From: Verrucomicrobiia bacterium
Lineage (GTDB): Bacteria; Verrucomicrobiota; Verrucomicrobiia; Limisphaerales; Fontisphaeraceae
DNA: 64,000 bases
Assembly: GCA_026414565.1 (NCBI GenBank)
Contig: JAOAIT010000044.1
Location: 1-64,000 of the forward strand
Reading direction: 5' to 3'
The position numbers and the translations under genes are program-made. The notes beneath the pieces were generated by a model, which saw only the letters and a program-made list of their open reading frames with translations, made no database searches and was not told the DNA's origin. The first letter of the stretch is position 1; each line of letters opens with the position of its first letter. Below, piece by piece: positions 1-64,000 of the stretch.

Positions 1-1
1 T

Positions 2-175
2 GAGGGCACTCTCGTCATCGTGAACGACGGCGACAAGAGGGTTGCGGAATACGACACCCAAACCGGGATGTTCACAAACAAGCTTCAAGGCATGGCCTAC
101 TCAAAGAAAGATGGGCTGGAAGGAGGAATCGAAATTGCCAAGTGGAGTTTGACTGACCTCCAGCAGCCGAAGTGA
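2..175 (+). CDS. 3' end of an unidentified protein, possibly an Rhs-associated cassette gene
   Basis: An open frame enters from the left edge and ends at TGA 173-175, giving the last 57 residues of a hydrophilic protein that ends in LQQPK. No motif is recognisable. The sequence just after its stop matches the sequence just after the stop of the gene at 1315-1767, and both then run into the same Rhs-related repeat. By position it could be the immunity or tip gene of an earlier Rhs cassette (inference). Function is unknown because the 5' part lies outside the window. Confidence 0.5.
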   Translation, partial: EGTLVIVNDGDKRVAEYDTQTGMFTNKLQGMAYSKKDGLEGGIEIAKWSLTDLQQPK

Positions 176-185
176 CCCAACCGGC

Positions 186-480
186 TGTCCCGCCAAAAGG
201 TGTAAAGGAATCTAGCCGCGCTCAGGCCGCGGCGGGAAGGGAGGCTTGGGCGGGGGCCGGAGCCGGCACGCGGGACGCGTGCGCTCCCCGAGGCCGATGG
301 TTATGGCCGCGGGGGTTAACAATGTGAACAGGTTGGGGCGGTTGCAAGGATGGTGAAAATACCAGTATCATAGATGGGGCATGATCGCCGAAGTGGAAGA
401 AGTGACGGGCGAGGTGCGAATGCACGTGTGGGGGGCGGACTTGAGCGGCTCCCTGCAAGGCGCGGGCGGCGTGGGCGGGT
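186..480. repeat. Direct repeat copy A flanking the Rhs tip cassette
   Basis: This stretch shares clear similarity with 1778-1975. Matching blocks include the GTGTAA-GGAAT block, the GGCGGGGGCCGGAGCCGGCA block, the GGGTTAACAA block, and the Rhs-core coding block for GADLSGSLQGAGGVG at about 432-477. Copy A contains about 90 bp, roughly 332-425, that copy B lacks. The repeat begins about 10 bp after the stop of the preceding gene in both copies. It looks like a cassette boundary created by recombination or duplication within an rhs locus. Confidence 0.7.
259..287. repeat. GC-rich hairpin inside repeat A
   Basis: The sequence reads GGAGC-CG-GCACGCG-GGA-CGCGTGC-GCTCC. The 5-bp outer arm (259-263 with 283-287) and the 7-bp inner arm (266-272 with 276-282) pair perfectly around a GGA loop, with only a CG bulge. 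The equivalent place in copy B (1851-1875) keeps the left arm but has a decayed right arm. It has no T-run, so it looks like a REP-type palindrome more than a terminator. Confidence 0.6.
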
Positions 481-1310
481 TATTGATGACGTTCATCATT
501 AATGGCCCGAATGCAGGGGTGTATTTTCCGGTTTATGATGGGAATGGGAACGTGATGGGGTATGTGCGGGGGGCGGATGGTTTGTTGGTGGTGCAATATG
601 AGTATGGCCCTTTTGGCGAACTCCTCCGCGCCACTGGCCCCCTCTCCCAGACCTTCAACTACCTCTTCTCCACCAAACCCCTCGACTGGGAAATCGGCCT
701 CCTCTACTACGGCCACCGCTACTACAATCCCACCACCGGCCGGTGGCCAAGCAGAGACCCGTTGGGGGAGAAGGGTGGCATTAATCTCTACGAGTTCGTG
801 AGGAACAATCCTATCTTGAAGGTTGATCCAGACGGACGCAATCCAATCATTATCGGTGGCGGGATAATCGTTGTGGGTGGTGGTGGTGCTTACGTTGGCC
901 TCTGCATCAACCGATGGGCCTGTCGGCGGTATCGCGACCTGACTCTTGGACTTGGTGAAGCCCAAGCCAACGCAAACGCTCCAGACGGTTCGACTCATCG
1001 CGGTGCAGGTGCTACTCCGGGCAATGACGCTGATATGCTGACACACTGCATCACCTCGTGCGATCTGGCACGACATCCAGGGCCTTGTGGCAGTCCTGAC
1101 AGGGCGCTGGACTTCATGCAAGAACGAGAAACCGGCAACGACGCTGCGACGCAAATTGACCGGCTCAACAACGAAGTAGGCTTTGGAGTTGGAATCAGCT
1201 CACAGAGGCAGGGGCAAACCTGCACCGCTGCGTGTCTCGCTGCCTTGAATCGTGGCTTGCTCTACACCATTCGTAACGGAGCACCAGCGTCATCACCACC
1301 GAGGAGATAG
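381..1310 (+). CDS. 5'-truncated Rhs core with C-terminal toxin-like tip
   Basis: This encodes 309 residues. Residues 17-150 match the end of an Rhs/YD-repeat core: WGADLSGSLQGAGGVGGLL, then YDGNGNV, YEYGPFGE, and the junction motif RYYNPTTGRWPSRDP...NLYEFVRNNP with DPDGRNP. After DPDG the sequence diverges, as in polymorphic toxins: a glycine/hydrophobic stretch and then a Cys-rich domain with GNDADMLTHC and DRLNNEVGFGVG. That D-x2-NN-x2-G pattern resembles the DUF6973 type of putative toxin domain. The frame is open only from about 357 (stop at 354-356), so the long N-terminal Rhs shell is missing. It is an orphan tip that would need recombination onto a full rhs gene, or it is dead. Confidence 0.75.
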   Translation: MIAEVEEVTGEVRMHVWGADLSGSLQGAGGVGGLLMTFIINGPNAGVYFPVYDGNGNVMGYVRGADGLLVVQYEYGPFGELLRATGPLSQTFNYLFSTKPLDWEIGLLYYGHRYYNPTTGRWPSRDPLGEKGGINLYEFVRNNPILKVDPDGRNPIIIGGGIIVVGGGGAYVGLCINRWACRRYRDLTLGLGEAQANANAPDGSTHRGAGATPGNDADMLTHCITSCDLARHPGPCGSPDRALDFMQERETGNDAATQIDRLNNEVGFGVGISSQRQGQTCTAACLAALNRGLLYTIRNGAPASSPPRR

Positions 1311-1314
1311 CGTT

Positions 1315-1767
1315 ATGGCGCTTCCCAAGAAATTGAAGTTGCTTCTCGGGGGTTTGGTTTTGTTACCAACTCTTTACGCAGCGAATTACTTTGTGACTCC
1401 TAACCTGATTGGTGTCACAAAACTTGAGGAGCGTTGCCGTCCTCGCGGAAAACTCAAGTTCGATTCAGAAACTTGGAAGCAAGCCGCACCAACCTCTGGC
1501 AGACGTTTTGAAATGGTGGACGACCTATTGAAGGCGGACACGCTGTTCAACCTCGACGCTAATCAGGTTGAGAACCTTCTGGGCAAAGCTGACATTGTCA
1601 GCGACCAGCAAGGTGAGAAACAGTTTGTTTACGTGCTTGGAGACCAAAGGGCTTACCCGGCCAGGTCAATTTGGTTTCCTCGATTGTTTGCCAACCGCGA
1701 CCGCTGGATGCTTGAAGTCCGACTGCGCAACGGGAAAGTCTCCTTCGCAAAAGTGTTCTTCACCTGA
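1315..1767 (+). CDS. Small membrane-anchored protein, candidate immunity partner of the Rhs tip
   Basis: This encodes 150 residues and starts at ATG 1315, just 4 bp after the Rhs tip stop, so the two are probably translated together. The N-terminus (KKLKLLLGGLVLLPTLYAANYF) is a single membrane segment or uncleaved signal. The rest is a small soluble domain with VENLLGKADIVSDQQGEKQFVYVLG, a pattern seen in small periplasmic BamE-like or lipoprotein-like folds (weak resemblance). An immunity role is inferred only from its size and position behind a toxin-like tip. An in-frame upstream start at 1252 lies inside the toxin gene and is less likely. Confidence 0.6.
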   Translation: MALPKKLKLLLGGLVLLPTLYAANYFVTPNLIGVTKLEERCRPRGKLKFDSETWKQAAPTSGRRFEMVDDLLKADTLFNLDANQVENLLGKADIVSDQQGEKQFVYVLGDQRAYPARSIWFPRLFANRDRWMLEVRLRNGKVSFAKVFFT

Positions 1768-1777
1768 AAGCGCCCAG

Positions 1778-1975
1778 TGTCCCGCACAAACGGTGTAAGG
1801 AATTTAGCACCGCTCAGGCCGTGGCGGGGAGGGAGGCTTCGGCGGGGGCCGGAGCCGGCACGCGAGACGCGCGCGCCCCCCGAGACCAAGGGTTAAGGCT
1901 GCGAGGGTTAACAACGCGATTGGGGCGGATCTGAGCGGCACCCTGCAAGGCGCTGGCGGCGTGGGCGCGAGCGGT
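1778..1975. repeat. Direct repeat copy B with remnant of an Rhs core
   Basis: This is the second copy of the repeat at 186-480. It starts just after the stop of the 1315-1767 gene. Its distal part still encodes IGADLSGTLQGAGGVG in one frame before a stop at 1978-1980, so it is a degraded Rhs-core fragment that lost about 90 bp relative to copy A. It marks the right edge of the cassette. The region 1768-2019 holds nothing else that I can support. Confidence 0.7.
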
Positions 1976-2019
1976 GCTTAAGTTGCCGGAGAGGGGAGTA
2001 GAGTTACTGGCTTGCCGGG

Positions 2020-3150
2020 CTAGGAGATGGGTGGCCGCTTTAGTTGAGATTTTGGGGGGATCACCACCGAGGCCACGGTGTTGAGCAGGAAGAGGGCCAC
2101 CGCCACGGCGTTGAAGATGGCACCCCATTGCCGCGCCCAGAATATATCCAGCAAGTCGCCCATCACCCGGAGGGCCAGCGCGCCGTGCAACATGGTTACG
2201 TGCGCATAGAGCACCGGGCGCCAGGTGGCGGTGAAATTGAGGATGGCCGGGAAGATGACGGGGGCATGGCCAAAAATCATGGAGAACACAAAGCCCACGA
2301 AGAAGGTGTGGAGCACGGCGTCATAGGGGAAGGGACCGCTTTCCAGCGGGCTGAAGCGCATCATCAAGATGCCGCTGAGGGACATCCAGACATAACCGGT
2401 GAGGAGGCACACGGCCATGAAGCGAGGCAGGCCCGGGTGTCTGAGGGTGCGGCGGGCCAGGTCAAACCATCCCAGCCAAAGCGCCAGGGCGAGCAGACCG
2501 GCGCCGGTCAGGCGCTCGCCCCAGAGGGGATGCCAGGCGCTGGCAATCACGCCGGTTAGGCAAGGGGCGAGGGCGGCAAAAAACAGAGGGCGGGCCCAGG
2601 GTGATGGGCGGGTGAAGCGATTCAAGTCGAGGCGCTCGCCCACGATGGTGAGGCCCAGGAAGGCGATCCACCAGGGCACGATGCGGTTGAAGGGCCAGCC
2701 CTGGGTCCACAGCACATTGCCCACCAGCCAGCACATTGCGGCGATGGCCATCAGGAGGGTGAAGAGGGCCTTTTGCAACGCCACCACGCGCCAGGCGACG
2801 GCGGCAAACACCGCGCTGCCAGCGGTGACCAGCCAGACGGGATGCGGTGCGGTAACGCCGGCCACCATGGCGAGGGAGCCGGCGGCGGTCAGGATGGGCG
2901 GGAGGTAGGTCCACCAGGTGCGCAGGCCCACGGCGCGTTCGAGGCCGATGACGGTGCCCAGGAAACCGCAAATCATCAAGGGGCCGTGGAGGGTGATCCA
3001 GTTGGCGCCATGTTCTGGGGTGGGCAGTTGCACGCCCAGCCGAAGGAGACCGCCCCAGACGGCGGCCACCAGGCAGGCCATGGCCAGGACCACGAGGGGT
3101 GCCCGGCCGGCGCGCTGCCAGCGCAGGCTGGTGGGTTGGTTTGCCGGCAT
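2020..3150 (-). CDS. Polytopic membrane protein resembling the NnrS family
   Basis: This encodes 376 residues with about 10-12 hydrophobic segments and no signal peptide. Conserved-looking histidine motifs lie in membrane segments: ITLHGPLMICGFLGTVIGLERAV near residue 53, VLHTFFVGFVFSMIFGHAPVI near 285, and HVTMLHG near 325. This layout resembles NnrS-like haem/copper membrane proteins linked to the nitric-oxide response. No nitric-oxide reductase or nitrite gene is in view, so the role is open. The gene stands alone, reading away from the mla genes with a spacing of about 190 bp. Confidence 0.55.
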   Translation of the reverse strand: MPANQPTSLRWQRAGRAPLVVLAMACLVAAVWGGLLRLGVQLPTPEHGANWITLHGPLMICGFLGTVIGLERAVGLRTWWTYLPPILTAAGSLAMVAGVTAPHPVWLVTAGSAVFAAVAWRVVALQKALFTLLMAIAAMCWLVGNVLWTQGWPFNRIVPWWIAFLGLTIVGERLDLNRFTRPSPWARPLFFAALAPCLTGVIASAWHPLWGERLTGAGLLALALWLGWFDLARRTLRHPGLPRFMAVCLLTGYVWMSLSGILMMRFSPLESGPFPYDAVLHTFFVGFVFSMIFGHAPVIFPAILNFTATWRPVLYAHVTMLHGALALRVMGDLLDIFWARQWGAIFNAVAVALFLLNTVASVVIPPKSQLKRPPIS

Positions 3151-3339
3151 ACGTTGTGGGGCAGCGGGGCGGGTGCCGCCCCGGGCCGTTGTCCTTATTC
3201 TAGCTTAAACCGGCGGGGCTGGTTTGACCTGGGTAAAGGTTTTGGTTTTCCGGGGCAGGCGGGCAGGCAAGGCCATCCCGGGGCGAGGCGGTTATCCCCA
3301 AGGCCTGGTGTTTTACCGGTGAGAGGCTGGCGGGGAGGG

Positions 3340-4374
3340 TTAGAACAAGGTGCCCACGGCCATGCCCAGGACGCTCAAAGGTCCCTGGTCTTCGAGGCTT
3401 TCGGTGGCTTTGTCGAGTTTTTGGAGGGTCAGTTTGGCGTTTTTGAAGAGGCTTTCATCGTTGACCAGGCGGCCCACGGAGCCCTGGCCGCGGTTGATCT
3501 TCTGCATGATTTCCCGCAGGTTGGTCATGGCGGTGGAGGTTTCGGTGTAGAGCTTGTCGTCCTTGAGGAGGAGGCCGACGGTGCCCTTGCCGGCCTGGAC
3601 GCCATCCAACATTTCGTTGACGCGGGAGAGGGCGAGGTTGAGGTTGGTGGTGATGGTCTTGGCGTTGGCGATGACGGCCCGGCCTTCGTCAATGGCGCTG
3701 CGGACTTCGAGGGCGGTGGCTTCAAAGTTGGAAAGGGTGTTCACGGCGGTGGTGTGGAGGGTGTCTTCGCGGATGAGGCGGCCCACGGTGCCACGGCCCT
3801 GGGCGATTTGATCGGAGATGCTGCGGAGGTTGCCAATGGTGAGGGTGAGGGGCTCGCGGTTTTGCTTGAGGAAATCGGTCAGGGGCCCCAGGAGGTTGTC
3901 AATGCGGTCGCCGCTGAAGCTGCGGGTGATGTTTTCGATGCCGCTGGCCACATTGTCCACCTTGGCCAGCATCTCGCTGAGGTCCGCCCCCTCCACGGTT
4001 TCGATGAATTTGCCGGGCTCGAGGGGGAGGCCTTTTTCGGAGCCGAAATCGAGCGCTACAAAGTTCTGGCCCATGAGGCCGGTGAACTTGATGCGGGCCT
4101 TGGAGTCGGTACGCACGACGACGTCCTTGCGGAGGCGGAGGGTGACCTGGACGAGGTTGTTGGTGAGGGTTACGCTGTCCACGCGGCCGACGGGCACGCC
4201 GGCCATTTTCACGGGGTCGCCCACTTTGAGTTCGTGCACGTTTTTGAAGAGGGCGTGGACGGGGTAGGTTTTAAGGAACAGGTCCTTGCTGCCGGCCAGC
4301 TCGAGAATGATGACGGCCACAATCACGGCCAGCGCAGCAAAGATGCCCAACCGGGTTTCGAGAGTGTTGCGCAT
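3340..4374 (-). CDS. mlaD: MCE/MlaD-family substrate-binding protein of a lipid ABC transporter
   Basis: This encodes 344 residues. One N-terminal membrane anchor (residues 8-28) is followed by an MCE domain at about 38-116, with FKNVHELKVGDPVKMAGVPVGRV and GLMGQNFVALDFG. A long helical, coiled-coil-prone tail follows, with repeats of the type GKGTVGxLLxDDxLY (GRGTVGRLIRED, GKGTVGLLLKDD, GQGSVGRLVNDE). In Gram-negatives such proteins form a periplasmic hexamer that moves phospholipids between the membranes. It is the last gene of mlaE-mlaF-mlaD, 5 bp after mlaF. No mlaB or mlaC follows. Confidence 0.88.
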   Translation of the reverse strand: MRNTLETRLGIFAALAVIVAVIILELAGSKDLFLKTYPVHALFKNVHELKVGDPVKMAGVPVGRVDSVTLTNNLVQVTLRLRKDVVVRTDSKARIKFTGLMGQNFVALDFGSEKGLPLEPGKFIETVEGADLSEMLAKVDNVASGIENITRSFSGDRIDNLLGPLTDFLKQNREPLTLTIGNLRSISDQIAQGRGTVGRLIREDTLHTTAVNTLSNFEATALEVRSAIDEGRAVIANAKTITTNLNLALSRVNEMLDGVQAGKGTVGLLLKDDKLYTETSTAMTNLREIMQKINRGQGSVGRLVNDESLFKNAKLTLQKLDKATESLEDQGPLSVLGMAVGTLF

Positions 4375-4379
4375 AAGCG

Positions 4380-5144
4380 TCAGGTTTGAGGTTTGAATTT
4401 AAAGTCTGCGGATAAAAACTTTTGCACTTCGGGATCGGGGCATTGCCGGATTTGGGCGGGGGTGCCGAGGGCCCGGAGCCGGCCGCCCAGGAGGATGGCC
4501 ATGCGATCGGCAATGCCGAAGGCCAGGTCGCGGTCATGGGTCACCACGAGGGAGGTGGCGCCGGTGCGGTCGTTCAGACGCACGATTTCCTCGGCAATGG
4601 TCACGGCAATCAAGGGGTCCAGCTCGCTGGTGGGTTCATCGTAGAGGATGAGCTGGGGTTCCACCACCAAGGCCCGGGCGATGGCGACGCGCTTTTTCAT
4701 GCCGCCGGAAAGTTCGCCGGGCAGTTTGTGTTCGGTGCCGGCCATGCCCACGAGCTCCAGTTTTTCCCGGACGATGCGCTGAATTTCCTCGGGGGGCTTG
4801 AGGCGGTGCTCGCTGAGGTAAAGCCCCACATTTTCGCCCACGGTGAGGGAATTGAGGAGCGCGCCGCTTTGGAAGACCATGGCCATGCGGTAGCGGTCCA
4901 TGATCTGGCCGCCGTCCACCGGCTGGCCATCAATTAAGATTTCGCCGGCGTCCGGGTTTTCCAATCCGATGATGTGGCGGAGCAGGACACTTTTGCCGCT
5001 GCCGCTGGGCCCCATGATGACGAACAGCTCGCCGGGGGCCACCTCGAAGCTCAAGTCGTGCAGCACGGTTTGCTGGCCGTAGGCCTTGTTGAGGCCGCGC
5101 ACGGCCACCTTGACGCCCTTGGGATGGGATTCCGCCGGATTCAT
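4380..5144 (-). CDS. mlaF: Mla-type ABC transporter ATP-binding protein
   Basis: This encodes 254 residues. The Walker A motif GPSGSGKS is at 45-52, the signature LSGGM at 145-149 and Walker B LILYDE at 165-170, followed by PTSELDP where other ABC families usually have PxxGLDP. It energises the MlaE permease. I place the start at ATG 5142-5144, which overlaps the mlaE stop as ATGA. A longer frame continues upstream but reads through mlaE and is not real. Confidence 0.9.
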   Translation of the reverse strand: MNPAESHPKGVKVAVRGLNKAYGQQTVLHDLSFEVAPGELFVIMGPSGSGKSVLLRHIIGLENPDAGEILIDGQPVDGGQIMDRYRMAMVFQSGALLNSLTVGENVGLYLSEHRLKPPEEIQRIVREKLELVGMAGTEHKLPGELSGGMKKRVAIARALVVEPQLILYDEPTSELDPLIAVTIAEEIVRLNDRTGATSLVVTHDRDLAFGIADRMAILLGGRLRALGTPAQIRQCPDPEVQKFLSADFKFKPQT

Positions 5145-5887
5145 TCCTCGAAGTAGAGCAGCAGCCGGGTGACAAAATAGTCCAAAATCAGGATGAGCAC
5201 GATGGAGTTGACGACGGCCTTGGTGACGGAGCGGCCGATGCCGCGCGGGCCGCCGATGGTGACCAGTCCCTGATGGCAGGAGACCAGCCCGACCACGAGG
5301 GCGAAGCAGAAGGTTTTGAACAGGCCATGCGCCAGGTCGCCCAATTCCACGATTTCCTGCAGGTTGTTGAAATAGGTGGGAAAGGAAATGGCGATGGACT
5401 GGTTGTAATGGGCCACCACCGCGCCGCCCAGCCAGCCGGTCAACACGGCAAACAACACCAGGGTGGGCAGCGCCACGGCGATGGCGGTCATGCGGGGCAG
5501 GACCAGATAATGGACGGGATTGATGTTGAGGGTGCGGAGGGCGTCCAGTTCCTGATAGACTTTCATGGAGCCAATTTCGGCCGCCATGGCGGAGCCGATG
5601 CGGCCGGCGATCAGGATGGACATCATGACCGGCGCCAGCTCCTTGCAGATGCTGATGCCCACCACGCCGCCCAAGAGGCTGGCCAGGCCGCGCTCGGCCA
5701 GCACGGGGCCGGTCTGCAGGGCCAGCACGCCGCCAATGAAAAAGGAGAGGATGCACGCCATCAACAAACTGGCGTTGCCGATTTCAAACATCTGATCCAT
5801 GACCTTCTGGCGATGGCGCAGGAGCAAGGGCAGCGCCTGCAGCGTGCGCCAGAACAGAATCAGCATCTCGCCAATGTTTTGAAACAT
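5141..5887 (-). CDS. mlaE: MlaE-family ABC transporter permease
   Basis: This encodes 248 residues with an amphipathic N-terminal helix and about five to six membrane segments. Family-typical stretches are IGGVLALQTGPVLAERGLASLLGGVVG, ELAPVMMSILIAGRIGSAMAAEIGSMKV and LRTLNINPVHYLVLPR. It is the permease of the lipid transporter with MlaF and MlaD, and the first gene of the operon. About 137 bp separate it from the DUF1501 gene upstream. Confidence 0.92.
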   Translation of the reverse strand: MFQNIGEMLILFWRTLQALPLLLRHRQKVMDQMFEIGNASLLMACILSFFIGGVLALQTGPVLAERGLASLLGGVVGISICKELAPVMMSILIAGRIGSAMAAEIGSMKVYQELDALRTLNINPVHYLVLPRMTAIAVALPTLVLFAVLTGWLGGAVVAHYNQSIAISFPTYFNNLQEIVELGDLAHGLFKTFCFALVVGLVSCHQGLVTIGGPRGIGRSVTKAVVNSIVLILILDYFVTRLLLYFEE

Positions 5888-6024
5888 GGTATCCGGCCCG
5901 CGGGGGGGTGTAGGCCCCGCGCCTTCATTTCCTTAACGCGGAATGCGATGGATTTCAAAGCAAATCCCACAGACTCCGCAAAGGGGCTGAGGGATGGCCT
6001 GAATCCGCGGCGGGCGGCGACGGC

Positions 6025-7530
6025 TCATCCCCTGGCCATGAGGGCCTTGATGGGCTGGCCCTGGCCGTCGCGGGTGACATAGAAGGGCCGTTTTTCAACT
6101 TCGTAGGCGAGCTGGGGGGAGATGCCCATCAAATAATAAATTGTGGCGTGGAGGTCTTCGATGACCACGCGGTCCCGCAAGGTCTTGCAGGGCCGTTCAT
6201 CGGCGGTCAGGCCGTGCAGGTAGCCTTTTTTCACGCCGCCGCCCCACATCAGGACGCAGCCGGCATCGGTGAAGTGGCGGTGCATGCCGTAGTGTTTGGG
6301 GTCCTGAATGGTGTCGGGGACATCCACCTGGTCTTTGACTTTTTTATCGGGTTTGCCTTCGACGAGGGAGTCGCGGCTGAACTCGCTGGCCAGCACGACG
6401 AGGGTGCGATCCAGGAGGCCGCGCTCTTCGAGGTCCAAAATCAGGCGGGCAATGGGCGCGTCAATGGCCTGCTTCATGTGCACCAGTTTTTCGTGGCCGT
6501 TCTCGTGGGTGTCCCAGTTGAGAAAGGGGATGTACTCGGTGGTGACCTCGATGAAACGCGCCCCGGCCTCGGCCAGCCGGCGGGCCAGCAGGCAACCCAG
6601 GCCAAAGCGGCCCACAGTGCTTTTTTCGTAGGTGCCGTCGCGGGTTTGCCGCGCTTCGGAGATTTTGGCGAGGTTGGTCACTCCGCCGGTGTATTGGCGC
6701 AGCGAGGCTTCAGGTTCCAGGCTTAAATCGAAAGCCTTGGCGGCGGGCGAGTTGAGCAGGCGGTGGGCGTTGTCCATCGCCCGCAGCAAGGATTCGCGCT
6801 GGTACTCGCTGCCGTGGCGCATGATGGGGCTGTGGGCCAGGAGCTGGCGGTAAAAACGCTCGCGGTTTTGAAAGCGTCCCGGCGTCATGCCTTCCGGGGG
6901 CTGGATGGCCCGCGCGGCCTGCTCGGGAAACGGGATGTTAAAGGGGCCGTATTCGCTTCCCAGAAAGCCGGCGGTGGTGAAGGCCTTAAGCTCCTCACCT
7001 TCGCCGACGTCGAAACGCTGGCCAATGTTGATGAAGGCGGGGACGGCGGGATTGAGGGGCCCCAGGGTGCGGGCGATGACCGCGCCAAGGTGGGGCGCCG
7101 CCACCGTCTGGGGGGGCGCATAACCGGTGTGCCACTGGTATTGATGGCGGGAGTGCAAGATGAAGCCGAGGTCCCCCGCGGTGTAGGAGCGGATCAACGT
7201 GCCGCGGTCCATGACTTTGGCCAGGTTTTCCAGCCCTGCCGAGAAGCGGATGCCGTCCACCACCGTGGGGATGCTGGGAAAGGTGCTGAGGACGTCGGAG
7301 GGTTTGAGGCCACTGGAAAACGGCGTGTAACGCTTGGGATCGAAGGTTTCGGTGTGGGCCATGCCGCCGGCCATCCAGAGAATGATGAGGCGGTCGGCTG
7401 CGGGTTCGATTTTGGGGGCGCTTTCGGCCGCCAAACGGCGCGGGAAACCGGCCGCCAGGGCGCCGAGCATGGCGGCGGAGGCGGTTTTCAGAAAGTCACG
7501 GCGCGAGGGAGGAATAGGACGGTGCCACAT
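6025..7530 (-). CDS. DUF1501 (sulfatase-like) protein with Tat signal
   Basis: This encodes 501 residues. The N-terminus has RRDFLKTASAAMLGALAAG, a twin-arginine export signal. The body carries DUF1501 hallmarks: LIILWMAGGMAHTETFDPK near residue 50, FGLGCLLARRLAEAGARFIEVT, WDTHENGHEKL, and VVLASEFSRD followed by HYGMHRHFTDAGCVLMWGGGVK near the end. These proteins belong to the alkaline-phosphatase superfamily and almost always neighbour a PSCyt1/DUF1549/DUF1553 gene in Planctomycetes and Verrucomicrobia. That partner lies directly upstream, 12 bp away in the same direction. The substrate is unknown. Confidence 0.9.
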   Translation of the reverse strand: MWHRPIPPSRRDFLKTASAAMLGALAAGFPRRLAAESAPKIEPAADRLIILWMAGGMAHTETFDPKRYTPFSSGLKPSDVLSTFPSIPTVVDGIRFSAGLENLAKVMDRGTLIRSYTAGDLGFILHSRHQYQWHTGYAPPQTVAAPHLGAVIARTLGPLNPAVPAFINIGQRFDVGEGEELKAFTTAGFLGSEYGPFNIPFPEQAARAIQPPEGMTPGRFQNRERFYRQLLAHSPIMRHGSEYQRESLLRAMDNAHRLLNSPAAKAFDLSLEPEASLRQYTGGVTNLAKISEARQTRDGTYEKSTVGRFGLGCLLARRLAEAGARFIEVTTEYIPFLNWDTHENGHEKLVHMKQAIDAPIARLILDLEERGLLDRTLVVLASEFSRDSLVEGKPDKKVKDQVDVPDTIQDPKHYGMHRHFTDAGCVLMWGGGVKKGYLHGLTADERPCKTLRDRVVIEDLHATIYYLMGISPQLAYEVEKRPFYVTRDGQGQPIKALMARG

Positions 7531-7542
7531 AACCAGAGCGGA

Positions 7543-10008
7543 TTAGTAAATCATTTGAAATTCCGGCAGCATGGCCAGGCTCCAGAGGAAATCTTCCCAG
7601 CCTTCGCGGCGGCCATGTTCTTTCAAGTAGCGGCGAATCAGCGCCTCTTCGCGGGGCGTGGGGGGGCGTCCCAACGCCTGCCGGTAAACCTGGCGGATTA
7701 ATGCCTCCGGCGGCTGGGGGGAGCGCTCGTTCAAGCGGGCGGCGCCTTCCTGGAGCAGGGCAGCCAGGGTTTTGCCGTTGGCCAGCTCCAGCATCTGGAG
7801 GGTGGTGGCCTGGGTGGGGCGGACGGTGCAGACCTGCTCGCGGTTGGGCCGGTCGAGGGCCACGGCCAGGGGATCGGCGGCTACCCAGACGGCGCGATAG
7901 CGTCCCCAGCGTTCGCAGGAATGGATGGCGGCGGCAAATGCGCGTTCGTTGAGCCAGTCAGCTTCCTGGCGGGCTGCGTCCGCGGGCAGCATTTCCCATT
8001 CAGCCAACGGCGGGAGGGATTCCCAATCATTGGTGCTGGCGGTGGTCCAGCGCCACTGTTGGGCCAAATCCGGCGTCCAGTCCTGGCCGTCCACGCGCAG
8101 GCGCAGGAAGGCGGCGAGGCTACGGGTGGTGGGCAGGGGTGTTTTTTCCGGTTTTTTGCCAACCCGCACCGCGAGCCGGTTGAAGCCGGCGCGGAGATGG
8201 GGGGCCAGGTCCATGACGGCGGGGGTGGCGGCAGAACGGGTGTCCCCCACGGCCTGGCCATTGACAAAAAGTTTCCATTCCAGGTTGGCGGCCAGCACAG
8301 CCTGGGCTGCGGCAGGCCGGCCGGGGAGCACCCATTCCCGGACAAACCAGGTCATCCAGTGGTTGGTGGCGGTTTCCGCGGAGGAGGTGGTTTGCAACAC
8401 GGTGATTTGTTGTAGGCGCTGGGTCTGGATGTGCGGCGGCTCGGTAAGCAGCCAGTCCACGGTGGGCTGGGGCGAAGGGTAGCCCGCGCCGGTGATGTCG
8501 GCGAGCACATCGCGGAATTGCTCGGCGGTGAGCCGTCGCACCAGGGGGCCGCGGAAAACATAAGTGGAAGAGGGCGCCTCCGAGCCGGGCACCGCGGGCC
8601 GCTGATAGGCGCGGGAGGTGAGCAGCGTGGCCATCAGATGCTTGATATCATAGCCGTGGGCCACAAAGTCCTCCGCCAGCCAGTCCAGTAATTCCGGATG
8701 CCAGGCCGGAGCATCCATATCGTCCACTGGTTCCACCAGACCATGGCCGAAGAAGCGGGCCCAAAGGCGGTTGACCAGGGTGCGGGGAAGGCGGCCGTTG
8801 CGTTCACTGGTCATGAGGGAGGCGATTTGACGGAAGCGCTCCTGGCGATTGGTGGAGGGGGTGAGGGTGCCCAGCTCAGGATACAAGAAAGCATAGCCCG
8901 CCTTGCGGCCGGTGGGCTTGTCGCACTCAAAAATTTCCAGGGGCTCTTCGCTGAAGACATTGGCCAGGGCATAGGTGCCCGCCAGGGTGTAGTCGTTGAT
9001 GAAACTGTCGTGGCAGGAGGCGCACTTGAGGTTGACGCCCATGAAGACGTGGGAAACGTTTTGGGCCGCCTGCATGGCGGGGGTTTGGCTGGAGTTGACC
9101 GCCCCGCGCCAGACAATGCCCTTGAGGAAACCCTCGGACTCAGGGGAGGGGTTGAGCAGTTCGCGCACCATTTGATGGTAGGGCATGTTGGTGGCCAGGG
9201 CGCTGTAGAGCCAGGCGGTGATCTGCTTGCGGCCGCCGTCAATGTAACCCGTGCCTTTGTAGTCGTTGCGGAGCAGGTCATTCCAGAAAGAGAGCCAGTG
9301 CTCGGCGTAGCGATGTTGATCTTGCAAGAGGCGGTGAACCAGAAGGGCGCGTTTGTCCGCCCGGCGGTCTGCGGCAAAGGCCTCCTGCTCTGCCAGCGTG
9401 GGCAGCACGCCCAGCACGTCCAGATAAACCCGCCTGACCCACACGCCGTCCGGTGCCGGAGCGGCGGGGGGCACGCCGTGTTTCCGGTAATACCCTTCCA
9501 GCCAGCGGTCCACCGGATGCGGGCCGCTGGTGGCGGTGGGGGGAGGGGGTTCCAAGCGGCGGGGGTGCAAATTGTGCAGGGGCTGGCGGGCAAATGTAAT
9601 ATCCGCGGGCCAGGCCAGTCCCTGGTCAATCCACGCCCGCAACAGCCCCACCTGCTGCGCGGTCAGGCGCTTGCCTTTTTTGGGCATGAGATTGTCGGGA
9701 TCCAGGCCGCTGACCATTTCAATGAGCAGACTGCCGCGGCTGTCCCCCACCCGGACAGCCGGTCCGGAGTCGCCGCCCCGGAGCAAGTCCGTGCGGGTGT
9801 CTATTTTGAAGCCGCCCTTGTCCTTGCCGCGGCCGTGGCAATGGGCGCAGGAAACTTGGAGAATGGGCTGGATGTCTTTAACGAAATCCACTGTCCGTGC
9901 TGCGGGAGGTGGGAGTTGCTGTTGCTGCTCCGGAGACAAGGCCGCCGTGGCCCAGAAAGCGGGCAACAAACCCAACCATGCCAGGGCGTGGAAAAGCCGT
10001 GGGTGCAT
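7543..10008 (-). CDS. PSCyt1/DUF1549/DUF1553 protein (planctomycete-type cytochrome c)
   Basis: This encodes 821 residues. A signal peptide (about 1-22) is followed by a planctomycete cytochrome c domain with haem-binding CAHCH at 54-58. DUF1549 covers about 165-345 (VDRWLEGYYRKHG, VRRVYLDVLGVLPT) and includes a second CxxCH, CASCH, near 325. DUF1553 begins near RTLVNRLWARFFGHGLVEPVDDMD and runs to the C-terminus. A lectin/F5-8-like insertion around 540-660 (ANLEWKLFVNGQAVGDT) splits DUF1553. It is an exported haem protein, probably forming a functional pair with the DUF1501 protein. The pair is expanded in these phyla and linked to polysaccharide use, but the reaction is not established. Confidence 0.9.
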   Translation of the reverse strand: MHPRLFHALAWLGLLPAFWATAALSPEQQQQLPPPAARTVDFVKDIQPILQVSCAHCHGRGKDKGGFKIDTRTDLLRGGDSGPAVRVGDSRGSLLIEMVSGLDPDNLMPKKGKRLTAQQVGLLRAWIDQGLAWPADITFARQPLHNLHPRRLEPPPPTATSGPHPVDRWLEGYYRKHGVPPAAPAPDGVWVRRVYLDVLGVLPTLAEQEAFAADRRADKRALLVHRLLQDQHRYAEHWLSFWNDLLRNDYKGTGYIDGGRKQITAWLYSALATNMPYHQMVRELLNPSPESEGFLKGIVWRGAVNSSQTPAMQAAQNVSHVFMGVNLKCASCHDSFINDYTLAGTYALANVFSEEPLEIFECDKPTGRKAGYAFLYPELGTLTPSTNRQERFRQIASLMTSERNGRLPRTLVNRLWARFFGHGLVEPVDDMDAPAWHPELLDWLAEDFVAHGYDIKHLMATLLTSRAYQRPAVPGSEAPSSTYVFRGPLVRRLTAEQFRDVLADITGAGYPSPQPTVDWLLTEPPHIQTQRLQQITVLQTTSSAETATNHWMTWFVREWVLPGRPAAAQAVLAANLEWKLFVNGQAVGDTRSAATPAVMDLAPHLRAGFNRLAVRVGKKPEKTPLPTTRSLAAFLRLRVDGQDWTPDLAQQWRWTTASTNDWESLPPLAEWEMLPADAARQEADWLNERAFAAAIHSCERWGRYRAVWVAADPLAVALDRPNREQVCTVRPTQATTLQMLELANGKTLAALLQEGAARLNERSPQPPEALIRQVYRQALGRPPTPREEALIRRYLKEHGRREGWEDFLWSLAMLPEFQMIY

Positions 10009-10194
10009 AGGGTATTAGTTAGCACAATAGTGATGATTCGCAAACGGAATGACGGGGGCCGGTGTCGGCGGCCGGATGGGTCAGGGGAGCCCGCCGGAGC
10101 CGGAAGGGAGGGCCGTTGGGTGCGCTAAAAAATTTGCAGAAAATCCAACCCATGATAACCATTAGTTAGCTTAACCCAATTTATTAATCCAGCT

Positions 10195-10932
10195 ATGAGC
10201 GATCCGTGTTCCTTTCAGCGTCGGGAATTTGTCCGCCTCTTTGCCCTGGGGGCGTTGGGCATGGGATTTTGCGGGCCGTGGCGCCAATGGTTTGTGGTGG
10301 AGGCGCAGGCCCAGAGCCAGGGGGGGACGGGCACGTTTGTGTGCGATTTGTCGGTGGCGCCCTTCACGACGTTGCAGAACACCAACGGCTCCATTCGGGT
10401 GCGGGTGACGGGGACGCCGGCGAGTTTTGCGGAGATCATCATCACGCGCCTGGCCAACAATGTGTTTCATGCGGTCACATCCCGCTGCACCCACGAGGGC
10501 CAGCCGGTGAATCCTTACAATGGATCTTTTTTGCTTTGCCCCGCGCACGGCTCCCGCTTCAGTGCCAGCGGTTCAGTTCTTGCAGGGCCGGCGGTGACGC
10601 CGTTGACGAACTACACGACGCAATTCCAGGCCACGCCAGTCCCCGGCATTTTGCGTGTGCAAATACCCAATCTGGGTTACCGGATTGCCGGGGCCCTCAC
10701 GCCGGTGACCGGCGGCAACCAGTTTCGTCTGGTGTTTCCCACGACCTCCGGCTGGAAATATGAGGTGCAGTTCATGAGCCAGCTTGGCGGTGCCTCGACG
10801 GTGGTGCCGTTTGCCACCACGCAGGGGGCCACGCCGAATTTGACGGTGCTCAATGGGGATGGCACCACCAAGACGGTGTTTGTGGCTGCAACCCAGGCGA
10901 ACGGTTTTTTTGCCATTGTCACCAAGCCATAG
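10195..10932 (+). CDS. Tat-exported Rieske [2Fe-2S] protein
   Basis: This encodes 245 residues. A twin-arginine signal (QRREFVRLFALGALGMGF) precedes a Rieske domain with CTH at 98-100 and CPAHGS at 115-120, which together supply the two Cys and two His ligands of a [2Fe-2S] cluster. The region from about 165 to the end (QFRLVFPTTSGWKYEVQFM) resembles a C-terminal β-sandwich. It is divergently transcribed from the haem-containing PSCyt1 gene, with 186 bp between them. An exported electron-transfer partner is plausible but inferred. It lacks cytochrome bc neighbours, so it is not an obvious bc1 subunit. Confidence 0.85.
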   Translation: MSDPCSFQRREFVRLFALGALGMGFCGPWRQWFVVEAQAQSQGGTGTFVCDLSVAPFTTLQNTNGSIRVRVTGTPASFAEIIITRLANNVFHAVTSRCTHEGQPVNPYNGSFLLCPAHGSRFSASGSVLAGPAVTPLTNYTTQFQATPVPGILRVQIPNLGYRIAGALTPVTGGNQFRLVFPTTSGWKYEVQFMSQLGGASTVVPFATTQGATPNLTVLNGDGTTKTVFVAATQANGFFAIVTKP

Positions 10933-10991
10933 GGCTTGGGCCTGGAGGCTGGCAGGGAGGCCCGGCGGGGCTGGCGTTACCGGTTGACAGC

Positions 10992-12416
10992 TCAGTCTGG
11001 GCCGAGAACTTCCCGCACTGCGGCCGCCAGGACTTCCACCATCCGCTCGATTTGTGTGGGAGTGACACAATAGGGGGGCATGAGCACGATGACATTGCCG
11101 ATGGGCCGGGTGAGCACGCCGCGCCGGGCCATGGCTTCGCAGACCCGAAAGCCCACGCGTGCGGCCAGGGGGAATGATTCGCGGGTGCGCCAGTCCTTGA
11201 CCAGTTCGATGCCGGCCACCAGTCCCTCCTGGCGGATGTCGCCCACCGTGGGCAGGGTCCACAGCGTTTGCAGCGCCGCGGCGAGATGACGTGCCAGCCG
11301 CTGGCGGGTGGCGGCGGCGCCGGGCTGTTGCAATAGTTGTAAACTGGCCAGGGCGGCGGCGGCGCCCAGTTGATTGGCGGTGTAACTGTGCCCGTGGAAG
11401 AAGGTCTTGAACTCGGCATATTCACCCAGGAAGGCGTTAAAGACCTCGAGGGTGGTGAGGGTGGCGGCCATGGGTAGGTAACCGCCGGTCAGTCCCTTGG
11501 CCAGGGCGAGGAAATCCGGCTGCACACCCTCGCGATGACAGGCAAAGAGCGTGCCGGTGCGGCCGAAACCGGTCATGACCTCATCGGCAATCAGGAAGGC
11601 GCCGTGGGCGCGGGCCAGGGCGGCGGCCTGGCGCAGCCAGCCGTGGGGCTGAGGGATCATGCCCGCCGCGCCTTGCAGGAGCGGTTCAAAAACAAAGGCG
11701 GCGTAGGGCCGGCCCTGGCGGCGGGCGCGGGCCAGTTTGTTTTCCAACTGGTCCAGGCATTCCCAGCGGCAGCGGCGCCAGGTGCGGGCATCGGCGCGTT
11801 CAGGTTTGGCCTGATTAAAAGGGCAGCGGTAACAGTAGGGGGCCATGACGGCATCACTTTTGAACAGCAGCCCGGCGTAGGTGCGATGAAACAAATCAAT
11901 GTGCCCCAGGCTGACGGCCCCTACGGTGTCGCCATGGTAGGCACCCTGCAGGCCAAGGAAACGCGGGGTTTTGCCGGCCCGGCCCAGGCGGCGGCTGGCC
12001 TCGTAAGCCAGTTTGAGGGCGACTTCCAGCGCGGTGGAGCCGTCGTCTGAAAAGAACACCTTTTCCAGCGTGGGGTTGGTCAGCGGGGGGGTGAGGGATT
12101 GCTTCCCGCGGAGCCGTGCCAGCCGCACCAGTTGGGCGGCCAGCAGGGAGGCCGGCTCATTGGCGAGGCCCAAGGCGGAGCTGTGAGCGATTTTATTGAG
12201 CTGTGCGCGCACGGCCCGATTCAACACCGGATGGCAGTGGCCGTGGAGGTTGGTCCAAATGGAGGCGTTGGCATCCAGATAGGCGCGGCCGTGCACGTCC
12301 CATAGGCGGGGGCCGCGGCCCCGGACAATGACGATGGGTTCCTGGCGCATCCACTCCCGCATTTGCGTGAAGGGATGCCACACATAACGCACGTCCAGTT
12401 GGGCCAGGCGGTTCAT
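10992..12416 (-). CDS. bioA: Adenosylmethionine-8-amino-7-oxononanoate aminotransferase
   Basis: This encodes 474 residues of a class III PLP aminotransferase that converts 7-keto-8-aminopelargonate to 7,8-diaminopelargonate in biotin synthesis. Motifs include the BioA-typical YVWHPFTQM near residue 11, NLHGHCHP near 56, GAYHGDTVGAVSLG near 158, IADEVMTGFGRTG near 276 and the PLP lysine K307 in LALAKGLTGGYLP. The start is ATG 12414-12416, overlapping the bioF stop as ATGA, so bioF-bioA is an operon. Confidence 0.93.
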   Translation of the reverse strand: MNRLAQLDVRYVWHPFTQMREWMRQEPIVIVRGRGPRLWDVHGRAYLDANASIWTNLHGHCHPVLNRAVRAQLNKIAHSSALGLANEPASLLAAQLVRLARLRGKQSLTPPLTNPTLEKVFFSDDGSTALEVALKLAYEASRRLGRAGKTPRFLGLQGAYHGDTVGAVSLGHIDLFHRTYAGLLFKSDAVMAPYCYRCPFNQAKPERADARTWRRCRWECLDQLENKLARARRQGRPYAAFVFEPLLQGAAGMIPQPHGWLRQAAALARAHGAFLIADEVMTGFGRTGTLFACHREGVQPDFLALAKGLTGGYLPMAATLTTLEVFNAFLGEYAEFKTFFHGHSYTANQLGAAAALASLQLLQQPGAAATRQRLARHLAAALQTLWTLPTVGDIRQEGLVAGIELVKDWRTRESFPLAARVGFRVCEAMARRGVLTRPIGNVIVLMPPYCVTPTQIERMVEVLAAAVREVLGPD

Positions 12417-13597
12417 GGTCGTTTGCCTAAAGCACGCAAGAGCGCCTCTACCTCCTCCGCGGTGTGCGCGGCGCTGAGGCTGATGCGCAGGCGCGCCCGC
12501 CCGCGCGGGACGGTGGGATAGCGGATGGCCGGCAGGAAAAAGCCGGCTTCGCGCAGCCGCCCAGCCCACTCCAGGGCCCGCTCCTCTGCGCCCAACAGCA
12601 GGGGGACAATGGCGGCGGCGGGGTCGGGGACCGGCCAGCCGTTGCGACGCAGGCCCTCCACCAGTTGCGCGCGACGGAGGCGCAGGGCCTGTCGGCGCTG
12701 TTCACCCTCCTCGGACTGCGCCACTTGAAGCCCCGCCAGAGCGGCTGCCGCCACGGCGGGCGGGGGTGCGGTGGAAAAGACAAAGCTGCGTGCCCGGTGG
12801 ATCAGCCAGTCGCGCAATACGGCAGGGCCGGCAATAAATCCGCCGGCTGCGCCCAAGGCTTTGCCCAGGGTGCCCATTTGGATTTCGACGCGGGCACTCA
12901 GGCCCAACTGCTGGACCAGCCCGGCGCCGTGAGGCCCCAGCACGCCGGTGGCATGGGCTTCGTCCACCATGAGCCAGGCTTGATGGTGCTCCTTCAGGGC
13001 GACGATTTCGGCCAGGGGCGCGGCGTCACCGTCCATGGAATAGATGGATTCACAGATGATTAAAATCCGCTGGGCGGCGCCGGCGGCGCGTTGGGCAGCG
13101 GCCCAGGACAACTTGGCCTGCAGGTCGTTCAGGTCGTTGTGCGCGAAAACCCGGAGCCGCGCGCCGCTGAGCCGGGCGCCGTCCACCAGACAGGCATGGG
13201 CAAGTTTGTCCAGCAACACCACGTCGTTTCTATCCACCACGGCCGGAATGACGCCCAGGGCAGTGGCATAACCGCTGGAAAAACTCAGGGCCGCCGCGGC
13301 GCCCTTGTATTGGGCCAGCGCCCTCTCCAGGGCTTGCTGGGGGGGCAGAGAGCCGCTCAACAAGCGCGCAGCACCGGCGCCGGCGCCGTATTGTTCCAGG
13401 GCGGCCGCGGCTGCTTTTTTCAAGGCCGGATGGTTGGCCAGGCCGAGGTAGTCATTGGCGGAGAAATTGAGGCAATCGCGGCCGGCCAGCCGGATGCGCG
13501 GCCCCTGGGGAGATTCCAGGTTGTTCAATACCCGGCCCAGGCCGCGCGCGCGCCAGCGGGCCAGATCCTCGTTGAGTTGTGCCGCGAAATCACTCAC
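12413..13597 (-). CDS. bioF: 8-amino-7-oxononanoate synthase
   Basis: This encodes 394 residues, the normal length for this α-oxoamine synthase. It condenses pimeloyl-ACP/CoA with alanine using PLP. Motifs are [14 protein letters not shown] near 44, [13 protein letters not shown] near 71, [14 protein letters not shown] near 211 and the PLP lysine K246 in [12 protein letters not shown]. It lies directly upstream of bioA. No bioB, bioD or bioC is in the window, although the biotin ligase gene birA is near 32 kb. The codons are strongly GC-rich. Confidence 0.93.
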
Positions 13598-13801
13598 TGC
13601 ACCGGCAGCGCACTCAAAACTGAAACGCCGCGGCTGGCAATGTTAAAATGGGCGTCGCCGGGCGGGTCCGGGGTTGGGGGCAGGCGGGTGGGCGGATTCG
13701 CCGTTGCAAAAGGGGTGGGCATGGCGCATGTTAAAGCCGTGAAGGCCACGCGAGGGGTAGTCAATCCCACGTTGCGACAGCCATGCCAGAACCGCGCAGG
13801 G

Positions 13802-14575
13802 ATGCCTGGCCGGCGGGAGGAGCGGGGGGGCTTTACGCTCATTGAGCTGCTGGTAGTGGTGGCCATTATTGCCATTCTGGCGGCGCTGTTGCTGCCGGCC
13901 CTGGCGCTGGCCAAGGAGCGGGCCCGGCGCACCCAATGCGTCAGCAACCTGCGCCAGTTGGCGCTGGCCATGCATGCGTATGCGGATGACAACCGGCAGC
14001 GGCTGCCCTCGGGGATGAACAATAAAATCGGGGGCTTTAATTTGTTTCAGCACATCTCCTGGCTGTCGGACGAGACGTACAAAGTCTGGCTGGAATATCA
14101 GCTCAACTACCGGGTGATGATTTGTCCGAATGTGTACGCCTGTTATGGCAGCGAGCCGAGGAAGGAGGTGCGCGGGGTGGAGCTGGGGTACAATTACCTG
14201 GGCGGTCGTGGGTATTATGATGATTTGCCGCCAGCCAAATTCAACTGGCAATCGCCGCAAAGCATTAATGAACGTCCGACCAACGGGCAGCCGGTGCTGG
14301 AGCTGTTTTGTGATTTGAACCAGTATTCGATGACGGAAAAATTCAGCACGGCACAGCATACCGCCACGGGGGGACGCACGGAGCTGGATCCTTACAAGGA
14401 GGTGGAGACGGTGCGCCTATACAGTGTGGGCGGCGTGCCTCCGGCGCAGGCGGGGAGCCGCGGGGGCAACGTGGCTTATCTGGATGGGTCGGTGCGTTGG
14501 GTGCCGATGTCGCGAATGCGCGAGCATGAGGCGATGGATCCCCTGAGCCGCAAGCATTTTGGGGCTTTCTGGTGA
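13802..14575 (+). CDS. Type II secretion-like pseudopilin with H-x9-DG-like C-terminus
   Basis: This encodes 257 residues starting at ATG 13802. The short leader [10 protein letters not shown] ends at a prepilin peptidase site (G10/F11), followed by [29 protein letters not shown]. The C-terminal part has [15 protein letters not shown], the marker of the DUF1559-like pseudopilins that are expanded in Planctomycetes and Verrucomicrobia. The start was chosen because prepilin leaders are short; in-frame codons further upstream would give an unlikely long leader. The product is probably an inner-membrane pseudopilin. It is flanked by unrelated genes with no type II secretion machinery nearby. Confidence 0.88.
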
Positions 14576-14584
14576 TCTGGGGGC

Positions 14585-15871
14585 TCAGGGCATGCCGAAG
14601 TGCCGGGCGGCAAAGCGGAGGTATTGCTCCCAGTCGTAGGCGGTGATGTCGTGCGCGCCCGCCCGCAAGTGGTAGCCGATGTGCCCGCCCACGGGGGTGT
14701 TGGTGGGCGGCATTTCCGCCACACCCAAGCCGGGCAGGCCATAGAGACGGTACACCGGCTCGGCATGTTTGGCGGCCAGGAATTCCCCCTTGGGATCAGC
14801 CCATAAATCCTGGTCGGCACTGGCGACATAGACAGGGCGGGGCGCGATGAGGGCAATCAATTCGTGTTGATCCACCGGCAGGGCGTCTTCGTTTTGGTTG
14901 TATTGTTTGAACAGGCCGCAGAACCAGTGCGGGAAAGCGGTGTTGATGCGCTCCACCGTCTCCCCAAAACGCCGCCGGCTCAGGGCGGCCCCGCCGCAGC
15001 CGGAGTCGTTGGAAATGACAATGGCGAAGCGGGTGTCCACCGCACCAGCCCAGAGCGCCGCCTTGCCGTGCCGGGAATGGCCAAATACCACCACGCGGCG
15101 CGCGTCCAGATCGCGGTCTTTTTCAAGGTAGTCCATCGCCCGGCTGAGTCCCCAGGCCCATGCGGCCAGCGCGCCCCAGTCCGAGGGGCCAAAAACCGTG
15201 TTGGTCCCCTGCCTGCTCAAGGCGGCGCGCACGCCGGTTTTCCAGCCGTTTTCATGATCGGGTTCGATGTCGCCATAATAAAACGTGGCCACTGCAAAGC
15301 CGCGTTGGAGGGCCTCTTCGATGGCCCAACGGGAAGCCTGAAAACCGCGGGATTTCTCGGTGGCGCGATTCTTCACCACGACCTCCTCCCGGCCCTGGCG
15401 CAGCCAGCGTTCGGTGATTTTGATGGCCGGATCGGGATGCACGGACTGGTTGCCGAAGTAATTCATGCCCAGAAACACCGGCACCGGTTTCAGGGCCTGG
15501 TTGGGCACGTAGATCAGCAGCTCCAGGGACGGGCCGTTGGTTTTGCCGGTCAGGTAGATGATGATTTCTTTGCGGGTGGCTTTGCCGCCCAGGGCCTGGC
15601 GGTCATAAGACCAGGTGTGAAATTTCATCCCCGCCGGGCGGCCCGGCGCCCGGCCATACACGTGGTCGGTGAACCATTTCAGAATGGCCGGCCGGCCTTT
15701 CTTTTCCCAGGTTTTGGCGTCATCAATGATTTTGCCATTGGGCAGGACCAGCGGATCCGGCAGGCGGTACTCCGGCACTTTGGCTTCATCATAATTCGGT
15801 TGGAAGGTGGCCGCCGCCTGAGCACAGAGAGCCATGGACAGGGACAGGCAAACCAGCGGTGGTGCTTTCAT
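14585..15871 (-). CDS. CE15-type glucuronoyl esterase-like α/β hydrolase
   Basis: This encodes 428 residues with a signal peptide (about 1-22). The nucleophile motif is GHSRHGKAALWAGA with S266, like the GxSRxGK of CE15 4-O-methyl-glucuronoyl methylesterases. It is followed by VISNDSGCGGAALSRR and a C-terminal histidine region, GHIGYHLRAGAHDI. Such enzymes cleave esters between lignin and glucuronoxylan. The N-terminal PDPLVLPNGKIIDDAKTWEKKGRPAILKWFTDHVYGRAPGRP stretch is typical of bacterial members of this esterase group. The gene converges on the pseudopilin with 9 bp between stops. Confidence 0.85.
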   Translation of the reverse strand: MKAPPLVCLSLSMALCAQAAATFQPNYDEAKVPEYRLPDPLVLPNGKIIDDAKTWEKKGRPAILKWFTDHVYGRAPGRPAGMKFHTWSYDRQALGGKATRKEIIIYLTGKTNGPSLELLIYVPNQALKPVPVFLGMNYFGNQSVHPDPAIKITERWLRQGREEVVVKNRATEKSRGFQASRWAIEEALQRGFAVATFYYGDIEPDHENGWKTGVRAALSRQGTNTVFGPSDWGALAAWAWGLSRAMDYLEKDRDLDARRVVVFGHSRHGKAALWAGAVDTRFAIVISNDSGCGGAALSRRRFGETVERINTAFPHWFCGLFKQYNQNEDALPVDQHELIALIAPRPVYVASADQDLWADPKGEFLAAKHAEPVYRLYGLPGLGVAEMPPTNTPVGGHIGYHLRAGAHDITAYDWEQYLRFAARHFGMP

Positions 15872-15996
15872 GGCCTTCTATCCTGCCAGAGAAGGGGCCT
15901 TTTGACGAGGCCGAAACGGCGCTTGCACGGGGGCAGGGCTCGGGGCTAGTTTAGATACACCGCCGCTGGATGGGCCAGTCTGGGCGGGGGATTGAA

Positions 15997-17097
15997 ATGA
16001 TGAAGACCATGTGGACTGCTTTCCGTCAGGGTTGCCTGGCACTGGCGATGGTGGGGGGATTGTGCGTGGGGCAACTGCAAGGCGCAGAACTCAGCGAGGC
16101 AGAAAAGGCCTGGGAGGAGTTTCAACTGGCCAGCCGCACGCCCCCGACGCCCAAGGAATGGCGTGCCCAGCGGCCCTCCCGCGAGGAATACGAGAAGTAT
16201 CTGGAGACGGTCAAGGAGACTCTCCTCAAGGCGGCGGAGAAGGCGCGGGACTTTTACACCCGTTTCCCGCAGGATCCGAATGCCCCCCGGGCGCGGCGAA
16301 AGGAATATGAGTTTTTGAACCGGCTTTACAGCATGGGCCGCAAAGAGCTGGAGAACCGGATCATTGAGCTGGAAAAGGCACGGCTGGCCGAGAAGGACTT
16401 ATCCGAGGAAGATCGTTTCGAGATTCGAAACAAACAGGTGGAGCGCCGCGTGCAAGCCGCGCAAAGCGAGGGCATGCAGGCCACGCTGGCCGAGCTGGAA
16501 AAAGGGGCGCGGGAGCTGCAGAAGGAATTTCCCCAACAGCCGGAGGTCTATGAGATGCTCTACTCCGTGGCCGCCAACGCCGAGGCAGCCAAAAGCCGCG
16601 AGCTGGCGCAGGAATTGTTGAAAGACGCGCGGGCGCCCCAGACCGTGAAGGAGCGTTGCAGCGGCCTGCTCAAACGGCTGGAGATCCTGGGCAAGCCGCT
16701 GGAGCTGTCCTTCACCGCGGTGGACGGCCGGGAGGTCAACCTCGCCAACTACAAAGGGAAGGTGGTGTTGGTGGATTTCTGGGCCACGTGGTGCGGGCCG
16801 TGCGTGGCCGAGCTGCCCAATGTGCTCAAGGCCTACGAGGAATTGCATCCCAAGGGATTCGAGATTGTAGGCATCAGCTTTGACAGCGACAAGGATGCCC
16901 TGCTCAAGTTTATCAAGGAGAAGAAGATGCCCTGGCCACAGTACTTTGACGGCAAGGCCTGGGGCAACAAATGGGGCCAGGAATATGGCATTACGGCCAT
17001 TCCCACCATGTGGCTGGTGGACAAGCGAGGGGTGCTGGTGGACATGAATGCCCGCGCCAACCTGGCCGAAAAGGTGCGCAAATTGCTGGCCGAATAG
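15997..17097 (+). CDS. Secreted TlpA-like thioredoxin-fold protein
   Basis: This encodes 366 residues. A signal peptide (about 1-29) is followed by a charged helical region (about 31-225), rich in Glu/Lys/Arg and probably coiled-coil or TPR-like. The C-terminal thioredoxin/TlpA domain is at about 230-366. The redox site is WCGPC with C266 and C269, and the cis-proline is in GITAIPTMW. It probably acts as a periplasmic thiol-disulfide reductase or a redox step of an outer-surface complex. ATG 15997 or the next codon, ATG 16000, may be the start. Confidence 0.87.
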   Translation: MMKTMWTAFRQGCLALAMVGGLCVGQLQGAELSEAEKAWEEFQLASRTPPTPKEWRAQRPSREEYEKYLETVKETLLKAAEKARDFYTRFPQDPNAPRARRKEYEFLNRLYSMGRKELENRIIELEKARLAEKDLSEEDRFEIRNKQVERRVQAAQSEGMQATLAELEKGARELQKEFPQQPEVYEMLYSVAANAEAAKSRELAQELLKDARAPQTVKERCSGLLKRLEILGKPLELSFTAVDGREVNLANYKGKVVLVDFWATWCGPCVAELPNVLKAYEELHPKGFEIVGISFDSDKDALLKFIKEKKMPWPQYFDGKAWGNKWGQEYGITAIPTMWLVDKRGVLVDMNARANLAEKVRKLLAE

Positions 17098-17105
17098 GCC
17101 CGGCC

Positions 17106-17873
17106 TTATGGCGGTGGCGGCGGCTGCCACGCGAAGGACGCAAATCCAAAGGCCGCAAGAAAAGCCTTGGTATCAGCGGTCACCCGCACCGGCTGCCGGG
17201 TATGGGGCTGCTCGAAGGCCAGGTGGGTTGCGCGCAAGGCCAGGGGAAAGCGCTCCCGTGCCGCCGGCGTGGGCGGCTGGCCGCCATAGAGTTCATCGCC
17301 GGTGACGGGACAGCCAGCCGCGGCCAGATGCAGGCGGATTTGGTGGGTGCGGCCGGTAAGGGGCCGCGCTTCCACCAGGGTGAGGTGGGGATGGCCGGCC
17401 AGCACGCGAAAATGGGTCTCGGCCGGTTTGCCCCGCTTTTCGTCCACGCGCATGAGGCCCGGGCGCCCCGGCACGGGAGCGATTTTCTGGGTGGCAACCC
17501 ATTCCGGTTGCGGGGGAGGCCGGTTCACCACCGCCAGATACACCTTATGCACGAGGCGATGTTCAAACAGATGAGTGTAGGCATCCACCAGCGCCCGTTG
17601 TTTGACCATCAACACCAGGCCCGTGGTTTCTGCGTCCAGACGATGCACGAATCGTAGAAACTTGAGCTGCCGCGCCCGGGCCCAGGGCGCGCCCGCCTGG
17701 ATGGCCGCCATCAAGGCGGCGGTGAGGTTGCGCGAGGTGCGATTCCAATGCGCGGGCGCCAGCAGCCAGCCGGCGGGTTTGTCCATCACCAGGCACTGCC
17801 GGTCTTCATGGACTATCGGGATGCAGACGCGGCTGCGGCCGCGCCCGAGTTCAATCCAGGGCTCCCGCCACAT
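17106..17873 (-). CDS. RluA-family pseudouridine synthase
   Basis: This encodes 255 residues. It holds the RluA catalytic motif RFVHRLDAETTGLVL with D80, then LVHKVYLAVV and the C-terminal RPLTGRTHQIRLHLAAAGCPVTGDELYGG. There is no S4 RNA-binding domain, so it is of the short RluA/TruC type that modifies rRNA or tRNA uridines. I take ATG 17871-17873 as the start. The open frame runs on to 17933, but that extension contains a perfect 12-bp hairpin that looks like the upstream gene's terminator. Confidence 0.88.
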   Translation of the reverse strand: MWREPWIELGRGRSRVCIPIVHEDRQCLVMDKPAGWLLAPAHWNRTSRNLTAALMAAIQAGAPWARARQLKFLRFVHRLDAETTGLVLMVKQRALVDAYTHLFEHRLVHKVYLAVVNRPPPQPEWVATQKIAPVPGRPGLMRVDEKRGKPAETHFRVLAGHPHLTLVEARPLTGRTHQIRLHLAAAGCPVTGDELYGGQPPTPAARERFPLALRATHLAFEQPHTRQPVRVTADTKAFLAAFGFASFAWQPPPPP

Positions 17874-17886
17874 AAACTGGCAAAAG

Positions 17887-17914
17887 CAATCCCCTGCCAG
17901 GGGGCAGGGGATTG
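17887..17914 (-). terminator. Intrinsic terminator of the Gfo/Idh/MocA gene
   Basis: A perfect 12-bp stem (17887-17898 with 17903-17914) closes a 4-base loop. Read on the minus strand it is followed by GCTTTTGCC, a short T-run. It lies 27 bp after the stop of the 17941-19281 gene and before the RluA-like gene in the same direction, where a rho-independent terminator would be expected. Confidence 0.65.
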
Positions 17915-17940
17915 GGCAAGGGACGACGACCAATCACGGA

Positions 17941-19281
17941 TTACACCGCTTTGTCCCACGGGGCGCGTTTGGGCCGGTCAAGCCACGAGTTGGCTTCGGC
18001 GTCGCCAATGAAGCGCTCCTTCACGGGGTCCCACTTCAGGGCGCGCTTGTTCCAGTAGGCGAGGTTGCCCAGATGGCAGACGGTGACCGAGCGGCAGCCC
18101 ACCTCGACATCACAAATGGGTTTTTGCCGGGAGCGCATGCAGGCCAGGAAGTCCCGCTGGTGATTGGAGCTGTTGTACAACTTGATGGGCAGGCCGCCTG
18201 GTTTGTACTCCGCATCAATGCCCTCCGGCTCGGCTTTGAATCTGCCGCGGTCCACACAAATCTTGCCTTTCTCGCCCACGAAAACCACGCCGAACCCGTA
18301 GCCCTGCAGACCGCCATGATACATCAGGGTGCCGTTGGCATATTTGTAGGTGAGGCGTTTGACGTCCTTGCCGTCGGGCGGGATGATTTCCACCGGTCCG
18401 CTTTCGTCCATGCCCAGGCCCCATTGGGCAATGTCGAAGTGATGGGCGCCCCAGTCGGTCATCATGCCGCCGGAGTACTCGCGGTAATTGCGCCAGTTGG
18501 GGAAATGGCTGTGCGGGGATTCCTTTTTCACGCCGTTCTCCTCCTTGACGACGCGGCGCGGACTGAGGACCGAGTTGTAGGGGCGCATGGGGGCCGGCCC
18601 CAGCCACATATCCCAGTCGAGATCGGGTTCCATGGGTTCCTCCGGCAGATCGCACCACTTGGAGGGCCCGCCGACGGACACATAGATTTCCTGGATTTTG
18701 CCGATGACGCCGTTGCGCACCAGCTCGCAGGCCTTGAGGAATTCGCGGGAGGAGCGCTGCATGCTGCCGGTTTGGAAGACACGCTGGTTTTTGCGCACGG
18801 CGTTCACCATGGCGCGGGCCTCGGCGATGGTCAGGGAGAGCGGTTTTTCGCAGTAGATGTCCTTTTTGGCATTGGCCGCCATGATGCTTTGGATGGCATG
18901 CCAGTGGTCTGGTGTGGCAATGCACACGGCGTCAATGTCTTTGCGCTGAAGCAGCTCGCGAAAATCCTTGTAGGCATCGCACCCTTTGTAGGTGCCCTGA
19001 CCGGTATTTTTGGCGTAGCGATCTTCCACGATTTTCTTGTGGTATTGGAGCCGGAAGCCGTCGCAATCGTTGACGGCCACCACCTGAACATCGGCGCTGC
19101 CGAGCCAGCCACCCAGCAGACCGCGCCCCTGGGTGCCCATGCCGATGCATCCCATGGTGATGCGGTTGTTGGGGCTGACCTCCGCGGACCAGATATGCGA
19201 AGGCAGGATGAACGGAGTGGACGCCGCCAGGGCGGCCGACCGCAGAAAGCTGCGCCGATTGACTGACCAGTGCTTGCTCAT
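17941..19281 (-). CDS. Tat-exported Gfo/Idh/MocA-family oxidoreductase
   Basis: This encodes 446 residues. A twin-arginine signal (NRRSFLRSAALAAS) precedes the Rossmann motif IGMGTQGRG near 45. Next come IDAVCIATPDHWHA near 115, the active-site lysine motif CEKPLSLTIAEA near 137 and a C-terminal α/β domain with GGMMTDWGAHHFDIAQWGLG near 280. Exported members with this Trp-Gly-His-His motif are common in Planctomycetes and Verrucomicrobia and act on sugars or glycosides with bound NAD(P). The exact substrate is unknown. It is a single gene followed by a terminator. Confidence 0.9.
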   Translation of the reverse strand: MSKHWSVNRRSFLRSAALAASTPFILPSHIWSAEVSPNNRITMGCIGMGTQGRGLLGGWLGSADVQVVAVNDCDGFRLQYHKKIVEDRYAKNTGQGTYKGCDAYKDFRELLQRKDIDAVCIATPDHWHAIQSIMAANAKKDIYCEKPLSLTIAEARAMVNAVRKNQRVFQTGSMQRSSREFLKACELVRNGVIGKIQEIYVSVGGPSKWCDLPEEPMEPDLDWDMWLGPAPMRPYNSVLSPRRVVKEENGVKKESPHSHFPNWRNYREYSGGMMTDWGAHHFDIAQWGLGMDESGPVEIIPPDGKDVKRLTYKYANGTLMYHGGLQGYGFGVVFVGEKGKICVDRGRFKAEPEGIDAEYKPGGLPIKLYNSSNHQRDFLACMRSRQKPICDVEVGCRSVTVCHLGNLAYWNKRALKWDPVKERFIGDAEANSWLDRPKRAPWDKAV

Positions 19282-19388
19282 AAGGATTGGTTATTGTTAA
19301 CAAAGGTATGACGCGCCAAAGACGGCCTGCATTCAAGCAAAATCTGGGCGCTCCGGAGCGGCTTATTCTCTCTGTAATTTACCGGCAT

Positions 19389-19417
19389 TTGACATCCCGC
19401 CCGCCTGCCCGTAGGTT
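19389..19417 (+). promoter_or_regulatory. Sigma-70-like promoter of the ArsR-type gene
   Basis: TTGACA at 19389-19394 is separated by exactly 17 bp from TAGGTT at 19412-19417. The translation start follows at 19455, a normal leader length. The -35 is perfect and the -10 matches 3-4 of 6 positions. Assigned by eye only. Confidence 0.45.
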
Positions 19418-19454
19418 AGGCGCAGCGACGCAAACTGTTAGCAGCGGGCCAGAT

Positions 19455-19811
19455 ATGGGGAAGAAACCAGTCAGCCGGGTGCCTGCGGATCAGGGGTTGC
19501 ATGTTATTGCAGCCCGTTTCCGCCTTTTGGGAGATGTCAACCGCCTCAAGATCATTGAGTTGCTGGATGACGGGGTGAAAGAACGCTCACTGCCCGAGTT
19601 GAGGGCGCGCCTGCGCATGAGCCAGGCCATGCTGATGAAGCACCTGCGGGCATTGACCAGCGCCGGTGTGCTGGGCCGGCGCAAAGAGGGGAATACCGTG
19701 TGGTATTCGCTGATTGATCCCAGCGTCAACGAATTGTGCGATCTGGTCAGCGAGAGCGTTCAACAACGTCTGGCCGCCCACTTCAAGCACTACGAGGATT
19801 ACGAGCTTTAA
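19455..19811 (+). CDS. ArsR-type winged-helix transcriptional regulator
   Basis: This encodes 118 residues starting at ATG 19455. RFRLLGDVNRLKIIELL opens the winged helix, and LRMSQAMLMKHLRALTSAGVLGRRKEGNTVWYSL gives the recognition helix and wing. The usual metal-binding ELCVCDL is replaced by KERSLPELRARL, and no Cys pair is present, so it is probably not a classic metal sensor. It converges on the oxidase operon with 56 bp between stops, so it is not its obvious promoter-proximal regulator. The upstream in-frame extension to 19287 looks non-coding. Confidence 0.82.
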   Translation: MGKKPVSRVPADQGLHVIAARFRLLGDVNRLKIIELLDDGVKERSLPELRARLRMSQAMLMKHLRALTSAGVLGRRKEGNTVWYSLIDPSVNELCDLVSESVQQRLAAHFKHYEDYEL

Positions 19812-19867
19812 GACGACTCCCGCACGCTGGGAGGGGGCAGAGAGCGAGAATCGCCGGGCTGCTGCAC

Positions 19868-20647
19868 TTACTCAAAACTGGTGGCTACGCCGGTTTTGCT
19901 GCGTTCGGCCAGCCATTTCTTGTAGTCTTCCTCAGTGTCCACCACCACATAGCCGGCCATTTTGGCGTGGCCATTGCCGCAGAGTTGGGCGCAGGTGATC
20001 ATGTAGCGGCCCACGCGGGTGGGGGTGAACTGGGTGGTGGTGGGCACGCCGGGGATGGCGTCCTGGGTGGTGCGAAAGGCCACGACCTTGAAGCTGTGAA
20101 TCACATCCTTGCTGGTCAGGCGGATGACCACCGGTTTGCCCACCGGCACATGCATTTCGCCCATCGGGGGGGTGACATCGTCCTTGCCGGCGGGATCCTT
20201 GTCATCGTAGCCCAGCGGGTTGCTGGGGGACACGAGGCTGATGTCCTGACGGCCAAAGACGCCGTCGGGGCCGGGGTAGCGGAAATTCCATTGGAATTGC
20301 TCGGCGGTGACGCGCACCTGGGTAACCTCCTGGCCGACCGGCAGATTTTTGGGATCGGTGAGCTTGGCCCACATGGGCAGGGCGAAAGCCAGCAGGATGA
20401 GCGTTTCAATGCCGGCGACCACCAGTTCGAGGTATTTGGGGGCGTTGGTCTGGGCCCCCAGATGATTGGCCTTGGGGGTCTTGGTCTGGCGGAAACGGAA
20501 GAGCACGTAAATGAAATAAGCCCCCCACCCGATGAACAGCACGAGCATGAGCCAGTGGAGGTAATTGATCAGGCGATCCACGTCCTGGCCATGTTGCGAG
20601 GCCAGCGGCGGCATGGGCACCAGATTGGCGAAAAGAAGCAGATTCAT
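19868..20647 (-). CDS. coxB: Cytochrome c oxidase subunit II
   Basis: This encodes 259 residues with two N-terminal membrane helices (about 30-50 and 75-95) and a periplasmic cupredoxin domain. The Cu(A) ligands are H184, C219, C223, H227 and M230 in CAQLCGNGHAKM. Position 221 is Gln where many subunits have Glu, a variant also found in other bacteria. No haem c motif follows, so it is an aa3-like and not a caa3-like subunit. It is last in the operon, and its start at 20645-20647 overlaps the upstream small gene by 4 bp. Confidence 0.93.
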   Translation of the reverse strand: MNLLLFANLVPMPPLASQHGQDVDRLINYLHWLMLVLFIGWGAYFIYVLFRFRQTKTPKANHLGAQTNAPKYLELVVAGIETLILLAFALPMWAKLTDPKNLPVGQEVTQVRVTAEQFQWNFRYPGPDGVFGRQDISLVSPSNPLGYDDKDPAGKDDVTPPMGEMHVPVGKPVVIRLTSKDVIHSFKVVAFRTTQDAIPGVPTTTQFTPTRVGRYMITCAQLCGNGHAKMAGYVVVDTEEDYKKWLAERSKTGVATSFE

Positions 20648-20922
20648 GGCTTGGAGGAAGAGGAAGCGGGAAGCATCGTCTCGGCAGCTTTGGCCTCGGC
20701 GGCAGCCCGGCGGGAGAGGTAAATAAAGAAGCCGGCCAGCCAGCCCAGCACCAACAACACCAGCCCCAGCAGGGCAAAGATGCCCATGTTCAGGCCTTCG
20801 GCCAGTTTCGAGTCGGACTTGCCAAAACAGGTGGCACAGGCGGCCGCCTGCGGGGTCCAGCTCAACCAGAACAAGAGCAGTGCGGCCAGCGCCAGCCGCG
20901 TCCACATCAAGGGCGTTTTCAT
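20644..20922 (-). CDS. Small membrane protein of the oxidase operon with CxxC motif
   Basis: This encodes 92 residues. A signal-like helix (about 7-25) ends at AAACATCFGKSDSKLAEGLNMG, followed by one membrane segment (about 47-68) and a charged tail. The CATCFGKSDS motif recurs, to my knowledge, in small unnamed proteins of oxidase operons in related phyla. The CxxC could bind metal or haem, or take part in Cu(A) assembly (inference). It overlaps both neighbours by 4 bp, so it is cotranscribed with coxB. Confidence 0.78.
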   Translation of the reverse strand: MKTPLMWTRLALAALLLFWLSWTPQAAACATCFGKSDSKLAEGLNMGIFALLGLVLLVLGWLAGFFIYLSRRAAAEAKAAETMLPASSSSKP

Positions 20923-21119
20923 TGGATGCCTTTCATTTTACGCCAGAAATAAATCACGTACCCAAACAGGACGATGCCCGAGAGGGCCGAGCCGCCGCCG
21001 TACACGGCGAAGGCGGTTTCGCCCGTTTTAAGGTAGATATTGAAGGCCCAGGCCGCAAGGCCGAGGGTCAGCAAAAAGGCCGCGGTGATGAAAAAAATGT
21101 GGAGGGCTTTGAGGGGCAT
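20919..21119 (-). CDS. Small two-helix membrane protein of the oxidase operon
   Basis: This encodes 66 residues with two membrane helices (about 6-27 and 40-58) and no polar active-site motif. It lies between coxC (6 bp away) and the CxxC protein (4-bp overlap). Position and size suggest a small oxidase subunit or assembly factor, as with CoxD/subunit IV-type proteins in other operons. No sequence family was recognised. Confidence 0.7.
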   Translation of the reverse strand: MPLKALHIFFITAAFLLTLGLAAWAFNIYLKTGETAFAVYGGGSALSGIVLFGYVIYFWRKMKGIQ

Positions 21120-21125
21120 AGGGCG

Positions 21126-21983
21126 CTAAAAGAGGTAAAACAACGGAAAGACAATCAGCCAGACGAAGTCCACAAAATGCCAGTACACCACCGAGCACTC
21201 GATGCGGTTGGTGAAGCGCTCCGGTTCAGAGAACCACATGCGGCGGCCCGGTCCCCAGAGGTAGAACATGACGATGATGCCGCCAATGACGTGGAGGGCA
21301 TGCAGGCCGGTCAGGGCGTAGTAGATGGCAAAATAACTGCTGTGGGCCGGGGCATAGGCCGTCATGCGGAAAATGTCGCTGACCGCAATTTTAATCGGCT
21401 CGGCGTGTCCGCCGGCGGCGACGTCGGGGTAAATCGCGATTTCCTGGATGCCCTTGGCTTTGAGCTGCTTGTGGGTGAGCAGCCAGGGATTTCCCTCGAG
21501 GTGGCCGGTGATGCTGCGGCGGCCGGGGAAGACGCCCGGCTCCTTGAGCCATTGCTCGTGGTGGGGGTGGGCGGCGGTGAGTTTGGCCACCGCCTGGTCG
21601 GTGAGCCAGACTTCATAGTGGATGAATTTCTGGCGGTACTCCAGGCCCTTGATGCAGAGAAACACCACGGCACATAGGAGGGTCAGCCCCTGGTACAATT
21701 TGAACTTGTCAAATTGCTTGAGCTTGAGGGCCGTCCACCCCATGACCACCAGGATGCTGGAGGAGATGAGGATGGCGGTGTTCATAGTGCCCATGGCCAG
21801 GCTCATCATGCGCGTGGGCCAGTAGTCCGCGCCGGTGCGCAGGGCGGCGTAGGAGGAAAACAGGGCGCCGAAGAGCATCACCTCCGAGGCGATAAACATC
21901 CAGATGCCCAGCTTGCCGTTGTACAAACCGGTTTCGCGCCGGGGCGTCACCGTGTAGGGGATTTCCATCGCTGCCGAAGACAT
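21126..21983 (-). CDS. coxC: Cytochrome c oxidase subunit III
   Basis: This encodes 285 residues with seven membrane segments. Typical stretches are GIWMFIASEVMLFGALFSSYA near 26, GLHALHVIGGIIVMFYL near 215 and SVVYWHFVDFVWLIVFPLFYL at the C-terminus. An extra-membrane loop of about 85 residues sits between helices (about 120-205, with HPHHEQWLKEPGVFPG), longer than in the compact bacterial subunits. It follows coxA by 9 bp. Confidence 0.92.
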   Translation of the reverse strand: MSSAAMEIPYTVTPRRETGLYNGKLGIWMFIASEVMLFGALFSSYAALRTGADYWPTRMMSLAMGTMNTAILISSSILVVMGWTALKLKQFDKFKLYQGLTLLCAVVFLCIKGLEYRQKFIHYEVWLTDQAVAKLTAAHPHHEQWLKEPGVFPGRRSITGHLEGNPWLLTHKQLKAKGIQEIAIYPDVAAGGHAEPIKIAVSDIFRMTAYAPAHSSYFAIYYALTGLHALHVIGGIIVMFYLWGPGRRMWFSEPERFTNRIECSVVYWHFVDFVWLIVFPLFYLF

Positions 21984-21992
21984 AGGCCGGAT

Positions 21993-23825
21993 TTACTGAG
22001 CGGGTTGAGGCTGGTTTTGCGGGGTGAAGTCGGCGCTGCGGCCGGGGATGGAATACTCATACGCGCTGCGATAGACGCGCACCGGTTCGAGGAAATTGCC
22101 GTGGCCGGGCGGCGTGGGCGTCTGCCATTCCAGGGTGGTGGATTGCCAGGGGTTGTCAGATTTCACCGGCTCGCCATGGCGCAGGCTCCAGAAGAAATTA
22201 ATGATGAAGGGGATTTGGGCCAGCATCAGGCCGATGGCGGCGTGGGTGATGTTGATGTTCAGGTCCACCACCCACTGTGGCAGGCCCACCACCGCCAGAT
22301 TATCGGCCTGCGCATAGGTGGCTCCGCCGTCCGACATGCGGCGGCTCATGCCATAGATGCCCTGGAGGAACATGGGGAAGAACACCAGGTTCATGAAGAT
22401 GAAGGAGAGCACAAAGTGCACGCGTCCCCAGAATTCATTCATGAAGCGGCCTGTGGCCTTGGGATACCAGTGGTAAATGGCGGCAAAGATGGCAAAGATG
22501 GTGCCGGGGGCCACAACGTAATGGAAGTGCCCGATGACGTAGTAACTGTCGTGCAGATGAATGTCGCTGAAACTGAATCCCAGCGGCAGGCCGGTCAGGC
22601 CGCCGATGCCGAACATGGGCAGGAAGGCCAGCGCGAAGAGCATGGGGGTGTTGAAGCGGATGGAGCCGCCCCACAGCGAGACAAAGAAACAGGTGATAAT
22701 GATGACCGAGGGGATGGAAATGATCATCGTGGTGGTTTGGAAGAAGGTGCTCAGGCGGGTTCCCATGCCGGTGAGGTACATGTGATGCGCCCAGACGATC
22801 ATGGAGAGGAATCCCAGCGCCAGGGAGCTGTACACCATCAAGCGGTAGCCCCAGATGGCCTTGCGCGTATTGGTGGAGATGACCTCCGCCAGCGTGCCCA
22901 GCGCCGGCAGGATGAGCACATAGACCTCGGGGTGCGCCAGAAACCAGAAGAGATGTTGATAGAGCAGGGGGCTGCCGCCGCCGGAGATGTCCATCGGCTG
23001 GCCGCCGACCACCAGGCCGCTGGGCATGAAGAAACTGGTGCCGAGCACCTTGTCCATCAACTGCATGATGCCGGCGGCTTCCAGGGGCGGAAAGGCCAGA
23101 AGCAGCAGGAAGTTGGTGACCAGTTGGGCCCACACAAAAAAAGGCAGGCGCATCCAGGTCAGGCCGGGCGCGCGCAGTTGAATGATGGTGGTGATAATGT
23201 TGATGGAGCCCAGCAGGGAGGACGTGATGAGCAGGACCATGCCGATGAGCCAGAAGGTCTGGCCCATGGTGGGGACCACCACCGCGAGCGGGGAGTAGCT
23301 GGTCCACCCCGATTGGGCGGCGCCGCCGGGGATGAAGAAGCTGACCAGCATGACCACCCCGCCCCAAAAGTAGATGTGGTAGCTCATCATGTTCAGGCGG
23401 GGGAAGGCCATGTCGGGCGCGCCCACCTGAAGGGGGACGAGGTAGTTGCCCAGCGCGCCGACAATCATGGGCACCACGGCCAGAAACACCATGATGGTGC
23501 CGTGCATGGCCCCAAAGGAGTTGTACAAATCGGGGGTCATCCGCCCGCCCCGGGCCACGTCGCCGAGCACGGCCTCGAGGATGGGGCCGAACACCGGGAT
23601 GGGCTGGCCGGGATAGGCCAGTTGCCAGCGCATGAGCAACATCAGGAAAAAGCCGATGAGCATAAAGACCAGCGCGGTGATGCCGTACTGGATGCCCACC
23701 ACCTTGTGGTCCACCGAGAAGATGTAGCGCCGCCAGAAACTCAGCGGCGGATGGTGCGCCGCATGAGCCTCAGACCCGTGCGGCGCAGTGTGCGCGTGTT
23801 CGACCGTGGCTGTGTCCGACTGCAT
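21993..23825 (-). CDS. coxA: Cytochrome c oxidase subunit I
   Basis: This encodes 610 residues with 12 or more membrane helices. It carries the haem a ligand region in SFGAMHGTIMVF, the Cu(B) ligands in HPEVYVLILPALG and WAHHMYLTGM, the K-channel region and the haem ligands in DSYYVIGHFHYV. HPEVY with the following Tyr marks an A1-type haem-copper oxidase. The His-rich N-terminus (EHAHTAPHGSEAHAAHH) is notable. It oxidises cytochrome c, reduces O2 to water and pumps protons. Confidence 0.96.
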   Translation of the reverse strand: MQSDTATVEHAHTAPHGSEAHAAHHPPLSFWRRYIFSVDHKVVGIQYGITALVFMLIGFFLMLLMRWQLAYPGQPIPVFGPILEAVLGDVARGGRMTPDLYNSFGAMHGTIMVFLAVVPMIVGALGNYLVPLQVGAPDMAFPRLNMMSYHIYFWGGVVMLVSFFIPGGAAQSGWTSYSPLAVVVPTMGQTFWLIGMVLLITSSLLGSINIITTIIQLRAPGLTWMRLPFFVWAQLVTNFLLLLAFPPLEAAGIMQLMDKVLGTSFFMPSGLVVGGQPMDISGGGSPLLYQHLFWFLAHPEVYVLILPALGTLAEVISTNTRKAIWGYRLMVYSSLALGFLSMIVWAHHMYLTGMGTRLSTFFQTTTMIISIPSVIIITCFFVSLWGGSIRFNTPMLFALAFLPMFGIGGLTGLPLGFSFSDIHLHDSYYVIGHFHYVVAPGTIFAIFAAIYHWYPKATGRFMNEFWGRVHFVLSFIFMNLVFFPMFLQGIYGMSRRMSDGGATYAQADNLAVVGLPQWVVDLNINITHAAIGLMLAQIPFIINFFWSLRHGEPVKSDNPWQSTTLEWQTPTPPGHGNFLEPVRVYRSAYEYSIPGRSADFTPQNQPQPAQ

Positions 23826-23938
23826 ATCCGTAGAATCCCCAATGCCTTAAGCCGCCTTTTCCGCGAAAGGCAGGCCGGTTAAAAGTGTCTTGTGCGAGCG
23901 CGGTGTCAAATGGGGCCGGACAGCTATTAAGCAATCTG

Positions 23939-24844
23939 TTAAATCTTGTCCCACACCATAAGCCCCACTAGCACCGGATGGTAAAGAATGCTGGCCAGAA
24001 ACAAGGCGCGCGCCGAGGTCCGATGCATCCGCCGCGCAAACCACAACGTGGCGGACAGAAACAAGGCGCCCAAGAACAGGGCGCCGGCCAGATACAGCCC
24101 GCCTGTCAATCCGAGGAGGGAGGGGAAAATGCTGGCCGTCGTCATGGCGACGGTGTAGTGCAAGGCATGGCGGGCCGTGCGGGCCCCCTGCGGGTCCACC
24201 ACCGGCAACATAACGTACCCCCCCCGCGCATAATCGTCGCGGTACAACCAGGCGATGGCCAGGAAGTGCGGCACCTGCCAGAAAAACAAAATGGCAAACA
24301 CGGCGAGCGCGCCCCAGTCGAGCCGTCCCTGGGCGGCCACCCATCCCATCACGGGCGGCAGTGCGCCCGGCACCGCGCCCACCACGGTGTTCCAGATGGT
24401 GCGGCGTTTAAGGGGGGTGTAGATGAACAAATAGGTAATCAGCGTCACCGCCCCTAAAAAGGCGGTCAGCAAATTCACTTCGGCGGCCAGATAGACGAGC
24501 CCCGCCAAGGACAACAGCCCGCCAAGAAGAAGGGCGGTTTCGGGTTTTACGCGGCCTGCCGGTAAGGGGCGGTGGGCGGTGCGGGTCATCCGGGCGTCAA
24601 ATTCGCGCTCGAGGTATTGATTTAATACCGCCGCGCCGCCGGCCAGCAGGCCCGTGCCACCCAAGGCCCGGGCCAATCCCCAGGCATCCAGAGCGCCTTC
24701 GCTGCCCAGGTAATAACCGGCGGCGGTGGTCAGCAGCACCAGACTGTTCAACCGCGCTTTGGTTAATTCAGCCAAGGTGGAAAGCGAGGCCGCATCCCAC
24801 CAGCGGCTGCGAGAAGGGGAAGAGATTACAATTTCTGAATTCAT
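23939..24844 (-). CDS. ctaB: Protohaem IX farnesyltransferase (haem O synthase)
   Basis: This encodes 301 residues. A UbiA-type polytopic prenyltransferase carries NQYLEREFDARMTRTAHRPLPAG near 80 and the second acidic motif YRDDYARGGYVMLPVVD near 205. It farnesylates haem b to haem o, the precursor of haem a for the oxidase encoded next door. The start at ATG 24842-24844 overlaps the ctaA stop as ATGA. A longer upstream frame reads through ctaA and is rejected. Confidence 0.94.
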   Translation of the reverse strand: MNSEIVISSPSRSRWWDAASLSTLAELTKARLNSLVLLTTAAGYYLGSEGALDAWGLARALGGTGLLAGGAAVLNQYLEREFDARMTRTAHRPLPAGRVKPETALLLGGLLSLAGLVYLAAEVNLLTAFLGAVTLITYLFIYTPLKRRTIWNTVVGAVPGALPPVMGWVAAQGRLDWGALAVFAILFFWQVPHFLAIAWLYRDDYARGGYVMLPVVDPQGARTARHALHYTVAMTTASIFPSLLGLTGGLYLAGALFLGALFLSATLWFARRMHRTSARALFLASILYHPVLVGLMVWDKI

Positions 24845-25908
24845 GCCATGGCCACCTTGACTGCATCTGGCTGCCGGACAGGTACGACTTGCGTCACCGG
24901 CGCCCGGGCCAACCGCCAGGAAACGAGGGCAAGCAGGCTGGCGTACACCAGCAGCACGGCGCCCATCACCACATGGAGGGTGGCGATGTCCGCCGCCTTG
25001 TTGCTCCAGACGGTGCCGGCTCCCAGAAGAGCCTGCGCAAAAACGAGGGCCACCCAGCCATAGGCCCAGACGGTCAAAAGGTGTCCTGAACCCACCCGTT
25101 GCCGCAGGCGCCAGGCTAGCGCACACACTCCCGCGAACAGAGCCAGGGCCAGGCCGCGATGAGCCATGTGCAGATAAATGTGGGCGGCCGTGATGGGGTT
25201 GTAATCGCGCGTATCCAGCCGGGTTTGATTGATGGTCTCCAGGAATTGAGGATCGGTGGGTGGCCAAAGTTTGCCATAGGCCAGCGGAAAGTCGGGCACC
25301 GCCAGCCCTGCGTGCTGATGGCGCATGGTGGCGCCCAGCACCAACTGCAGCAGCGTCATGGCGGCCAGCAGGGTCAGCCACCAGCGATGCGCCTCCCAGG
25401 GCTGCCGGTCGCGGGTTTGCACGATGCGCGGCCACCAGCGCGAGGTGTAGAGGGCGATGGCGAAAACCAACACGAGGAAGAGCTGGGCCAGCGTGCCGTG
25501 GACAATGCCAAGTTCATCCTTGATCAGCGTCACCCGCAAGCCGCCGAGGACGCCTTGCACCGAGACGCCAACAAAGGCCAGCACGCCCAAGCCGCGCAGA
25601 AGTTTGCGGGAGAGATGTTGGGTGCGATGCACCCACATCCACACCGCCAGGATCGTTGTCAGCAACCCCACCCCGGAGGCCCATAACCGATGGGTATGCT
25701 CGTAAAAAATCCCGCCCACCCATTGGGAGATGGGGAAAAGGAACATGTTATAGCCATAGGTGGTGGGCCAGTCAGGAACCGCCATGCCCACGCCGTGGCT
25801 GGTCACCAGTCCTCCCATGCCAATCAAGCCCAGGGTGGCCAGAGCGGTCACCCAGGCAAACCGATTCAGCCCGGTCGTGTGGACGGGCGTTGCGGGCGCA
25901 TGCACCAT
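24841..25908 (-). CDS. ctaA: Haem A synthase (CtaA/Cox15)
   Basis: This encodes 355 residues with eight membrane helices. Conserved His positions lie in FYEHTHRLWASGVGLL, LGIVHGTLAQLF, HMAHRGLALALF and ATLHVVMGAVLL; VPDWPTTYG and VPDFPLAYG are the paired internal-repeat motifs of the family. It oxidises haem o to haem a. I prefer ATG 25906-25908 because the 40 residues encoded upstream (to 26028) look non-coding. It is first in the ctaA-ctaB-coxA-coxC-small-small-coxB transcription unit. Confidence 0.93.
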   Translation of the reverse strand: MVHAPATPVHTTGLNRFAWVTALATLGLIGMGGLVTSHGVGMAVPDWPTTYGYNMFLFPISQWVGGIFYEHTHRLWASGVGLLTTILAVWMWVHRTQHLSRKLLRGLGVLAFVGVSVQGVLGGLRVTLIKDELGIVHGTLAQLFLVLVFAIALYTSRWWPRIVQTRDRQPWEAHRWWLTLLAAMTLLQLVLGATMRHQHAGLAVPDFPLAYGKLWPPTDPQFLETINQTRLDTRDYNPITAAHIYLHMAHRGLALALFAGVCALAWRLRQRVGSGHLLTVWAYGWVALVFAQALLGAGTVWSNKAADIATLHVVMGAVLLVYASLLALVSWRLARAPVTQVVPVRQPDAVKVAMA

Positions 25909-26116
25909 GTCCCAAAAGAAGAGCACGTCCGCGCAAACCGCAAGGGGGGGATGTCGGAAATTTCCCGGGAGGCCGGTAAGGACGGTACGGCAGGGGGGAG
26001 CCCTGGCAGGGGGCGGCACCTCCGGCAAGAGGGGTAACCCAAGCGAGGTGTGGGCCCGGCTGCCCCGTTACATTTTCCGTGCAACGGCCGGGTGGATTAC
26101 CTAAGATGTGAGTGTT

Positions 26117-27823
26117 ATGAGACCGCATTCAAAGTGGACAAGGAGCGCCCCTGCCGGATGGCGAAGCGGGTTGGGGGTGTGGCTTTTGGCCGGGGTGCTG
26201 AGCTGGCTAACGGCCGCCCCGCGGCAGCCGCTGGTGCCGCAATGGGGCAAGTTGGAGCTAAGTTTTACCAGCAGCAAGGTTTACACCAACCCCGTGCAGG
26301 AGGCTGCCCTGATGGCCATCTTGGTATCGCCGAAGGGGGAGCGGATGCGCGTGCCCGGCTTTTGGGATGGCGGCCGGACTTGGCGGGTGCGTTTCATGCC
26401 GCGCATCCCCGGGGTCTGGACGTGGCAAACCGAGTGCACTGATACGGCCAACCGCGGATTACACGGGGTGGCCGGCGGTTTTGTTTGCACCGCGGCACGA
26501 AGTGGCGTTGGGAATCGTTTCAGCCAGCACGGTCCCATCCGGGTTTCACCGGATGGCCGTTACCTGGTGCATGACGACATGACGCCGTTTTTCTGGCTGG
26601 CGGATACGGCGTGGAATGGACCCTTGAAAGCCACTGATGCGGAATGGGCTTATTACTTGCAGACGCGTGCCCAACAGAAATTCACCGCCGTCCAGTGGAT
26701 GACCACGCAATGGCGGGCGGCGCCGGACGGCAACCGTGAGGGCGAGCTGGCCTACACTGGGCGGGAGCGCATTGCCATCAACCCGGGCTTTTTTCAGAAA
26801 TTGGACCGGCGTGTCGAGGCTATGAACAAGGCCGGCCTGCTGAGCGTGCCCGTGCTGTTGTGGGCCATCCAAGGCGGCTCCAACCCGCAAATCAATCCGG
26901 GGGTGTCCCTGCCGGAAGATCAGGCGGTGCTGCTGGCCCGTTACATGGTGGCCCGGTGGCAGGCGGATGCGGTAGTGTGGATTCTCAATGGCGACGGCGA
27001 TTACCGGGGGGAGAAGGCGGCGCGGTGGCAGCGGATTGGCCGGCAGGTGTTTGGCGACATTGCCCATGCGCCGGTGACGTGTCATCCGGGCGGGCGGATA
27101 TGGGTGCGGCAGGAATTCATTCAGGAGCCCTGGTACGACATCGTGGGTTATCAAAGCGGGCATAATGACCGCGATGACAATCTGCGCTGGATCACCAGCG
27201 GGCCGGCGGCGCAGGAGTGGCGTCTGCCGCCGTTCAAGCCGTTCATCAGCCTGGAGGCCCCGTACGAGAATCACGGTGGCGGCGCGGCGGGTGCCATGAG
27301 CGCGGACGTGGTGCGCCGGGCACATTATTGGTCGCTTTTGAATGCCCCCACCGCCGGCATCACTTATGGCGGCCATGGCATTTGGGGATGGGACGACGGC
27401 ACCCGGCCGCCGGTGGATCATCCCAATTCGGGCACGCCGCTGCCGTGGCGCGAGGCGTTGCGGATGCCTGGCGCGCAGCAGATGACCGTGCTGGCGGATT
27501 TTTTCCAGAGCATTGATTTTTGGCGGCTGCGGCCGGCACCGGAAATCCTGGCGGTACAGCCCGGTTTGACGGCGGCCCGGCGTTTTATTGCCGCAGCGCG
27601 TTCCGAGCGCAACGATTTGCTGCTGATTTACATTCCGGAAGATCGCATCGTGGAGCTGCAGCTCTCCGCCCTGACCGGCATGCGAGGCTCGCCTGTGCTC
27701 ACGTGGGTCAATCCGCGGAATGGCGAGCGGCGGGCCGCGGTGGCTGTGTTGGGCGCCACGACGTGCCAGGTGCCCACCCCGGAGCCGGGGGACTGGCTGT
27801 TGCTGGTGACCACGCAGCCGTGA
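26117..27823 (+). CDS. DUF5060/DUF4038 apiosidase-like glycoside hydrolase
   Basis: This encodes 568 residues. A signal peptide (about 15-35) is followed by a DUF5060-like β-sandwich (about 43-125, with VPGFWDGGRTWRVRFMPRIPGVWTW). The DUF4038 TIM barrel comes next, with GRYLVHDDMTPFFWLADTAWNGP, KFTAVQWMTTQW and WYDIVGYQSGHN. A DUF5605-like C-terminal domain may follow. GH140 members with this layout release apiose from rhamnogalacturonan II; other polysaccharide substrates are possible. GTG 26108 is an alternative start. It is divergent from ctaA. Confidence 0.85.
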   Translation: MRPHSKWTRSAPAGWRSGLGVWLLAGVLSWLTAAPRQPLVPQWGKLELSFTSSKVYTNPVQEAALMAILVSPKGERMRVPGFWDGGRTWRVRFMPRIPGVWTWQTECTDTANRGLHGVAGGFVCTAARSGVGNRFSQHGPIRVSPDGRYLVHDDMTPFFWLADTAWNGPLKATDAEWAYYLQTRAQQKFTAVQWMTTQWRAAPDGNREGELAYTGRERIAINPGFFQKLDRRVEAMNKAGLLSVPVLLWAIQGGSNPQINPGVSLPEDQAVLLARYMVARWQADAVVWILNGDGDYRGEKAARWQRIGRQVFGDIAHAPVTCHPGGRIWVRQEFIQEPWYDIVGYQSGHNDRDDNLRWITSGPAAQEWRLPPFKPFISLEAPYENHGGGAAGAMSADVVRRAHYWSLLNAPTAGITYGGHGIWGWDDGTRPPVDHPNSGTPLPWREALRMPGAQQMTVLADFFQSIDFWRLRPAPEILAVQPGLTAARRFIAAARSERNDLLLIYIPEDRIVELQLSALTGMRGSPVLTWVNPRNGERRAAVAVLGATTCQVPTPEPGDWLLLVTTQP

Positions 27824-27998
27824 GTTGGGGCTGTGGCGCCGGCATATTATCTTTTCTCAAGTCCGGTTCTTCCGTGCCGATATATCCCCTTGGGTGTCGT
27901 CATTGAGCTGACACTGCAGGTTGACTTGTGCCCATGGCCCATCCATGGGGCCGATGACCAGCGCATCCGCAGAACGTTGGCGGCGATGCCAATTTGCT

Positions 27999-30497
27999 AT
28001 GAAATTAAGTTTAGGCGCCAAAATAGCCGCCGGCTTCGCCGGGGTGGTCCTCCTTGGATTAATCGTGGGGGGGTTGGGTTATTATAATTTGTCGCGGACC
28101 TCTGCCGCGCTGGAGCAGGTGGCCCAGGAGCGCATGGCCGGGGTGCAGGCCCTGGGCAATCTGGCCCACCATGCCGATGTGTTGGAGGCCAGGCTGTCCG
28201 AATTGTTGAACCCGGACATTCCGACTGCAGCAGCCAAGGCGGCCATGGAGCAGATTTTGGCCAGCCGCAAGCAACTGCGGGAAGAGGTGGAACGTTTTGC
28301 CGCCCTGCCACGCACGGCCGAGGAGGAGGCACTGTGGCGGCAATGGCAGGCGCAGGACAAGGTGTACGAGCAACACCTGCAGGAGTGTTTGCAACTGGCG
28401 GAGCAATGGGTGGCCCTGGATTTGGGGAATCCGCATCTTTTGATGGCCAACATCAACCGCTTCATTGGGGATCACTACAGCGTGGAAATGCGGCTCATGG
28501 AGCGCATGTATGAAGAGCATGCGTTCACCAACGTTACGGATCATACCACCTGCAATTTTGGCCGCTGGCTGGCCCAGTTCAAGACTTCCAATGCCGAGGC
28601 GCAACAAATCCTGGCCGCGGTGGGGCAACCGCATCAACAATTTCATGCAAGCGTGCGCCGGATTCTTTCCCTTGTGGAAGCCAAAGATGAGGCCAATGCC
28701 CTGAGTGCGCGGGCCTATGATTTGGAGAAGGCGGTCTCCAGCACCTTCGAACAACTTACCCGGTTGCAGCAGATGGCCGAGCGGGCGGTGGCGCTGCAGC
28801 GGCAACTGGCGGAAACCTTCCATACGCGCTGCCAGCCGGCGCAATCCGCGGCGCTGGCCTCCTTGCAGCAACTGCAAACGCTCAATCATCAGCTCAGCCG
28901 CGCGGCGGCGGAGAAGGCCATCGCCCAGGCCGGCGTGGCCCGGACGGTGGCGGTGGCGGCGCCGCTCCTGGCCCTGGTGGTGGGGGCATTGCTGGCGTGG
29001 GGCATCACGCGGATGGTGACGCAGCCGTTGCGGCAGGGCATGCAACTGGCCACGCGCATGGCTACAGGGGATTTGACCCAGACGCTGGCGGTGCAGCGCT
29101 CGGATGAATTGGGGGCCTGGGCGCAGGCGATGAATTCGATGGTGATCGGGCTGCGCAAGAGTCTGAAACAGGTGGCCGAGAACTCGGCGGCCGTGGCCGG
29201 CACCGCCCGGGAGCTGAGCACCACCAACCAGCAGGTCAGCGCCAACGCGGAGGAGACTTCCTCCCAGGCGCAGGTGGTGGCCAGCGCGTCAGAGCAAATC
29301 AGCAAGAGCGTGTCCACCGTGGCCACGGCAGCCGAGGAGATGAGCGCCAGCATCAAGGAAATTGCCCGGCAGGCGGTGGACGCCGCCAAGGTGGCAGGCG
29401 AGGCCGCGCGGATGGCGGAGGCCACCAACCAGACCATTGCCCGGCTGGGGGCCAGCAGCACGGACATTGCCGAGGTGGTGCAGGTGATCAACACCATTGC
29501 CGCGCAGACCAATTTGCTGGCGCTCAATGCCACGATTGAAGCGGCCCGCGCCGGCGAGGCGGGCAAGGGCTTTGCGGTGGTGGCCCACGAGGTCAAGGAG
29601 CTGGCGCGGCAGACGGCGCAGGCCACCGAGCAGATCGGCCGCAAAATCGCGGCGATTCAAAACGATGCCAGCGCGTCGGTGCAGGCCATTCAGGGCATCA
29701 GCGAGGTGATCCGGAAGATTGACCAGATTCAAACCGTGATCGCCAGCGCGGTGGAGCAGCAGGCGGCCACCACCAATGAGATTACGCGCAATGCCAGCGA
29801 GGCGGCGCGCGGCAGCCAGGAGATTGCCCGCAACATCGCCGGTGTTTCCCAGGCGGCGCGCGACACCTCCCAGGCGGTGACCGGGGCGGCCGCCGCCACC
29901 ATGGAGCTGGCCCGTCTGGCCAGCCAGTTGCAGCAGGTGGTGCAGCGGTTCAAGCTCGACCTGGCCACGGCGGGGGCGGTGACGACGAGCGAGCCGGTTG
30001 CTGCGGCAGGCGATGGGGCAACCTTGCTGGTGTGGGACGCCAAAACCATGGCCACGGGCGTGCCGGAGGTGGATGCGCAGCATCAGGAATTGATTGCGCG
30101 TTTGAATGGCCTGCAGGAGGCCATCCGCCGCGGCGCCGGCCCGGCGGAGGTCAAGCCCATGTTGCAGTTCCTGGGCGAGTATGCCCGGAAACATTTTGGC
30201 GAGGAGGAGGCGATCATGGCGCAGCGGCGCTGCCCGGCCCATCAAGTCAACAAGGCGGCCCACCGCCGCTTTCTGGAACAATTCCAGCGGCTGGTGCAGC
30301 AGTATGAAACCCAGGGCGCCAGCCTGGCGGTGCTCAACCAGTTGGGGGAAATTACCGATCAGTGGCTGGTCAGCCACATCCTGAAGGTGGATACCCAGTT
30401 GCGCCAATGCAGCCACGGCGGGCCCTGCCGTGAACACGGCAACGGCAACGGCCATGTCCACGAGCCTCTGGAGCCTTTAGGGGCGGCCCGCCATTGA
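27999..30497 (+). CDS. Chemoreceptor with CZB-like zinc sensor and C-terminal hemerythrin
   Basis: This encodes 832 residues starting at ATG 27999. Helix TM1 is at about 8-28 and TM2 at about 315-337, with a helical sensor region between them. Residues 155-220 carry H159, DHTTC (H182, C185), FGRW and H212/H216, the His3-Cys pattern of CZB zinc-binding domains. A HAMP domain (about 338-392) leads to the MCP signalling domain with [25 protein letters not shown] near 490-515. Residues about 700-820 form a bacteriohemerythrin with [28 protein letters not shown] and SHILKVD, which binds a di-iron centre. It probably senses oxygen or redox state and metal. Confidence 0.88.
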
Positions 30498-31265
30498 AGG
30501 GTGGTGCGCCAGCCAGGCGAGCCGGAGACCTTCGAGCGTAAGGTGGGGAATGACGCACTGGATGGCTGGCAGCCCGCGCGCGATGAGCGCGGCATAACCG
30601 CCCGTGGCCACCACCGGCAGGCGGCGGCAGGCCAGCTCGTTTTTGAGTTCACCAATCAATTCGCGCACCAATCCCCGGTAACCATGCACCGCGCCAATCC
30701 GCATGGCTTCTTCGGTGTTTTTGCCCACCACCCGGCGGACATCGCGGATGGTGATGCGCGGGAGCAGCGCGGTTTTTTCGTGTAGATAATCGGTCATGGC
30801 CGCCAGGCCGGGAGCGATGATGCCGCCGATGTAGTCGCCCTGCCGGTCCACCACATCAAACGTGACGGCGGTGCCAAAGTCCACCACCACCACGGGGGCG
30901 CCCACCAGGATTTTGGCGGCCAGCGCATTGGCGAGGCGATCAGCGCCGATGGTTTGCGGGCGCGGGTAGCGAATGCCCACGCCGCGCAGAGTTTGGTGAT
31001 TCAGCTCGAGCACCTGCTGCAAGCCGGCAGCGGCCGCCAACGCGCGCAACCGGGGCGTGGCCGCAGGGACGACGCTGCACACGCAGACGCCCGCCACGGG
31101 GTGTTTGCCGATGAGTTGTTGGAGGGTTTGGCGGGCGAGAGGCTCGCCCAAGGCGCGGGTGGGCACATCCTGGGCGCGCAAAACCCGCCGGTCATTGGCC
31201 AGTCCCAGGTGGGTGTGAGTGTTGCCGATGTCGGCCAGCAGCAGCAGGGGTTTCATGCGTTTCAC
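30477..31265 (-). CDS. coaX: Type III pantothenate kinase
   Basis: This encodes 262 residues of an ASKHA-fold kinase. The N-terminal [11 protein letters not shown] binds phosphate, followed by [13 protein letters not shown] near 105, [16 protein letters not shown] near 125 and [11 protein letters not shown] near 147. It catalyses the first step of CoA synthesis without the feedback control of type I enzymes. GTG 31263-31265 overlaps the birA stop; ATG at 31254-31256 is an alternative start. Its 3' end overlaps the 3' end of the convergent chemoreceptor gene by 21 bp. Confidence 0.92.
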
Positions 31266-32257
31266 GAATCGAGCATCACATCGCCGCCGATGACGCGCTC
31301 CAGCCGGCCCCGGGCGTTGCGCAGCAAAAGCGCGCCATCGTGGTCCAGGCCTTCGGCGCGGCCTTCAAGGCGGCGCTCGCCCTGGATGATGGCCACGCGC
31401 TGGCCGAGCGTGCGGCAATGGCGGCTCCATTCCTCGGCCACCGCCTCAAACTGCCCGGCGGTGACTCGCGCATAATCCACGTCCAGCTCGCGCAGCAACT
31501 GCGCGGCCAGTTCCGGCCGGGGAATGGCCCGGCCCAGGGCCTGCCGCAGGGAGGTGGCGATGCGCCGCAGCTCCGGGGGAAAATCGGCGGCTGCCAGGTT
31601 CACGTTCACGCCGATGCCGATGATGAGGTATTTGATTTTGTCCAGTTCAGCCCCCATTTCCGTGAGGATGCCGGCGGTTTTGCGACCGTCCAGGAGGAGG
31701 TCATTGGGCCATTTGATGTCCGGCTCCAGGCCGGTGACGCGATGAATGGCCCGGCGGGCTGCCGTGGCGGCGGCGATGGTGAGCTGGGTAGCCGCCTGGG
31801 GGGCGAGCCGCGGCCGCAAGACCACGGAAAACCACAAGCCCAGCCCCGGCGGAGAGGCCCAGATGCGCCCCATGCGGCCGCGGCCGCGGCTTTGTTTCTC
31901 GGCAAACACCACCAGGCCCTCTTCGACGCCGTCACGGGCGAGGCGGTCGGCCAGGTCATTGGTGGAGCTGGTCTCCTGAAAGACGCGGATTTCGCGCCCC
32001 ACCACGAGTGTTTGCCCCAGCCGCGATTTTAAGTCGTCGCCGTATAATTTGTCCGGCGCGCTTAACAGGCGGTAGCCGTGGTGGGGGCTGGCCTCGATGT
32101 CGAAGCCCAGTTCGCGCAGGGCTTCAATGCGCGCCCAGATGGCGGCGCGGGTGACCTGGAGGCGTTGCGCCAGATCGGCACCGGACACCGAGCCTTCGCG
32201 GGCCTGACGCAGGGCGGTGAGAATGGCGGTATCCAGGACGGAATCACTGCGGCTCAT
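31262..32257 (-). CDS. birA: Bifunctional biotin-protein ligase/biotin repressor
   Basis: This encodes 331 residues. The N-terminal winged helix (about 8-62, SGADLAQRLQVTRAAIWARIEALRELGFDI) is followed by the ligase domain with ETSSTNDLA near 95, the biotinyl-AMP loop SRGRGRMGRIWASPPG near 122, and KWPNDLL near 182. It attaches biotin to carboxylases. The HTH suggests it also represses biotin genes, possibly bioF-bioA at 11-13.6 kb. It lies between nadC and coaX with 4-bp overlaps. Confidence 0.93.
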   Translation of the reverse strand: MSRSDSVLDTAILTALRQAREGSVSGADLAQRLQVTRAAIWARIEALRELGFDIEASPHHGYRLLSAPDKLYGDDLKSRLGQTLVVGREIRVFQETSSTNDLADRLARDGVEEGLVVFAEKQSRGRGRMGRIWASPPGLGLWFSVVLRPRLAPQAATQLTIAAATAARRAIHRVTGLEPDIKWPNDLLLDGRKTAGILTEMGAELDKIKYLIIGIGVNVNLAAADFPPELRRIATSLRQALGRAIPRPELAAQLLRELDVDYARVTAGQFEAVAEEWSRHCRTLGQRVAIIQGERRLEGRAEGLDHDGALLLRNARGRLERVIGGDVMLDS

Positions 32258-33162
32258 AGGCGGGAGGCCGGAGCGCGTCTCCGGCGGGTGGGCGGGTCAA
32301 GCTCCGGCTTGATCACAAAGTCCAGGGCCACATCCACGGCAGGCGCGGAATGGGTCAGCGCGCCCACACTGATAAAGTCCACGCCAGTCCGGGCGATGGC
32401 GCGGACGGTGCGCAGGGTGACCCCGCCGCTGGCCTCGGTGCGGGCGCGGCCGGCCACGCGGCGCACGGCTTCCCGCAACTGGCGCGGGGTCATGTTGTCC
32501 AGCAGGATGAAATCGGCGCCAGCCCGCACGGCTTCCTCCACCTGGGCCAGGGTATCCGCCTCGACCTCCACCTTGAGATGGGGGTAGCGGGCGCGGGCGC
32601 GCTGCACGGCGCGAATAATGGGGTGAGGCCCTTCGCTCTGCAGGGCGGCCAGGTGATTGTCTTTGATGAGCACCAGGTCATGCAGTCCCAGGCGGTGATT
32701 GACGCCGCCGCCACAGGCCACCGCGTATTTTTCCAGAAGGCGCAAGCCGGGGGTGGTTTTGCGGGTGTCGAGAATGCGGGCCTGGGTGCCGCGTACCGCG
32801 CGGACAAACGCGGCGGTAAGCGTGGCGATGCCGCTCAGGCGCTGGACAAAGTTCAGGGCCACGCGCTCGGCGGTGAGGAGGGCGCAGGCCGGCCCGGTGA
32901 TTTCCATGAGCACCGTGCCGCGGCGGACAGCCTCGCCGTCATGGACGCAACAGCAGAGGCGCACGGAGCGGTGCTGCATTTGAAAAGCTAGGCGGGCCGC
33001 TTCCAAGCCGCACACCACCAGGGGCTGGCGCGCCACCATCAGGGCGCGCGCCTGCAGGCCGCGCGGCACAACGGCCAGCGAGGTGACATCGCCCGGGCCT
33101 ACGTCTTCCCGCAAGGCCCGGCGCACGGCTTCGCGCCAGACTGGTTCCGGCACCGTTTGCAT
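32254..33162 (-). CDS. nadC: Nicotinate-nucleotide pyrophosphorylase (carboxylating)
   Basis: This encodes 302 residues of quinolinate phosphoribosyltransferase, which makes nicotinate mononucleotide. Motifs include ALREDVGPGDVTS near 16, NFVQRLSGIAT near 106, ILDTRKTTPGLRLLEKYAV near 127, GGGVNHRLGLHDLVLIKDNH near 147, EVEADTL near 197 and SVGALTHSAPAVDVALD near the end. It is first in nadC-birA-coaX, which groups NAD, biotin and CoA functions. Its stop overlaps the birA start by 4 bp. Confidence 0.94.
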   Translation of the reverse strand: MQTVPEPVWREAVRRALREDVGPGDVTSLAVVPRGLQARALMVARQPLVVCGLEAARLAFQMQHRSVRLCCCVHDGEAVRRGTVLMEITGPACALLTAERVALNFVQRLSGIATLTAAFVRAVRGTQARILDTRKTTPGLRLLEKYAVACGGGVNHRLGLHDLVLIKDNHLAALQSEGPHPIIRAVQRARARYPHLKVEVEADTLAQVEEAVRAGADFILLDNMTPRQLREAVRRVAGRARTEASGGVTLRTVRAIARTGVDFISVGALTHSAPAVDVALDFVIKPELDPPTRRRRAPASRL

Positions 33163-33228
33163 GGAGGCATCTTGCGGCAGGACCCTGCCGGCGAAAAGGG
33201 GAAAAATGGCGGCCGGCTTTTCCGGGCG

Positions 33229-36200
33229 TCAGACTTTTTCCACGGCGGCCTTGGCGGGTACAGGCAGCTCCGCCTCCACGGGACGCGGGGCCTCCGCTTT
33301 ATGGTCTTTGGCCAGGAGCATGTAAAGGGAGGGGATCACCAGCAGCGTGAAGAAGGTGCCCAGAAACATGCCGGCCACAATCACGATACCGATGGAGTTG
33401 CGCGCCGCCGCGCCGGCGCCGCTGACCAGGGTCAGGGGGAAATGGCCGCAGACCGTGGCCGCCGAAGTCATCAGCACGGGGCGGAGGCGCACCATGGCGG
33501 CTTCGCGGACGGCCTGGGCCTTGGTGCGGCCGCGGCGTTGCAATTCATTGGCAAACTCCACAATGAGGATGCCATTCTTGGAGACCAGGCCCACCAGCGT
33601 GACAAGACCGATTTGGGAGTAAATGTTCAGCGTGGTGGTCCAGCCTTTGGTCCAGAAGGGGGTGTTGGGGTCCGGCATCATCAGGAAGGTGAACGTCAGC
33701 GCGCCAAACATGGCCAGGGGCACCGAGCCCAGGAGAATGACCAGCGGATCGCGGAAACTGTTGAATTGCGCGGCCAGCACCAGAAAGATCATCACCACTG
33801 CCAGGCTGAAGGCGGGCAGGAATTTGCTGCCCTCCACCCGCAACTGGCGGGACTCGCCCGTGTAGTCCAGTTTGTAGCCCTGGGGCAGGATTTGCGCGGC
33901 TTCTTTTTCAAGATAAGCCAGGGCCTCTTCGAGCGGCCGGATGGCGACGCCGCTGAGTTTGACGGCGTTGAACTGCTGGAAGCGGTTGAGCGAGCGCGGG
34001 CCATTTTTGGTTTTCAACTCGGCCAGGGTGCTGAGTTGCACCAGTTGCCCATGCGGGCCGCGCACATAGGCATTTTGCAATTGTTCGGCGGTCAGCCGCT
34101 CGATGCGCCGCACTTGGGGGATGACTTTATAGCTGCGGCCGTCGAGACTGAAGCGGTTGACGTAATTGCCGCCCAGCAGGGTGCCCAAGTCCGCGCCCAC
34201 CTGCGCCAGGCTCAAGCCCAGGGCGGCCACCTTTTCGCGGTCCAACTGGATCTCCACCTCGGGCTGATCAAACTTGGTGTCAATAATTGGCGGAAATGCA
34301 AACAGGCCACTTTGCGCCGCCTTGTCGCGCAACTGCTCGGCAAAAGCCAGGATGACCTCCGGCTCGGCGGTGGAGGCGATCACCATTTCCACGGGAAACG
34401 TGCCGCCGCCGGGCAGGGCGGGCGGGGTGACGGCCATGGCGCGGATGCCGGTCAACTGGTCAAAACCGGACTGCACCTCCGGCAGCACTTCAAAGACGGT
34501 GCGCTGGCGCTGCTCCCAGGGTTTGAGCACCAGTCCGGCAAAACCGTTGTCCGGAAAGGTGACCTGGAAGGACTGCGCGGCCTCGGGGATTTTCATCATC
34601 TGGCGGTTCAAGGCCTCGGTGAAGAACACGGTCTGCTCGATGGTGGCGTTGGCCGGAGCCTCGATGATGCCGAAAATCACGCTTTGATCCTCCATAGGGG
34701 CCAGCTCCTTGGGGGACATTTGAAACATGGGGATGGCCAGGAGGCTCAAGCCGGCCCAGAGCACATACACGGCCATCCGGTTGGCCAGCGTGGCGTCGAG
34801 CACCCGGCCGTAGGCCTGGCGCAGGCGGTCAAAGAAGTGATTGACCCGCCCGCACAGCCCGCGCTCCTCGCGGTCGGGCCGGAGCAGTTTGGCGGACATG
34901 ACCGGCGAGAGCGTCAGCGCCACGACGCCGGAGATGAAAACGGCGCCGGCGAGGGTGAAGGCGAACTCGCGGAACAGCGATCCCGTCAGACCGCCCTGCA
35001 ACCCGATGGGGGCGTACACCGCGGCCAGGGTGATGGTCATGGCGATGATGGGGCTGACCAGCTCGCGCGCGCCCAGCAGGGCGGCCTCGATGCCGCGGCG
35101 GCCCTCGCGCACGTGGCGCTCGACGTTTTCCACCACCACGATGGCGTCGTCCACCACCAATCCCACTGAAAGCACAATGGCCAGCAGGGTGAGCAGGTTC
35201 AACGTGAAGCCCATCACCTGCATGAGGAAGGCGGCGCCGATCAGCGAGATGGGAATTGCCACCAGCGGCACCAGCACCGAGCGCACCGAGCCAAGAAACA
35301 GGAAGATCACCACGGCGACGATGGCCAGGGTTTCGGTCAGTGTTTTCAGCACTTCCTTGATGGCCTGCTCGATGTACTCGGTGGCGTCATACGCGATGTG
35401 CCCCTGCAGGCCGGTGGGCAAATCCTTTTGAATGGAGGCCATCTCGGCGCGCACGCGGCGGATAACTTCCAGGGAATTGGCGTTGGGCAGCACCCACACG
35501 CCGATGAACACCGCCTGCTGGCCGGTGAAGCGCACCTCGGCTTCGTAGTCCTCGGCGCCCAACACCACGTCAGCCACGTCCCGCAACCGCACCAGGCGGT
35601 CGCCGCTTTGCTTGACCACCAGGTTTTTGAACTCCTCCACCGAGCGCAAATCGGTGTTGGCCGTTAAATTGACCTGCACCAGGGCGCCCTTGGTGCGGCC
35701 TATGGCGGAGAGGAAGTTGTTGGCGGCGAGGGCGTCGCGCACCTGGGCCGGCGTCAGGCCATGCGCCGCCAGCCGCTCGGGTTTGAGCCAGATGCGCATG
35801 GCGAAGGTGCGCCCGCCCAGGATGTCGGCCCGTTGGACGCCGCTGATGGCGGACAGCCGCGGCTGCACCACGCGCACGAGGTAATCGGTGATTTGATTGG
35901 CGTCGAGCAGCTCCGAGGTGAAGCTCAGGTAGGCGGAGGCGATCTGGGAATCGGCGGGCTCGATGTTGATGATGGGCACCTCGGCCTCGGGGGGGAGGTT
36001 GTTGCGCACCTGGTCCACCTTGGAGCTGATTTCGGCCAGCGCCTTGGTGGGATCATAATTCAACTTGAGGCGCACGGTGATGGTGGAGAGGCCGAGGCGG
36101 CTGCTGGATTCGATGTAGTCAATGCCATCGGCCGCGGCAATGGCGCGCTCGAGGGGGGTGGTGATGAAGCCGCGCACCAGGTCGGCGCTGGCGCCCACGT

Positions 36201-36354
36201 ACACGGTGGTGACGGTCACGGCCGCGTTCTCGCTGCGCGGGTACTGCCGCACGCTCAGCGTTTTGATGGCCTGGAGGCCGGCGATCAAGATCACCAAATT
36301 CACCACCGCGGCCAGCACCGGGCGCCGGATAAACAGATCGGTCAGCGTGCGCAT
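33229..36354 (-). CDS. RND-family (AcrB/MexB-like) efflux permease
   Basis: This encodes 1041 residues, the normal length for HAE1-type RND pumps. Twelve membrane helices and two large periplasmic loops are visible. The proton-relay motif GLVVDDAIVVVENVERH (TM4) is intact, and the C-terminal half has LVGLVSKNGILIVEFANE. It exports hydrophobic or amphiphilic compounds with the adaptor encoded 20 bp upstream. No TolC-like outer-membrane channel gene is in the operon, so it must use one encoded elsewhere. Confidence 0.93.
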   Translation of the reverse strand: MRTLTDLFIRRPVLAAVVNLVILIAGLQAIKTLSVRQYPRSENAAVTVTTVYVGASADLVRGFITTPLERAIAAADGIDYIESSSRLGLSTITVRLKLNYDPTKALAEISSKVDQVRNNLPPEAEVPIINIEPADSQIASAYLSFTSELLDANQITDYLVRVVQPRLSAISGVQRADILGGRTFAMRIWLKPERLAAHGLTPAQVRDALAANNFLSAIGRTKGALVQVNLTANTDLRSVEEFKNLVVKQSGDRLVRLRDVADVVLGAEDYEAEVRFTGQQAVFIGVWVLPNANSLEVIRRVRAEMASIQKDLPTGLQGHIAYDATEYIEQAIKEVLKTLTETLAIVAVVIFLFLGSVRSVLVPLVAIPISLIGAAFLMQVMGFTLNLLTLLAIVLSVGLVVDDAIVVVENVERHVREGRRGIEAALLGARELVSPIIAMTITLAAVYAPIGLQGGLTGSLFREFAFTLAGAVFISGVVALTLSPVMSAKLLRPDREERGLCGRVNHFFDRLRQAYGRVLDATLANRMAVYVLWAGLSLLAIPMFQMSPKELAPMEDQSVIFGIIEAPANATIEQTVFFTEALNRQMMKIPEAAQSFQVTFPDNGFAGLVLKPWEQRQRTVFEVLPEVQSGFDQLTGIRAMAVTPPALPGGGTFPVEMVIASTAEPEVILAFAEQLRDKAAQSGLFAFPPIIDTKFDQPEVEIQLDREKVAALGLSLAQVGADLGTLLGGNYVNRFSLDGRSYKVIPQVRRIERLTAEQLQNAYVRGPHGQLVQLSTLAELKTKNGPRSLNRFQQFNAVKLSGVAIRPLEEALAYLEKEAAQILPQGYKLDYTGESRQLRVEGSKFLPAFSLAVVMIFLVLAAQFNSFRDPLVILLGSVPLAMFGALTFTFLMMPDPNTPFWTKGWTTTLNIYSQIGLVTLVGLVSKNGILIVEFANELQRRGRTKAQAVREAAMVRLRPVLMTSAATVCGHFPLTLVSGAGAAARNSIGIVIVAGMFLGTFFTLLVIPSLYMLLAKDHKAEAPRPVEAELPVPAKAAVEKV

Positions 36355-36374
36355 GAGCCAGGGAAGCGAAGAGG

Positions 36375-37505
36375 TTAACTATCCGCCGGTTGGGGCGACT
36401 TTTGCGGTTGGGGCACCAGATCATTTTTTTCCACCACCGCCTCGCCGTTGCGGAGTTTGAACAGGCCGCCGTTGACGACTTTTTCACCGGGTTTCAGGCC
36501 GGCCTCCACCACCACCCAATCGCCCTGGTTGCGGCCCAAACGCACAAACTGCTGGCGCACGGTCAAACCGGCGGTGCCGTTGGTGCCGGAGCGCGGCTCC
36601 ACCACGAACACCGAGGCCCCGTAAGGCGCGCTGAGCACGCTGGTGGCCGGGATCACCAGCACGCGCTGTTCCCCCTGCAAGATGACCCACACGCGCACAA
36701 ACATGCCCGGCCGCAGGGCCAGGTCTTCGTTGGGCAGCACGGCGCGCAGGGCCAGGCTGCGCGTATCGGCCTGCACCTCGGGCGACAGCGCGATGAGCCG
36801 CCCCTGGAAGCGGCGCTGCGGAAAGGCGTCACTTTGCACCTCCACCACCAGGCCGGTGCGCAGCAGGCCCACCGTTTGCTGGGGCAGGGAGAAGTCCACA
36901 TACACGGGCTGCAGCGCCTGCAGGGTCACCAGCGGCCGCCCCGCCTCCACATATTGGCCCAGGTGCACCTGGCGCAGACCCAACTGGCCGGCGAAGGGCG
37001 CGCGAAGGTTTTTCTTGGCCATGACGGCGCGGATGGCATCGGCGTTGGCGAGGTTGGCCTTCAGGGTGGCCTCTGCCGTGTCCAGCTCCGACTGGGACAC
37101 AGTGTCGCCCTGGCGGAGGTTGCGCAGGCGCTCGACTTGCAGCCGGGCCAGCTCCACCTGCGCCTCGACGGCGCGCAGTTGGGCTTCTTCGCTGGAGGTG
37201 TCCAGGCACACGAGCAGGTCGCCCGCTTTGACCATGGCGCCGTCTGTGAAGAAAATTTCGCGGACCGTTCCGGGAATCTCCGGGCTGATGGCCACGCCTT
37301 GCACGGCGGCCACGGTGCCCACCGCCTCCAGTTGCACCGGCCAGGTTTCTTCGTGGGCCACGGCCGTGGCCACGGCGATGGGCGGCGGTGTAAAGGCCTG
37401 GCCGGCGGCAATGAGCCGTCCAATTTGCAGGGCCTTGATGCCACCCAGCGCCCCCGCAATGAGAAGCAGCAGCAACAGGGATAGGACAAGATTACGTTTT
37501 TTCAT
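36375..37505 (-). CDS. RND efflux membrane-fusion (adaptor) protein
   Basis: This encodes 376 residues. An N-terminal anchor (about 6-25) is followed by a lipoyl-like/biotinyl-like half (LEAVGTVAAVQGVAISPEIPGTVREIFF), an α-hairpin (about 105-165) and a β-barrel (VYVDFSLPQQTVGLLRTGLVVEVQSDAFP). It bridges the inner-membrane RND pump and an outer-membrane channel. It overlaps the tetR-type gene upstream by 14 bp and precedes the pump, so regulator-adaptor-pump form one operon. Confidence 0.92.
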   Translation of the reverse strand: MKKRNLVLSLLLLLLIAGALGGIKALQIGRLIAAGQAFTPPPIAVATAVAHEETWPVQLEAVGTVAAVQGVAISPEIPGTVREIFFTDGAMVKAGDLLVCLDTSSEEAQLRAVEAQVELARLQVERLRNLRQGDTVSQSELDTAEATLKANLANADAIRAVMAKKNLRAPFAGQLGLRQVHLGQYVEAGRPLVTLQALQPVYVDFSLPQQTVGLLRTGLVVEVQSDAFPQRRFQGRLIALSPEVQADTRSLALRAVLPNEDLALRPGMFVRVWVILQGEQRVLVIPATSVLSAPYGASVFVVEPRSGTNGTAGLTVRQQFVRLGRNQGDWVVVEAGLKPGEKVVNGGLFKLRNGEAVVEKNDLVPQPQKSPQPADS

Positions 37506-38238
37506 GGGCTTTCCTTCCGGCGGTGCGCCGCCGGTGCGACGGGGTCGCGGCGTGCGGGGGTGTGCTCCGGCTCGCGGGCGGCTTGCGCAGCATGCCGCGC
37601 AACATGGTTTCAGCCATCAAGGCGGCGGTCTGTTTGGTGGGCCGCCAGGCCAGCCAACGGCTGCGGCTGCAGTTCAAATGCAAGGCGACCAGTCCGTGCA
37701 TGGCGGCCCATAACATCTGGGCCACCTGTTCCGCGTCACGGTAGGCCGGCAGAAAGCGTCCCGCCCGGATGGCCTCCTCCACCGCCTGCCGCAGGAACGC
37801 ATAACTGTCCTGCGATGGATCCCCCTGAGTGATGCCCACCTCATGCGGGGCGGGCTCCGGGTAAGGGATGATGAACATGAATTGATAATGCTGGGGATGC
37901 TCCAGGCCAAAGCGGACATACGCCTGCCCCGCCTGCCGCAGGCGCTCCACCGGATCGCGCACCTGGGCCAGCCGCTGGAAAAACGATTGCAGCGCGAGAA
38001 AATCCCGGCGGCACAATTCATGCAGCAACGCCGCCTTGTCTGGAAAATGGTAGTACAGCGCGGTGGCGGTGTAGCCGATGCGCTCGGCAATTTGCCGCAT
38101 CGTCACCGCTTCATAGCCCCGGCTGACGAACAAGGCGCGGGCGGCTGCCAGAATCTGCTCGCGCAAGGCCGCCTTCCTTTGTTCCCGTTGTGGAGAGGAC
38201 TTAACCACGTTAAAATTTCTAACCATGTTAAGTAACAT
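37492..38238 (-). CDS. TetR-family transcriptional regulator
   Basis: This encodes 248 residues from M1. The HTH near 25-70 (ILAAARALFVSRGYEAVTMRQIAERIGYTATALYYHFPDKAALLHEL) is typical, and the C-terminal domain is a ligand-binding TetR_C_33-like fold, ending in a basic Pro/Arg tail. It probably represses its own operon with the adaptor and RND pump. M5 (38224-38226) is an equally likely start. The start lies inside an operator-like palindrome, which suggests autorepression. Confidence 0.9.
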   Translation of the reverse strand: MLLNMVRNFNVVKSSPQREQRKAALREQILAAARALFVSRGYEAVTMRQIAERIGYTATALYYHFPDKAALLHELCRRDFLALQSFFQRLAQVRDPVERLRQAGQAYVRFGLEHPQHYQFMFIIPYPEPAPHEVGITQGDPSQDSYAFLRQAVEEAIRAGRFLPAYRDAEQVAQMLWAAMHGLVALHLNCSRSRWLAWRPTKQTAALMAETMLRGMLRKPPASRSTPPHAATPSHRRRTAGRKAHEKT

Positions 38239-38240
38239 GG
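38201..38240. promoter_or_regulatory. Tandem operator-like dyads at the TetR-family gene start
   Basis: TTAACCACGTTAA (38201-38213) is an inverted repeat with a 3-base centre. CTAACCATGTTAA (38219-38231) repeats it at 11 of 13 positions, 18 bp downstream. The second copy overlaps the perfect palindrome CCATGTTAAGTAACATGG (38223-38240). The cluster covers the M1 and M5 start codons of the tetR-type gene and is AT-rich within GC-rich DNA. It is a good candidate TetR binding region, inferred from symmetry and position. Confidence 0.6.
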
Positions 38241-38316
38241 CGGCGCCGGCCCGTCAAGTGGCGAAGCGGTGAATTCCTCCTGAAGGTGGCGCAACGGGCC
38301 CCCTTCGTCCCCCGGC

Positions 38317-39900
38317 TCACTCGTCCTGCCCGCGCTGGCGCGGCAGGGACATCACATACCGCTCCCAGAGTTTGTACTCCACGTACATCTCCAGAAACGT
38401 GTCAGGCGGATTGCGCCGGGCGGGCGGGCGCAGGCCAAACAAGCCCACCATGAGGTATTGTTTGTTGCTTTTTTCGTCCAGCTCGGCGTGCAGGGAGGCG
38501 TTGATGAGCATGATGGGCGCATAAGGATCGGCGGGCATTTCCTCCCACCAGCCCACCCGCTGGAACTCGCGCAAATACCATGGCAACGGCCACACACTCA
38601 CGGGCGAGACCACTTTGATGAGCACATTGGTGCCGTCGGGATGCACGGCGGCCACGGCTTTGACCTTCTGCACCAGCTCGAAAATGTTGGGGATCGTCTG
38701 GCTGTGGACATACGGGTTGGTGCGGTCATAGGCCACCGGCACGGCCGCCCGCCAGGCTTGCCAGAGCAGATGACCGGCCACGCCAGCCAGCGCCAACAGC
38801 AGCACGCCCCGGGCCCAGCGGGGGCGCGCCCATTCCCACAAACAAGCCACGCCCATTCCCGCCAGCAGAATCAACCCCTGATGAAACACCAGCATGCACC
38901 AGGGTGTTTTGTAGGGGATCACCGTGTAAATCACGAGCAGCACCAGGGTGTACACCAGCAGAAATCCGCCCAACACCGGATTCACGGCGGCGGGCAGCCG
39001 CCGGGCCAGCACGGCGACCGCGCCCACCAGCGCCAGCGCCAGGATGCCGCCTTCCGTCCACACATGGCTTTTGGGGGGATGAAACCAGAACAAATGCTCA
39101 AAATAATAAGTCCACGGTTTGACCAGCGGGGAGGCGCCGCCGGCGCGGGAAATCCAGTGTTCGTACGTCAGCACCGCATCCAAGATGCCCCGCGGGTGGG
39201 TGAAAAAGGACGTAAAAAAGAGCGTTGCCGCGGCCACGGCCGCCGCCCCGGCCAGCGCCCAATGCCGGGGGTTCCACCAAGGGCGTTTGGCAAGCATTGC
39301 CCCGCCTTCCCGGCACTGGCGCCACCACACTGCCGCCACGCCGGCCGCGGCGGCGGCCACTTGAAACACGAAGGTTTCCTTGGTGGCATACATCAGGCCC
39401 ACGGCCGCGCCGCTCGCCGCCGCCCAGGGCCAGCGGCCGGTCTGCACGTATCGCCAGCCGGCCCCCAGGGCCATGAAGGTGAAGAAAATGAGAAAGATCT
39501 CGTGAATGAAATAACGGCTGTAAAAAACAAAAGCCGGACTAATGGCCAGCAGCAGGCCGGCGGTCACGGTGGCCACGCGGCCGAGGCCGTCGGCCAGCCA
39601 CGCCAGCAGCAGGATCATCAAGGCCCCAAACACCACCGGCGCCACGCGCAAATTGGCGTCGGACATCCGGGCCTCGGGCGCGGCCAGACGCACGAAGGGC
39701 AGGGAGAGATAGTGGAGAGTGGGGCCGTGGAATTCCTCGGGGTTGTAACGATAGTGCCCCTTCTCCACCAGGTCGCGGAGGATCCAGGCGTTGACCCCCT
39801 CATCATTATGCAAAGGCCGCCGGTCCAGTTGGGGCCAGCGCAGCCCCATGGCCCCGGCGGCCAGCAGGAGTAACAGCACCCGGATCAGCCAGCCGTTCAT
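38317..39900 (-). CDS. Agl23-like (TIGR03663-type) polytopic glycosyltransferase-related protein
   Basis: This encodes 527 residues with about 11-12 membrane helices. The N-terminal loop RRPLHNDEGVNAWILRD...YNPEEFHGPTLHY carries the acidic motif of GT-C/GT39-like enzymes that use lipid-linked sugars. FYSRYFIHEIFLIFFTFM and YATKETFVFQVA are characteristic of the TIGR03663/Agl23 group. It probably acts in glycan transfer or lipid-linked sugar handling at the membrane. The start at 39898-39900 overlaps the discoidin gene stop by 4 bp, so the two are cotranscribed. Confidence 0.8.
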   Translation of the reverse strand: MNGWLIRVLLLLLAAGAMGLRWPQLDRRPLHNDEGVNAWILRDLVEKGHYRYNPEEFHGPTLHYLSLPFVRLAAPEARMSDANLRVAPVVFGALMILLLAWLADGLGRVATVTAGLLLAISPAFVFYSRYFIHEIFLIFFTFMALGAGWRYVQTGRWPWAAASGAAVGLMYATKETFVFQVAAAAAGVAAVWWRQCREGGAMLAKRPWWNPRHWALAGAAAVAAATLFFTSFFTHPRGILDAVLTYEHWISRAGGASPLVKPWTYYFEHLFWFHPPKSHVWTEGGILALALVGAVAVLARRLPAAVNPVLGGFLLVYTLVLLVIYTVIPYKTPWCMLVFHQGLILLAGMGVACLWEWARPRWARGVLLLALAGVAGHLLWQAWRAAVPVAYDRTNPYVHSQTIPNIFELVQKVKAVAAVHPDGTNVLIKVVSPVSVWPLPWYLREFQRVGWWEEMPADPYAPIMLINASLHAELDEKSNKQYLMVGLFGLRPPARRNPPDTFLEMYVEYKLWERYVMSLPRQRGQDE

Positions 39901-40586
39901 TTGGCCGGCAGGGCGTACACTTCGATTTCCGTCCGGTTGTTGAGCGCGCTCAAGTGACTGCCGTTGGAATACCAACGCACATAACGGGCCACCTCGCCCT
40001 TGCCGTCGATCACGCGGCCCCAGCGCGTCTCGAAATACTGGCGGTCCTTGCCGATGCCCAGGCCGGCCTTGTTTTCGAAGTCATTGTTGAACAGCGTGCG
40101 GACGTTCTTGGTGAACTCGGCATCATCGGCAATCTGGATGATCACCCGTTGATAGGTCTGGATGTAACGATGGTCATGCCAGATGGCGATGGCATAAATC
40201 TTGTACATGTCCTGCAAATCCACCTGCACCCATTGGATGCCCTTGCGCATCTCCACCACCTGGTCGTCAAAGGCTTCCTTGTCGCCGTCGGTGATTTGTT
40301 CCAGCGAGCCGGTGATGGGATTCTTGTCGCTGGCGGTCACGGGCTTTTTGAGGGCCACATTTTTCACGCCGGGCGGCGCCATGAACGGCGGGGGTTCCTT
40401 CTCCGGCACCGGCTCCACATTGGGGCCGCTGGGCAAATCTTCCGGCGTGCCTTTCAGCGTGGGTTGAGGAATTTTGAGCGGCAGTGGCGCCAAATCCGCG
40501 GCGACGACGTTGAACGTCCAGGCCAGCGCCCACAGCGCGCCAGCCATCATCAGGGCGATTACCTTTCTCATGACCATCAATTTCAT
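39897..40586 (-). CDS. Secreted F5/8 type C (discoidin)-like protein
   Basis: This encodes 229 residues from ATG 40584-40586, with a signal peptide (about 5-30) and a Pro-rich linker (about 32-75). The β-sandwich that follows has NVALKKPVTASDKNPITGSLEQITDGDKEA and WVQVDLQDMYKIYAIAIWHDHR, the hallmarks of carbohydrate-binding discoidin domains. It probably binds glycan at the cell surface. It overlaps and precedes the Agl23-like gene, suggesting a joint role. An upstream GTG at 40634 is possible but would delay the signal peptide. Confidence 0.75.
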   Translation of the reverse strand: MKLMVMRKVIALMMAGALWALAWTFNVVAADLAPLPLKIPQPTLKGTPEDLPSGPNVEPVPEKEPPPFMAPPGVKNVALKKPVTASDKNPITGSLEQITDGDKEAFDDQVVEMRKGIQWVQVDLQDMYKIYAIAIWHDHRYIQTYQRVIIQIADDAEFTKNVRTLFNNDFENKAGLGIGKDRQYFETRWGRVIDGKGEVARYVRWYSNGSHLSALNNRTEIEVYALPAK

Positions 40587-40868
40587 TTTGGTTTGCTTTG
40601 CTTTTTCCACCATTGGAAAGCCAGCAGTTTCCACAAATTAGACCGCCTTCCAAGCCAAAATTATTCAACGCCCGGGATGCCTCAATCAAGATCATGGGAA
40701 TGGGTTTGACCATGGGTGGACGGGAAGGGTGGCTGGTCTGAAAGGTAAATGGCGCGTCTTTACGGGCCAACAGGCCCCCATCGCGCCCCAAAACAGCCCC
40801 GCGCTGCGCTCAGGCATGACAAAAGGATTGACCGCACCCGGCGGTGGTGTCCAATAAGGTCACGCCTT

Positions 40869-42830
40869 ATGCGCCCCCTGTGGATAGCCCGGCAAAGCCT
40901 GGGATATGCGGTAGCCATTCTTTGGCTGGCCGGGTTGGCGGGAGCAGATGGCAAACTCTTCTCGCAGAATCCGCACTACCGCTCCCAGGTTGATGCTCTG
41001 TTGAAGGGGGAGCTGGCCATCAGCCGGTCGCCGGTATGCGCGACGCATGATTTAACGTGGTCGGAGGGCGGCGTGCATCAAGTGTGGGGTCTGGGCGTCC
41101 CGGTGTGGCGTCTGCCCTGGGAGTTGGCGGCGCGGGCGGCGGGGTTCCCGGCGTTTCCGGATGTGTGGGCTTTCGGCTTGTTTGCGGCAGTGGCGGCCTT
41201 TGGTTTGTTGTGCGCGCTGTGGGGCTGGCAGGAACCGGAGCAAGTGGAGGCCCCCGGCCAGTTCTGGGCTTTCGCCGTCGGCGTCAGCGGCGCGATGCTC
41301 ATATTGCTCATGTTTCCGCCGCTTTTCGGACTGCTGGCGACGCGGTTTGGCATCTACGAGGAGGCGGTGGCGTATGAGTATTTCTACGCGCTGGTTTTGC
41401 TGAGGGTGCTGGCGCGGCTGGCGCAACGGACGAGCAGCCGGTGGTGGTGGGTGTTGTGCCTGTTGGCGGGCCTGGGTGGTTTCATACGCCCGCCACTGAT
41501 CTTCTACGGCATGGCGGCGGTGGTGGTGGGCGCGGGGGTTTGGTGGTGGGGGCGCCCGTTTCGCGCACAAGAGATTGCAGCAGAGTCTGCGACGGCATCC
41601 GAGGCAAGTATGGCGGATGGGCCTGCGGCAACCAAGGGGAGGCCTTGCGCTAAACGGTGCGGCGGCTGGCGCGCGCTCGGGTTGGGGCTGGTGTTGTTTG
41701 GCCTCGGCGGGGCCCTGCTGTTTTACACGAACCTGGCCCGGTTTGGCAGCGGGTTTGAGTTTGGGCACCGGCTGAATTTGCAGAATCTCTATGGTTCGAT
41801 GTACGCCACGCGGTTTGATCATCCGTACCAACTGGAACCGGTGTGGTCCGCCAGCCGGGAGCTGCTGGGGCTGTTATTTTTCACCCGCGAGTTCAATGGC
41901 GGCGATTTTTACCAGCAGAACTTCTTTCCCGGCCAGTCGCCCACCTTGCGCTGGCGGGAGGTGTACCTGACGACGTATAACCCCTGGTACTGGCCCTGGC
42001 TGGCGGGGGGAGGGGTGGCGACGGCGTGCGCAGGGGCGGTGTGGTGGCGGCGGCACCGGCGGGGCGCCGATGTTCCGGCGCACGCGCGGCTTATCGTGGC
42101 GCTGGGCCTGTGGGGCGCGCTGGCCGGCGTCACATTGTTTGGCTTTTATCTGCGGAACAGCGTCATTTCTTCCCGCTACCTTTTGGATTTCATGCCGGCG
42201 TTTGGGGCGTTGATGGCGGCAGGCTGGCTGGGGTGGTGCGCGTGGGCGGGGACGGGGCGGGGGTCCAAAGTGCTGCTGCCACTGTCTCTGTTGGTGTTAA
42301 GCGGGTGGACGGTCTGGCAAGTCAAGGGCCTGCGCAGTGCCTACGGCCGGCCTCGCCTCTGGACATGGACTGAGGTGCAACGGCAGATGGAAAAGCAACA
42401 GGCCAAGGCCGCTCAACCGCGCCCGGCGCTGCCGTCATATTACGACGCGGCCACCCGGTTTGACGATTACTTGATACCCTATAACGGAGCGGGCTGGACA
42501 ACGGGGAGCGGCGCGGTGATGCCGTTGGTCATCTTGTTTGTGGAAAATCCGGAGTACTTGGAGCTGACCGTGCGGCCCGACCGGCAGGATTGGGAGAAAG
42601 AGCCGCCGGAGCACGTGCGCGCAAAGGTCGGGCTGGAATTTCTGGTGCGGGAAAGCGTGATTAAGAGCGGGGATGTCTGGGTGGTGCGGTTTCGCGGGCC
42701 GCAGCAGCAGCGTTATCAACAAGGGCTGCAGACGGCATTTGTAGTTTGTGTGCCGAATACACATCTGTCCGCACGCCATACATCATGGTGCCTGCTTAGA
42801 GCCGAATGGCGGGGGCAGAATAACAAATAG
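40869..42830 (+). CDS. Large polytopic membrane protein, possible GT-C glycosyltransferase
   Basis: This encodes 653 residues starting at ATG 40869. About 10-12 hydrophobic segments are followed by a soluble C-terminal domain (about 500-653). An N-terminal periplasmic loop has SQNPHYRSQVDALLKGELAISRSP and WSEGGVHQVWGLGVP. The layout resembles GT-C proteins of PMT/ArnT type, but I see no definite acidic DE/DD signature, so the assignment is tentative. It begins the accessory island and is the last GC-rich gene before the AT-rich array. Confidence 0.6.
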   Translation: MRPLWIARQSLGYAVAILWLAGLAGADGKLFSQNPHYRSQVDALLKGELAISRSPVCATHDLTWSEGGVHQVWGLGVPVWRLPWELAARAAGFPAFPDVWAFGLFAAVAAFGLLCALWGWQEPEQVEAPGQFWAFAVGVSGAMLILLMFPPLFGLLATRFGIYEEAVAYEYFYALVLLRVLARLAQRTSSRWWWVLCLLAGLGGFIRPPLIFYGMAAVVVGAGVWWWGRPFRAQEIAAESATASEASMADGPAATKGRPCAKRCGGWRALGLGLVLFGLGGALLFYTNLARFGSGFEFGHRLNLQNLYGSMYATRFDHPYQLEPVWSASRELLGLLFFTREFNGGDFYQQNFFPGQSPTLRWREVYLTTYNPWYWPWLAGGGVATACAGAVWWRRHRRGADVPAHARLIVALGLWGALAGVTLFGFYLRNSVISSRYLLDFMPAFGALMAAGWLGWCAWAGTGRGSKVLLPLSLLVLSGWTVWQVKGLRSAYGRPRLWTWTEVQRQMEKQQAKAAQPRPALPSYYDAATRFDDYLIPYNGAGWTTGSGAVMPLVILFVENPEYLELTVRPDRQDWEKEPPEHVRAKVGLEFLVRESVIKSGDVWVVRFRGPQQQRYQQGLQTAFVVCVPNTHLSARHTSWCLLRAEWRGQNNK

Positions 42831-43118
42831 AATTAGTGACACCCCGAATTTTTTTAAATGAGTAGAATACGTATGCGTAAGTAATCGCGGATTAACATGT
42901 TACATTGAAAAAATAATTTTATACAAAAGGTGTTGACAAGTATTTTTTTTGCTAACTTGATTGCTGTAATCCAGTTTAAGGTTCACCGTCTGCTGTCTGG
43001 TGGCTGGTGCAAGGTGTGCTGGAGGAGAACGGTTGAGACACGGACGCGTGAAGGAGAGGCCGGAAAGAGACGCCAGAGTCTTGGGAGTAGGGTGAAGGAG
43101 TGGCAAAAGGCGGGCGCA
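42831..43118. other. AT-rich intergenic region before the secreted-protein array
   Basis: These 288 bp contain long A/T runs, a TTGACA at 42933-42938 without a convincing -10, and the short palindrome TAACATGTTA at 42893-42902. The base composition shifts sharply from the gene before it. A promoter for the following array is plausible but not demonstrable by eye. No gene is supported here. Confidence 0.4.
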
Positions 43119-43600
43119 ATGATTCTTACGAAGATGTTCGCCCGATGGAAAAGGGTCGCCAGCGTGGTTGCGATGTTGGCGGCAGGGTTGGGTGATGTAT
43201 TGGGGGCGGCAAGTGAGCTGGATTGGCAGACGCATTTTTCCGTCACCTGGCAGATGACCGCTTCATTGGTTATCAGCAATCGAATGACCAATTTTAGCTA
43301 TTGCCACCCCTTTACGTTGCAACGGCGGGGAAGTCAATGGCGCATGAAAGTCGCCTGGGAAGCAATCAGTGGGCCACTTATTATGATATTGGTTGTGATG
43401 GAACAAATATTTATGCGGTGCACCATGATACCCTTTCGCCGGACGCTCCCAAAGATTGTAACTCAGCGCAGGTGCATCCAGGGATAATCTGCACGTTACC
43501 CGGTGGGCGAATTCAATGGTTTTCCTTCTGCCGGGTCGTGGGCGGTGAAAGGTCGGCATGTGGAAAACGGGCTGGAGAAAAAAATGACAGACAAAAATGC
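43119..43600 (+). pseudogene. Frameshifted, truncated paralog of the array's large secreted protein
   Basis: From ATG 43119 the first frame gives a signal peptide (MILTKMFARWKRVASVVAMLAAG) and LDWQTHFSVTWQMTASL...GSQWRMKV. The frame then changes near 43345-43385, and the next frame continues with NQWATYYDIGCDGTNIYAVHHD. The gene at 43636 has CTWRIETKV and EVQHDGTNIYEIRK in the same order and spacing. The match fades before 43600, so the copy is frameshifted and cut off at about 150 residues. It is relic copy 0 of the array. Confidence 0.7.
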
Positions 43601-43635
43601 CCAGGTCTGAAGGCAAGAAAACTATTGCGCACAGG

Positions 43636-44763
43636 ATGGCAAAGACCAGGCTGACCCATGGCAAAGCCGGTTTGGCACTAATTATCGCTGCAGCCGGTTT
43701 GGCTTGTCTGCAAGGTCAGACCTTTACTGTAACCGGAACGCTGGTGCAGCATAGTTATATTCCATCAACGGGCGATCCAGGTGGCAAACTTGTCGAAGTG
43801 CAAAATTATACATTTGTGATGCACCGGCACAAATGCACATGGCGAATAGAGACCAAAGTCAAGGATCAAAGCCCGGGTTTTGACCATATTATCGAATACG
43901 AGGTCCAACACGATGGTACTAATATATACGAAATTCGCAAGACCAACCCTGACTTAATACAACCAGAACGCCAGGCGAAAGAAGCTCGTGCCAAAAAAGT
44001 AAATTGCTTTGCTGAGGTGTATGCGTCGTTGGTTCCGCGGGGAAATGCTACGCGAGCCAATATTATATACCTGGCTTATGGGGCGACGTGTTACTTGAAT
44101 AGCAGCGGGCGAGGCCGCATTAAACCCTTTGGATTGCTGGATGACCGGCTGTTCACCAACGCGCACTACCAGGTGGGCGCTGAATGGGAGTTTAACACGG
44201 GTTATCCAGGACTTTTGAAGAGCCTGAAATGGTATTCTGATGGTACATATTATGTTCTTTCATCGAATAAACAACTTCAACAGCGCCGGCACCCGCCGCC
44301 CTATCATAACGGATTCTTGCAGGGAGAGTATGAAGTTATTAGAACAACCAATGTATCAGGGATGCACATGCCAATTGTTTTTGCTTTGAACATATACACA
44401 CCTGCTGTGAGTGGCAAAGGCAGCAACGAATTGTACATGGTGGTCAGATATTATGGACAGGCGCAATCCATCCATGTCGAGGCCCCTGATACTGCGGCCA
44501 ATATACTGAAATCTCCAGGGGATGTTTTGGTATATGACAAACGATTTTCCAAGATTAGCAGGCCAATAGTGTATCATGCGTCCACAAACTGGCCATTTGG
44601 AAATACACAGCTAATCCGGGAGCTGTATCAACTGCAAATGCAACTGGACGCGAAAAATGAGGCGCCTCCACGGCAAGCAAGAGTTATTGCTGCATTGTTG
44701 TTGGTATTATTATTATTTTGGCCACTGGTTTTTTGTTGGCGAAAGGCTGGAACAAGACATTAA
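43636..44763 (+). CDS. Array large protein A: secreted, tail-anchored, family not recognised
   Basis: This encodes 375 residues starting at ATG 43636 (43597 is an alternative). A signal peptide ends near LACLQGQ. A β-rich body has TFTVTGTLVQHSY, TWRIETKV, HDGTNIYEIRK, ANIIYLAYGATCY, GRIKPFGLLDD, PGLLKSLKWYSDG and PPPYHNGF. One C-terminal helix (about 345-366, VIAALLLVLLLFWPLVFCW) ends in RKAGTRH and would anchor it in the membrane facing outward. It is paralogous to the gene at 47493-48662. The body has two close Cys and several Asn-x-Thr/Ser sites. I recognise no known family. Confidence 0.8.
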   Translation: MAKTRLTHGKAGLALIIAAAGLACLQGQTFTVTGTLVQHSYIPSTGDPGGKLVEVQNYTFVMHRHKCTWRIETKVKDQSPGFDHIIEYEVQHDGTNIYEIRKTNPDLIQPERQAKEARAKKVNCFAEVYASLVPRGNATRANIIYLAYGATCYLNSSGRGRIKPFGLLDDRLFTNAHYQVGAEWEFNTGYPGLLKSLKWYSDGTYYVLSSNKQLQQRRHPPPYHNGFLQGEYEVIRTTNVSGMHMPIVFALNIYTPAVSGKGSNELYMVVRYYGQAQSIHVEAPDTAANILKSPGDVLVYDKRFSKISRPIVYHASTNWPFGNTQLIRELYQLQMQLDAKNEAPPRQARVIAALLLVLLLFWPLVFCWRKAGTRH

Positions 44764-44783
44764 CCCTGAAGTTAAATAAAAAG

Positions 44784-45170
44784 ATGAAAACAATGCCAAA
44801 TCAGACCGGGTTCAAAACCGCAAAGATACTTTTTATAACCGGACTATATATGGCAACTACAGCCGGGTATGCTTGTTTCCAGTTGCAGGGAGGAGCTAGC
44901 TGTACCACTGGAACAAGCCAGTTGGCCAGAGTTGAGAATGCCTGTGTTGCTGTCGAATACCTCCCGCGTGAATCTTCTCACGGTTCAGAACTCTATGCTG
45001 TAACTGGAAAAGAAAATTGCACTGTTATATCACTAAATGTGATAAAGACAGTAACGTGGTATCGCATCTTAGACGGTTATTGCAGCTTGGAGGTTGTAAA
45101 TCAGATAGAAATCCCAACCGGAGAAAGATGTGCACAAGGGTATCTGGATGGTGATGAATGTACAATGTAG
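44784..45170 (+). CDS. Array small protein 1: secreted Cys-rich protein
   Basis: This encodes 128 residues starting at ATG 44784, 20 bp after large protein A. A signal peptide ends near MATTAGYA, and the mature part has seven Cys (ACF, SCT, ACV, NCT, YCS, RCA, ECT). The spacing suggests a compact disulfide-bonded domain. It is the small partner of the pair; a similar-sized Cys-rich gene at 46931 stands in the equivalent place. Function is unknown. Confidence 0.75.
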   Translation: MKTMPNQTGFKTAKILFITGLYMATTAGYACFQLQGGASCTTGTSQLARVENACVAVEYLPRESSHGSELYAVTGKENCTVISLNVIKTVTWYRILDGYCSLEVVNQIEIPTGERCAQGYLDGDECTM

Positions 45171-45368
45171 ATCATTAGATGAATGCATCGTCTAAACCAC
45201 TCAAGCAGTATTTTGGCCCGCAAAAATAAGATTTATGTCCGGTAAGGCTTCGTCCCATAGGTCGGATTGCACGAATCCCCAGGGAACACCTGCGCATCGG
45301 CTTAACCTGCGCACGGCGTGGCTCCGCCGGGCCTTTTTCTGCTGCCTGCCAGGTAACTCGCATTGACC

Positions 45369-45845
45369 ATGAGAAGTATTAACATCAGAAGTGAGTCATT
45401 GTTTCATACCAGTGCTGCAACCATCCTGTGTCTCACCGCCGTGTGCAAGCTCATAAGCGTTACGGGGGAGGCCAGGGTCATGGCGCTGGCGGACCCGATA
45501 ATCCGTTTCGTCAGCCTGCGGCAGTTGCTGCTATGGACAGCACTTCTTGAACTGGGCGTTGCGTGGTACTTGTTTAATGGTAGAAACATTAGGGCAAGGA
45601 ATTATCTGCTGCTTTGGCTATGCGGATTGTTTATTGCCTATCGCGTTGGCTTATGGTTGATGCAATACAAAGGCTGTTCCTGTCTGGGCACGGTTACGCA
45701 GTGGCTGCCGGTTTCTGCGGGGACGGTGGACCTGGTAATGAAGCTTATTCTGGCCTATCTGGGCATTGGTTCGGCCGTCTTTATCTGGAAGTCGTTGGGC
45801 AAGGACGGATCGAAGCAAGTGGATGAATGCCAGCCTATTGCATAA
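45369..45845 (+). CDS. MauE/DoxX-like redox-associated membrane protein
   Basis: This encodes 158 residues with four membrane helices (about 15-33, 50-68, 80-98, 120-138). YKGCSCLGTVTQWLPVS carries a CxC motif between helices 3 and 4, as in MauE-type proteins (CxCFG), which are linked to maturation of disulfide-rich periplasmic proteins. It lies 198 bp downstream of small protein 1 and overlaps the possible N-terminus of the GT2 gene. Handling disulfides of the Cys-rich partners is inferred from context. The first frame codon is TTG 45363, but ATG 45369 is preferred. Confidence 0.72.
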   Translation: MRSINIRSESLFHTSAATILCLTAVCKLISVTGEARVMALADPIIRFVSLRQLLLWTALLELGVAWYLFNGRNIRARNYLLLWLCGLFIAYRVGLWLMQYKGCSCLGTVTQWLPVSAGTVDLVMKLILAYLGIGSAVFIWKSLGKDGSKQVDECQPIA

Positions 45846-45889
45846 ACTTTGTGGAAGGGCATACGCATAAACCGCCTGAGTGGGGCAAG

Positions 45890-46675
45890 GTGTGCTTGGA
45901 TAATGAGCCTGTTCCCCCATGCCTCGCAGTGGTCATTCCTGTGTACAACGAGGCACGGAACCTGGGTTTGGTGTTGGAGCGCGTCTTGGAGAAGCGGTTT
46001 GTAGCCGAAGTGGTGGTGGTGGACGATGGGTCCACGGATGGGAGCTGGGAGGTGATGCGCTCCTAGGAGGCGCGGGATTCCCGCATTCGCCTGGCGCGGC
46101 ACGAGCGCAACCGCGGGAAAGGGGCGGCGTTGGGGACGGGCCTGGGGCTGGCCCGTGCGCCGGTGGTGGTGGTGCAGGACGGTGATTTGGAATATGACCC
46201 TACAGACCTGGGGCCGATGCTCGAGCTGATCCTATGCGGCAAAGCTGACGTGGTTTACGGGAGCCGGTACGCCGATGGGCGGCGGGGGGTAGGGCCTTTG
46301 TGGCATACCTTGGGCAACAAGGCGTTAACGCTCATTTCCAACCTGTGCACGGGTCAGTGGCTTACGGACGAGGCGACCTGTTATAAGATGTTCCGGCGGG
46401 ACTTGCTGGAGCGGCTGGAATTGCGGGAGCAAGGGTTTGGATTTTGCCCGGAATTTACGGCCAAGGTGAGCCGATTGGGGGTGCGGGTGATGGAGGTGCC
46501 GATATCGTATCACGGGCGAAGCCGGGCGGAGGGAAAGAAGATTCGGCTGCGGCATGGGCTGGAGGCGGTGTGGTGCCTGGTGAAGTACCGCCGGTGGCAG
46601 CCCACAGAGGGAACGGGGACTGAAGGGCGCACGTTTAAGGGGTGCCTGGAGCAATGTCCAAAAGCGCCGGATTAA
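45890..46675 (+). pseudogene. DPM1-like GT2 glycosyltransferase with an in-frame amber stop
   Basis: The frame from GTG 45890 (or ATG 45827) gives PCLAVVIPVYNEARNLG, VVVVDDGSTDGSWEVMRS and then TAG at 46064-46066. The same frame continues without a shift: EARDSRIRLARHERNRGKGAALGTGLGLARAPVVVVQDGDLEYDP, YGSRYADGRRGVGPLWHTLGNKALTLISN, DEATCYKMFRR and ISYHGRSRAEGKKI. These are GT2 dolichol/polyprenyl-phosphate mannosyl- or glucosyltransferase motifs with both catalytic Asp positions (DDGS, QDGDLEYDP). Without the stop the protein would be about 261 residues, close to normal. It is either a fresh nonsense mutant or a sequencing error. Confidence 0.82.
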
Positions 46676-46842
46676 TGGGTTGACAAGGAACAAAGTGCAG
46701 AGCCGAACGGGATTAAAGAAATGGAAAGTATCATGGAGACACGCAAAGAAAAAAATCCGACGCTGACGGGAGGAAAATCCAAAGTTATCGCAAATGACCA
46801 GATTTTAACAGGCTAATAAACCACTGAAAAGAATGGCTGACA

Positions 46843-46898
46843 CTGTTTTGGATGGCCGGCAATTACTGGAAACGGAGGACGGCAAACAAAGAACATAC
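46843..46898 (+). pseudogene. 3'-terminal stub of an array large protein
   Basis: These 56 bp match 48597-48652 at nearly every position (CTGTTTTGGATGGCCGGCAA and onward). There they encode the tail LFWMAGNYWKRKTANKEHT of large protein B; here one base change gives KRRTANKEHT. The stub is followed 32 bp later by small protein 2, the same order as in the intact pairs. It is what remains of another copy of the large gene. The rest of 46676-46930 shows no gene. Confidence 0.8.
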
Positions 46899-46930
46899 AT
46901 AAACCTAAAAGTAAAAGAAAGGAGTGCCTC

Positions 46931-47299
46931 ATGAACAGGAGAAAATCCATGGTGGTTGGGTTGGTAGCCGCGGTTGCGATCACCGCGGTTGCTGAGTTCT
47001 GCAACTATGATATTCGGACGCCTGATGAGACCAACTATGAGGTGTGTGTTGCCTTCGGCAACCCGCCTCCTCCGTGTGAAAAAGGAGTGCGTGTTCCGGG
47101 AGATGACGTGAGTGTTATCACATACGACGACATGGGTGTTCGTTGTGTTCCTTCAGGCGGGGCAAGAGCCAAATGTTTCTATCAAGTTGGGGAACCAGTT
47201 TACAACACTGTCCGTCAGAGATGCGAATGTGAACAACTGAGCATCCGGATGGAAAAAGATTGTACCCGAATGGTACTGGATTTCGAATATTGCGAATAG
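46931..47299 (+). CDS. Array small protein 2: secreted Cys-rich protein
   Basis: This encodes 122 residues, with a GGAG-like site in AAAGAAAGGAGTGCCTC upstream of ATG 46931. A signal peptide ends near ITAVAEFC, and the mature part has nine Cys (FC, VC, PC, RC, KC, RCEC, DC, YC) and a C-terminal LSIRMEKDCTRMVLDFEYCE. KCFYQVGEPVY...LDFEY is echoed in the remnant at 48674-48800. It is probably exported and disulfide-bonded. Function is unknown. Confidence 0.78.
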   Translation: MNRRKSMVVGLVAAVAITAVAEFCNYDIRTPDETNYEVCVAFGNPPPPCEKGVRVPGDDVSVITYDDMGVRCVPSGGARAKCFYQVGEPVYNTVRQRCECEQLSIRMEKDCTRMVLDFEYCE

Positions 47300-47371
47300 G
47301 AATTCGAAACACCCAAAGTGGATCCTGAACTCGACCTGGTTTTAAGGCCGGGCCGATTTGGTTTGTGGCTG

Positions 47372-47490
47372 CTGGTGCGCGGATGGGGGGCGTGGGGTGG
47401 CCGTTGCGGCATAACCTCGGCAATAAGGCGTCAATCCTCCTGTTCAACCTGCGCACGGGGCTGTGGCTGACGGAGGAGGTGACGTGCTGA
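47372..47490 (+). pseudogene. Degraded fragment of a second GT2 glycosyltransferase gene
   Basis: This region repeats part of the GT2 gene at 46265-46385. Nucleotide blocks such as CTCGGCAATAAGGCGT and AACCTGCGCACGGGGCTGTG align with CTTGGGCAACAAGGCGTTAA and AACCTGTGCACGGGTCAGTG. In one frame it reads HNLGNKASILLFNLRTGLWLTEEVTC before a stop at 47488-47490, against HTLGNKALTLISNLCTGQWLTDEATC in the intact part. It shows that the glycosyltransferase was duplicated with the array and then lost. Confidence 0.72.
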
Positions 47491-47492
47491 AT

Positions 47493-48662
47493 ATGAAACT
47501 GCGCAAACTGGTGGAAAAGCTGGACGATCGTATGGCAAGCAATGTGCTGACCGGCAAACCAACATTGAAGAACAAGTATGCTCTGACGAGATGGCTGTTG
47601 CTGCTAGTGATTTTAAGCGGGGTCGCCGTGCACTCCCAGCAATACTCGGTGAGCGGGACGACAATCATCGGGCAATATTACATGAACAGCCTAAGGCGTG
47701 CCTTTACCAATACCTTCATGGTTCAAGCAAGCAACGGTGTTTGGAAAATAACTGTGGATGTGAAGCCCGTGGGGAATCGCGATCTTTGCCGGAATGAGCG
47801 GTATTGGGATAAAACACAGATGATCACATTAAGCATATTTCACCGGGAAGAGAATGAAATCACGACCAACGTTGCGATCGCCACGATCTCGACAAACCCG
47901 ATTCCGGAATCCGATGTAAGTACGTGCAGCTTTATATGGCTGGCCTACTGTTCAGGAAACTATTTTAGCCACATGAGAAACTCAAACCGTTTGCATCCGG
48001 TATGGGCATTGGACGATATGCGCCTCCACAATGAGGGCTTTACGGTATTGGCTCGCAGCGCGATTAATGAAAAGCCCCCTGGCCTGCCCAAGTGCGTTAC
48101 CTATTTCAACGATGGGTGGGTAAGAACGGTGGGGCCCGACAGGGAAAGAAGTGTATTTAGATACAACCCGCCCTATGATCTTGGATTCAGCAACTTTATT
48201 TATTATTCAGATAAATGGGTTTCACGGCAGGGAGTTGAACTGCCCGGTGAATTCCATGCTGTCAGGTACGCGCCCAAATATAATGGGAGGGACACGAATG
48301 ACTTGTCGGTCATCACCGATGTTCGAGGTTGGAGCACGCAAATAGTGGTGTCGGACGACATACTGGTCACTCCTCCACAATATGAGGGAGTAATTGATGT
48401 TATTGATTATCGCCATCCTAATACGCGCCGGGTGGTTCAGTACCAGATAACAAATGGTTTATGGTTGGCACGTGATGATCCTGGGTTAAAGAAAATGGTG
48501 GAAAAGAGGACCCGTCCTTCTGCGGAACGAGCCGTTGTTTCCAGCCGGGGACGGATGCTTGCAGTGGCGATGTTAATTATTGTGCTTGTTATTCCGCTGT
48601 TTTGGATGGCCGGCAATTACTGGAAACGGAAGACGGCAAACAAAGAACATACAAAAACCTAA
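47493..48662 (+). CDS. Array large protein B: secreted, tail-anchored, paralog of protein A
   Basis: This encodes 389 residues from ATG 47493 (ATG 47532 is possible). A membrane signal (about 32-46, LLLLVILSGVAVHS) precedes QYSVSGTTIIGQYYM, GVWKITVDVK, CSFIWLAYCSGNYF, RLHPVWALDDMR, PGLPKCVTYFNDGWV, NPPYDLGF and HAVRYAPKYNG. These stretches follow protein A in the same order. The C-terminal helix (LAVAMLIIVLVIPLFWMAGNYW) and basic KRKTANKEHTKT tail would anchor it. Its 5' end abuts the GT2 fragment and its 3' end is followed by a small-protein remnant. Confidence 0.8.
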   Translation: MKLRKLVEKLDDRMASNVLTGKPTLKNKYALTRWLLLLVILSGVAVHSQQYSVSGTTIIGQYYMNSLRRAFTNTFMVQASNGVWKITVDVKPVGNRDLCRNERYWDKTQMITLSIFHREENEITTNVAIATISTNPIPESDVSTCSFIWLAYCSGNYFSHMRNSNRLHPVWALDDMRLHNEGFTVLARSAINEKPPGLPKCVTYFNDGWVRTVGPDRERSVFRYNPPYDLGFSNFIYYSDKWVSRQGVELPGEFHAVRYAPKYNGRDTNDLSVITDVRGWSTQIVVSDDILVTPPQYEGVIDVIDYRHPNTRRVVQYQITNGLWLARDDPGLKKMVEKRTRPSAERAVVSSRGRMLAVAMLIIVLVIPLFWMAGNYWKRKTANKEHTKT

Positions 48663-48673
48663 GAATCGGAGAA

Positions 48674-48800
48674 AAATGTCATTACAGACGAGGGATGCCA
48701 GTTTATGAAAAAGTCTCGGTTTTGAAGATTGCGAAAAAGCCCAGCCATTGGCAATATGCCACTGAGTTAGAATACGAAACTGCCGGCCCGGGCCTCATAA
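48674..48800 (+). pseudogene. Remnant of a third Cys-rich small protein
   Basis: In one frame this reads IGEKCHYRRGMPVYEKVSVLKIAKK...WQYATELEYE. Small protein 2 has AKCFYQVGEPVYNTV...LSIRMEK...LDFEYCE with the same order and near-equal spacing. The remnant lacks a start, a signal peptide and most Cys, and it begins directly behind large protein B. The remaining 48801-48976 shows no gene. Confidence 0.6.
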
Positions 48801-48976
48801 CTGCACTGGTTGCAAAGCCTAGGTAAGTCGTTGGGAAGTGGTGGGCGATCGAGGTGCTGATTTCTTGCAATAGATGTTTGAACAAACAAAGCTGAAATCT
48901 GATAAACTTGCGACAGTGCGATCCATCCGTTTCAGGCCTCTCGCGCAGGGAAGATTGTATTTGGGCGGTGGATTAA

Positions 48977-50749
48977 GTGCATGAATACCCACATAGTTTG
49001 TTGAGCCGCGGACAGCCCTGGCTGGTGGCGGCGGCGCTGCTGGGCCTGGCAATGGCAGGAGGCGGGGTGATGTTGGCTCGGGGTTTTGGGACGGCGCAGC
49101 ATGACGCGCGCTTTCATGTAAACTGGAGCGCGAATTTTTCCCGGCAATTATGGGAAGGCGAGGTGTATCCCCGCTGGTTGATGGATATGAACGGCGGGTT
49201 GGGGAGTCCGGCGTTTTATTTTTATCCCCCGGCACCCTATTACGCGACGAGCTTTTTGCGTCCGGTGCTTGGGGAGGAGGGGGCGAGCGGGCGGATGCTG
49301 GGGGCGGGGGCGGCGCTGGCGTTGTTTTTAAGCGGGTTGACAGCCTGGGGGTGGATGCAGCGGTGGGTGAAGGGGTGGGCGGCACTGGCGGGGGCTGGAG
49401 CCTACCTGTTTGCACCGTATCATCTGGCTGCCGATCTGTATGCACGGGGGGCGTATGCGGAGCTCTGGGCGTTCGCATGGTTGCCATTGGTGTTGAGCGG
49501 GGTGGATGGCCTGGCGGAAGAACGAGGGCCTGCGCGGGGTCTGCTCCGGCTGGCCTGCGGGTTTGGTTTGCTGGCGGCGACGCATCTGCCCGCGACGCTG
49601 CTGTTCTCACCGGTGCCGTTGGTTTATGCCTGGTGGCTGGGGGGACGGGAGGCGCGCTGGCGGTTGGCAGGATGGACAGTGGCCGGGATGGCGTGGGGTG
49701 CGGGGCTGGCGGCGGTATATGTGCTGCCGGCCATGACCCTGCAGGAGCTGGTGTCCATGAGTGCGCTCACCAACGCGCCAAATTTGCAGTATGACCGGAA
49801 TTTTCTGTTGACGGCGCTGCATCCGCAGGGGGAGGCGTTTCGGGCGGGGTTGTTTTGGCAGATCGTGGGGACGTTTGCGGTGGGGGCGTGGGGATTTATG
49901 ATGGCGGGGCCGAAGGAAGACGCAGGGCTGCGGCGGCGGGTGGCGTGGGGCGTGGTGGTTTTGTATGCGATGTTGTTCCTGATGTTGCCGCTGGGCGAGC
50001 CGGTGTGGAAGCATGTGCCGAAGTTGAAACTGGTGCAATTTCCCTGGCGGGCCACCGCGATTTTGACGCTGACGGCGTGCTGGCTGCTGGCGGTGGGTTT
50101 GCATTCATGGCAGCAGGGCGGGGGTTGGTGGAGGAGGGTAATGGGGGGTGTGTTGGCCGCGCTGCTGGCGGGGTGGGTGTGGCTGGATATTCAGGCCATC
50201 CGGCACTTCGCGCAGCACAATCAACCGCCCCCGGCAGACTGGCTGGGACGGCAGGAAGACGCCGCGGAGTACCTGCCGGCGGGGGTGAGGGTGCCGCTGG
50301 GCCTGGTCCTGGAGGAGTTGGAAGTTAACCGGCACCCGGAGCGTGTGAACCATTACACCGACGGCATCCTGCCGCTGCTGCCGCGGGCGGCGGTGGTGAA
50401 TGATCAGGCGCGGCTGGCAGCGCTGTTTGTGGAGGGGCGCGGCAGCGTGACGATCAAGGAGTGGCGGCCGCGGCGTGTGCAAGTGGTAGTGGAGGCGCCG
50501 GCCCCGGTCAAGCTGCAGCTCAGCCGGTTTTATTTCGAGGGTTGGCGGGCTTGGCGTGGCGTTTCTCCCGTGAAACTTTGGCCAGCGCCGCTGAGCGGTT
50601 TAATGCAGGTGGAGCTGCCCGCCGGCCGTCACACGCTGCGGGTGGAGTTGAAGTGGTCGCCGGTGGAATGGGCGGGGTGGGCGGTCACGATGGTTTCTGG
50701 ATTGGCAGTGGTGGTGGTTGGGTTACACTCGCGGCACGCACGGCCTTAA
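48977..50749 (+). CDS. PTPS-related (YfhO/GT-C-like) polytopic membrane protein
   Basis: This encodes 590 residues starting at GTG 48977. About 10-11 membrane helices and a C-terminal soluble β domain are present. The N-terminal AQHDARFHVNWSANFSRQLWEGEVYPRWLMDMNGGLGSPAFYFYPPAPYY is characteristic of the membrane 6-pyruvoyl-tetrahydropterin-synthase-related family, which is allied to GT-C glycosyltransferases. It probably works with polyprenyl-linked sugars. The GC-rich sequence marks the right end of the AT-rich array. It directly abuts the pseudopilin gene (stop 50749, start 50750). Confidence 0.78.
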   Translation: MHEYPHSLLSRGQPWLVAAALLGLAMAGGGVMLARGFGTAQHDARFHVNWSANFSRQLWEGEVYPRWLMDMNGGLGSPAFYFYPPAPYYATSFLRPVLGEEGASGRMLGAGAALALFLSGLTAWGWMQRWVKGWAALAGAGAYLFAPYHLAADLYARGAYAELWAFAWLPLVLSGVDGLAEERGPARGLLRLACGFGLLAATHLPATLLFSPVPLVYAWWLGGREARWRLAGWTVAGMAWGAGLAAVYVLPAMTLQELVSMSALTNAPNLQYDRNFLLTALHPQGEAFRAGLFWQIVGTFAVGAWGFMMAGPKEDAGLRRRVAWGVVVLYAMLFLMLPLGEPVWKHVPKLKLVQFPWRATAILTLTACWLLAVGLHSWQQGGGWWRRVMGGVLAALLAGWVWLDIQAIRHFAQHNQPPPADWLGRQEDAAEYLPAGVRVPLGLVLEELEVNRHPERVNHYTDGILPLLPRAAVVNDQARLAALFVEGRGSVTIKEWRPRRVQVVVEAPAPVKLQLSRFYFEGWRAWRGVSPVKLWPAPLSGLMQVELPAGRHTLRVELKWSPVEWAGWAVTMVSGLAVVVVGLHSRHARP

Positions 50750-51580
50750 ATGAAGCGCATGGCGAACAGGTGGGAGAAGGCGCAGGCTTTCACCCTGATC
50801 GAGCTGCTGGTGGTGATTTTAATTCTAGCGCTGCTGGCGGCGTTGTTGATGCCGGCGCTGGCGGCAGCCAAACAGCGGACGCGGACTGTCCAATGCGCCA
50901 ATAATCACCGCGCCCTGGCGCTGGCGTGGCGCCTGTATGGCGATGACCACCAGCAGCGGCTGCCGTGGACGGTGGACGACGGCGACGGCCTGCCCTTTAC
51001 CAACTGGGTGGCAGGCCATTTGCGCAATCCGGTGGAAGCCACCAACACCGCGCTGCTGGTGGATTCCAAACGTTCGTTGTTGGCGCCGTTCGTTACGCAT
51101 GCTGCCCTGTATAAATGCCCCGCCGATCCTTCCCCTTTGGCGCGCAGCGTGAGCATGAACAACCGGCTCAACCCGGTGCGCTTTCTCAAGCCGGTGCTGG
51201 TTATTGGCGGATACGGCACCAATTTCATGGTGTATCGGCGGGCCAGCGACATCCGTGACCCGTCACGGATTTTCGTGCTGTTGGACGAGCGTTACGACAG
51301 CATCAACGAGGGCAATTTTGCGGTGGATCTGAGCAATACCGGCACCTACGACGGGCACGGCGTGCCCACGCCTTATTGGTGGCTGGACACGCCGGCGGCC
51401 TACCATAATCAAGGGGTGAATTTGTCCTTTGCCGACGGCCATGTGGAGACACACCGCTGGCAGGAGCGCACGACGCTGGGGCCGCTGGGGGTGACGGGTT
51501 TCCGGCGGACATCGAGCATGGACCGGGACATCTCCTGGCTCCAATTTCACACGGCGGAGCCGGTGCAACCGGGGCCGTGA
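50750..51580 (+). CDS. Type II secretion-like pseudopilin with H-x9-DG signature
   Basis: This encodes 276 residues. The leader MKRMANRWEKAQA is cleaved before [29 protein letters not shown] (the -1 residue is Ala and not the usual Gly). The C-terminal part has HNQGVNLSFADGHVETHRW, a full H-x9-DG motif. Like the 13.8 kb protein it belongs to the expanded DUF1559-like group. The start ATG 50750 immediately follows the membrane protein stop, suggesting cotranscription with it. Confidence 0.87.
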   Translation: MKRMANRWEKAQAFTLIELLVVILILALLAALLMPALAAAKQRTRTVQCANNHRALALAWRLYGDDHQQRLPWTVDDGDGLPFTNWVAGHLRNPVEATNTALLVDSKRSLLAPFVTHAALYKCPADPSPLARSVSMNNRLNPVRFLKPVLVIGGYGTNFMVYRRASDIRDPSRIFVLLDERYDSINEGNFAVDLSNTGTYDGHGVPTPYWWLDTPAAYHNQGVNLSFADGHVETHRWQERTTLGPLGVTGFRRTSSMDRDISWLQFHTAEPVQPGP

Positions 51581-51624
51581 GGGTGCGCCTGGCGGGGCCT
51601 GGCGCCCGGGTGTCGGCTTGTATT

Positions 51625-52728
51625 ATGCCCATTTGTCCAGCATGTCATGAACCGTTGCGGGTGCAGCGGGTGCCCGAAGGCATGTATTATGCCTGCGGCA
51701 GTTGCACGGGCCGCTCGCTGACCCTGGCCCAGGTGCGGGCCAGGGGCGGCGATCCGCTGGTGAATGCCTTGTTGCGCCAGTTGAACCGGCGCCAGACGGT
51801 GGGGGAGCGTCCCTGCCCGTTTTGCGAGCAAAAGATGACGGTATTATCCCCCCCGCAGGCGGGGCTGGAGCTGGATGGTTGCCGTTCGTGCGGCATCATC
51901 TGGTTTGACACGCACGAGCTGGAGAGCGTGCCGGCCGCGCCTCCGCCCTCGCTTGAGGAGCTCCATTACCGTGCCGCCGAGGAGGTGGCGAAAGAAAAAA
52001 TCCAACAGAGACGGGAGCTGGAGCAAGAACCTGACGCGGAGTGGAAAACCTTGCCGGCCTTGTTGGGACTGCCGGTGGAGGCGGAGACCACGGCGCTGCG
52101 ACGGCGGCCGTGGGTGACGTGGGGGCTGGCGATCTTGATAAGCGTGGTAAGCGTGGCGGCATTTTTTAATTTGGAAACGGTGGTGGCGCAGTGGGGCATG
52201 GTGCCGTCGGCCTGGTGGCGACATGGGGGCTTGACACTCTTAACGGCCTTCTTCCTCCATGGGGGCATTCTGCACCTGGTCGGCAATGTATATTTTCTGC
52301 TGATCTTCGGGGACAATGTGGAAGACGAATTGGGCCGGGGGCGGTATCTGCTCCTGCTATTGCTGGCCACGCTGGGGGGGCAACTGCTGCATATCCTGTT
52401 TGAGCCTCACTCGGCGGTGCCGGCCATTGGGGCCAGTGGCGGGATTTCGGGGGTGCTGGCGTTTTACGCATTGCAATTTCCCCGGGCCAGGATCAGTTTG
52501 CTGGCCCGGCTGGGGTGGCGGTTTTACTGGCTCAAGTTTTCGGCGCTCTCCCTGTTTATCGTGTGGATGCTGCTGCAGTGCTGGGTTGCCTACCAACAAA
52601 TCCGTGGCTTTGGCAACGTCTCCGGCACGGCTCACCTGGGCGGGGCGCTGGTGGGGATTTTGTTTTGGTGGGGTCGGCGGCTGCGGCAGGCAGGCAAAGC
52701 AGCCCCGCCGCGGCCCGGATCTGCATGA
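51625..52728 (+). CDS. Zinc-ribbon rhomboid intramembrane protease
   Basis: This encodes 367 residues. Two N-terminal zinc-ribbon pairs (CPAC and YACGSC; CPFC and CRSCG) precede a charged linker and a six-helix rhomboid domain (about 170-355). The catalytic Ser lies in GASGGISGVLAFYALQFPRA and the His in GTAHLGGALVGILFW; HGGILHLVGNVYFLLIFGDNVED gives the L1/TM2 region. It cleaves membrane substrates near their helices. ATG 51625 is chosen because the zinc ribbon begins right after it. The ribbon/rhomboid fusion suggests cytosolic recruitment of substrates. Confidence 0.9.
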   Translation: MPICPACHEPLRVQRVPEGMYYACGSCTGRSLTLAQVRARGGDPLVNALLRQLNRRQTVGERPCPFCEQKMTVLSPPQAGLELDGCRSCGIIWFDTHELESVPAAPPPSLEELHYRAAEEVAKEKIQQRRELEQEPDAEWKTLPALLGLPVEAETTALRRRPWVTWGLAILISVVSVAAFFNLETVVAQWGMVPSAWWRHGGLTLLTAFFLHGGILHLVGNVYFLLIFGDNVEDELGRGRYLLLLLLATLGGQLLHILFEPHSAVPAIGASGGISGVLAFYALQFPRARISLLARLGWRFYWLKFSALSLFIVWMLLQCWVAYQQIRGFGNVSGTAHLGGALVGILFWWGRRLRQAGKAAPPRPGSA

Positions 52729-52787
52729 TTCCAGTTTGACAAGGCCGGTGGGATTGTGGAAATTTTGCTGCGCTGCAAGGCCCGGGT

Positions 52788-52862
52788 GCCAGAGTAGCTC
52801 AGGGGTAGAGCAGGGGACTCATAAGCCCTTGGTCGGGGGTTCAATTCCCTCCTCTGGCACCA
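52788..52862 (+). tRNA. tRNA with CAU anticodon (Met or Ile2)
   Basis: The acceptor stem GCCAGAG pairs with CTCTGGC, followed by A and an encoded CCA. The D arm is GCTC/GAGC, and the T stem pairs GGGGG with CCCTC around TTCAATT. The anticodon CAT is at 52820-52822 in loop CTCATAA. The base pair closing the anticodon stem is A·G, which is unusual. The start is not a formyl-Met type, so it is elongator Met or tRNA-Ile2 (lysidine). Sequence alone does not decide. Confidence 0.9.
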
Positions 52863-53021
52863 TTTTTGCAACAAGCGCCCGTTAGAAGTTCACTGTTTAT
52901 CCCTAGAGGTTTGTCCCAAACCGTGATGCATATCGTTGGTGCAGGAGGTGGAGTAATCCTTGGGCAACCACGGATGGCGAGGTGAGAAGGTGCCTCTGCA
53001 GGGAGAGGGAGGCGGAGAAAA

Positions 53022-53098
53022 TGGTCGGGGCGGTGCGATTTGAACGCACGACCTTCTGAACCCCATTCAGACGCGCTACCAAGCTACGCTACGCCCCG
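53022..53098 (-). tRNA. tRNA-Pro(GGG)
   Basis: On the minus strand the acceptor CGGGGCG pairs with CGCCCCG, followed by A and an encoded CCA. The anticodon stem TCTGA/TCAGA encloses loop ATGGGGT with anticodon GGG, so it reads proline codons. The T arm has TTCAAAT. It lies 160 bp from the CAU tRNA on the opposite strand. Confidence 0.92.
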
Positions 53099-53359
53099 AC
53101 ACGTTCCGGTTTTCTTGCGAAAACCAAACGCAGGGGCAATTTAAGGCAGAGGCGCGCCGGATTTCAACTTCTTCTTTCGCAAATTTTTATGCAGGCGGTC
53201 ACGTGGCTGTCACAATCGAGTGACTAATTTGAAGCCATGACCACGCTGGTGCAATGCGAGGTGCGACCTGTGCGCCCAGGACCGGCCCGCCGCAATCGTC
53301 ACGCCGGGGCGAAAAGGGTTGAGTTTCGGCGGCGGGGTTGGTGTACTGCGAGGCCAGAT

Positions 53360-56029
53360 ATGCAAGCCGCAGAGCATGAGATTTTTCATTATCATTCCCT
53401 GAATGAGTTGCGGGAGCGTATTGCCGCGCTGGGACTGGGCCCCACGCTGGAGCTGAGCGAGGATGTGTCTGCCTTGTTCACCCCGCTGGAGGTGGGAGGT
53501 TTGCGGCTGGCCAACCGCTTCGTGGTGCTGCCCATGGAAGGGTGCGACGGGACCGCCGAGGGCGCGCCGGACGAGTTGACGTTCCGCCGTTATCGCCGTT
53601 TTGCGGCGGGGGGGGCGGCCTTGTTGTGGTTTGAGGCCACGGCGGTGGTTCCGGAAGGTCGGGCCAACCCGCGCCAGTTGTGGCTGCACCAGGGCACGGT
53701 GGATGCCTTTGCGCGGCTGGTGGAAATGACACATCGGGCGGCGCAGGAGTCCATGGGCCCGGCGCACCGGCCTTTTTTGGTTCTTCAACTCACCCACTCG
53801 GGACGCTACAGCCGGCCGGGGCGCAAGCCGCAACCGATCATTGCCCATCATTCCAAGTATTTGGACCCGGCGCATCAGTTGCCGCCGGATTATCCGTTAA
53901 TCAGCGATGACGAATTGGACCGGCTGCAGGAGGCCTATGTGCAGGCAGCCCGGCTGGCACGGCAGGCGGGTTTTGATGCCGTGGACATCAAGGCGTGTCA
54001 TCGCTACCTCATTTCCGAGCTGCTGGCGTCCTTTACCCGGGAAAACAGCCGGTACGGGGGGGAGGCACTGGAGAATCGCAGCCGCCTTTTGCGCGAGGTG
54101 GTGCTGAAAGTTCGCGCCGCGGTGCCGGGGCTGATGGTGACGTCGCGGATGAACGCCTTTGACGCCATGGCGTATCCCTACGGTTTTGGGGTGGATCGGG
54201 AGAATCCGCAAAAGCCGGATCTGGCGGAGCCCAAGCAACTGGCGCAGTTTTTTGCGGAGCAGCAGGCGCCGGTGTTGAACATCACGGTGGGCAATCCCTA
54301 CCACAACCCGCATGTGAATCGTCCCTTTGATTTGCCTGTGATGGGGGCGCCCATGTCGCCGGAGTCTCCCCTGCGTGGGGTGGCGCGTTTTGTGCAGATT
54401 GTGGCGGAGCTGCAGCGGGCGGTGCCCCAACTGCCGATGATTGGGGGCGGCTATTCGTGGTTGCGCCAGTTTTTCCCGCATCTGGCCGCCGCCAATGTGC
54501 GCAAAGGCTGGGTGGCGCTGGTGGGCATGGGGCGCATGGCCTTTGCCTATCCCCACGCTGTGCGGGAGCTGGCGGAAAGGGGGCGCCTGGATCCGGAGAA
54601 AGTGTGCGTGGCCTGCTCAGCCTGCACGCAAATCATGCGCGACGGCGGGCGCACCGGCTGTGTGCCGCGGGACGCCGAGATTTATGAGCCCATCTACAAG
54701 GCGGGGCGGCTGGAGGCGCTGGACACGATTTTGCGGATGGCCGAGAGCTGCCGGCAGTGCAACGATCCCACCTGCCTGTCGGGTTGCCCGGCGCGGGTGA
54801 ACATACCGCGGTTTGTGGCGTTGATGGCCCGGCGGCAGTTTCGGGAGGCTTACGAGGTGCTGCGCGAGGCAAATGTCCTGGCCGCAGTTTGCGGTTATGT
54901 TTGCCCGGCGGAGGTCCTGTGCCAGAGCCACTGCATCAACCAGCATTACACCGAGACGGTGCCCATTCAGCATCTGCAGCGGTGGGTCAGCCGTAAAGCC
55001 CTGGAGGAAGGATGGGCCGAGGAGGCGCGGCTGCTGCCGGCGGCCACCGGTTACAAAGTGCTGGTGGTGGGGGGCGGGCCGGCCGGCATCGCGGCCGCGG
55101 TGCGGCTGGCCGGGCTGGGGCATCGGGTGACGTTGTTGGAAAAGGATCCGCAAACGGGGGGGGCCTTGCGGACGGTGCTGCCGGAAGAACGGCTGCCGGG
55201 GGAGGTGATGCGCCAGGAAATTGAAGCGGCCCTGGCTTCGTGCGCCGGGGCGATTGAACGGGTGCAAGGCTCGCTGGACCCGGAGCATTCCCTGGATTAC
55301 TGGCTGGCCCAAGGTTACCACGGCGTGGTGCTGGCCCCGGGGTTGGGACAGTCGGCGCCCGGGCTGAAAGGGCCGCGGCCCAAATCGGGCGTTGAGGGTG
55401 CCTTGGAGTTTCTGGCCCGGCTCAAACAAGGGGCCAAGGTGAGCGGCACGGTGCTGGTGCTGGGTGGCGGCAACACCGCCATGGATGCGGCAGTCTCCGC
55501 GCTCAAGGCGGGGGCGGACGATGTGCTGGTGATTTACCGGCGCAGTTTGCAGGAGATGCCGGCCTGGCCGCAGGAGCGGGAGCATGCCATTCATTGTGGC
55601 GTGGCCATGTTGTCCTTGACGCTGCCGCTGGAGTATGTTGTGGACGAGAGCGGTCACGTGTGCGGGGTCAAGGTGGTGCGTACCCGCCTGGGGCCGCAGG
55701 ATGCCTCCGGGCGGCGGGCGCCCCTGCCCATTGCCGGCACCGAGCATGTGATTCCCGGCAACTGGGTGGTGGAGGCTTTTGGGCAGCGACTGGACAGCAA
55801 CCTGCGGCAGGCACTGCAGGATGTGCGTCTCACCGAGCAGGGGTTGATCTGGACGCGGCCGGGCAGCCTGCAGACCTCACGCCCGGGGGTGTTTGCAGCG
55901 GGCGACGCGGTCAATGGCGGGACGACAGTGGTCCAGGCGGTGGCCGAGGGGATGAGAGCAGCCATGGAATTGGATGGCTGGCTGCGGCAACCTACCACCG
56001 CCGCGGCGGGCGCCAGCGACGCGGGTTGA
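53360..56029 (+). CDS. Fusion of OYE-like flavin reductase, Fe-S domain and FAD/NAD(P) domain
   Basis: This encodes 889 residues from ATG 53360 (53237 is an alternative; the extra 41 residues look non-coding). Residues 30-400 form an old-yellow-enzyme TIM barrel (FTPLEVGGLRLANRFVVLPMEG, LQLTHSGRYSRPG, GFDAVDIKACHRYLISELLASFTR, NSRYGGEALENR). C416/C419/C422/C434 form the OYE-type 4Fe-4S site. A DPYD/GltD-like Fer4 domain follows (about 463-545, CRQCNDPTCLSGCPARVNIP and CGYVCPAEVLCQSHC). Last comes an FAD/NAD(P) module with VLVVGGGPAGIAAA near 568, VLVLGGGNTAMDAA near 700 and VFAAGDAV. It probably transfers electrons from NAD(P)H through the Fe-S centres to FMN to reduce a C=C bond. The substrate is unknown. 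Confidence 0.88.
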   Translation: MQAAEHEIFHYHSLNELRERIAALGLGPTLELSEDVSALFTPLEVGGLRLANRFVVLPMEGCDGTAEGAPDELTFRRYRRFAAGGAALLWFEATAVVPEGRANPRQLWLHQGTVDAFARLVEMTHRAAQESMGPAHRPFLVLQLTHSGRYSRPGRKPQPIIAHHSKYLDPAHQLPPDYPLISDDELDRLQEAYVQAARLARQAGFDAVDIKACHRYLISELLASFTRENSRYGGEALENRSRLLREVVLKVRAAVPGLMVTSRMNAFDAMAYPYGFGVDRENPQKPDLAEPKQLAQFFAEQQAPVLNITVGNPYHNPHVNRPFDLPVMGAPMSPESPLRGVARFVQIVAELQRAVPQLPMIGGGYSWLRQFFPHLAAANVRKGWVALVGMGRMAFAYPHAVRELAERGRLDPEKVCVACSACTQIMRDGGRTGCVPRDAEIYEPIYKAGRLEALDTILRMAESCRQCNDPTCLSGCPARVNIPRFVALMARRQFREAYEVLREANVLAAVCGYVCPAEVLCQSHCINQHYTETVPIQHLQRWVSRKALEEGWAEEARLLPAATGYKVLVVGGGPAGIAAAVRLAGLGHRVTLLEKDPQTGGALRTVLPEERLPGEVMRQEIEAALASCAGAIERVQGSLDPEHSLDYWLAQGYHGVVLAPGLGQSAPGLKGPRPKSGVEGALEFLARLKQGAKVSGTVLVLGGGNTAMDAAVSALKAGADDVLVIYRRSLQEMPAWPQEREHAIHCGVAMLSLTLPLEYVVDESGHVCGVKVVRTRLGPQDASGRRAPLPIAGTEHVIPGNWVVEAFGQRLDSNLRQALQDVRLTEQGLIWTRPGSLQTSRPGVFAAGDAVNGGTTVVQAVAEGMRAAMELDGWLRQPTTAAAGASDAG

Positions 56030-56069
56030 GCAGCTTGCCTGGCAGGCAGGGGGCGAGTACCCTGAGAGC

Positions 56070-56447
56070 ATGGAATGGCAAACAATCGTGATTGTGCTGG
56101 CGGCTGTTGCCGCGCTGGTCTTGTGGAAAAGCGTGGGCCTGGTGAGCGTGCGCGCGGCGTTGGAGCATTTGAGGCAGGGGGCCAAAGTCATTGATGTGCG
56201 CACGCCGGAGGAGTACCAGCGGGATCACCTGCCGGGAGCCGTCAATGTGCCGCTGCATGAATTGGAGGAGCGGATTGCCCGGGTGGCTCCGGATAAAAAC
56301 CAGCCCTTGCTGCTGCACTGCCTGAGCGGGGGACGCAGCGGCATCGCCGCCCGGAAACTGCGCCAGATGGGATATCAACAGGTTTTCAACCTGGGGGGAT
56401 TCAGTCGCGCCGCCAAAGTGGTGCGGCAACACACTGGCGGCAAGTAG
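56070..56447 (+). CDS. Membrane-anchored rhodanese-domain protein
   Basis: This encodes 125 residues. An N-terminal helix (about 4-20) is followed by a single rhodanese domain with VIDVRTPEEYQRDHLPGAVNVPL and the active-site loop HCLSGGRSGIAA, whose Cys would carry sulfane sulfur. Single-domain rhodaneses take part in sulfur or thiol trafficking. It lies 40 bp after the fusion reductase in the same direction and is probably cotranscribed. The following ligase gene converges on it. Confidence 0.88.
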   Translation: MEWQTIVIVLAAVAALVLWKSVGLVSVRAALEHLRQGAKVIDVRTPEEYQRDHLPGAVNVPLHELEERIARVAPDKNQPLLLHCLSGGRSGIAARKLRQMGYQQVFNLGGFSRAAKVVRQHTGGK

Positions 56448-56465
56448 GCCCCGCCGGCCGGCGGG

Positions 56466-57653
56466 CTACACCTCGGGCCGGGGGGGATGCGTGAAACGCA
56501 CCTCGGTGGGTATGCCCAGGCGGGCGGCGAATTCGGCCTCCACTTCGTACTGCAGTTTTTGCAGGAACCAGATGGTGTCGGCAAACAAATCCGGGGTGAG
56601 CGCCACTTTGACGATAATCCGTCCGGCGGTGATTTCCAGGGAGAAGGGATGTCCGGCCAGGCGGGTGTGTTTGAGCACCTCGGCAATTTGGTTTTCGTAA
56701 AGCGGTTCCTCGTTGACCGAAAGGCGCCCGTCCAGCCGCTCGCCCGGTTCCAGTATCACGCCGGTGCGTCCACAAGAGCAGCGCTCCTGACGGAGGCGCG
56801 CGGCCACGCGGGTGCGATACCGCAGGAGCGGTAGGGCTTCGCGGCAGAGGGTGGTGACCACCAGCTCACCCTCGCAGACTTCCACCAGAAACTGGTCTTC
56901 ATGCACGTGAAAATGGCCGGCATCACATTCGACGCACAGGCCGGGATCGAGGATTTCTCCCAGACCAAAATTGCAATGGGCCACGGCAAAGAGGCCGGCG
57001 GCAATCTGCTCGCGCAGGGGCGGGGGCACGGGGCGGGAGAGCAGCACCGCCCGCAGGTGCAAACTTTGGGCGTCGGTGCGGTTGCGGTCCAGGCGTTGAA
57101 TCAAGTCCAGGGCGTGGGTGGGGGTGGTAATGAGCACGGTGGGGCGGTAATTTTGGAGCATGGCCACCTGGTAATCGGTATGGGCCGGATCCTCCGCAAT
57201 GACCGAGGCCCCCAACATTTCCGCCCCCAACACGTAACCGGAGGCGTGCGTGAACAGGCCGCTGCCCAGGGCAATTTGCACCACGTCGTTGGCCGTCACC
57301 CCGCAGGCCGCCAGTTGGCGGGCCACCAGCCGGCCCCATTGCTGCAAATCCCCCTGCGTATGGCCAATCACCACCGGCCGGCCCTGGGGGCCCACGGTGG
57401 TGTGGAGCCGGATGACCTCCCGCAGCGGGAAGGCAAACATGCCGTAGGGAAAGCTGTCGGCCAGCTCCTCGGGCGTGGTCAGGGGCAGGCGCGCCAAAGC
57501 CGCCAGATCGGGCACGCGGAGGTCGCCCAGTTTCTCGCGGTAGCGGCGCACATTGCGGCGGAGGCGGGCCAGAAGGGCTTGCAGGCGCTCAAGTTGGAGC
57601 TGCTCCAGCTCGGGCCGGGGCATGGTTTCGTAACGAGGTTCAAAGGGTTTCAT
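56466..57653 (-). CDS. Phenylacetate-CoA-ligase-like (PaaK-type) adenylate-forming protein
   Basis: This encodes 395 residues, shorter than the usual 430 or so. It begins like PaaK (Arg-rich helix, LPLTTPEELADSFPYGMFAFPLREVIRLHTT) and ends with the AMP-binding C-terminal LLRYRTRVAARLRQERCSCGRTGVILEPGERLDGRLSVNEEPLYENQIAEVL. Where PaaK has the phosphate-binding SSGTTG, this has HTTVGPQGRPVVIG, which is degenerate, so ATP binding may be altered. It is the first gene of the minus-strand unit with the Liv transporter (4-bp overlap with livF). Activation of an imported carboxylate is inferred. Confidence 0.8.
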   Translation of the reverse strand: MKPFEPRYETMPRPELEQLQLERLQALLARLRRNVRRYREKLGDLRVPDLAALARLPLTTPEELADSFPYGMFAFPLREVIRLHTTVGPQGRPVVIGHTQGDLQQWGRLVARQLAACGVTANDVVQIALGSGLFTHASGYVLGAEMLGASVIAEDPAHTDYQVAMLQNYRPTVLITTPTHALDLIQRLDRNRTDAQSLHLRAVLLSRPVPPPLREQIAAGLFAVAHCNFGLGEILDPGLCVECDAGHFHVHEDQFLVEVCEGELVVTTLCREALPLLRYRTRVAARLRQERCSCGRTGVILEPGERLDGRLSVNEEPLYENQIAEVLKHTRLAGHPFSLEITAGRIIVKVALTPDLFADTIWFLQKLQYEVEAEFAARLGIPTEVRFTHPPRPEV

Positions 57654-58352
57654 GGCAGGGTCTCCTCGCGGCTTTTGCCCAGATAGGCGCGCTGCACTTC
57701 CGGGTGGTGGGCCAGGTCGGCCGCGCGCCCTTCCAGGAGGATTTCGCCGTTTTCCATGATGTAGGCGCGATCGGCGATCTCCAGGGTGGCGCGGGCATTT
57801 TGCTCCACCAGCAGGACCGTCAGGCCGGCCTCGCGCAATTTGACGATTTCTTGAAAAACCTCGCGCACCATCAGGGGGGCCAGGCCCATCGAGGGTTCAT
57901 CCAGAAGCAACAAGCGGGGGCGGGCCATGAGGGCGCGGCCAATGGCCAGCATTTGCTGCTCGCCGCCGGAAAGGGTGCCTGCGGTCTGGCGGAGGCGTTC
58001 ACGCAGGCGGGGAAAACGCTCGAGGATGAGTTCGAGCTGCAGGTGGCGGTCCGGGTTGTGGTAGCCGCCGAGCAGCAGGTTTTCCTGCACGGTCATGTCG
58101 GCAAAGATCATCTTGCCTTCGGGCACCATGACCACGCCGTTGCTGACACCGCGCCAGGCCGGCTGGCCGCGGAGCGAGCGGCCATCCACTCGCACCTCGC
58201 CATCCCAGATGGGCAGGAGACCGGCCAGGGCGCGCAACAGGGAGGTTTTGCCCGCGCCGTTGGCCCCGAGCAGCCCGACAATTTCCCCGGCGCACACGTG
58301 CAAACTGGCGCCGTGAATGACTTCCAGACTGCCGTGGCCGCAGCGGAGGTTT

Positions 58353-58369
<17 letters not shown>
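57650..58369 (-). CDS. livF: Branched-chain amino acid ABC transporter ATP-binding protein LivF
   Basis: This encodes 239 residues from ATG 58367-58369. Walker A GANGAGKTS is near 35, the Q-loop region ends in GVVMVPEGKMIF, the signature LSGGEQQMLAIGRAL is near 133, and Walker B LLLLDEPSMGLAP is near 155. It is one of two ATPases of the Liv/urea-type importer. It overlaps livG by 17 bp. An upstream extension to 58477 reads through livG and is not real. Confidence 0.93.
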
Positions 58370-59118
<749 letters not shown>

Positions 59119-59132
<14 letters not shown>

Positions 59133-60210
59133 CCGGGGCCTCCTTTCGGCGGAGCATTTTGGCGCGCCAGCGGGCGGCCCACTCGCTCAGCGGGCGCAAC
59201 GGCCCTTCCGGAGCCAGCGACACGATTAGAATGAGCACGGCGCCAAACACGGCATGGTCCAGGCTGCCAAACCAGCCGCGGAAGGAGCAGAAGTTCAAGG
59301 CGGTGCTCATGGTGGTGACGCCCCATAAACTGGACATCCCGCCGGCGGCCGCCAGCGCCACATAACGCACGGACTCCAGCGCCCCCGCCTTGGAGGGGCT
59401 GATGCCGCCGGTGTAATGCGTGTAGAACACCCCGGCCAGGGCCGCCAGCAGCGCACTGGCGACGAAGGTCTTGAGTTTGTATTGGGCCGTGTCAATGCCA
59501 GCGGCATTGGCGGCGGTTTCCCGGTCATGAATGGCCTGCAGGGCGCGGCCCACACGGGAATGGACCCAGTTGCGGAGCACCAGCAGGGCCAGCAAAAGCA
59601 CTCCCCCGGCCAGGTAGTAATTTTGCACACGAAGCTCGGGCCGCCGGCCCAGGGTAAGTCCGCCGGGCATGGTCCAGGGGGGCACATTGGTCAGGCCGTC
59701 GGAGGCGCCCAGGGCGGAGCTGCCGATGATGATTTTGCTGACGATCAACCCGAAGCCCAGGGTGGCCATGGCCAGGTAATGGCCCCGCAGCCGCAGCGCC
59801 GGATAACCAATGATCAGGGCCACCAGCGCTGTCAATCCCAGAGCCAGCACACAACCAGCCCAAGGCTGGCCGGTGAGGATGGGGTTGTTGTACAAATCCA
59901 TTCTTTGATGCAGTAAACCCAGGGCCTGCAGGGTCTTGACCCAGAGGGTGTCTTGCAGTGGGGCAAAATTGTGGGTGGTGAACCAGGCGGCCGTGTAGCC
60001 GCCCATGGCAAAAAAGGCCGCATGTCCCAGCGAGACCTGCCCGGCAAATCCCATCAACAGGCAAAGTCCCAGCACGACGATGGTGCAATACAACGCCATG
60101 GTCAACTGCGTGAGCCAAAATTCGCGTCCCGCCAGCTTCAACAGGATTTGCAAGCCGGCCAGCGTGGCGGCCAGGGTCAGATAAGGCAGGATTTTTTTGA
60201 GCCAGCTCAT
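59119..60210 (-). CDS. livM: Branched-chain amino acid ABC transporter permease LivM
   Basis: This encodes 363 residues with about nine to ten membrane helices. LMGFAGQVSLGHAAFFAMGGYTAAW near 53 and NWVHSRVGRALQAIHDRETAANAAGIDTAQYKLKTFVASALLAALAGVFY are typical of LivM. Together with LivH it forms the membrane channel. It ends at 59119 inside livG and begins at 60210, exactly next to the livH stop at 60211. Confidence 0.94.
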
Positions 60211-61104
60211 TTAATGTTCACGCACCCCCTGGCCGGCGGGTTTGCCCCACAGGCCATGCGGGCGGAGGAAAAGGACCAGCAGCAGCACGGCAAAGGCGGC
60301 CACGTCGTTGTAGGCGGCCGGCAGCACGCTCACGCTGGCCGCCTCGAGAATGCCCACCAGCAGGCCGCCCACCAGGGCGGCGGTGGGATTCCCCAGCCCG
60401 CCCAGGATGGCGGAGGCGAAGCCTTTGATGGCCAGCGGAGCGCCCATTTCGTAATGGGTCATGGTGATTGGGGAAATGACACAGCCAGCCAGCGCCCCCA
60501 GACCGGCGCTCAGCCCGAAGGCGAGGGTGCGCATGGTTTGCAGGTTGATGCCGGCCAGCATGGCGGCCTCCGGCTGGGCCGAGCAGGCGCGCATGGCCTG
60601 GCCGGTCAGGGTATGACGCAGGAAGAGATGCAAGGCCAGCACGGCCACGCCCACCGTGCCCAGCACCCAGAACACCTGGGGCGAAATGGAGGCTCCCCAC
60701 CAGCGCACGGAGGTGACTTCATTGCCGGTGAAGTAGGGCAGTGAACGGACCTTTTCATCCCACAGATGCAACGCGGCCTCCTGGATGACGATGGAAAGGC
60801 CAATGGTAATGATGATGAGATGCAGGACGGAGTGACGGCGCAACCGGCGAAAAAAGGCCAGCTCCAACAGGCAGCCCAGCAGGGTGACAGCCAGCACGGC
60901 GCCGGTCACCGCCACGGGGAGGGGCACGAATTGGGCCAGGGTTACGGCGATCATGCCCCCCAACATGACGAATTCGCCCTGGGCAAAGTTGAGCACGCCG
61001 GTGGCGCTGTAGATCAGGTTGAACCCGATGGCCACCACGGCGTAGATGCTGCCCTTGGTGATGCCCGAGAGCAGGTATTGGAGCGCCAGATTGTCCGCGT
61101 CCAT
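60211..61104 (-). CDS. livH: Branched-chain amino acid ABC transporter permease LivH
   Basis: This encodes 297 residues with eight membrane helices. SGITKGSIYAVVAIGFNLIYSATGVLNFAQGEFVMLGGM at the N-terminus and MGAPLAIKGFASAILGGLGNPTAALVGGLLVGILEA near the C-terminus are family hallmarks. It pairs with LivM. It begins 26 bp after the substrate-binding protein gene in transcription order. Confidence 0.94.
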   Translation of the reverse strand: MDADNLALQYLLSGITKGSIYAVVAIGFNLIYSATGVLNFAQGEFVMLGGMIAVTLAQFVPLPVAVTGAVLAVTLLGCLLELAFFRRLRRHSVLHLIIITIGLSIVIQEAALHLWDEKVRSLPYFTGNEVTSVRWWGASISPQVFWVLGTVGVAVLALHLFLRHTLTGQAMRACSAQPEAAMLAGINLQTMRTLAFGLSAGLGALAGCVISPITMTHYEMGAPLAIKGFASAILGGLGNPTAALVGGLLVGILEAASVSVLPAAYNDVAAFAVLLLVLFLRPHGLWGKPAGQGVREH

Positions 61105-61130
61105 GCCGCTCAGAGTATGCCCCGGCCCCC

Positions 61131-62279
61131 TTACGGTTTGTAAATGGTAAACTTGCCGTCCTTGACCGTCAGCATCTCGAAGGCATCCAGTCCCAGCCCG
61201 CCATGATCCGCAGGAGAGAAGTTGAAGGTGCCGGTGACACCCACAAAATTTTTCAGCTTTTCAATCGCCTCGCGGACCCGGGCCGGTTCGGTGCTTTTGG
61301 CCTGCCGCACACCTTCCACGACGATCATCAGGGCGTCATGGGCATAGCCGCCAAAGGCGCTGGCTTCTTCTTTGAATTGGGCTTCGTATTCCTTGAGATA
61401 CGCCAGCAGCACGGCTTTTTGGGGATGGTTGTCCGGCAGCTCATGCGCCACGAGCAGGCGGCTGGCGGGAAAGAGGATGCCCTCGGCCGCCGCGCCGGCC
61501 TGTTCCACATATTTGCGGTTGCCGAAGCCGTGGCTCTGGTAGAGCGGCACATTAAGACCGATCTGGCGCATGTTTTTGGCCACGATGGATTGGGCCGGCA
61601 CGATGCTCCAGTTGACCACCGCCTGCACGCCTGCCACGCTCTTGACCTTGGTCAGGATGTCCGTCAAATCCGTGGCCTGGCGGTCATACACCTCGTTGGC
61701 AACGATTTGCAGCCCCGCCGCTTTGGCGGCGTCCTCCAGTTGCTTTTTGCCGGCCACGCCGAAGCCGTCATTGCCGGTCAGGATGGCGATGCGGCTGAGG
61801 TTCTTTTCCTTCATGTGACGATAAATCCAGGCGATGGCCGCACTGTCATTTTGCGCCGTTTTGAACACATATTTGGCGACAGGATTCACGATGACCTCCG
61901 CGGCGGCGCAGGAGATGAGCAGGGTTTGGTTCTCCTCGCACAGGTTTTTGATTTGCATGGTTTCGCCGCTGGTGGAGGGGCCGATGATGGCGAGGACCCG
62001 CTCCTCCTCGATGAGCTGCCGGGCCAGGGCCACGGCTTTCTCCGGGCTGCCGGCGGTGTCCTTGACGAGAAGCTGAATTTTACGGCCGTCCACCCCGCCT
62101 GCGGCGTTGATTTTGTCCGCCACCATTTGGGCGGTTTTGGCCTCCGGGGCGCCGAGGAAGGCCGCGGGGCCGGTGACGGAGAAGAGGGCGCCCACTTTGA
62201 TGACGTTATCGCGGGGGGCGGCATGGAGGGGCAGGAGGGCCAGGGCCAGGCTGGCCCACAATACGCTAATCATCTTCAT
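61131..62279 (-). CDS. Branched-chain amino acid ABC transporter substrate-binding protein
   Basis: This encodes 382 residues with a signal peptide (about 1-20, ending HAAPR). It is a type I periplasmic binding protein of the LivJ/LivK group, with VIKVGALFSVTGPAAFLGAPEAK, KDTAGSPEKAVALARQLIEEERVLAIIGPSTSGETM and GNDGFGVAGKKQLEDAAKAAG. The ligand could be a branched-chain amino acid, an aromatic acid or urea. It starts the livKHMGF-paaK-like unit. The upstream region (62280-62446) is AT-rich but no promoter is clear. Confidence 0.92.
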   Translation of the reverse strand: MKMISVLWASLALALLPLHAAPRDNVIKVGALFSVTGPAAFLGAPEAKTAQMVADKINAAGGVDGRKIQLLVKDTAGSPEKAVALARQLIEEERVLAIIGPSTSGETMQIKNLCEENQTLLISCAAAEVIVNPVAKYVFKTAQNDSAAIAWIYRHMKEKNLSRIAILTGNDGFGVAGKKQLEDAAKAAGLQIVANEVYDRQATDLTDILTKVKSVAGVQAVVNWSIVPAQSIVAKNMRQIGLNVPLYQSHGFGNRKYVEQAGAAAEGILFPASRLLVAHELPDNHPQKAVLLAYLKEYEAQFKEEASAFGGYAHDALMIVVEGVRQAKSTEPARVREAIEKLKNFVGVTGTFNFSPADHGGLGLDAFEMLTVKDGKFTIYKP

Positions 62280-62446
62280 AAGTGATATTTATTGATAGAT
62301 TGGACAAGGCAAATTTACCTAATCCATCACCGCCTCTTGTATAAGCCGTCCGCCCCGGCGTCAAGCGGGAGAAGCAGCAAAATGCAGGCGTCCGTTGGCA
62401 GGGCCCCAAGGTGGGGGATCTCCGCCCGCGTGGGGCGGGCGCCGTT

Positions 62447-63637
62447 TCAGGGAGCCGCCACGCCGCTGACCAGCATTTCCGAGACTTTAATGGGCAGCTC
62501 GGGCAGATCGTCCTGCCACATCAAGCGGCCGCCGTAATGGCGGGCTTTTTGTTCCTGGCTGCGGATGATCTCGGCCGCGTTGGGGCGGTTGAACTCGTCC
62601 CGATGCCGGTGGATATACAAAACCCACTGACCGAAGAGCCGTCCGATCTGGCGGGTGCGGGCGTATTGTTCTTCGATGAGATCGGCCAGATCATTCAATT
62701 CCACATGGGTTTTGCATTCCAGAACCAGGAAGCGGCCGTCGGAGGCCATCATCAAGTCCAGCTCCACGATGCGGCCGGTTTCGCCGGGGTTGAGCACCAC
62801 ATGCCAGGCCACATCATCCACGGCGCTGCGCGATTTGATTTGGTCCCAGAGAAACACCTCAATGAATGTGCCCCGCAGAAACGCAGCATTTTGTTTTTGG
62901 GGAGATTGGAGGTAAAAGGGGTGGAGCAGGGTTTCCGGGGAGAGAAAAAACTCGCGGGGTTGGGCGGCGGGCTGAATCAGCCGCGCCTGGGTGAGGGCAT
63001 GGAGGAAATTGCCGTCCAGCGCCCGCGGGCGGTAGGGCTGATTTTCGGCCTCGGCCAGGCGGTAAAGGTCGGTACGCTCCATGGAATTGGTATCGAGGAT
63101 GAACGTGGCGGCCCGCACCAAGGCCGGGTGGGGGGAGCAGCGCTGGCGGAAATCCTCGAAGGTATTGGCCCCCTCCACCCGATGGCCGCCGGCGCTCAGA
63201 TACACCAGCACGTTGAGGTTCAGGCGCGAGGAATCAATTAAATCGGTGTAGCGGTTTTGCGGCTCCAATTCCTCCATCAGGATTTCGCGGGAGGCCGTAT
63301 TCACATAGAGGGCCCGCAGGCGCAACTCCTCGGCCACACGGCGGGCGGCATAACTCATGATTTTGGTGCCGCCGGTCCAGTTGACCAGGAGGTGCGGATG
63401 GCTGCCCATGGCCTGGCGCAGGGTGCGCATGCAGTCGGCCATGTCATAGGGCAGGACGTGAATTTCAGGAAGCAGCCGGGCGGACGAGCCGGCGGCGCGC
63501 AGGGCGCGCTCGAAGCTGTCGAGCTGGCCCTGGGTCTCGCGGGTGACCACCGGCAGCACGGCTTCACTGCGGGCATGCAACACGCCAATCACGTTGGGCA
63601 TGATCTCCCCGCTCATGAGGCAAAGCTGGGTGCTCAT
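62447..63637 (-). CDS. CARF-PD-(D/E)XK nuclease, DUF1887/Card1/Can2 type
   Basis: This encodes 396 residues. The N-terminal CARF-like Rossmann domain has NWTGGTKIMSYAARR at 86-100, the N-x-TGGTK-x-M motif of DUF1887 proteins. A winged-helix-like middle part (about 160-245) is followed by a PD-(D/E)XK nuclease core with E260 (FIEVF), D294 (VELD) and E307/K309 (ECKTH). Card1/Can2 homologs are activated by cyclic tetra-adenylate from type III CRISPR Cas10 and cut nucleic acid. No cas gene or CRISPR repeat is in the window. It is a single gene, 75 bp from the truncated CCA-enzyme-like gene. Confidence 0.85.
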   Translation of the reverse strand: MSTQLCLMSGEIMPNVIGVLHARSEAVLPVVTRETQGQLDSFERALRAAGSSARLLPEIHVLPYDMADCMRTLRQAMGSHPHLLVNWTGGTKIMSYAARRVAEELRLRALYVNTASREILMEELEPQNRYTDLIDSSRLNLNVLVYLSAGGHRVEGANTFEDFRQRCSPHPALVRAATFILDTNSMERTDLYRLAEAENQPYRPRALDGNFLHALTQARLIQPAAQPREFFLSPETLLHPFYLQSPQKQNAAFLRGTFIEVFLWDQIKSRSAVDDVAWHVVLNPGETGRIVELDLMMASDGRFLVLECKTHVELNDLADLIEEQYARTRQIGRLFGQWVLYIHRHRDEFNRPNAAEIIRSQEQKARHYGGRLMWQDDLPELPIKVSEMLVSGVAAP

Positions 63638-63712
63638 AGCCTGGGCTGCGTGTCCACGTTGCGCATGGCGGGAGGATAATCCTGCCTGACAAAAAGCTCA
63701 AGCGCCTTGCCG

Positions 63713-64000
63713 TCAGGCGGGCGGGGGCTTGTCTTTATCATCGGGCGGGCGGGAAAGTTTTCGGCAGGCCCAGCTCCGGGCGTCTTCCGGGGTTTGCAGT
63801 TCTCCCTGCAACTGTTTTTCCCGGGCTTCCTTGAGGAGCTGCCCCACGGCGGGGCCGGGAGACAGGCCCAGGGCCAGCAAGTCTTTGCCCGTCAACAGGG
63901 GTCGGGTCAGGGCCGGCTGGGCGGCCAAATCGCGCCTGGCCTGCTGGAGAAACTCGTAGTTGGCCAGGTCCCGCCCGGAAGAGGCGCAGTCCAGCCGGTG
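63713..64000 (-). CDS. 3' end of a CCA tRNA nucleotidyltransferase/poly(A)-polymerase-like gene
   Basis: The frame is open to the right edge and ends at 63713-63715, giving the last 95 residues. HRLDCASSGRDLANYEFLQQ and PLLTGKDLLALGLSPGPAVGQLLKEAREKQLQGELQTPEDARSW match the C-terminal region of the class II CCA-adding/poly(A) polymerase family. The catalytic head domain lies outside the window, so the exact role cannot be fixed. Confidence 0.8.
   Translation of the reverse strand, partial: HRLDCASSGRDLANYEFLQQARRDLAAQPALTRPLLTGKDLLALGLSPGPAVGQLLKEAREKQLQGELQTPEDARSWACRKLSRPPDDKDKPPPA

What the first reader, a model, noticed from the sequence alone, without database searches (positions are those of the whole stretch)
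42831..48830. Duplicated, decaying array of a large secreted protein and a small Cys-rich protein
Seen: an AT-rich 6-kb block repeats an ordered pair. Large protein traces are at 43119 (frameshifted), 43636 (intact), 46843 (3' stub) and 47493 (intact). Small Cys-rich traces are at 44784 and 46931 (intact) and 48674 (remnant). The order large-then-small is kept in three of the copies, and remnants match paralogs at nucleotide or motif level. I recognise no described family for either protein. Inference: tandem duplication and loss of a module for outward-facing, tail-anchored and disulfide-rich surface proteins, as in antigen-like or competition-related variation.
Basis: partly seen in the sequence, partly recalled or inferred. 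Interest (0 to 1): 0.82.

Follow-up and report, generated by a model that had tools for sequence, protein, structure and literature searches.

The report
Decaying array of MauE-linked Cys-rich modules
A patch of a Verrucomicrobiota chromosome carries intact and broken copies of an undescribed gene set - a membrane redox protein, a membrane-anchored partner protein and a fast-changing disulfide-rich exported protein - that recurs across the bacterial order, so it is a real and new module rather than random decay, although its purpose is unknown.

Summary
In detail: the AT-rich 42.8-48.8 kb block carries the large and small genes and remnants in the stated order. LARGE occurs in 90 of 293 genomes of the same order but only 2 of 384 sampled across the phylum. 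In loci fetched by LARGE, a Cys-rich signal-peptide ORF lies directly downstream of 35 of 59 tail-anchored LARGEs (control 25 of 398), and 43 of 59 have MauE nearby or fused. SMALLs form one hypervariable family with a Cys framework.

LARGE-1 and LARGE-2 are only 24% identical, so the array is mostly not tandem duplication; one block (GT2-L2-S2) was duplicated, with complementary loss. A same-genus genome keeps a single LARGE-SMALL-MauE-GT2 unit here. At a second locus an 8.46-kb module block is identical between the two species while its surroundings are about 77% identical.

Best reading: MauE assists disulfide formation in exported SMALL, with LARGE its inner-membrane-anchored partner; end use unknown. 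LARGE and SMALL match no Pfam or NCBIfam family. MauE beside peptides with at least 8 Cys was already predicted in Streptomyces.

The parts
42896..43109 (+). leader upstream of the broken LARGE-0, conserved with the leader of the G001 LARGE (66% identity), includes GTGTTGACAAG
43119..43534 (+). LARGE-0: frameshifted, truncated ortholog of the single LARGE of G001 at this locus
43524..43579 (+). second copy of part of the leader, just before LARGE-1: probable recombination point
43636..44763 (+). LARGE-1, intact: signal peptide, ectodomain, C-terminal TM (open frame from 43597)
44784..45170 (+). SMALL-1, intact exported Cys-rich protein
45363..45845 (+). MauE-like 4-TM protein with CxCxG (C105, C107, G109)
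   Evidence: ortholog in G001
45885..46675 (+). GT2 glycosyltransferase with an in-frame stop at 46064-46066
46843..46920 (+). 3' stub of a LARGE-2 copy
46931..47299 (+). SMALL-2, intact exported Cys-rich protein
47330..47496 (+). fragment of a second GT2 copy (73% to 46220-46388)
47493..48662 (+). LARGE-2, intact: signal peptide, ectodomain, C-terminal TM
48674..48735 (+). remnant of a SMALL-2 copy, two short collinear pieces (weak individually)
40749..42830 (+). flanking multi-TM protein (GT-C-like by appearance; no Pfam match), conserved in G001
48977..50749 (+). flanking multi-TM protein (weak PTPS_related/GT-C-like), conserved in G001

Best explanation
The block is a turning-over array of a three-gene export module of this bacterial order. 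SMALL is exported to the periplasm and folds into a disulfide-rich protein. The MauE-like membrane protein, through its CxC pair, supplies or channels the redox equivalents for SMALL's disulfides. LARGE, held in the inner membrane by its C-terminal TM with its ectodomain in the periplasm (and sometimes fused to MauE), is the cognate partner that holds, guides or neutralises SMALL as it matures. Neighbouring GT2/GT-C enzymes may add sugar. In this strain the original LARGE was broken and a distant pair (LARGE-1/SMALL-1) took its place, while a further [GT2-LARGE-2-SMALL-2] block was duplicated and partly deleted so that one copy kept SMALL-2 and the other LARGE-2. Shown: anatomy, family relations, co-occurrence, fusions, ortholog comparison. 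Inferred: redox step, LARGE-SMALL contact, glycosylation, final role.
For: 17 of 22 relatives of the 45363 protein match Pfam MauE, CxCxG invariant. Tail-anchored LARGE: Cys-rich signal ORF directly downstream in 35/59, MauE within 5 kb or fused in 43/59; tail-less LARGE 3/17 and 1/17; other long ORFs 25/398. MauE-LARGE fusions. SMALL is a real family with a Cys framework beyond shuffles. Similar LARGEs go with similar SMALLs (Mantel r 0.30, p 0.0002). Published view that MauE helps form disulfides in the methylamine dehydrogenase beta subunit, and mauE homologs beside predicted peptides with at least 8 Cys in Streptomyces (PMC7794033). Array history from comparison with G001.
Against: No experiment and no usable structure for LARGE (pLDDT 35). 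MauE's redox role is itself an inference in the literature. About a quarter of tail-anchored LARGEs have no detected MauE nearby and tail-less LARGEs usually lack both partners. The LARGE-SMALL correlation comes mainly from the closer pairs (rank correlation 0.06) and may reflect linkage alone.
Confidence: 0.45

Rival explanations
1. Competition pair: SMALL is a bacteriocin-like toxin and LARGE its membrane-anchored immunity protein, with MauE as disulfide helper; arrays, LARGEs without SMALL and module swaps reflect rivalry among close relatives.
For: Both proteins hypervariable and adjacent; arrays and runs of LARGE without SMALL, e.g. L149, L156; replaced pair in the window relative to G001; whole module identical between two species.
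Against: No match to any bacteriocin or immunity family in Pfam or NCBIfam; no toxic activity shown; LARGE is large for an immunity protein; the LARGEs without SMALL are mostly tail-less and also lack MauE.
Confidence: 0.22
2. Surface antigen or adhesin variation: LARGE and SMALL are displayed cell-surface proteins whose copies are shuffled.
For: Duplicated, decaying, fast-diverging copies; glycosyltransferases nearby.
Against: C-terminal TM with basic tail and fusion to the inner-membrane MauE argue for a periplasmic, inner-membrane position of LARGE; no known sorting signal or adhesin domain found.
Confidence: 0.13
3. A methylamine-dehydrogenase-like periplasmic enzyme with LARGE as large subunit and SMALL as cofactor-bearing small subunit.
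For: Same parts list as mauB-mauE-mauA (operon described in PMC2474590).
Against: LARGE matches no amine dehydrogenase model; SMALL has no nearly invariant residue other than Cys, so no conserved Trp pair; SMALL is hypervariable.
Confidence: 0.06

Closest known systems
mau operon (methylamine dehydrogenase: MauB large, MauA small Cys-rich, MauE, MauD)
   Same: Large exported protein, small Cys-rich exported protein and MauE encoded together; MauE thought to help make the small subunit's disulfides (PMC7794033; PMC2474590)
   Different: LARGE and SMALL match no mau family; no recurrent MauD-like neighbour seen; no conserved Trp in SMALL; hypervariable and in arrays
MauE-containing candidate RiPP clusters of Streptomyces (decRiPPter, PMC7794033)
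   Same: MauE homolog beside a predicted peptide with at least 8 Cys, outside methylamine metabolism
   Different: Different phylum; no tail-anchored LARGE reported there; here SMALL has a signal peptide and is about 130 aa long
NVEALA-type Cys-containing peptides of Bacteroidota (recalled from memory)
   Same: Small exported Cys-containing peptide family
   Different: None of 52 SMALLs matched it or any Pfam family repeatedly; no held paper uses the name

Membership tests
MauE family (PF07291) | Profile similarity to Pfam MauE | tested here: met
   17 of 22 relatives match, best E 1.6e-7; the window protein itself is below reporting level
MauE family (PF07291) | Four TM segments with a Cys-x-Cys pair | tested here: met
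   C105, C107, G109 invariant in 22 sequences; helices 3-40, 52-72, 76-104, 119-145 in a low-confidence model
MauE family (PF07291) | Required for disulfides of a partner protein | not testable with these tools
   needs a bench experiment
Methylamine dehydrogenase (MauB/MauA) | LARGE resembles MauB heavy-chain family | tested here: not met
   no such Pfam match for 34 LARGEs; no related PDB chain
Methylamine dehydrogenase (MauB/MauA) | Conserved Trp pair in the small subunit | tested here: not met
   only Cys columns nearly invariant among 52 SMALLs
LolA/LolA-like proteins | LARGE shares the LolA profile | tested here: not met
   hhalign probability near 0 against both families; a match by fold alone is not excluded
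Bacteriocin/immunity pair | Growth inhibition and cognate protection | not testable with these tools
   no family match; activity needs experiment

The most novel reading that the evidence does not exclude
An order-specific system in which a hypervariable, perhaps glycosylated, disulfide-rich exported protein and its cognate membrane-anchored partner are matured by a dedicated MauE, with whole modules swapped between species by recombination as weapons or recognition factors.
Probability: 0.25. Interest if true: 0.82.

Novelty: new variant of a known kind. Interest (0 to 1): 0.62.

Why it matters
It defines two undescribed protein families that recur with a MauE-type redox protein in a large, poorly studied bacterial order. 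MauE's role in making disulfides has rested mainly on one operon; natural fusions and dozens of naturally diverged pairs would make that role directly testable. The rapid divergence, pair replacement and a module block identical between two otherwise diverged species suggest a fast-evolving interaction system.

Tried and rejected
LolA/LolA-like fold for LARGE (suspected by eye from 'DGtnvY'): hhalign gave no support; no positive control of the method was run. Methylamine-dehydrogenase-like enzyme: no family match and no conserved Trp. Simple tandem duplication of all copies: rejected. Structure of LARGE from the two window proteins alone: unusable; loci from other genomes were not eligible for folding, and the single genome-contig scan returned only one locus. 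PDB sequence searches: chance-level hits. BLAST for SMALL relatives fails; only position plus profile works. dN/dS at the second locus could not be computed because the orthologs are identical. Paper searches for Cys-rich secreted proteins of Verrucomicrobiota, NVEALA or MauE with bacteriocins gave nothing relevant. Association with pilin-like, Wzy_C, LuxR or AraC neighbours was not significant.

Full report
Observation. The 42.8-48.8 kb block is AT-rich against its flanks. Two further parts lie in the block: a 4-TM protein at 45363-45845 and a GT2 glycosyltransferase (45885-46675, in-frame stop at 46064-46066) with a second GT2 fragment at 47330-47496.

The third component. The 45363 protein has relatives in 33 of 97 genomes searched. 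Of 22 aligned relatives, 17 match Pfam MauE, and C105, C107 and G109 are invariant. Several loci encode MauE and LARGE as one protein, including a second locus of this genome. In the fusions read by eye a signal-peptide-like segment with an AxA-type site follows the MauE part, so the LARGE ectodomain should face the periplasm; this is inference from sequence.

Spread. A LARGE profile hits 90 of 293 genomes of the order (52 of 118 genera) and 2 of 384 sampled across the phylum, one of them the window's own. The order is probably Limisphaerales (Verrucomicrobiia), inferred from one named relative record and the taxonomy listing. Two to four LARGEs on one contig are common.

Module test. In loci fetched by LARGE only, tail-anchored LARGEs (59, in 44 loci) have a Cys-rich signal-peptide ORF directly downstream in 35 cases and MauE within 5 kb or fused in 43. 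Tail-less LARGEs (17, in 12 loci) have them in 3 and 1. Other long ORFs have such a downstream ORF in 25 of 398. The criterion is conservative: both window pairs fail it. Some MauE loci without a recognisable LARGE (L080, L081, L088) still carry a protein of 332-377 aa with a C-terminal TM next to SMALL and/or MauE, so LARGE may diverge beyond detection.

SMALL family. 52 SMALLs align on eight nearly invariant Cys columns. An aligner stacks Cys in any case, so this was tested: 8 columns at least 80% Cys against 5-6 in shuffles; last Cys within three residues of the C-terminus in 79% against 34%; adjacent CC 0.06 per protein against 0.95; and a profile from one set of loci scores 13 of 22 held-out members above the 95th percentile of their shuffles, 9 above all 440. 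No Pfam or NCBIfam family. Similar LARGEs go with similar SMALLs (Mantel r 0.30, p 0.0002), driven mainly by the closer pairs (rank correlation 0.06).

History of the array. The single-contig same-genus genome G001 has one unit at the same place: membrane protein, LARGE, SMALL, MauE, GT2, flank. In the window the flanks, MauE and GT2 are about 71-81% identical in DNA to it, the ortholog of its LARGE is broken, and LARGE-1/SMALL-1 in its place have no DNA match. Part of the leader is repeated just before LARGE-1 (43524-43579), a likely recombination point. Beyond GT2 lie two partial copies of [GT2-LARGE-2-SMALL-2]: one kept SMALL-2, the other kept LARGE-2. The stub (97%) and the GT2 fragment (73-77%) differ in divergence, so more than one event, or gene conversion, is needed; this is unexplained. 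LARGE-1 and LARGE-2 are distant paralogs.

Second locus. At G000:C52 36711-45166 a block of 8.46 kb, holding a pilin-like gene, the MauE-LARGE fusion, SMALL, a multi-TM gene, a GT87 and a GT2 gene, is identical to G001 except for one substitution and one poly-A length difference. Collinear sequence on the rest of the 77-kb contig is about 75-82% identical, and no other exact run of 100 bases was found in the compared parts of C52 and C44. Either a very recent exchange between species carried the module with its glycosyltransferases, or this contig of a fragmented assembly is chimeric. The data here do not decide.

Mechanism. MauE has been speculated to help form the disulfides of the methylamine dehydrogenase beta subunit, and mauE homologs beside predicted precursors with at least eight Cys were reported as candidate RiPP clusters in Streptomyces (PMC7794033). 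By that analogy MauE here would oxidise SMALL, and LARGE, anchored beside it, would be its cognate partner. Fusions, adjacency and co-inheritance support this; contact, redox function and purpose are not shown. Glycosyltransferase genes (GT2, GtrA, GT87, PMT-like) recur near the modules; their enrichment near against far (30 against 1, p 0.015) is biased because the query set was drawn from near genes.

Limits. ORFs were called by a simple script; loci are high-scoring hits, not a random sample; there is no usable model of LARGE; the LolA idea got no support; nothing about function has been shown by experiment.

Noticed in passing
L026 2212-10668 (G000:C52 36711-45166): 8.46-kb block with a complete module is identical between two species of the genus (one substitution, one poly-A length change) amid about 77% identical collinear sequence: very recent exchange or chimeric contig.
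   Followed up: partly
window 46064-46066: GT2 gene, otherwise well conserved with G001, carries an in-frame stop; recent pseudogene or sequencing error.
   Followed up: no
L149 6829-11835 and L156 6412-11012: Runs of three to four tail-less LARGE genes without SMALL or MauE: a separate soluble branch of the family with unknown context.
   Followed up: no
L129 2500-5568 and similar loci: Genes with a Wzy_C (O-antigen ligase) domain lie near about a dozen modules; enrichment not significant.
   Followed up: partly
window 46843-46908 against 47359-47486: Two parts of what looks like one duplicated block differ in divergence (97% against 77%), which a single duplication does not explain.
   Followed up: no
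L088 7238-8371, L080 3026-4024, L081 13319-14446: Proteins of 332-377 aa with a C-terminal TM take the place of LARGE beside SMALL/MauE but are not recognised by the LARGE profile: very diverged LARGEs or an analogous family.
   Followed up: partly
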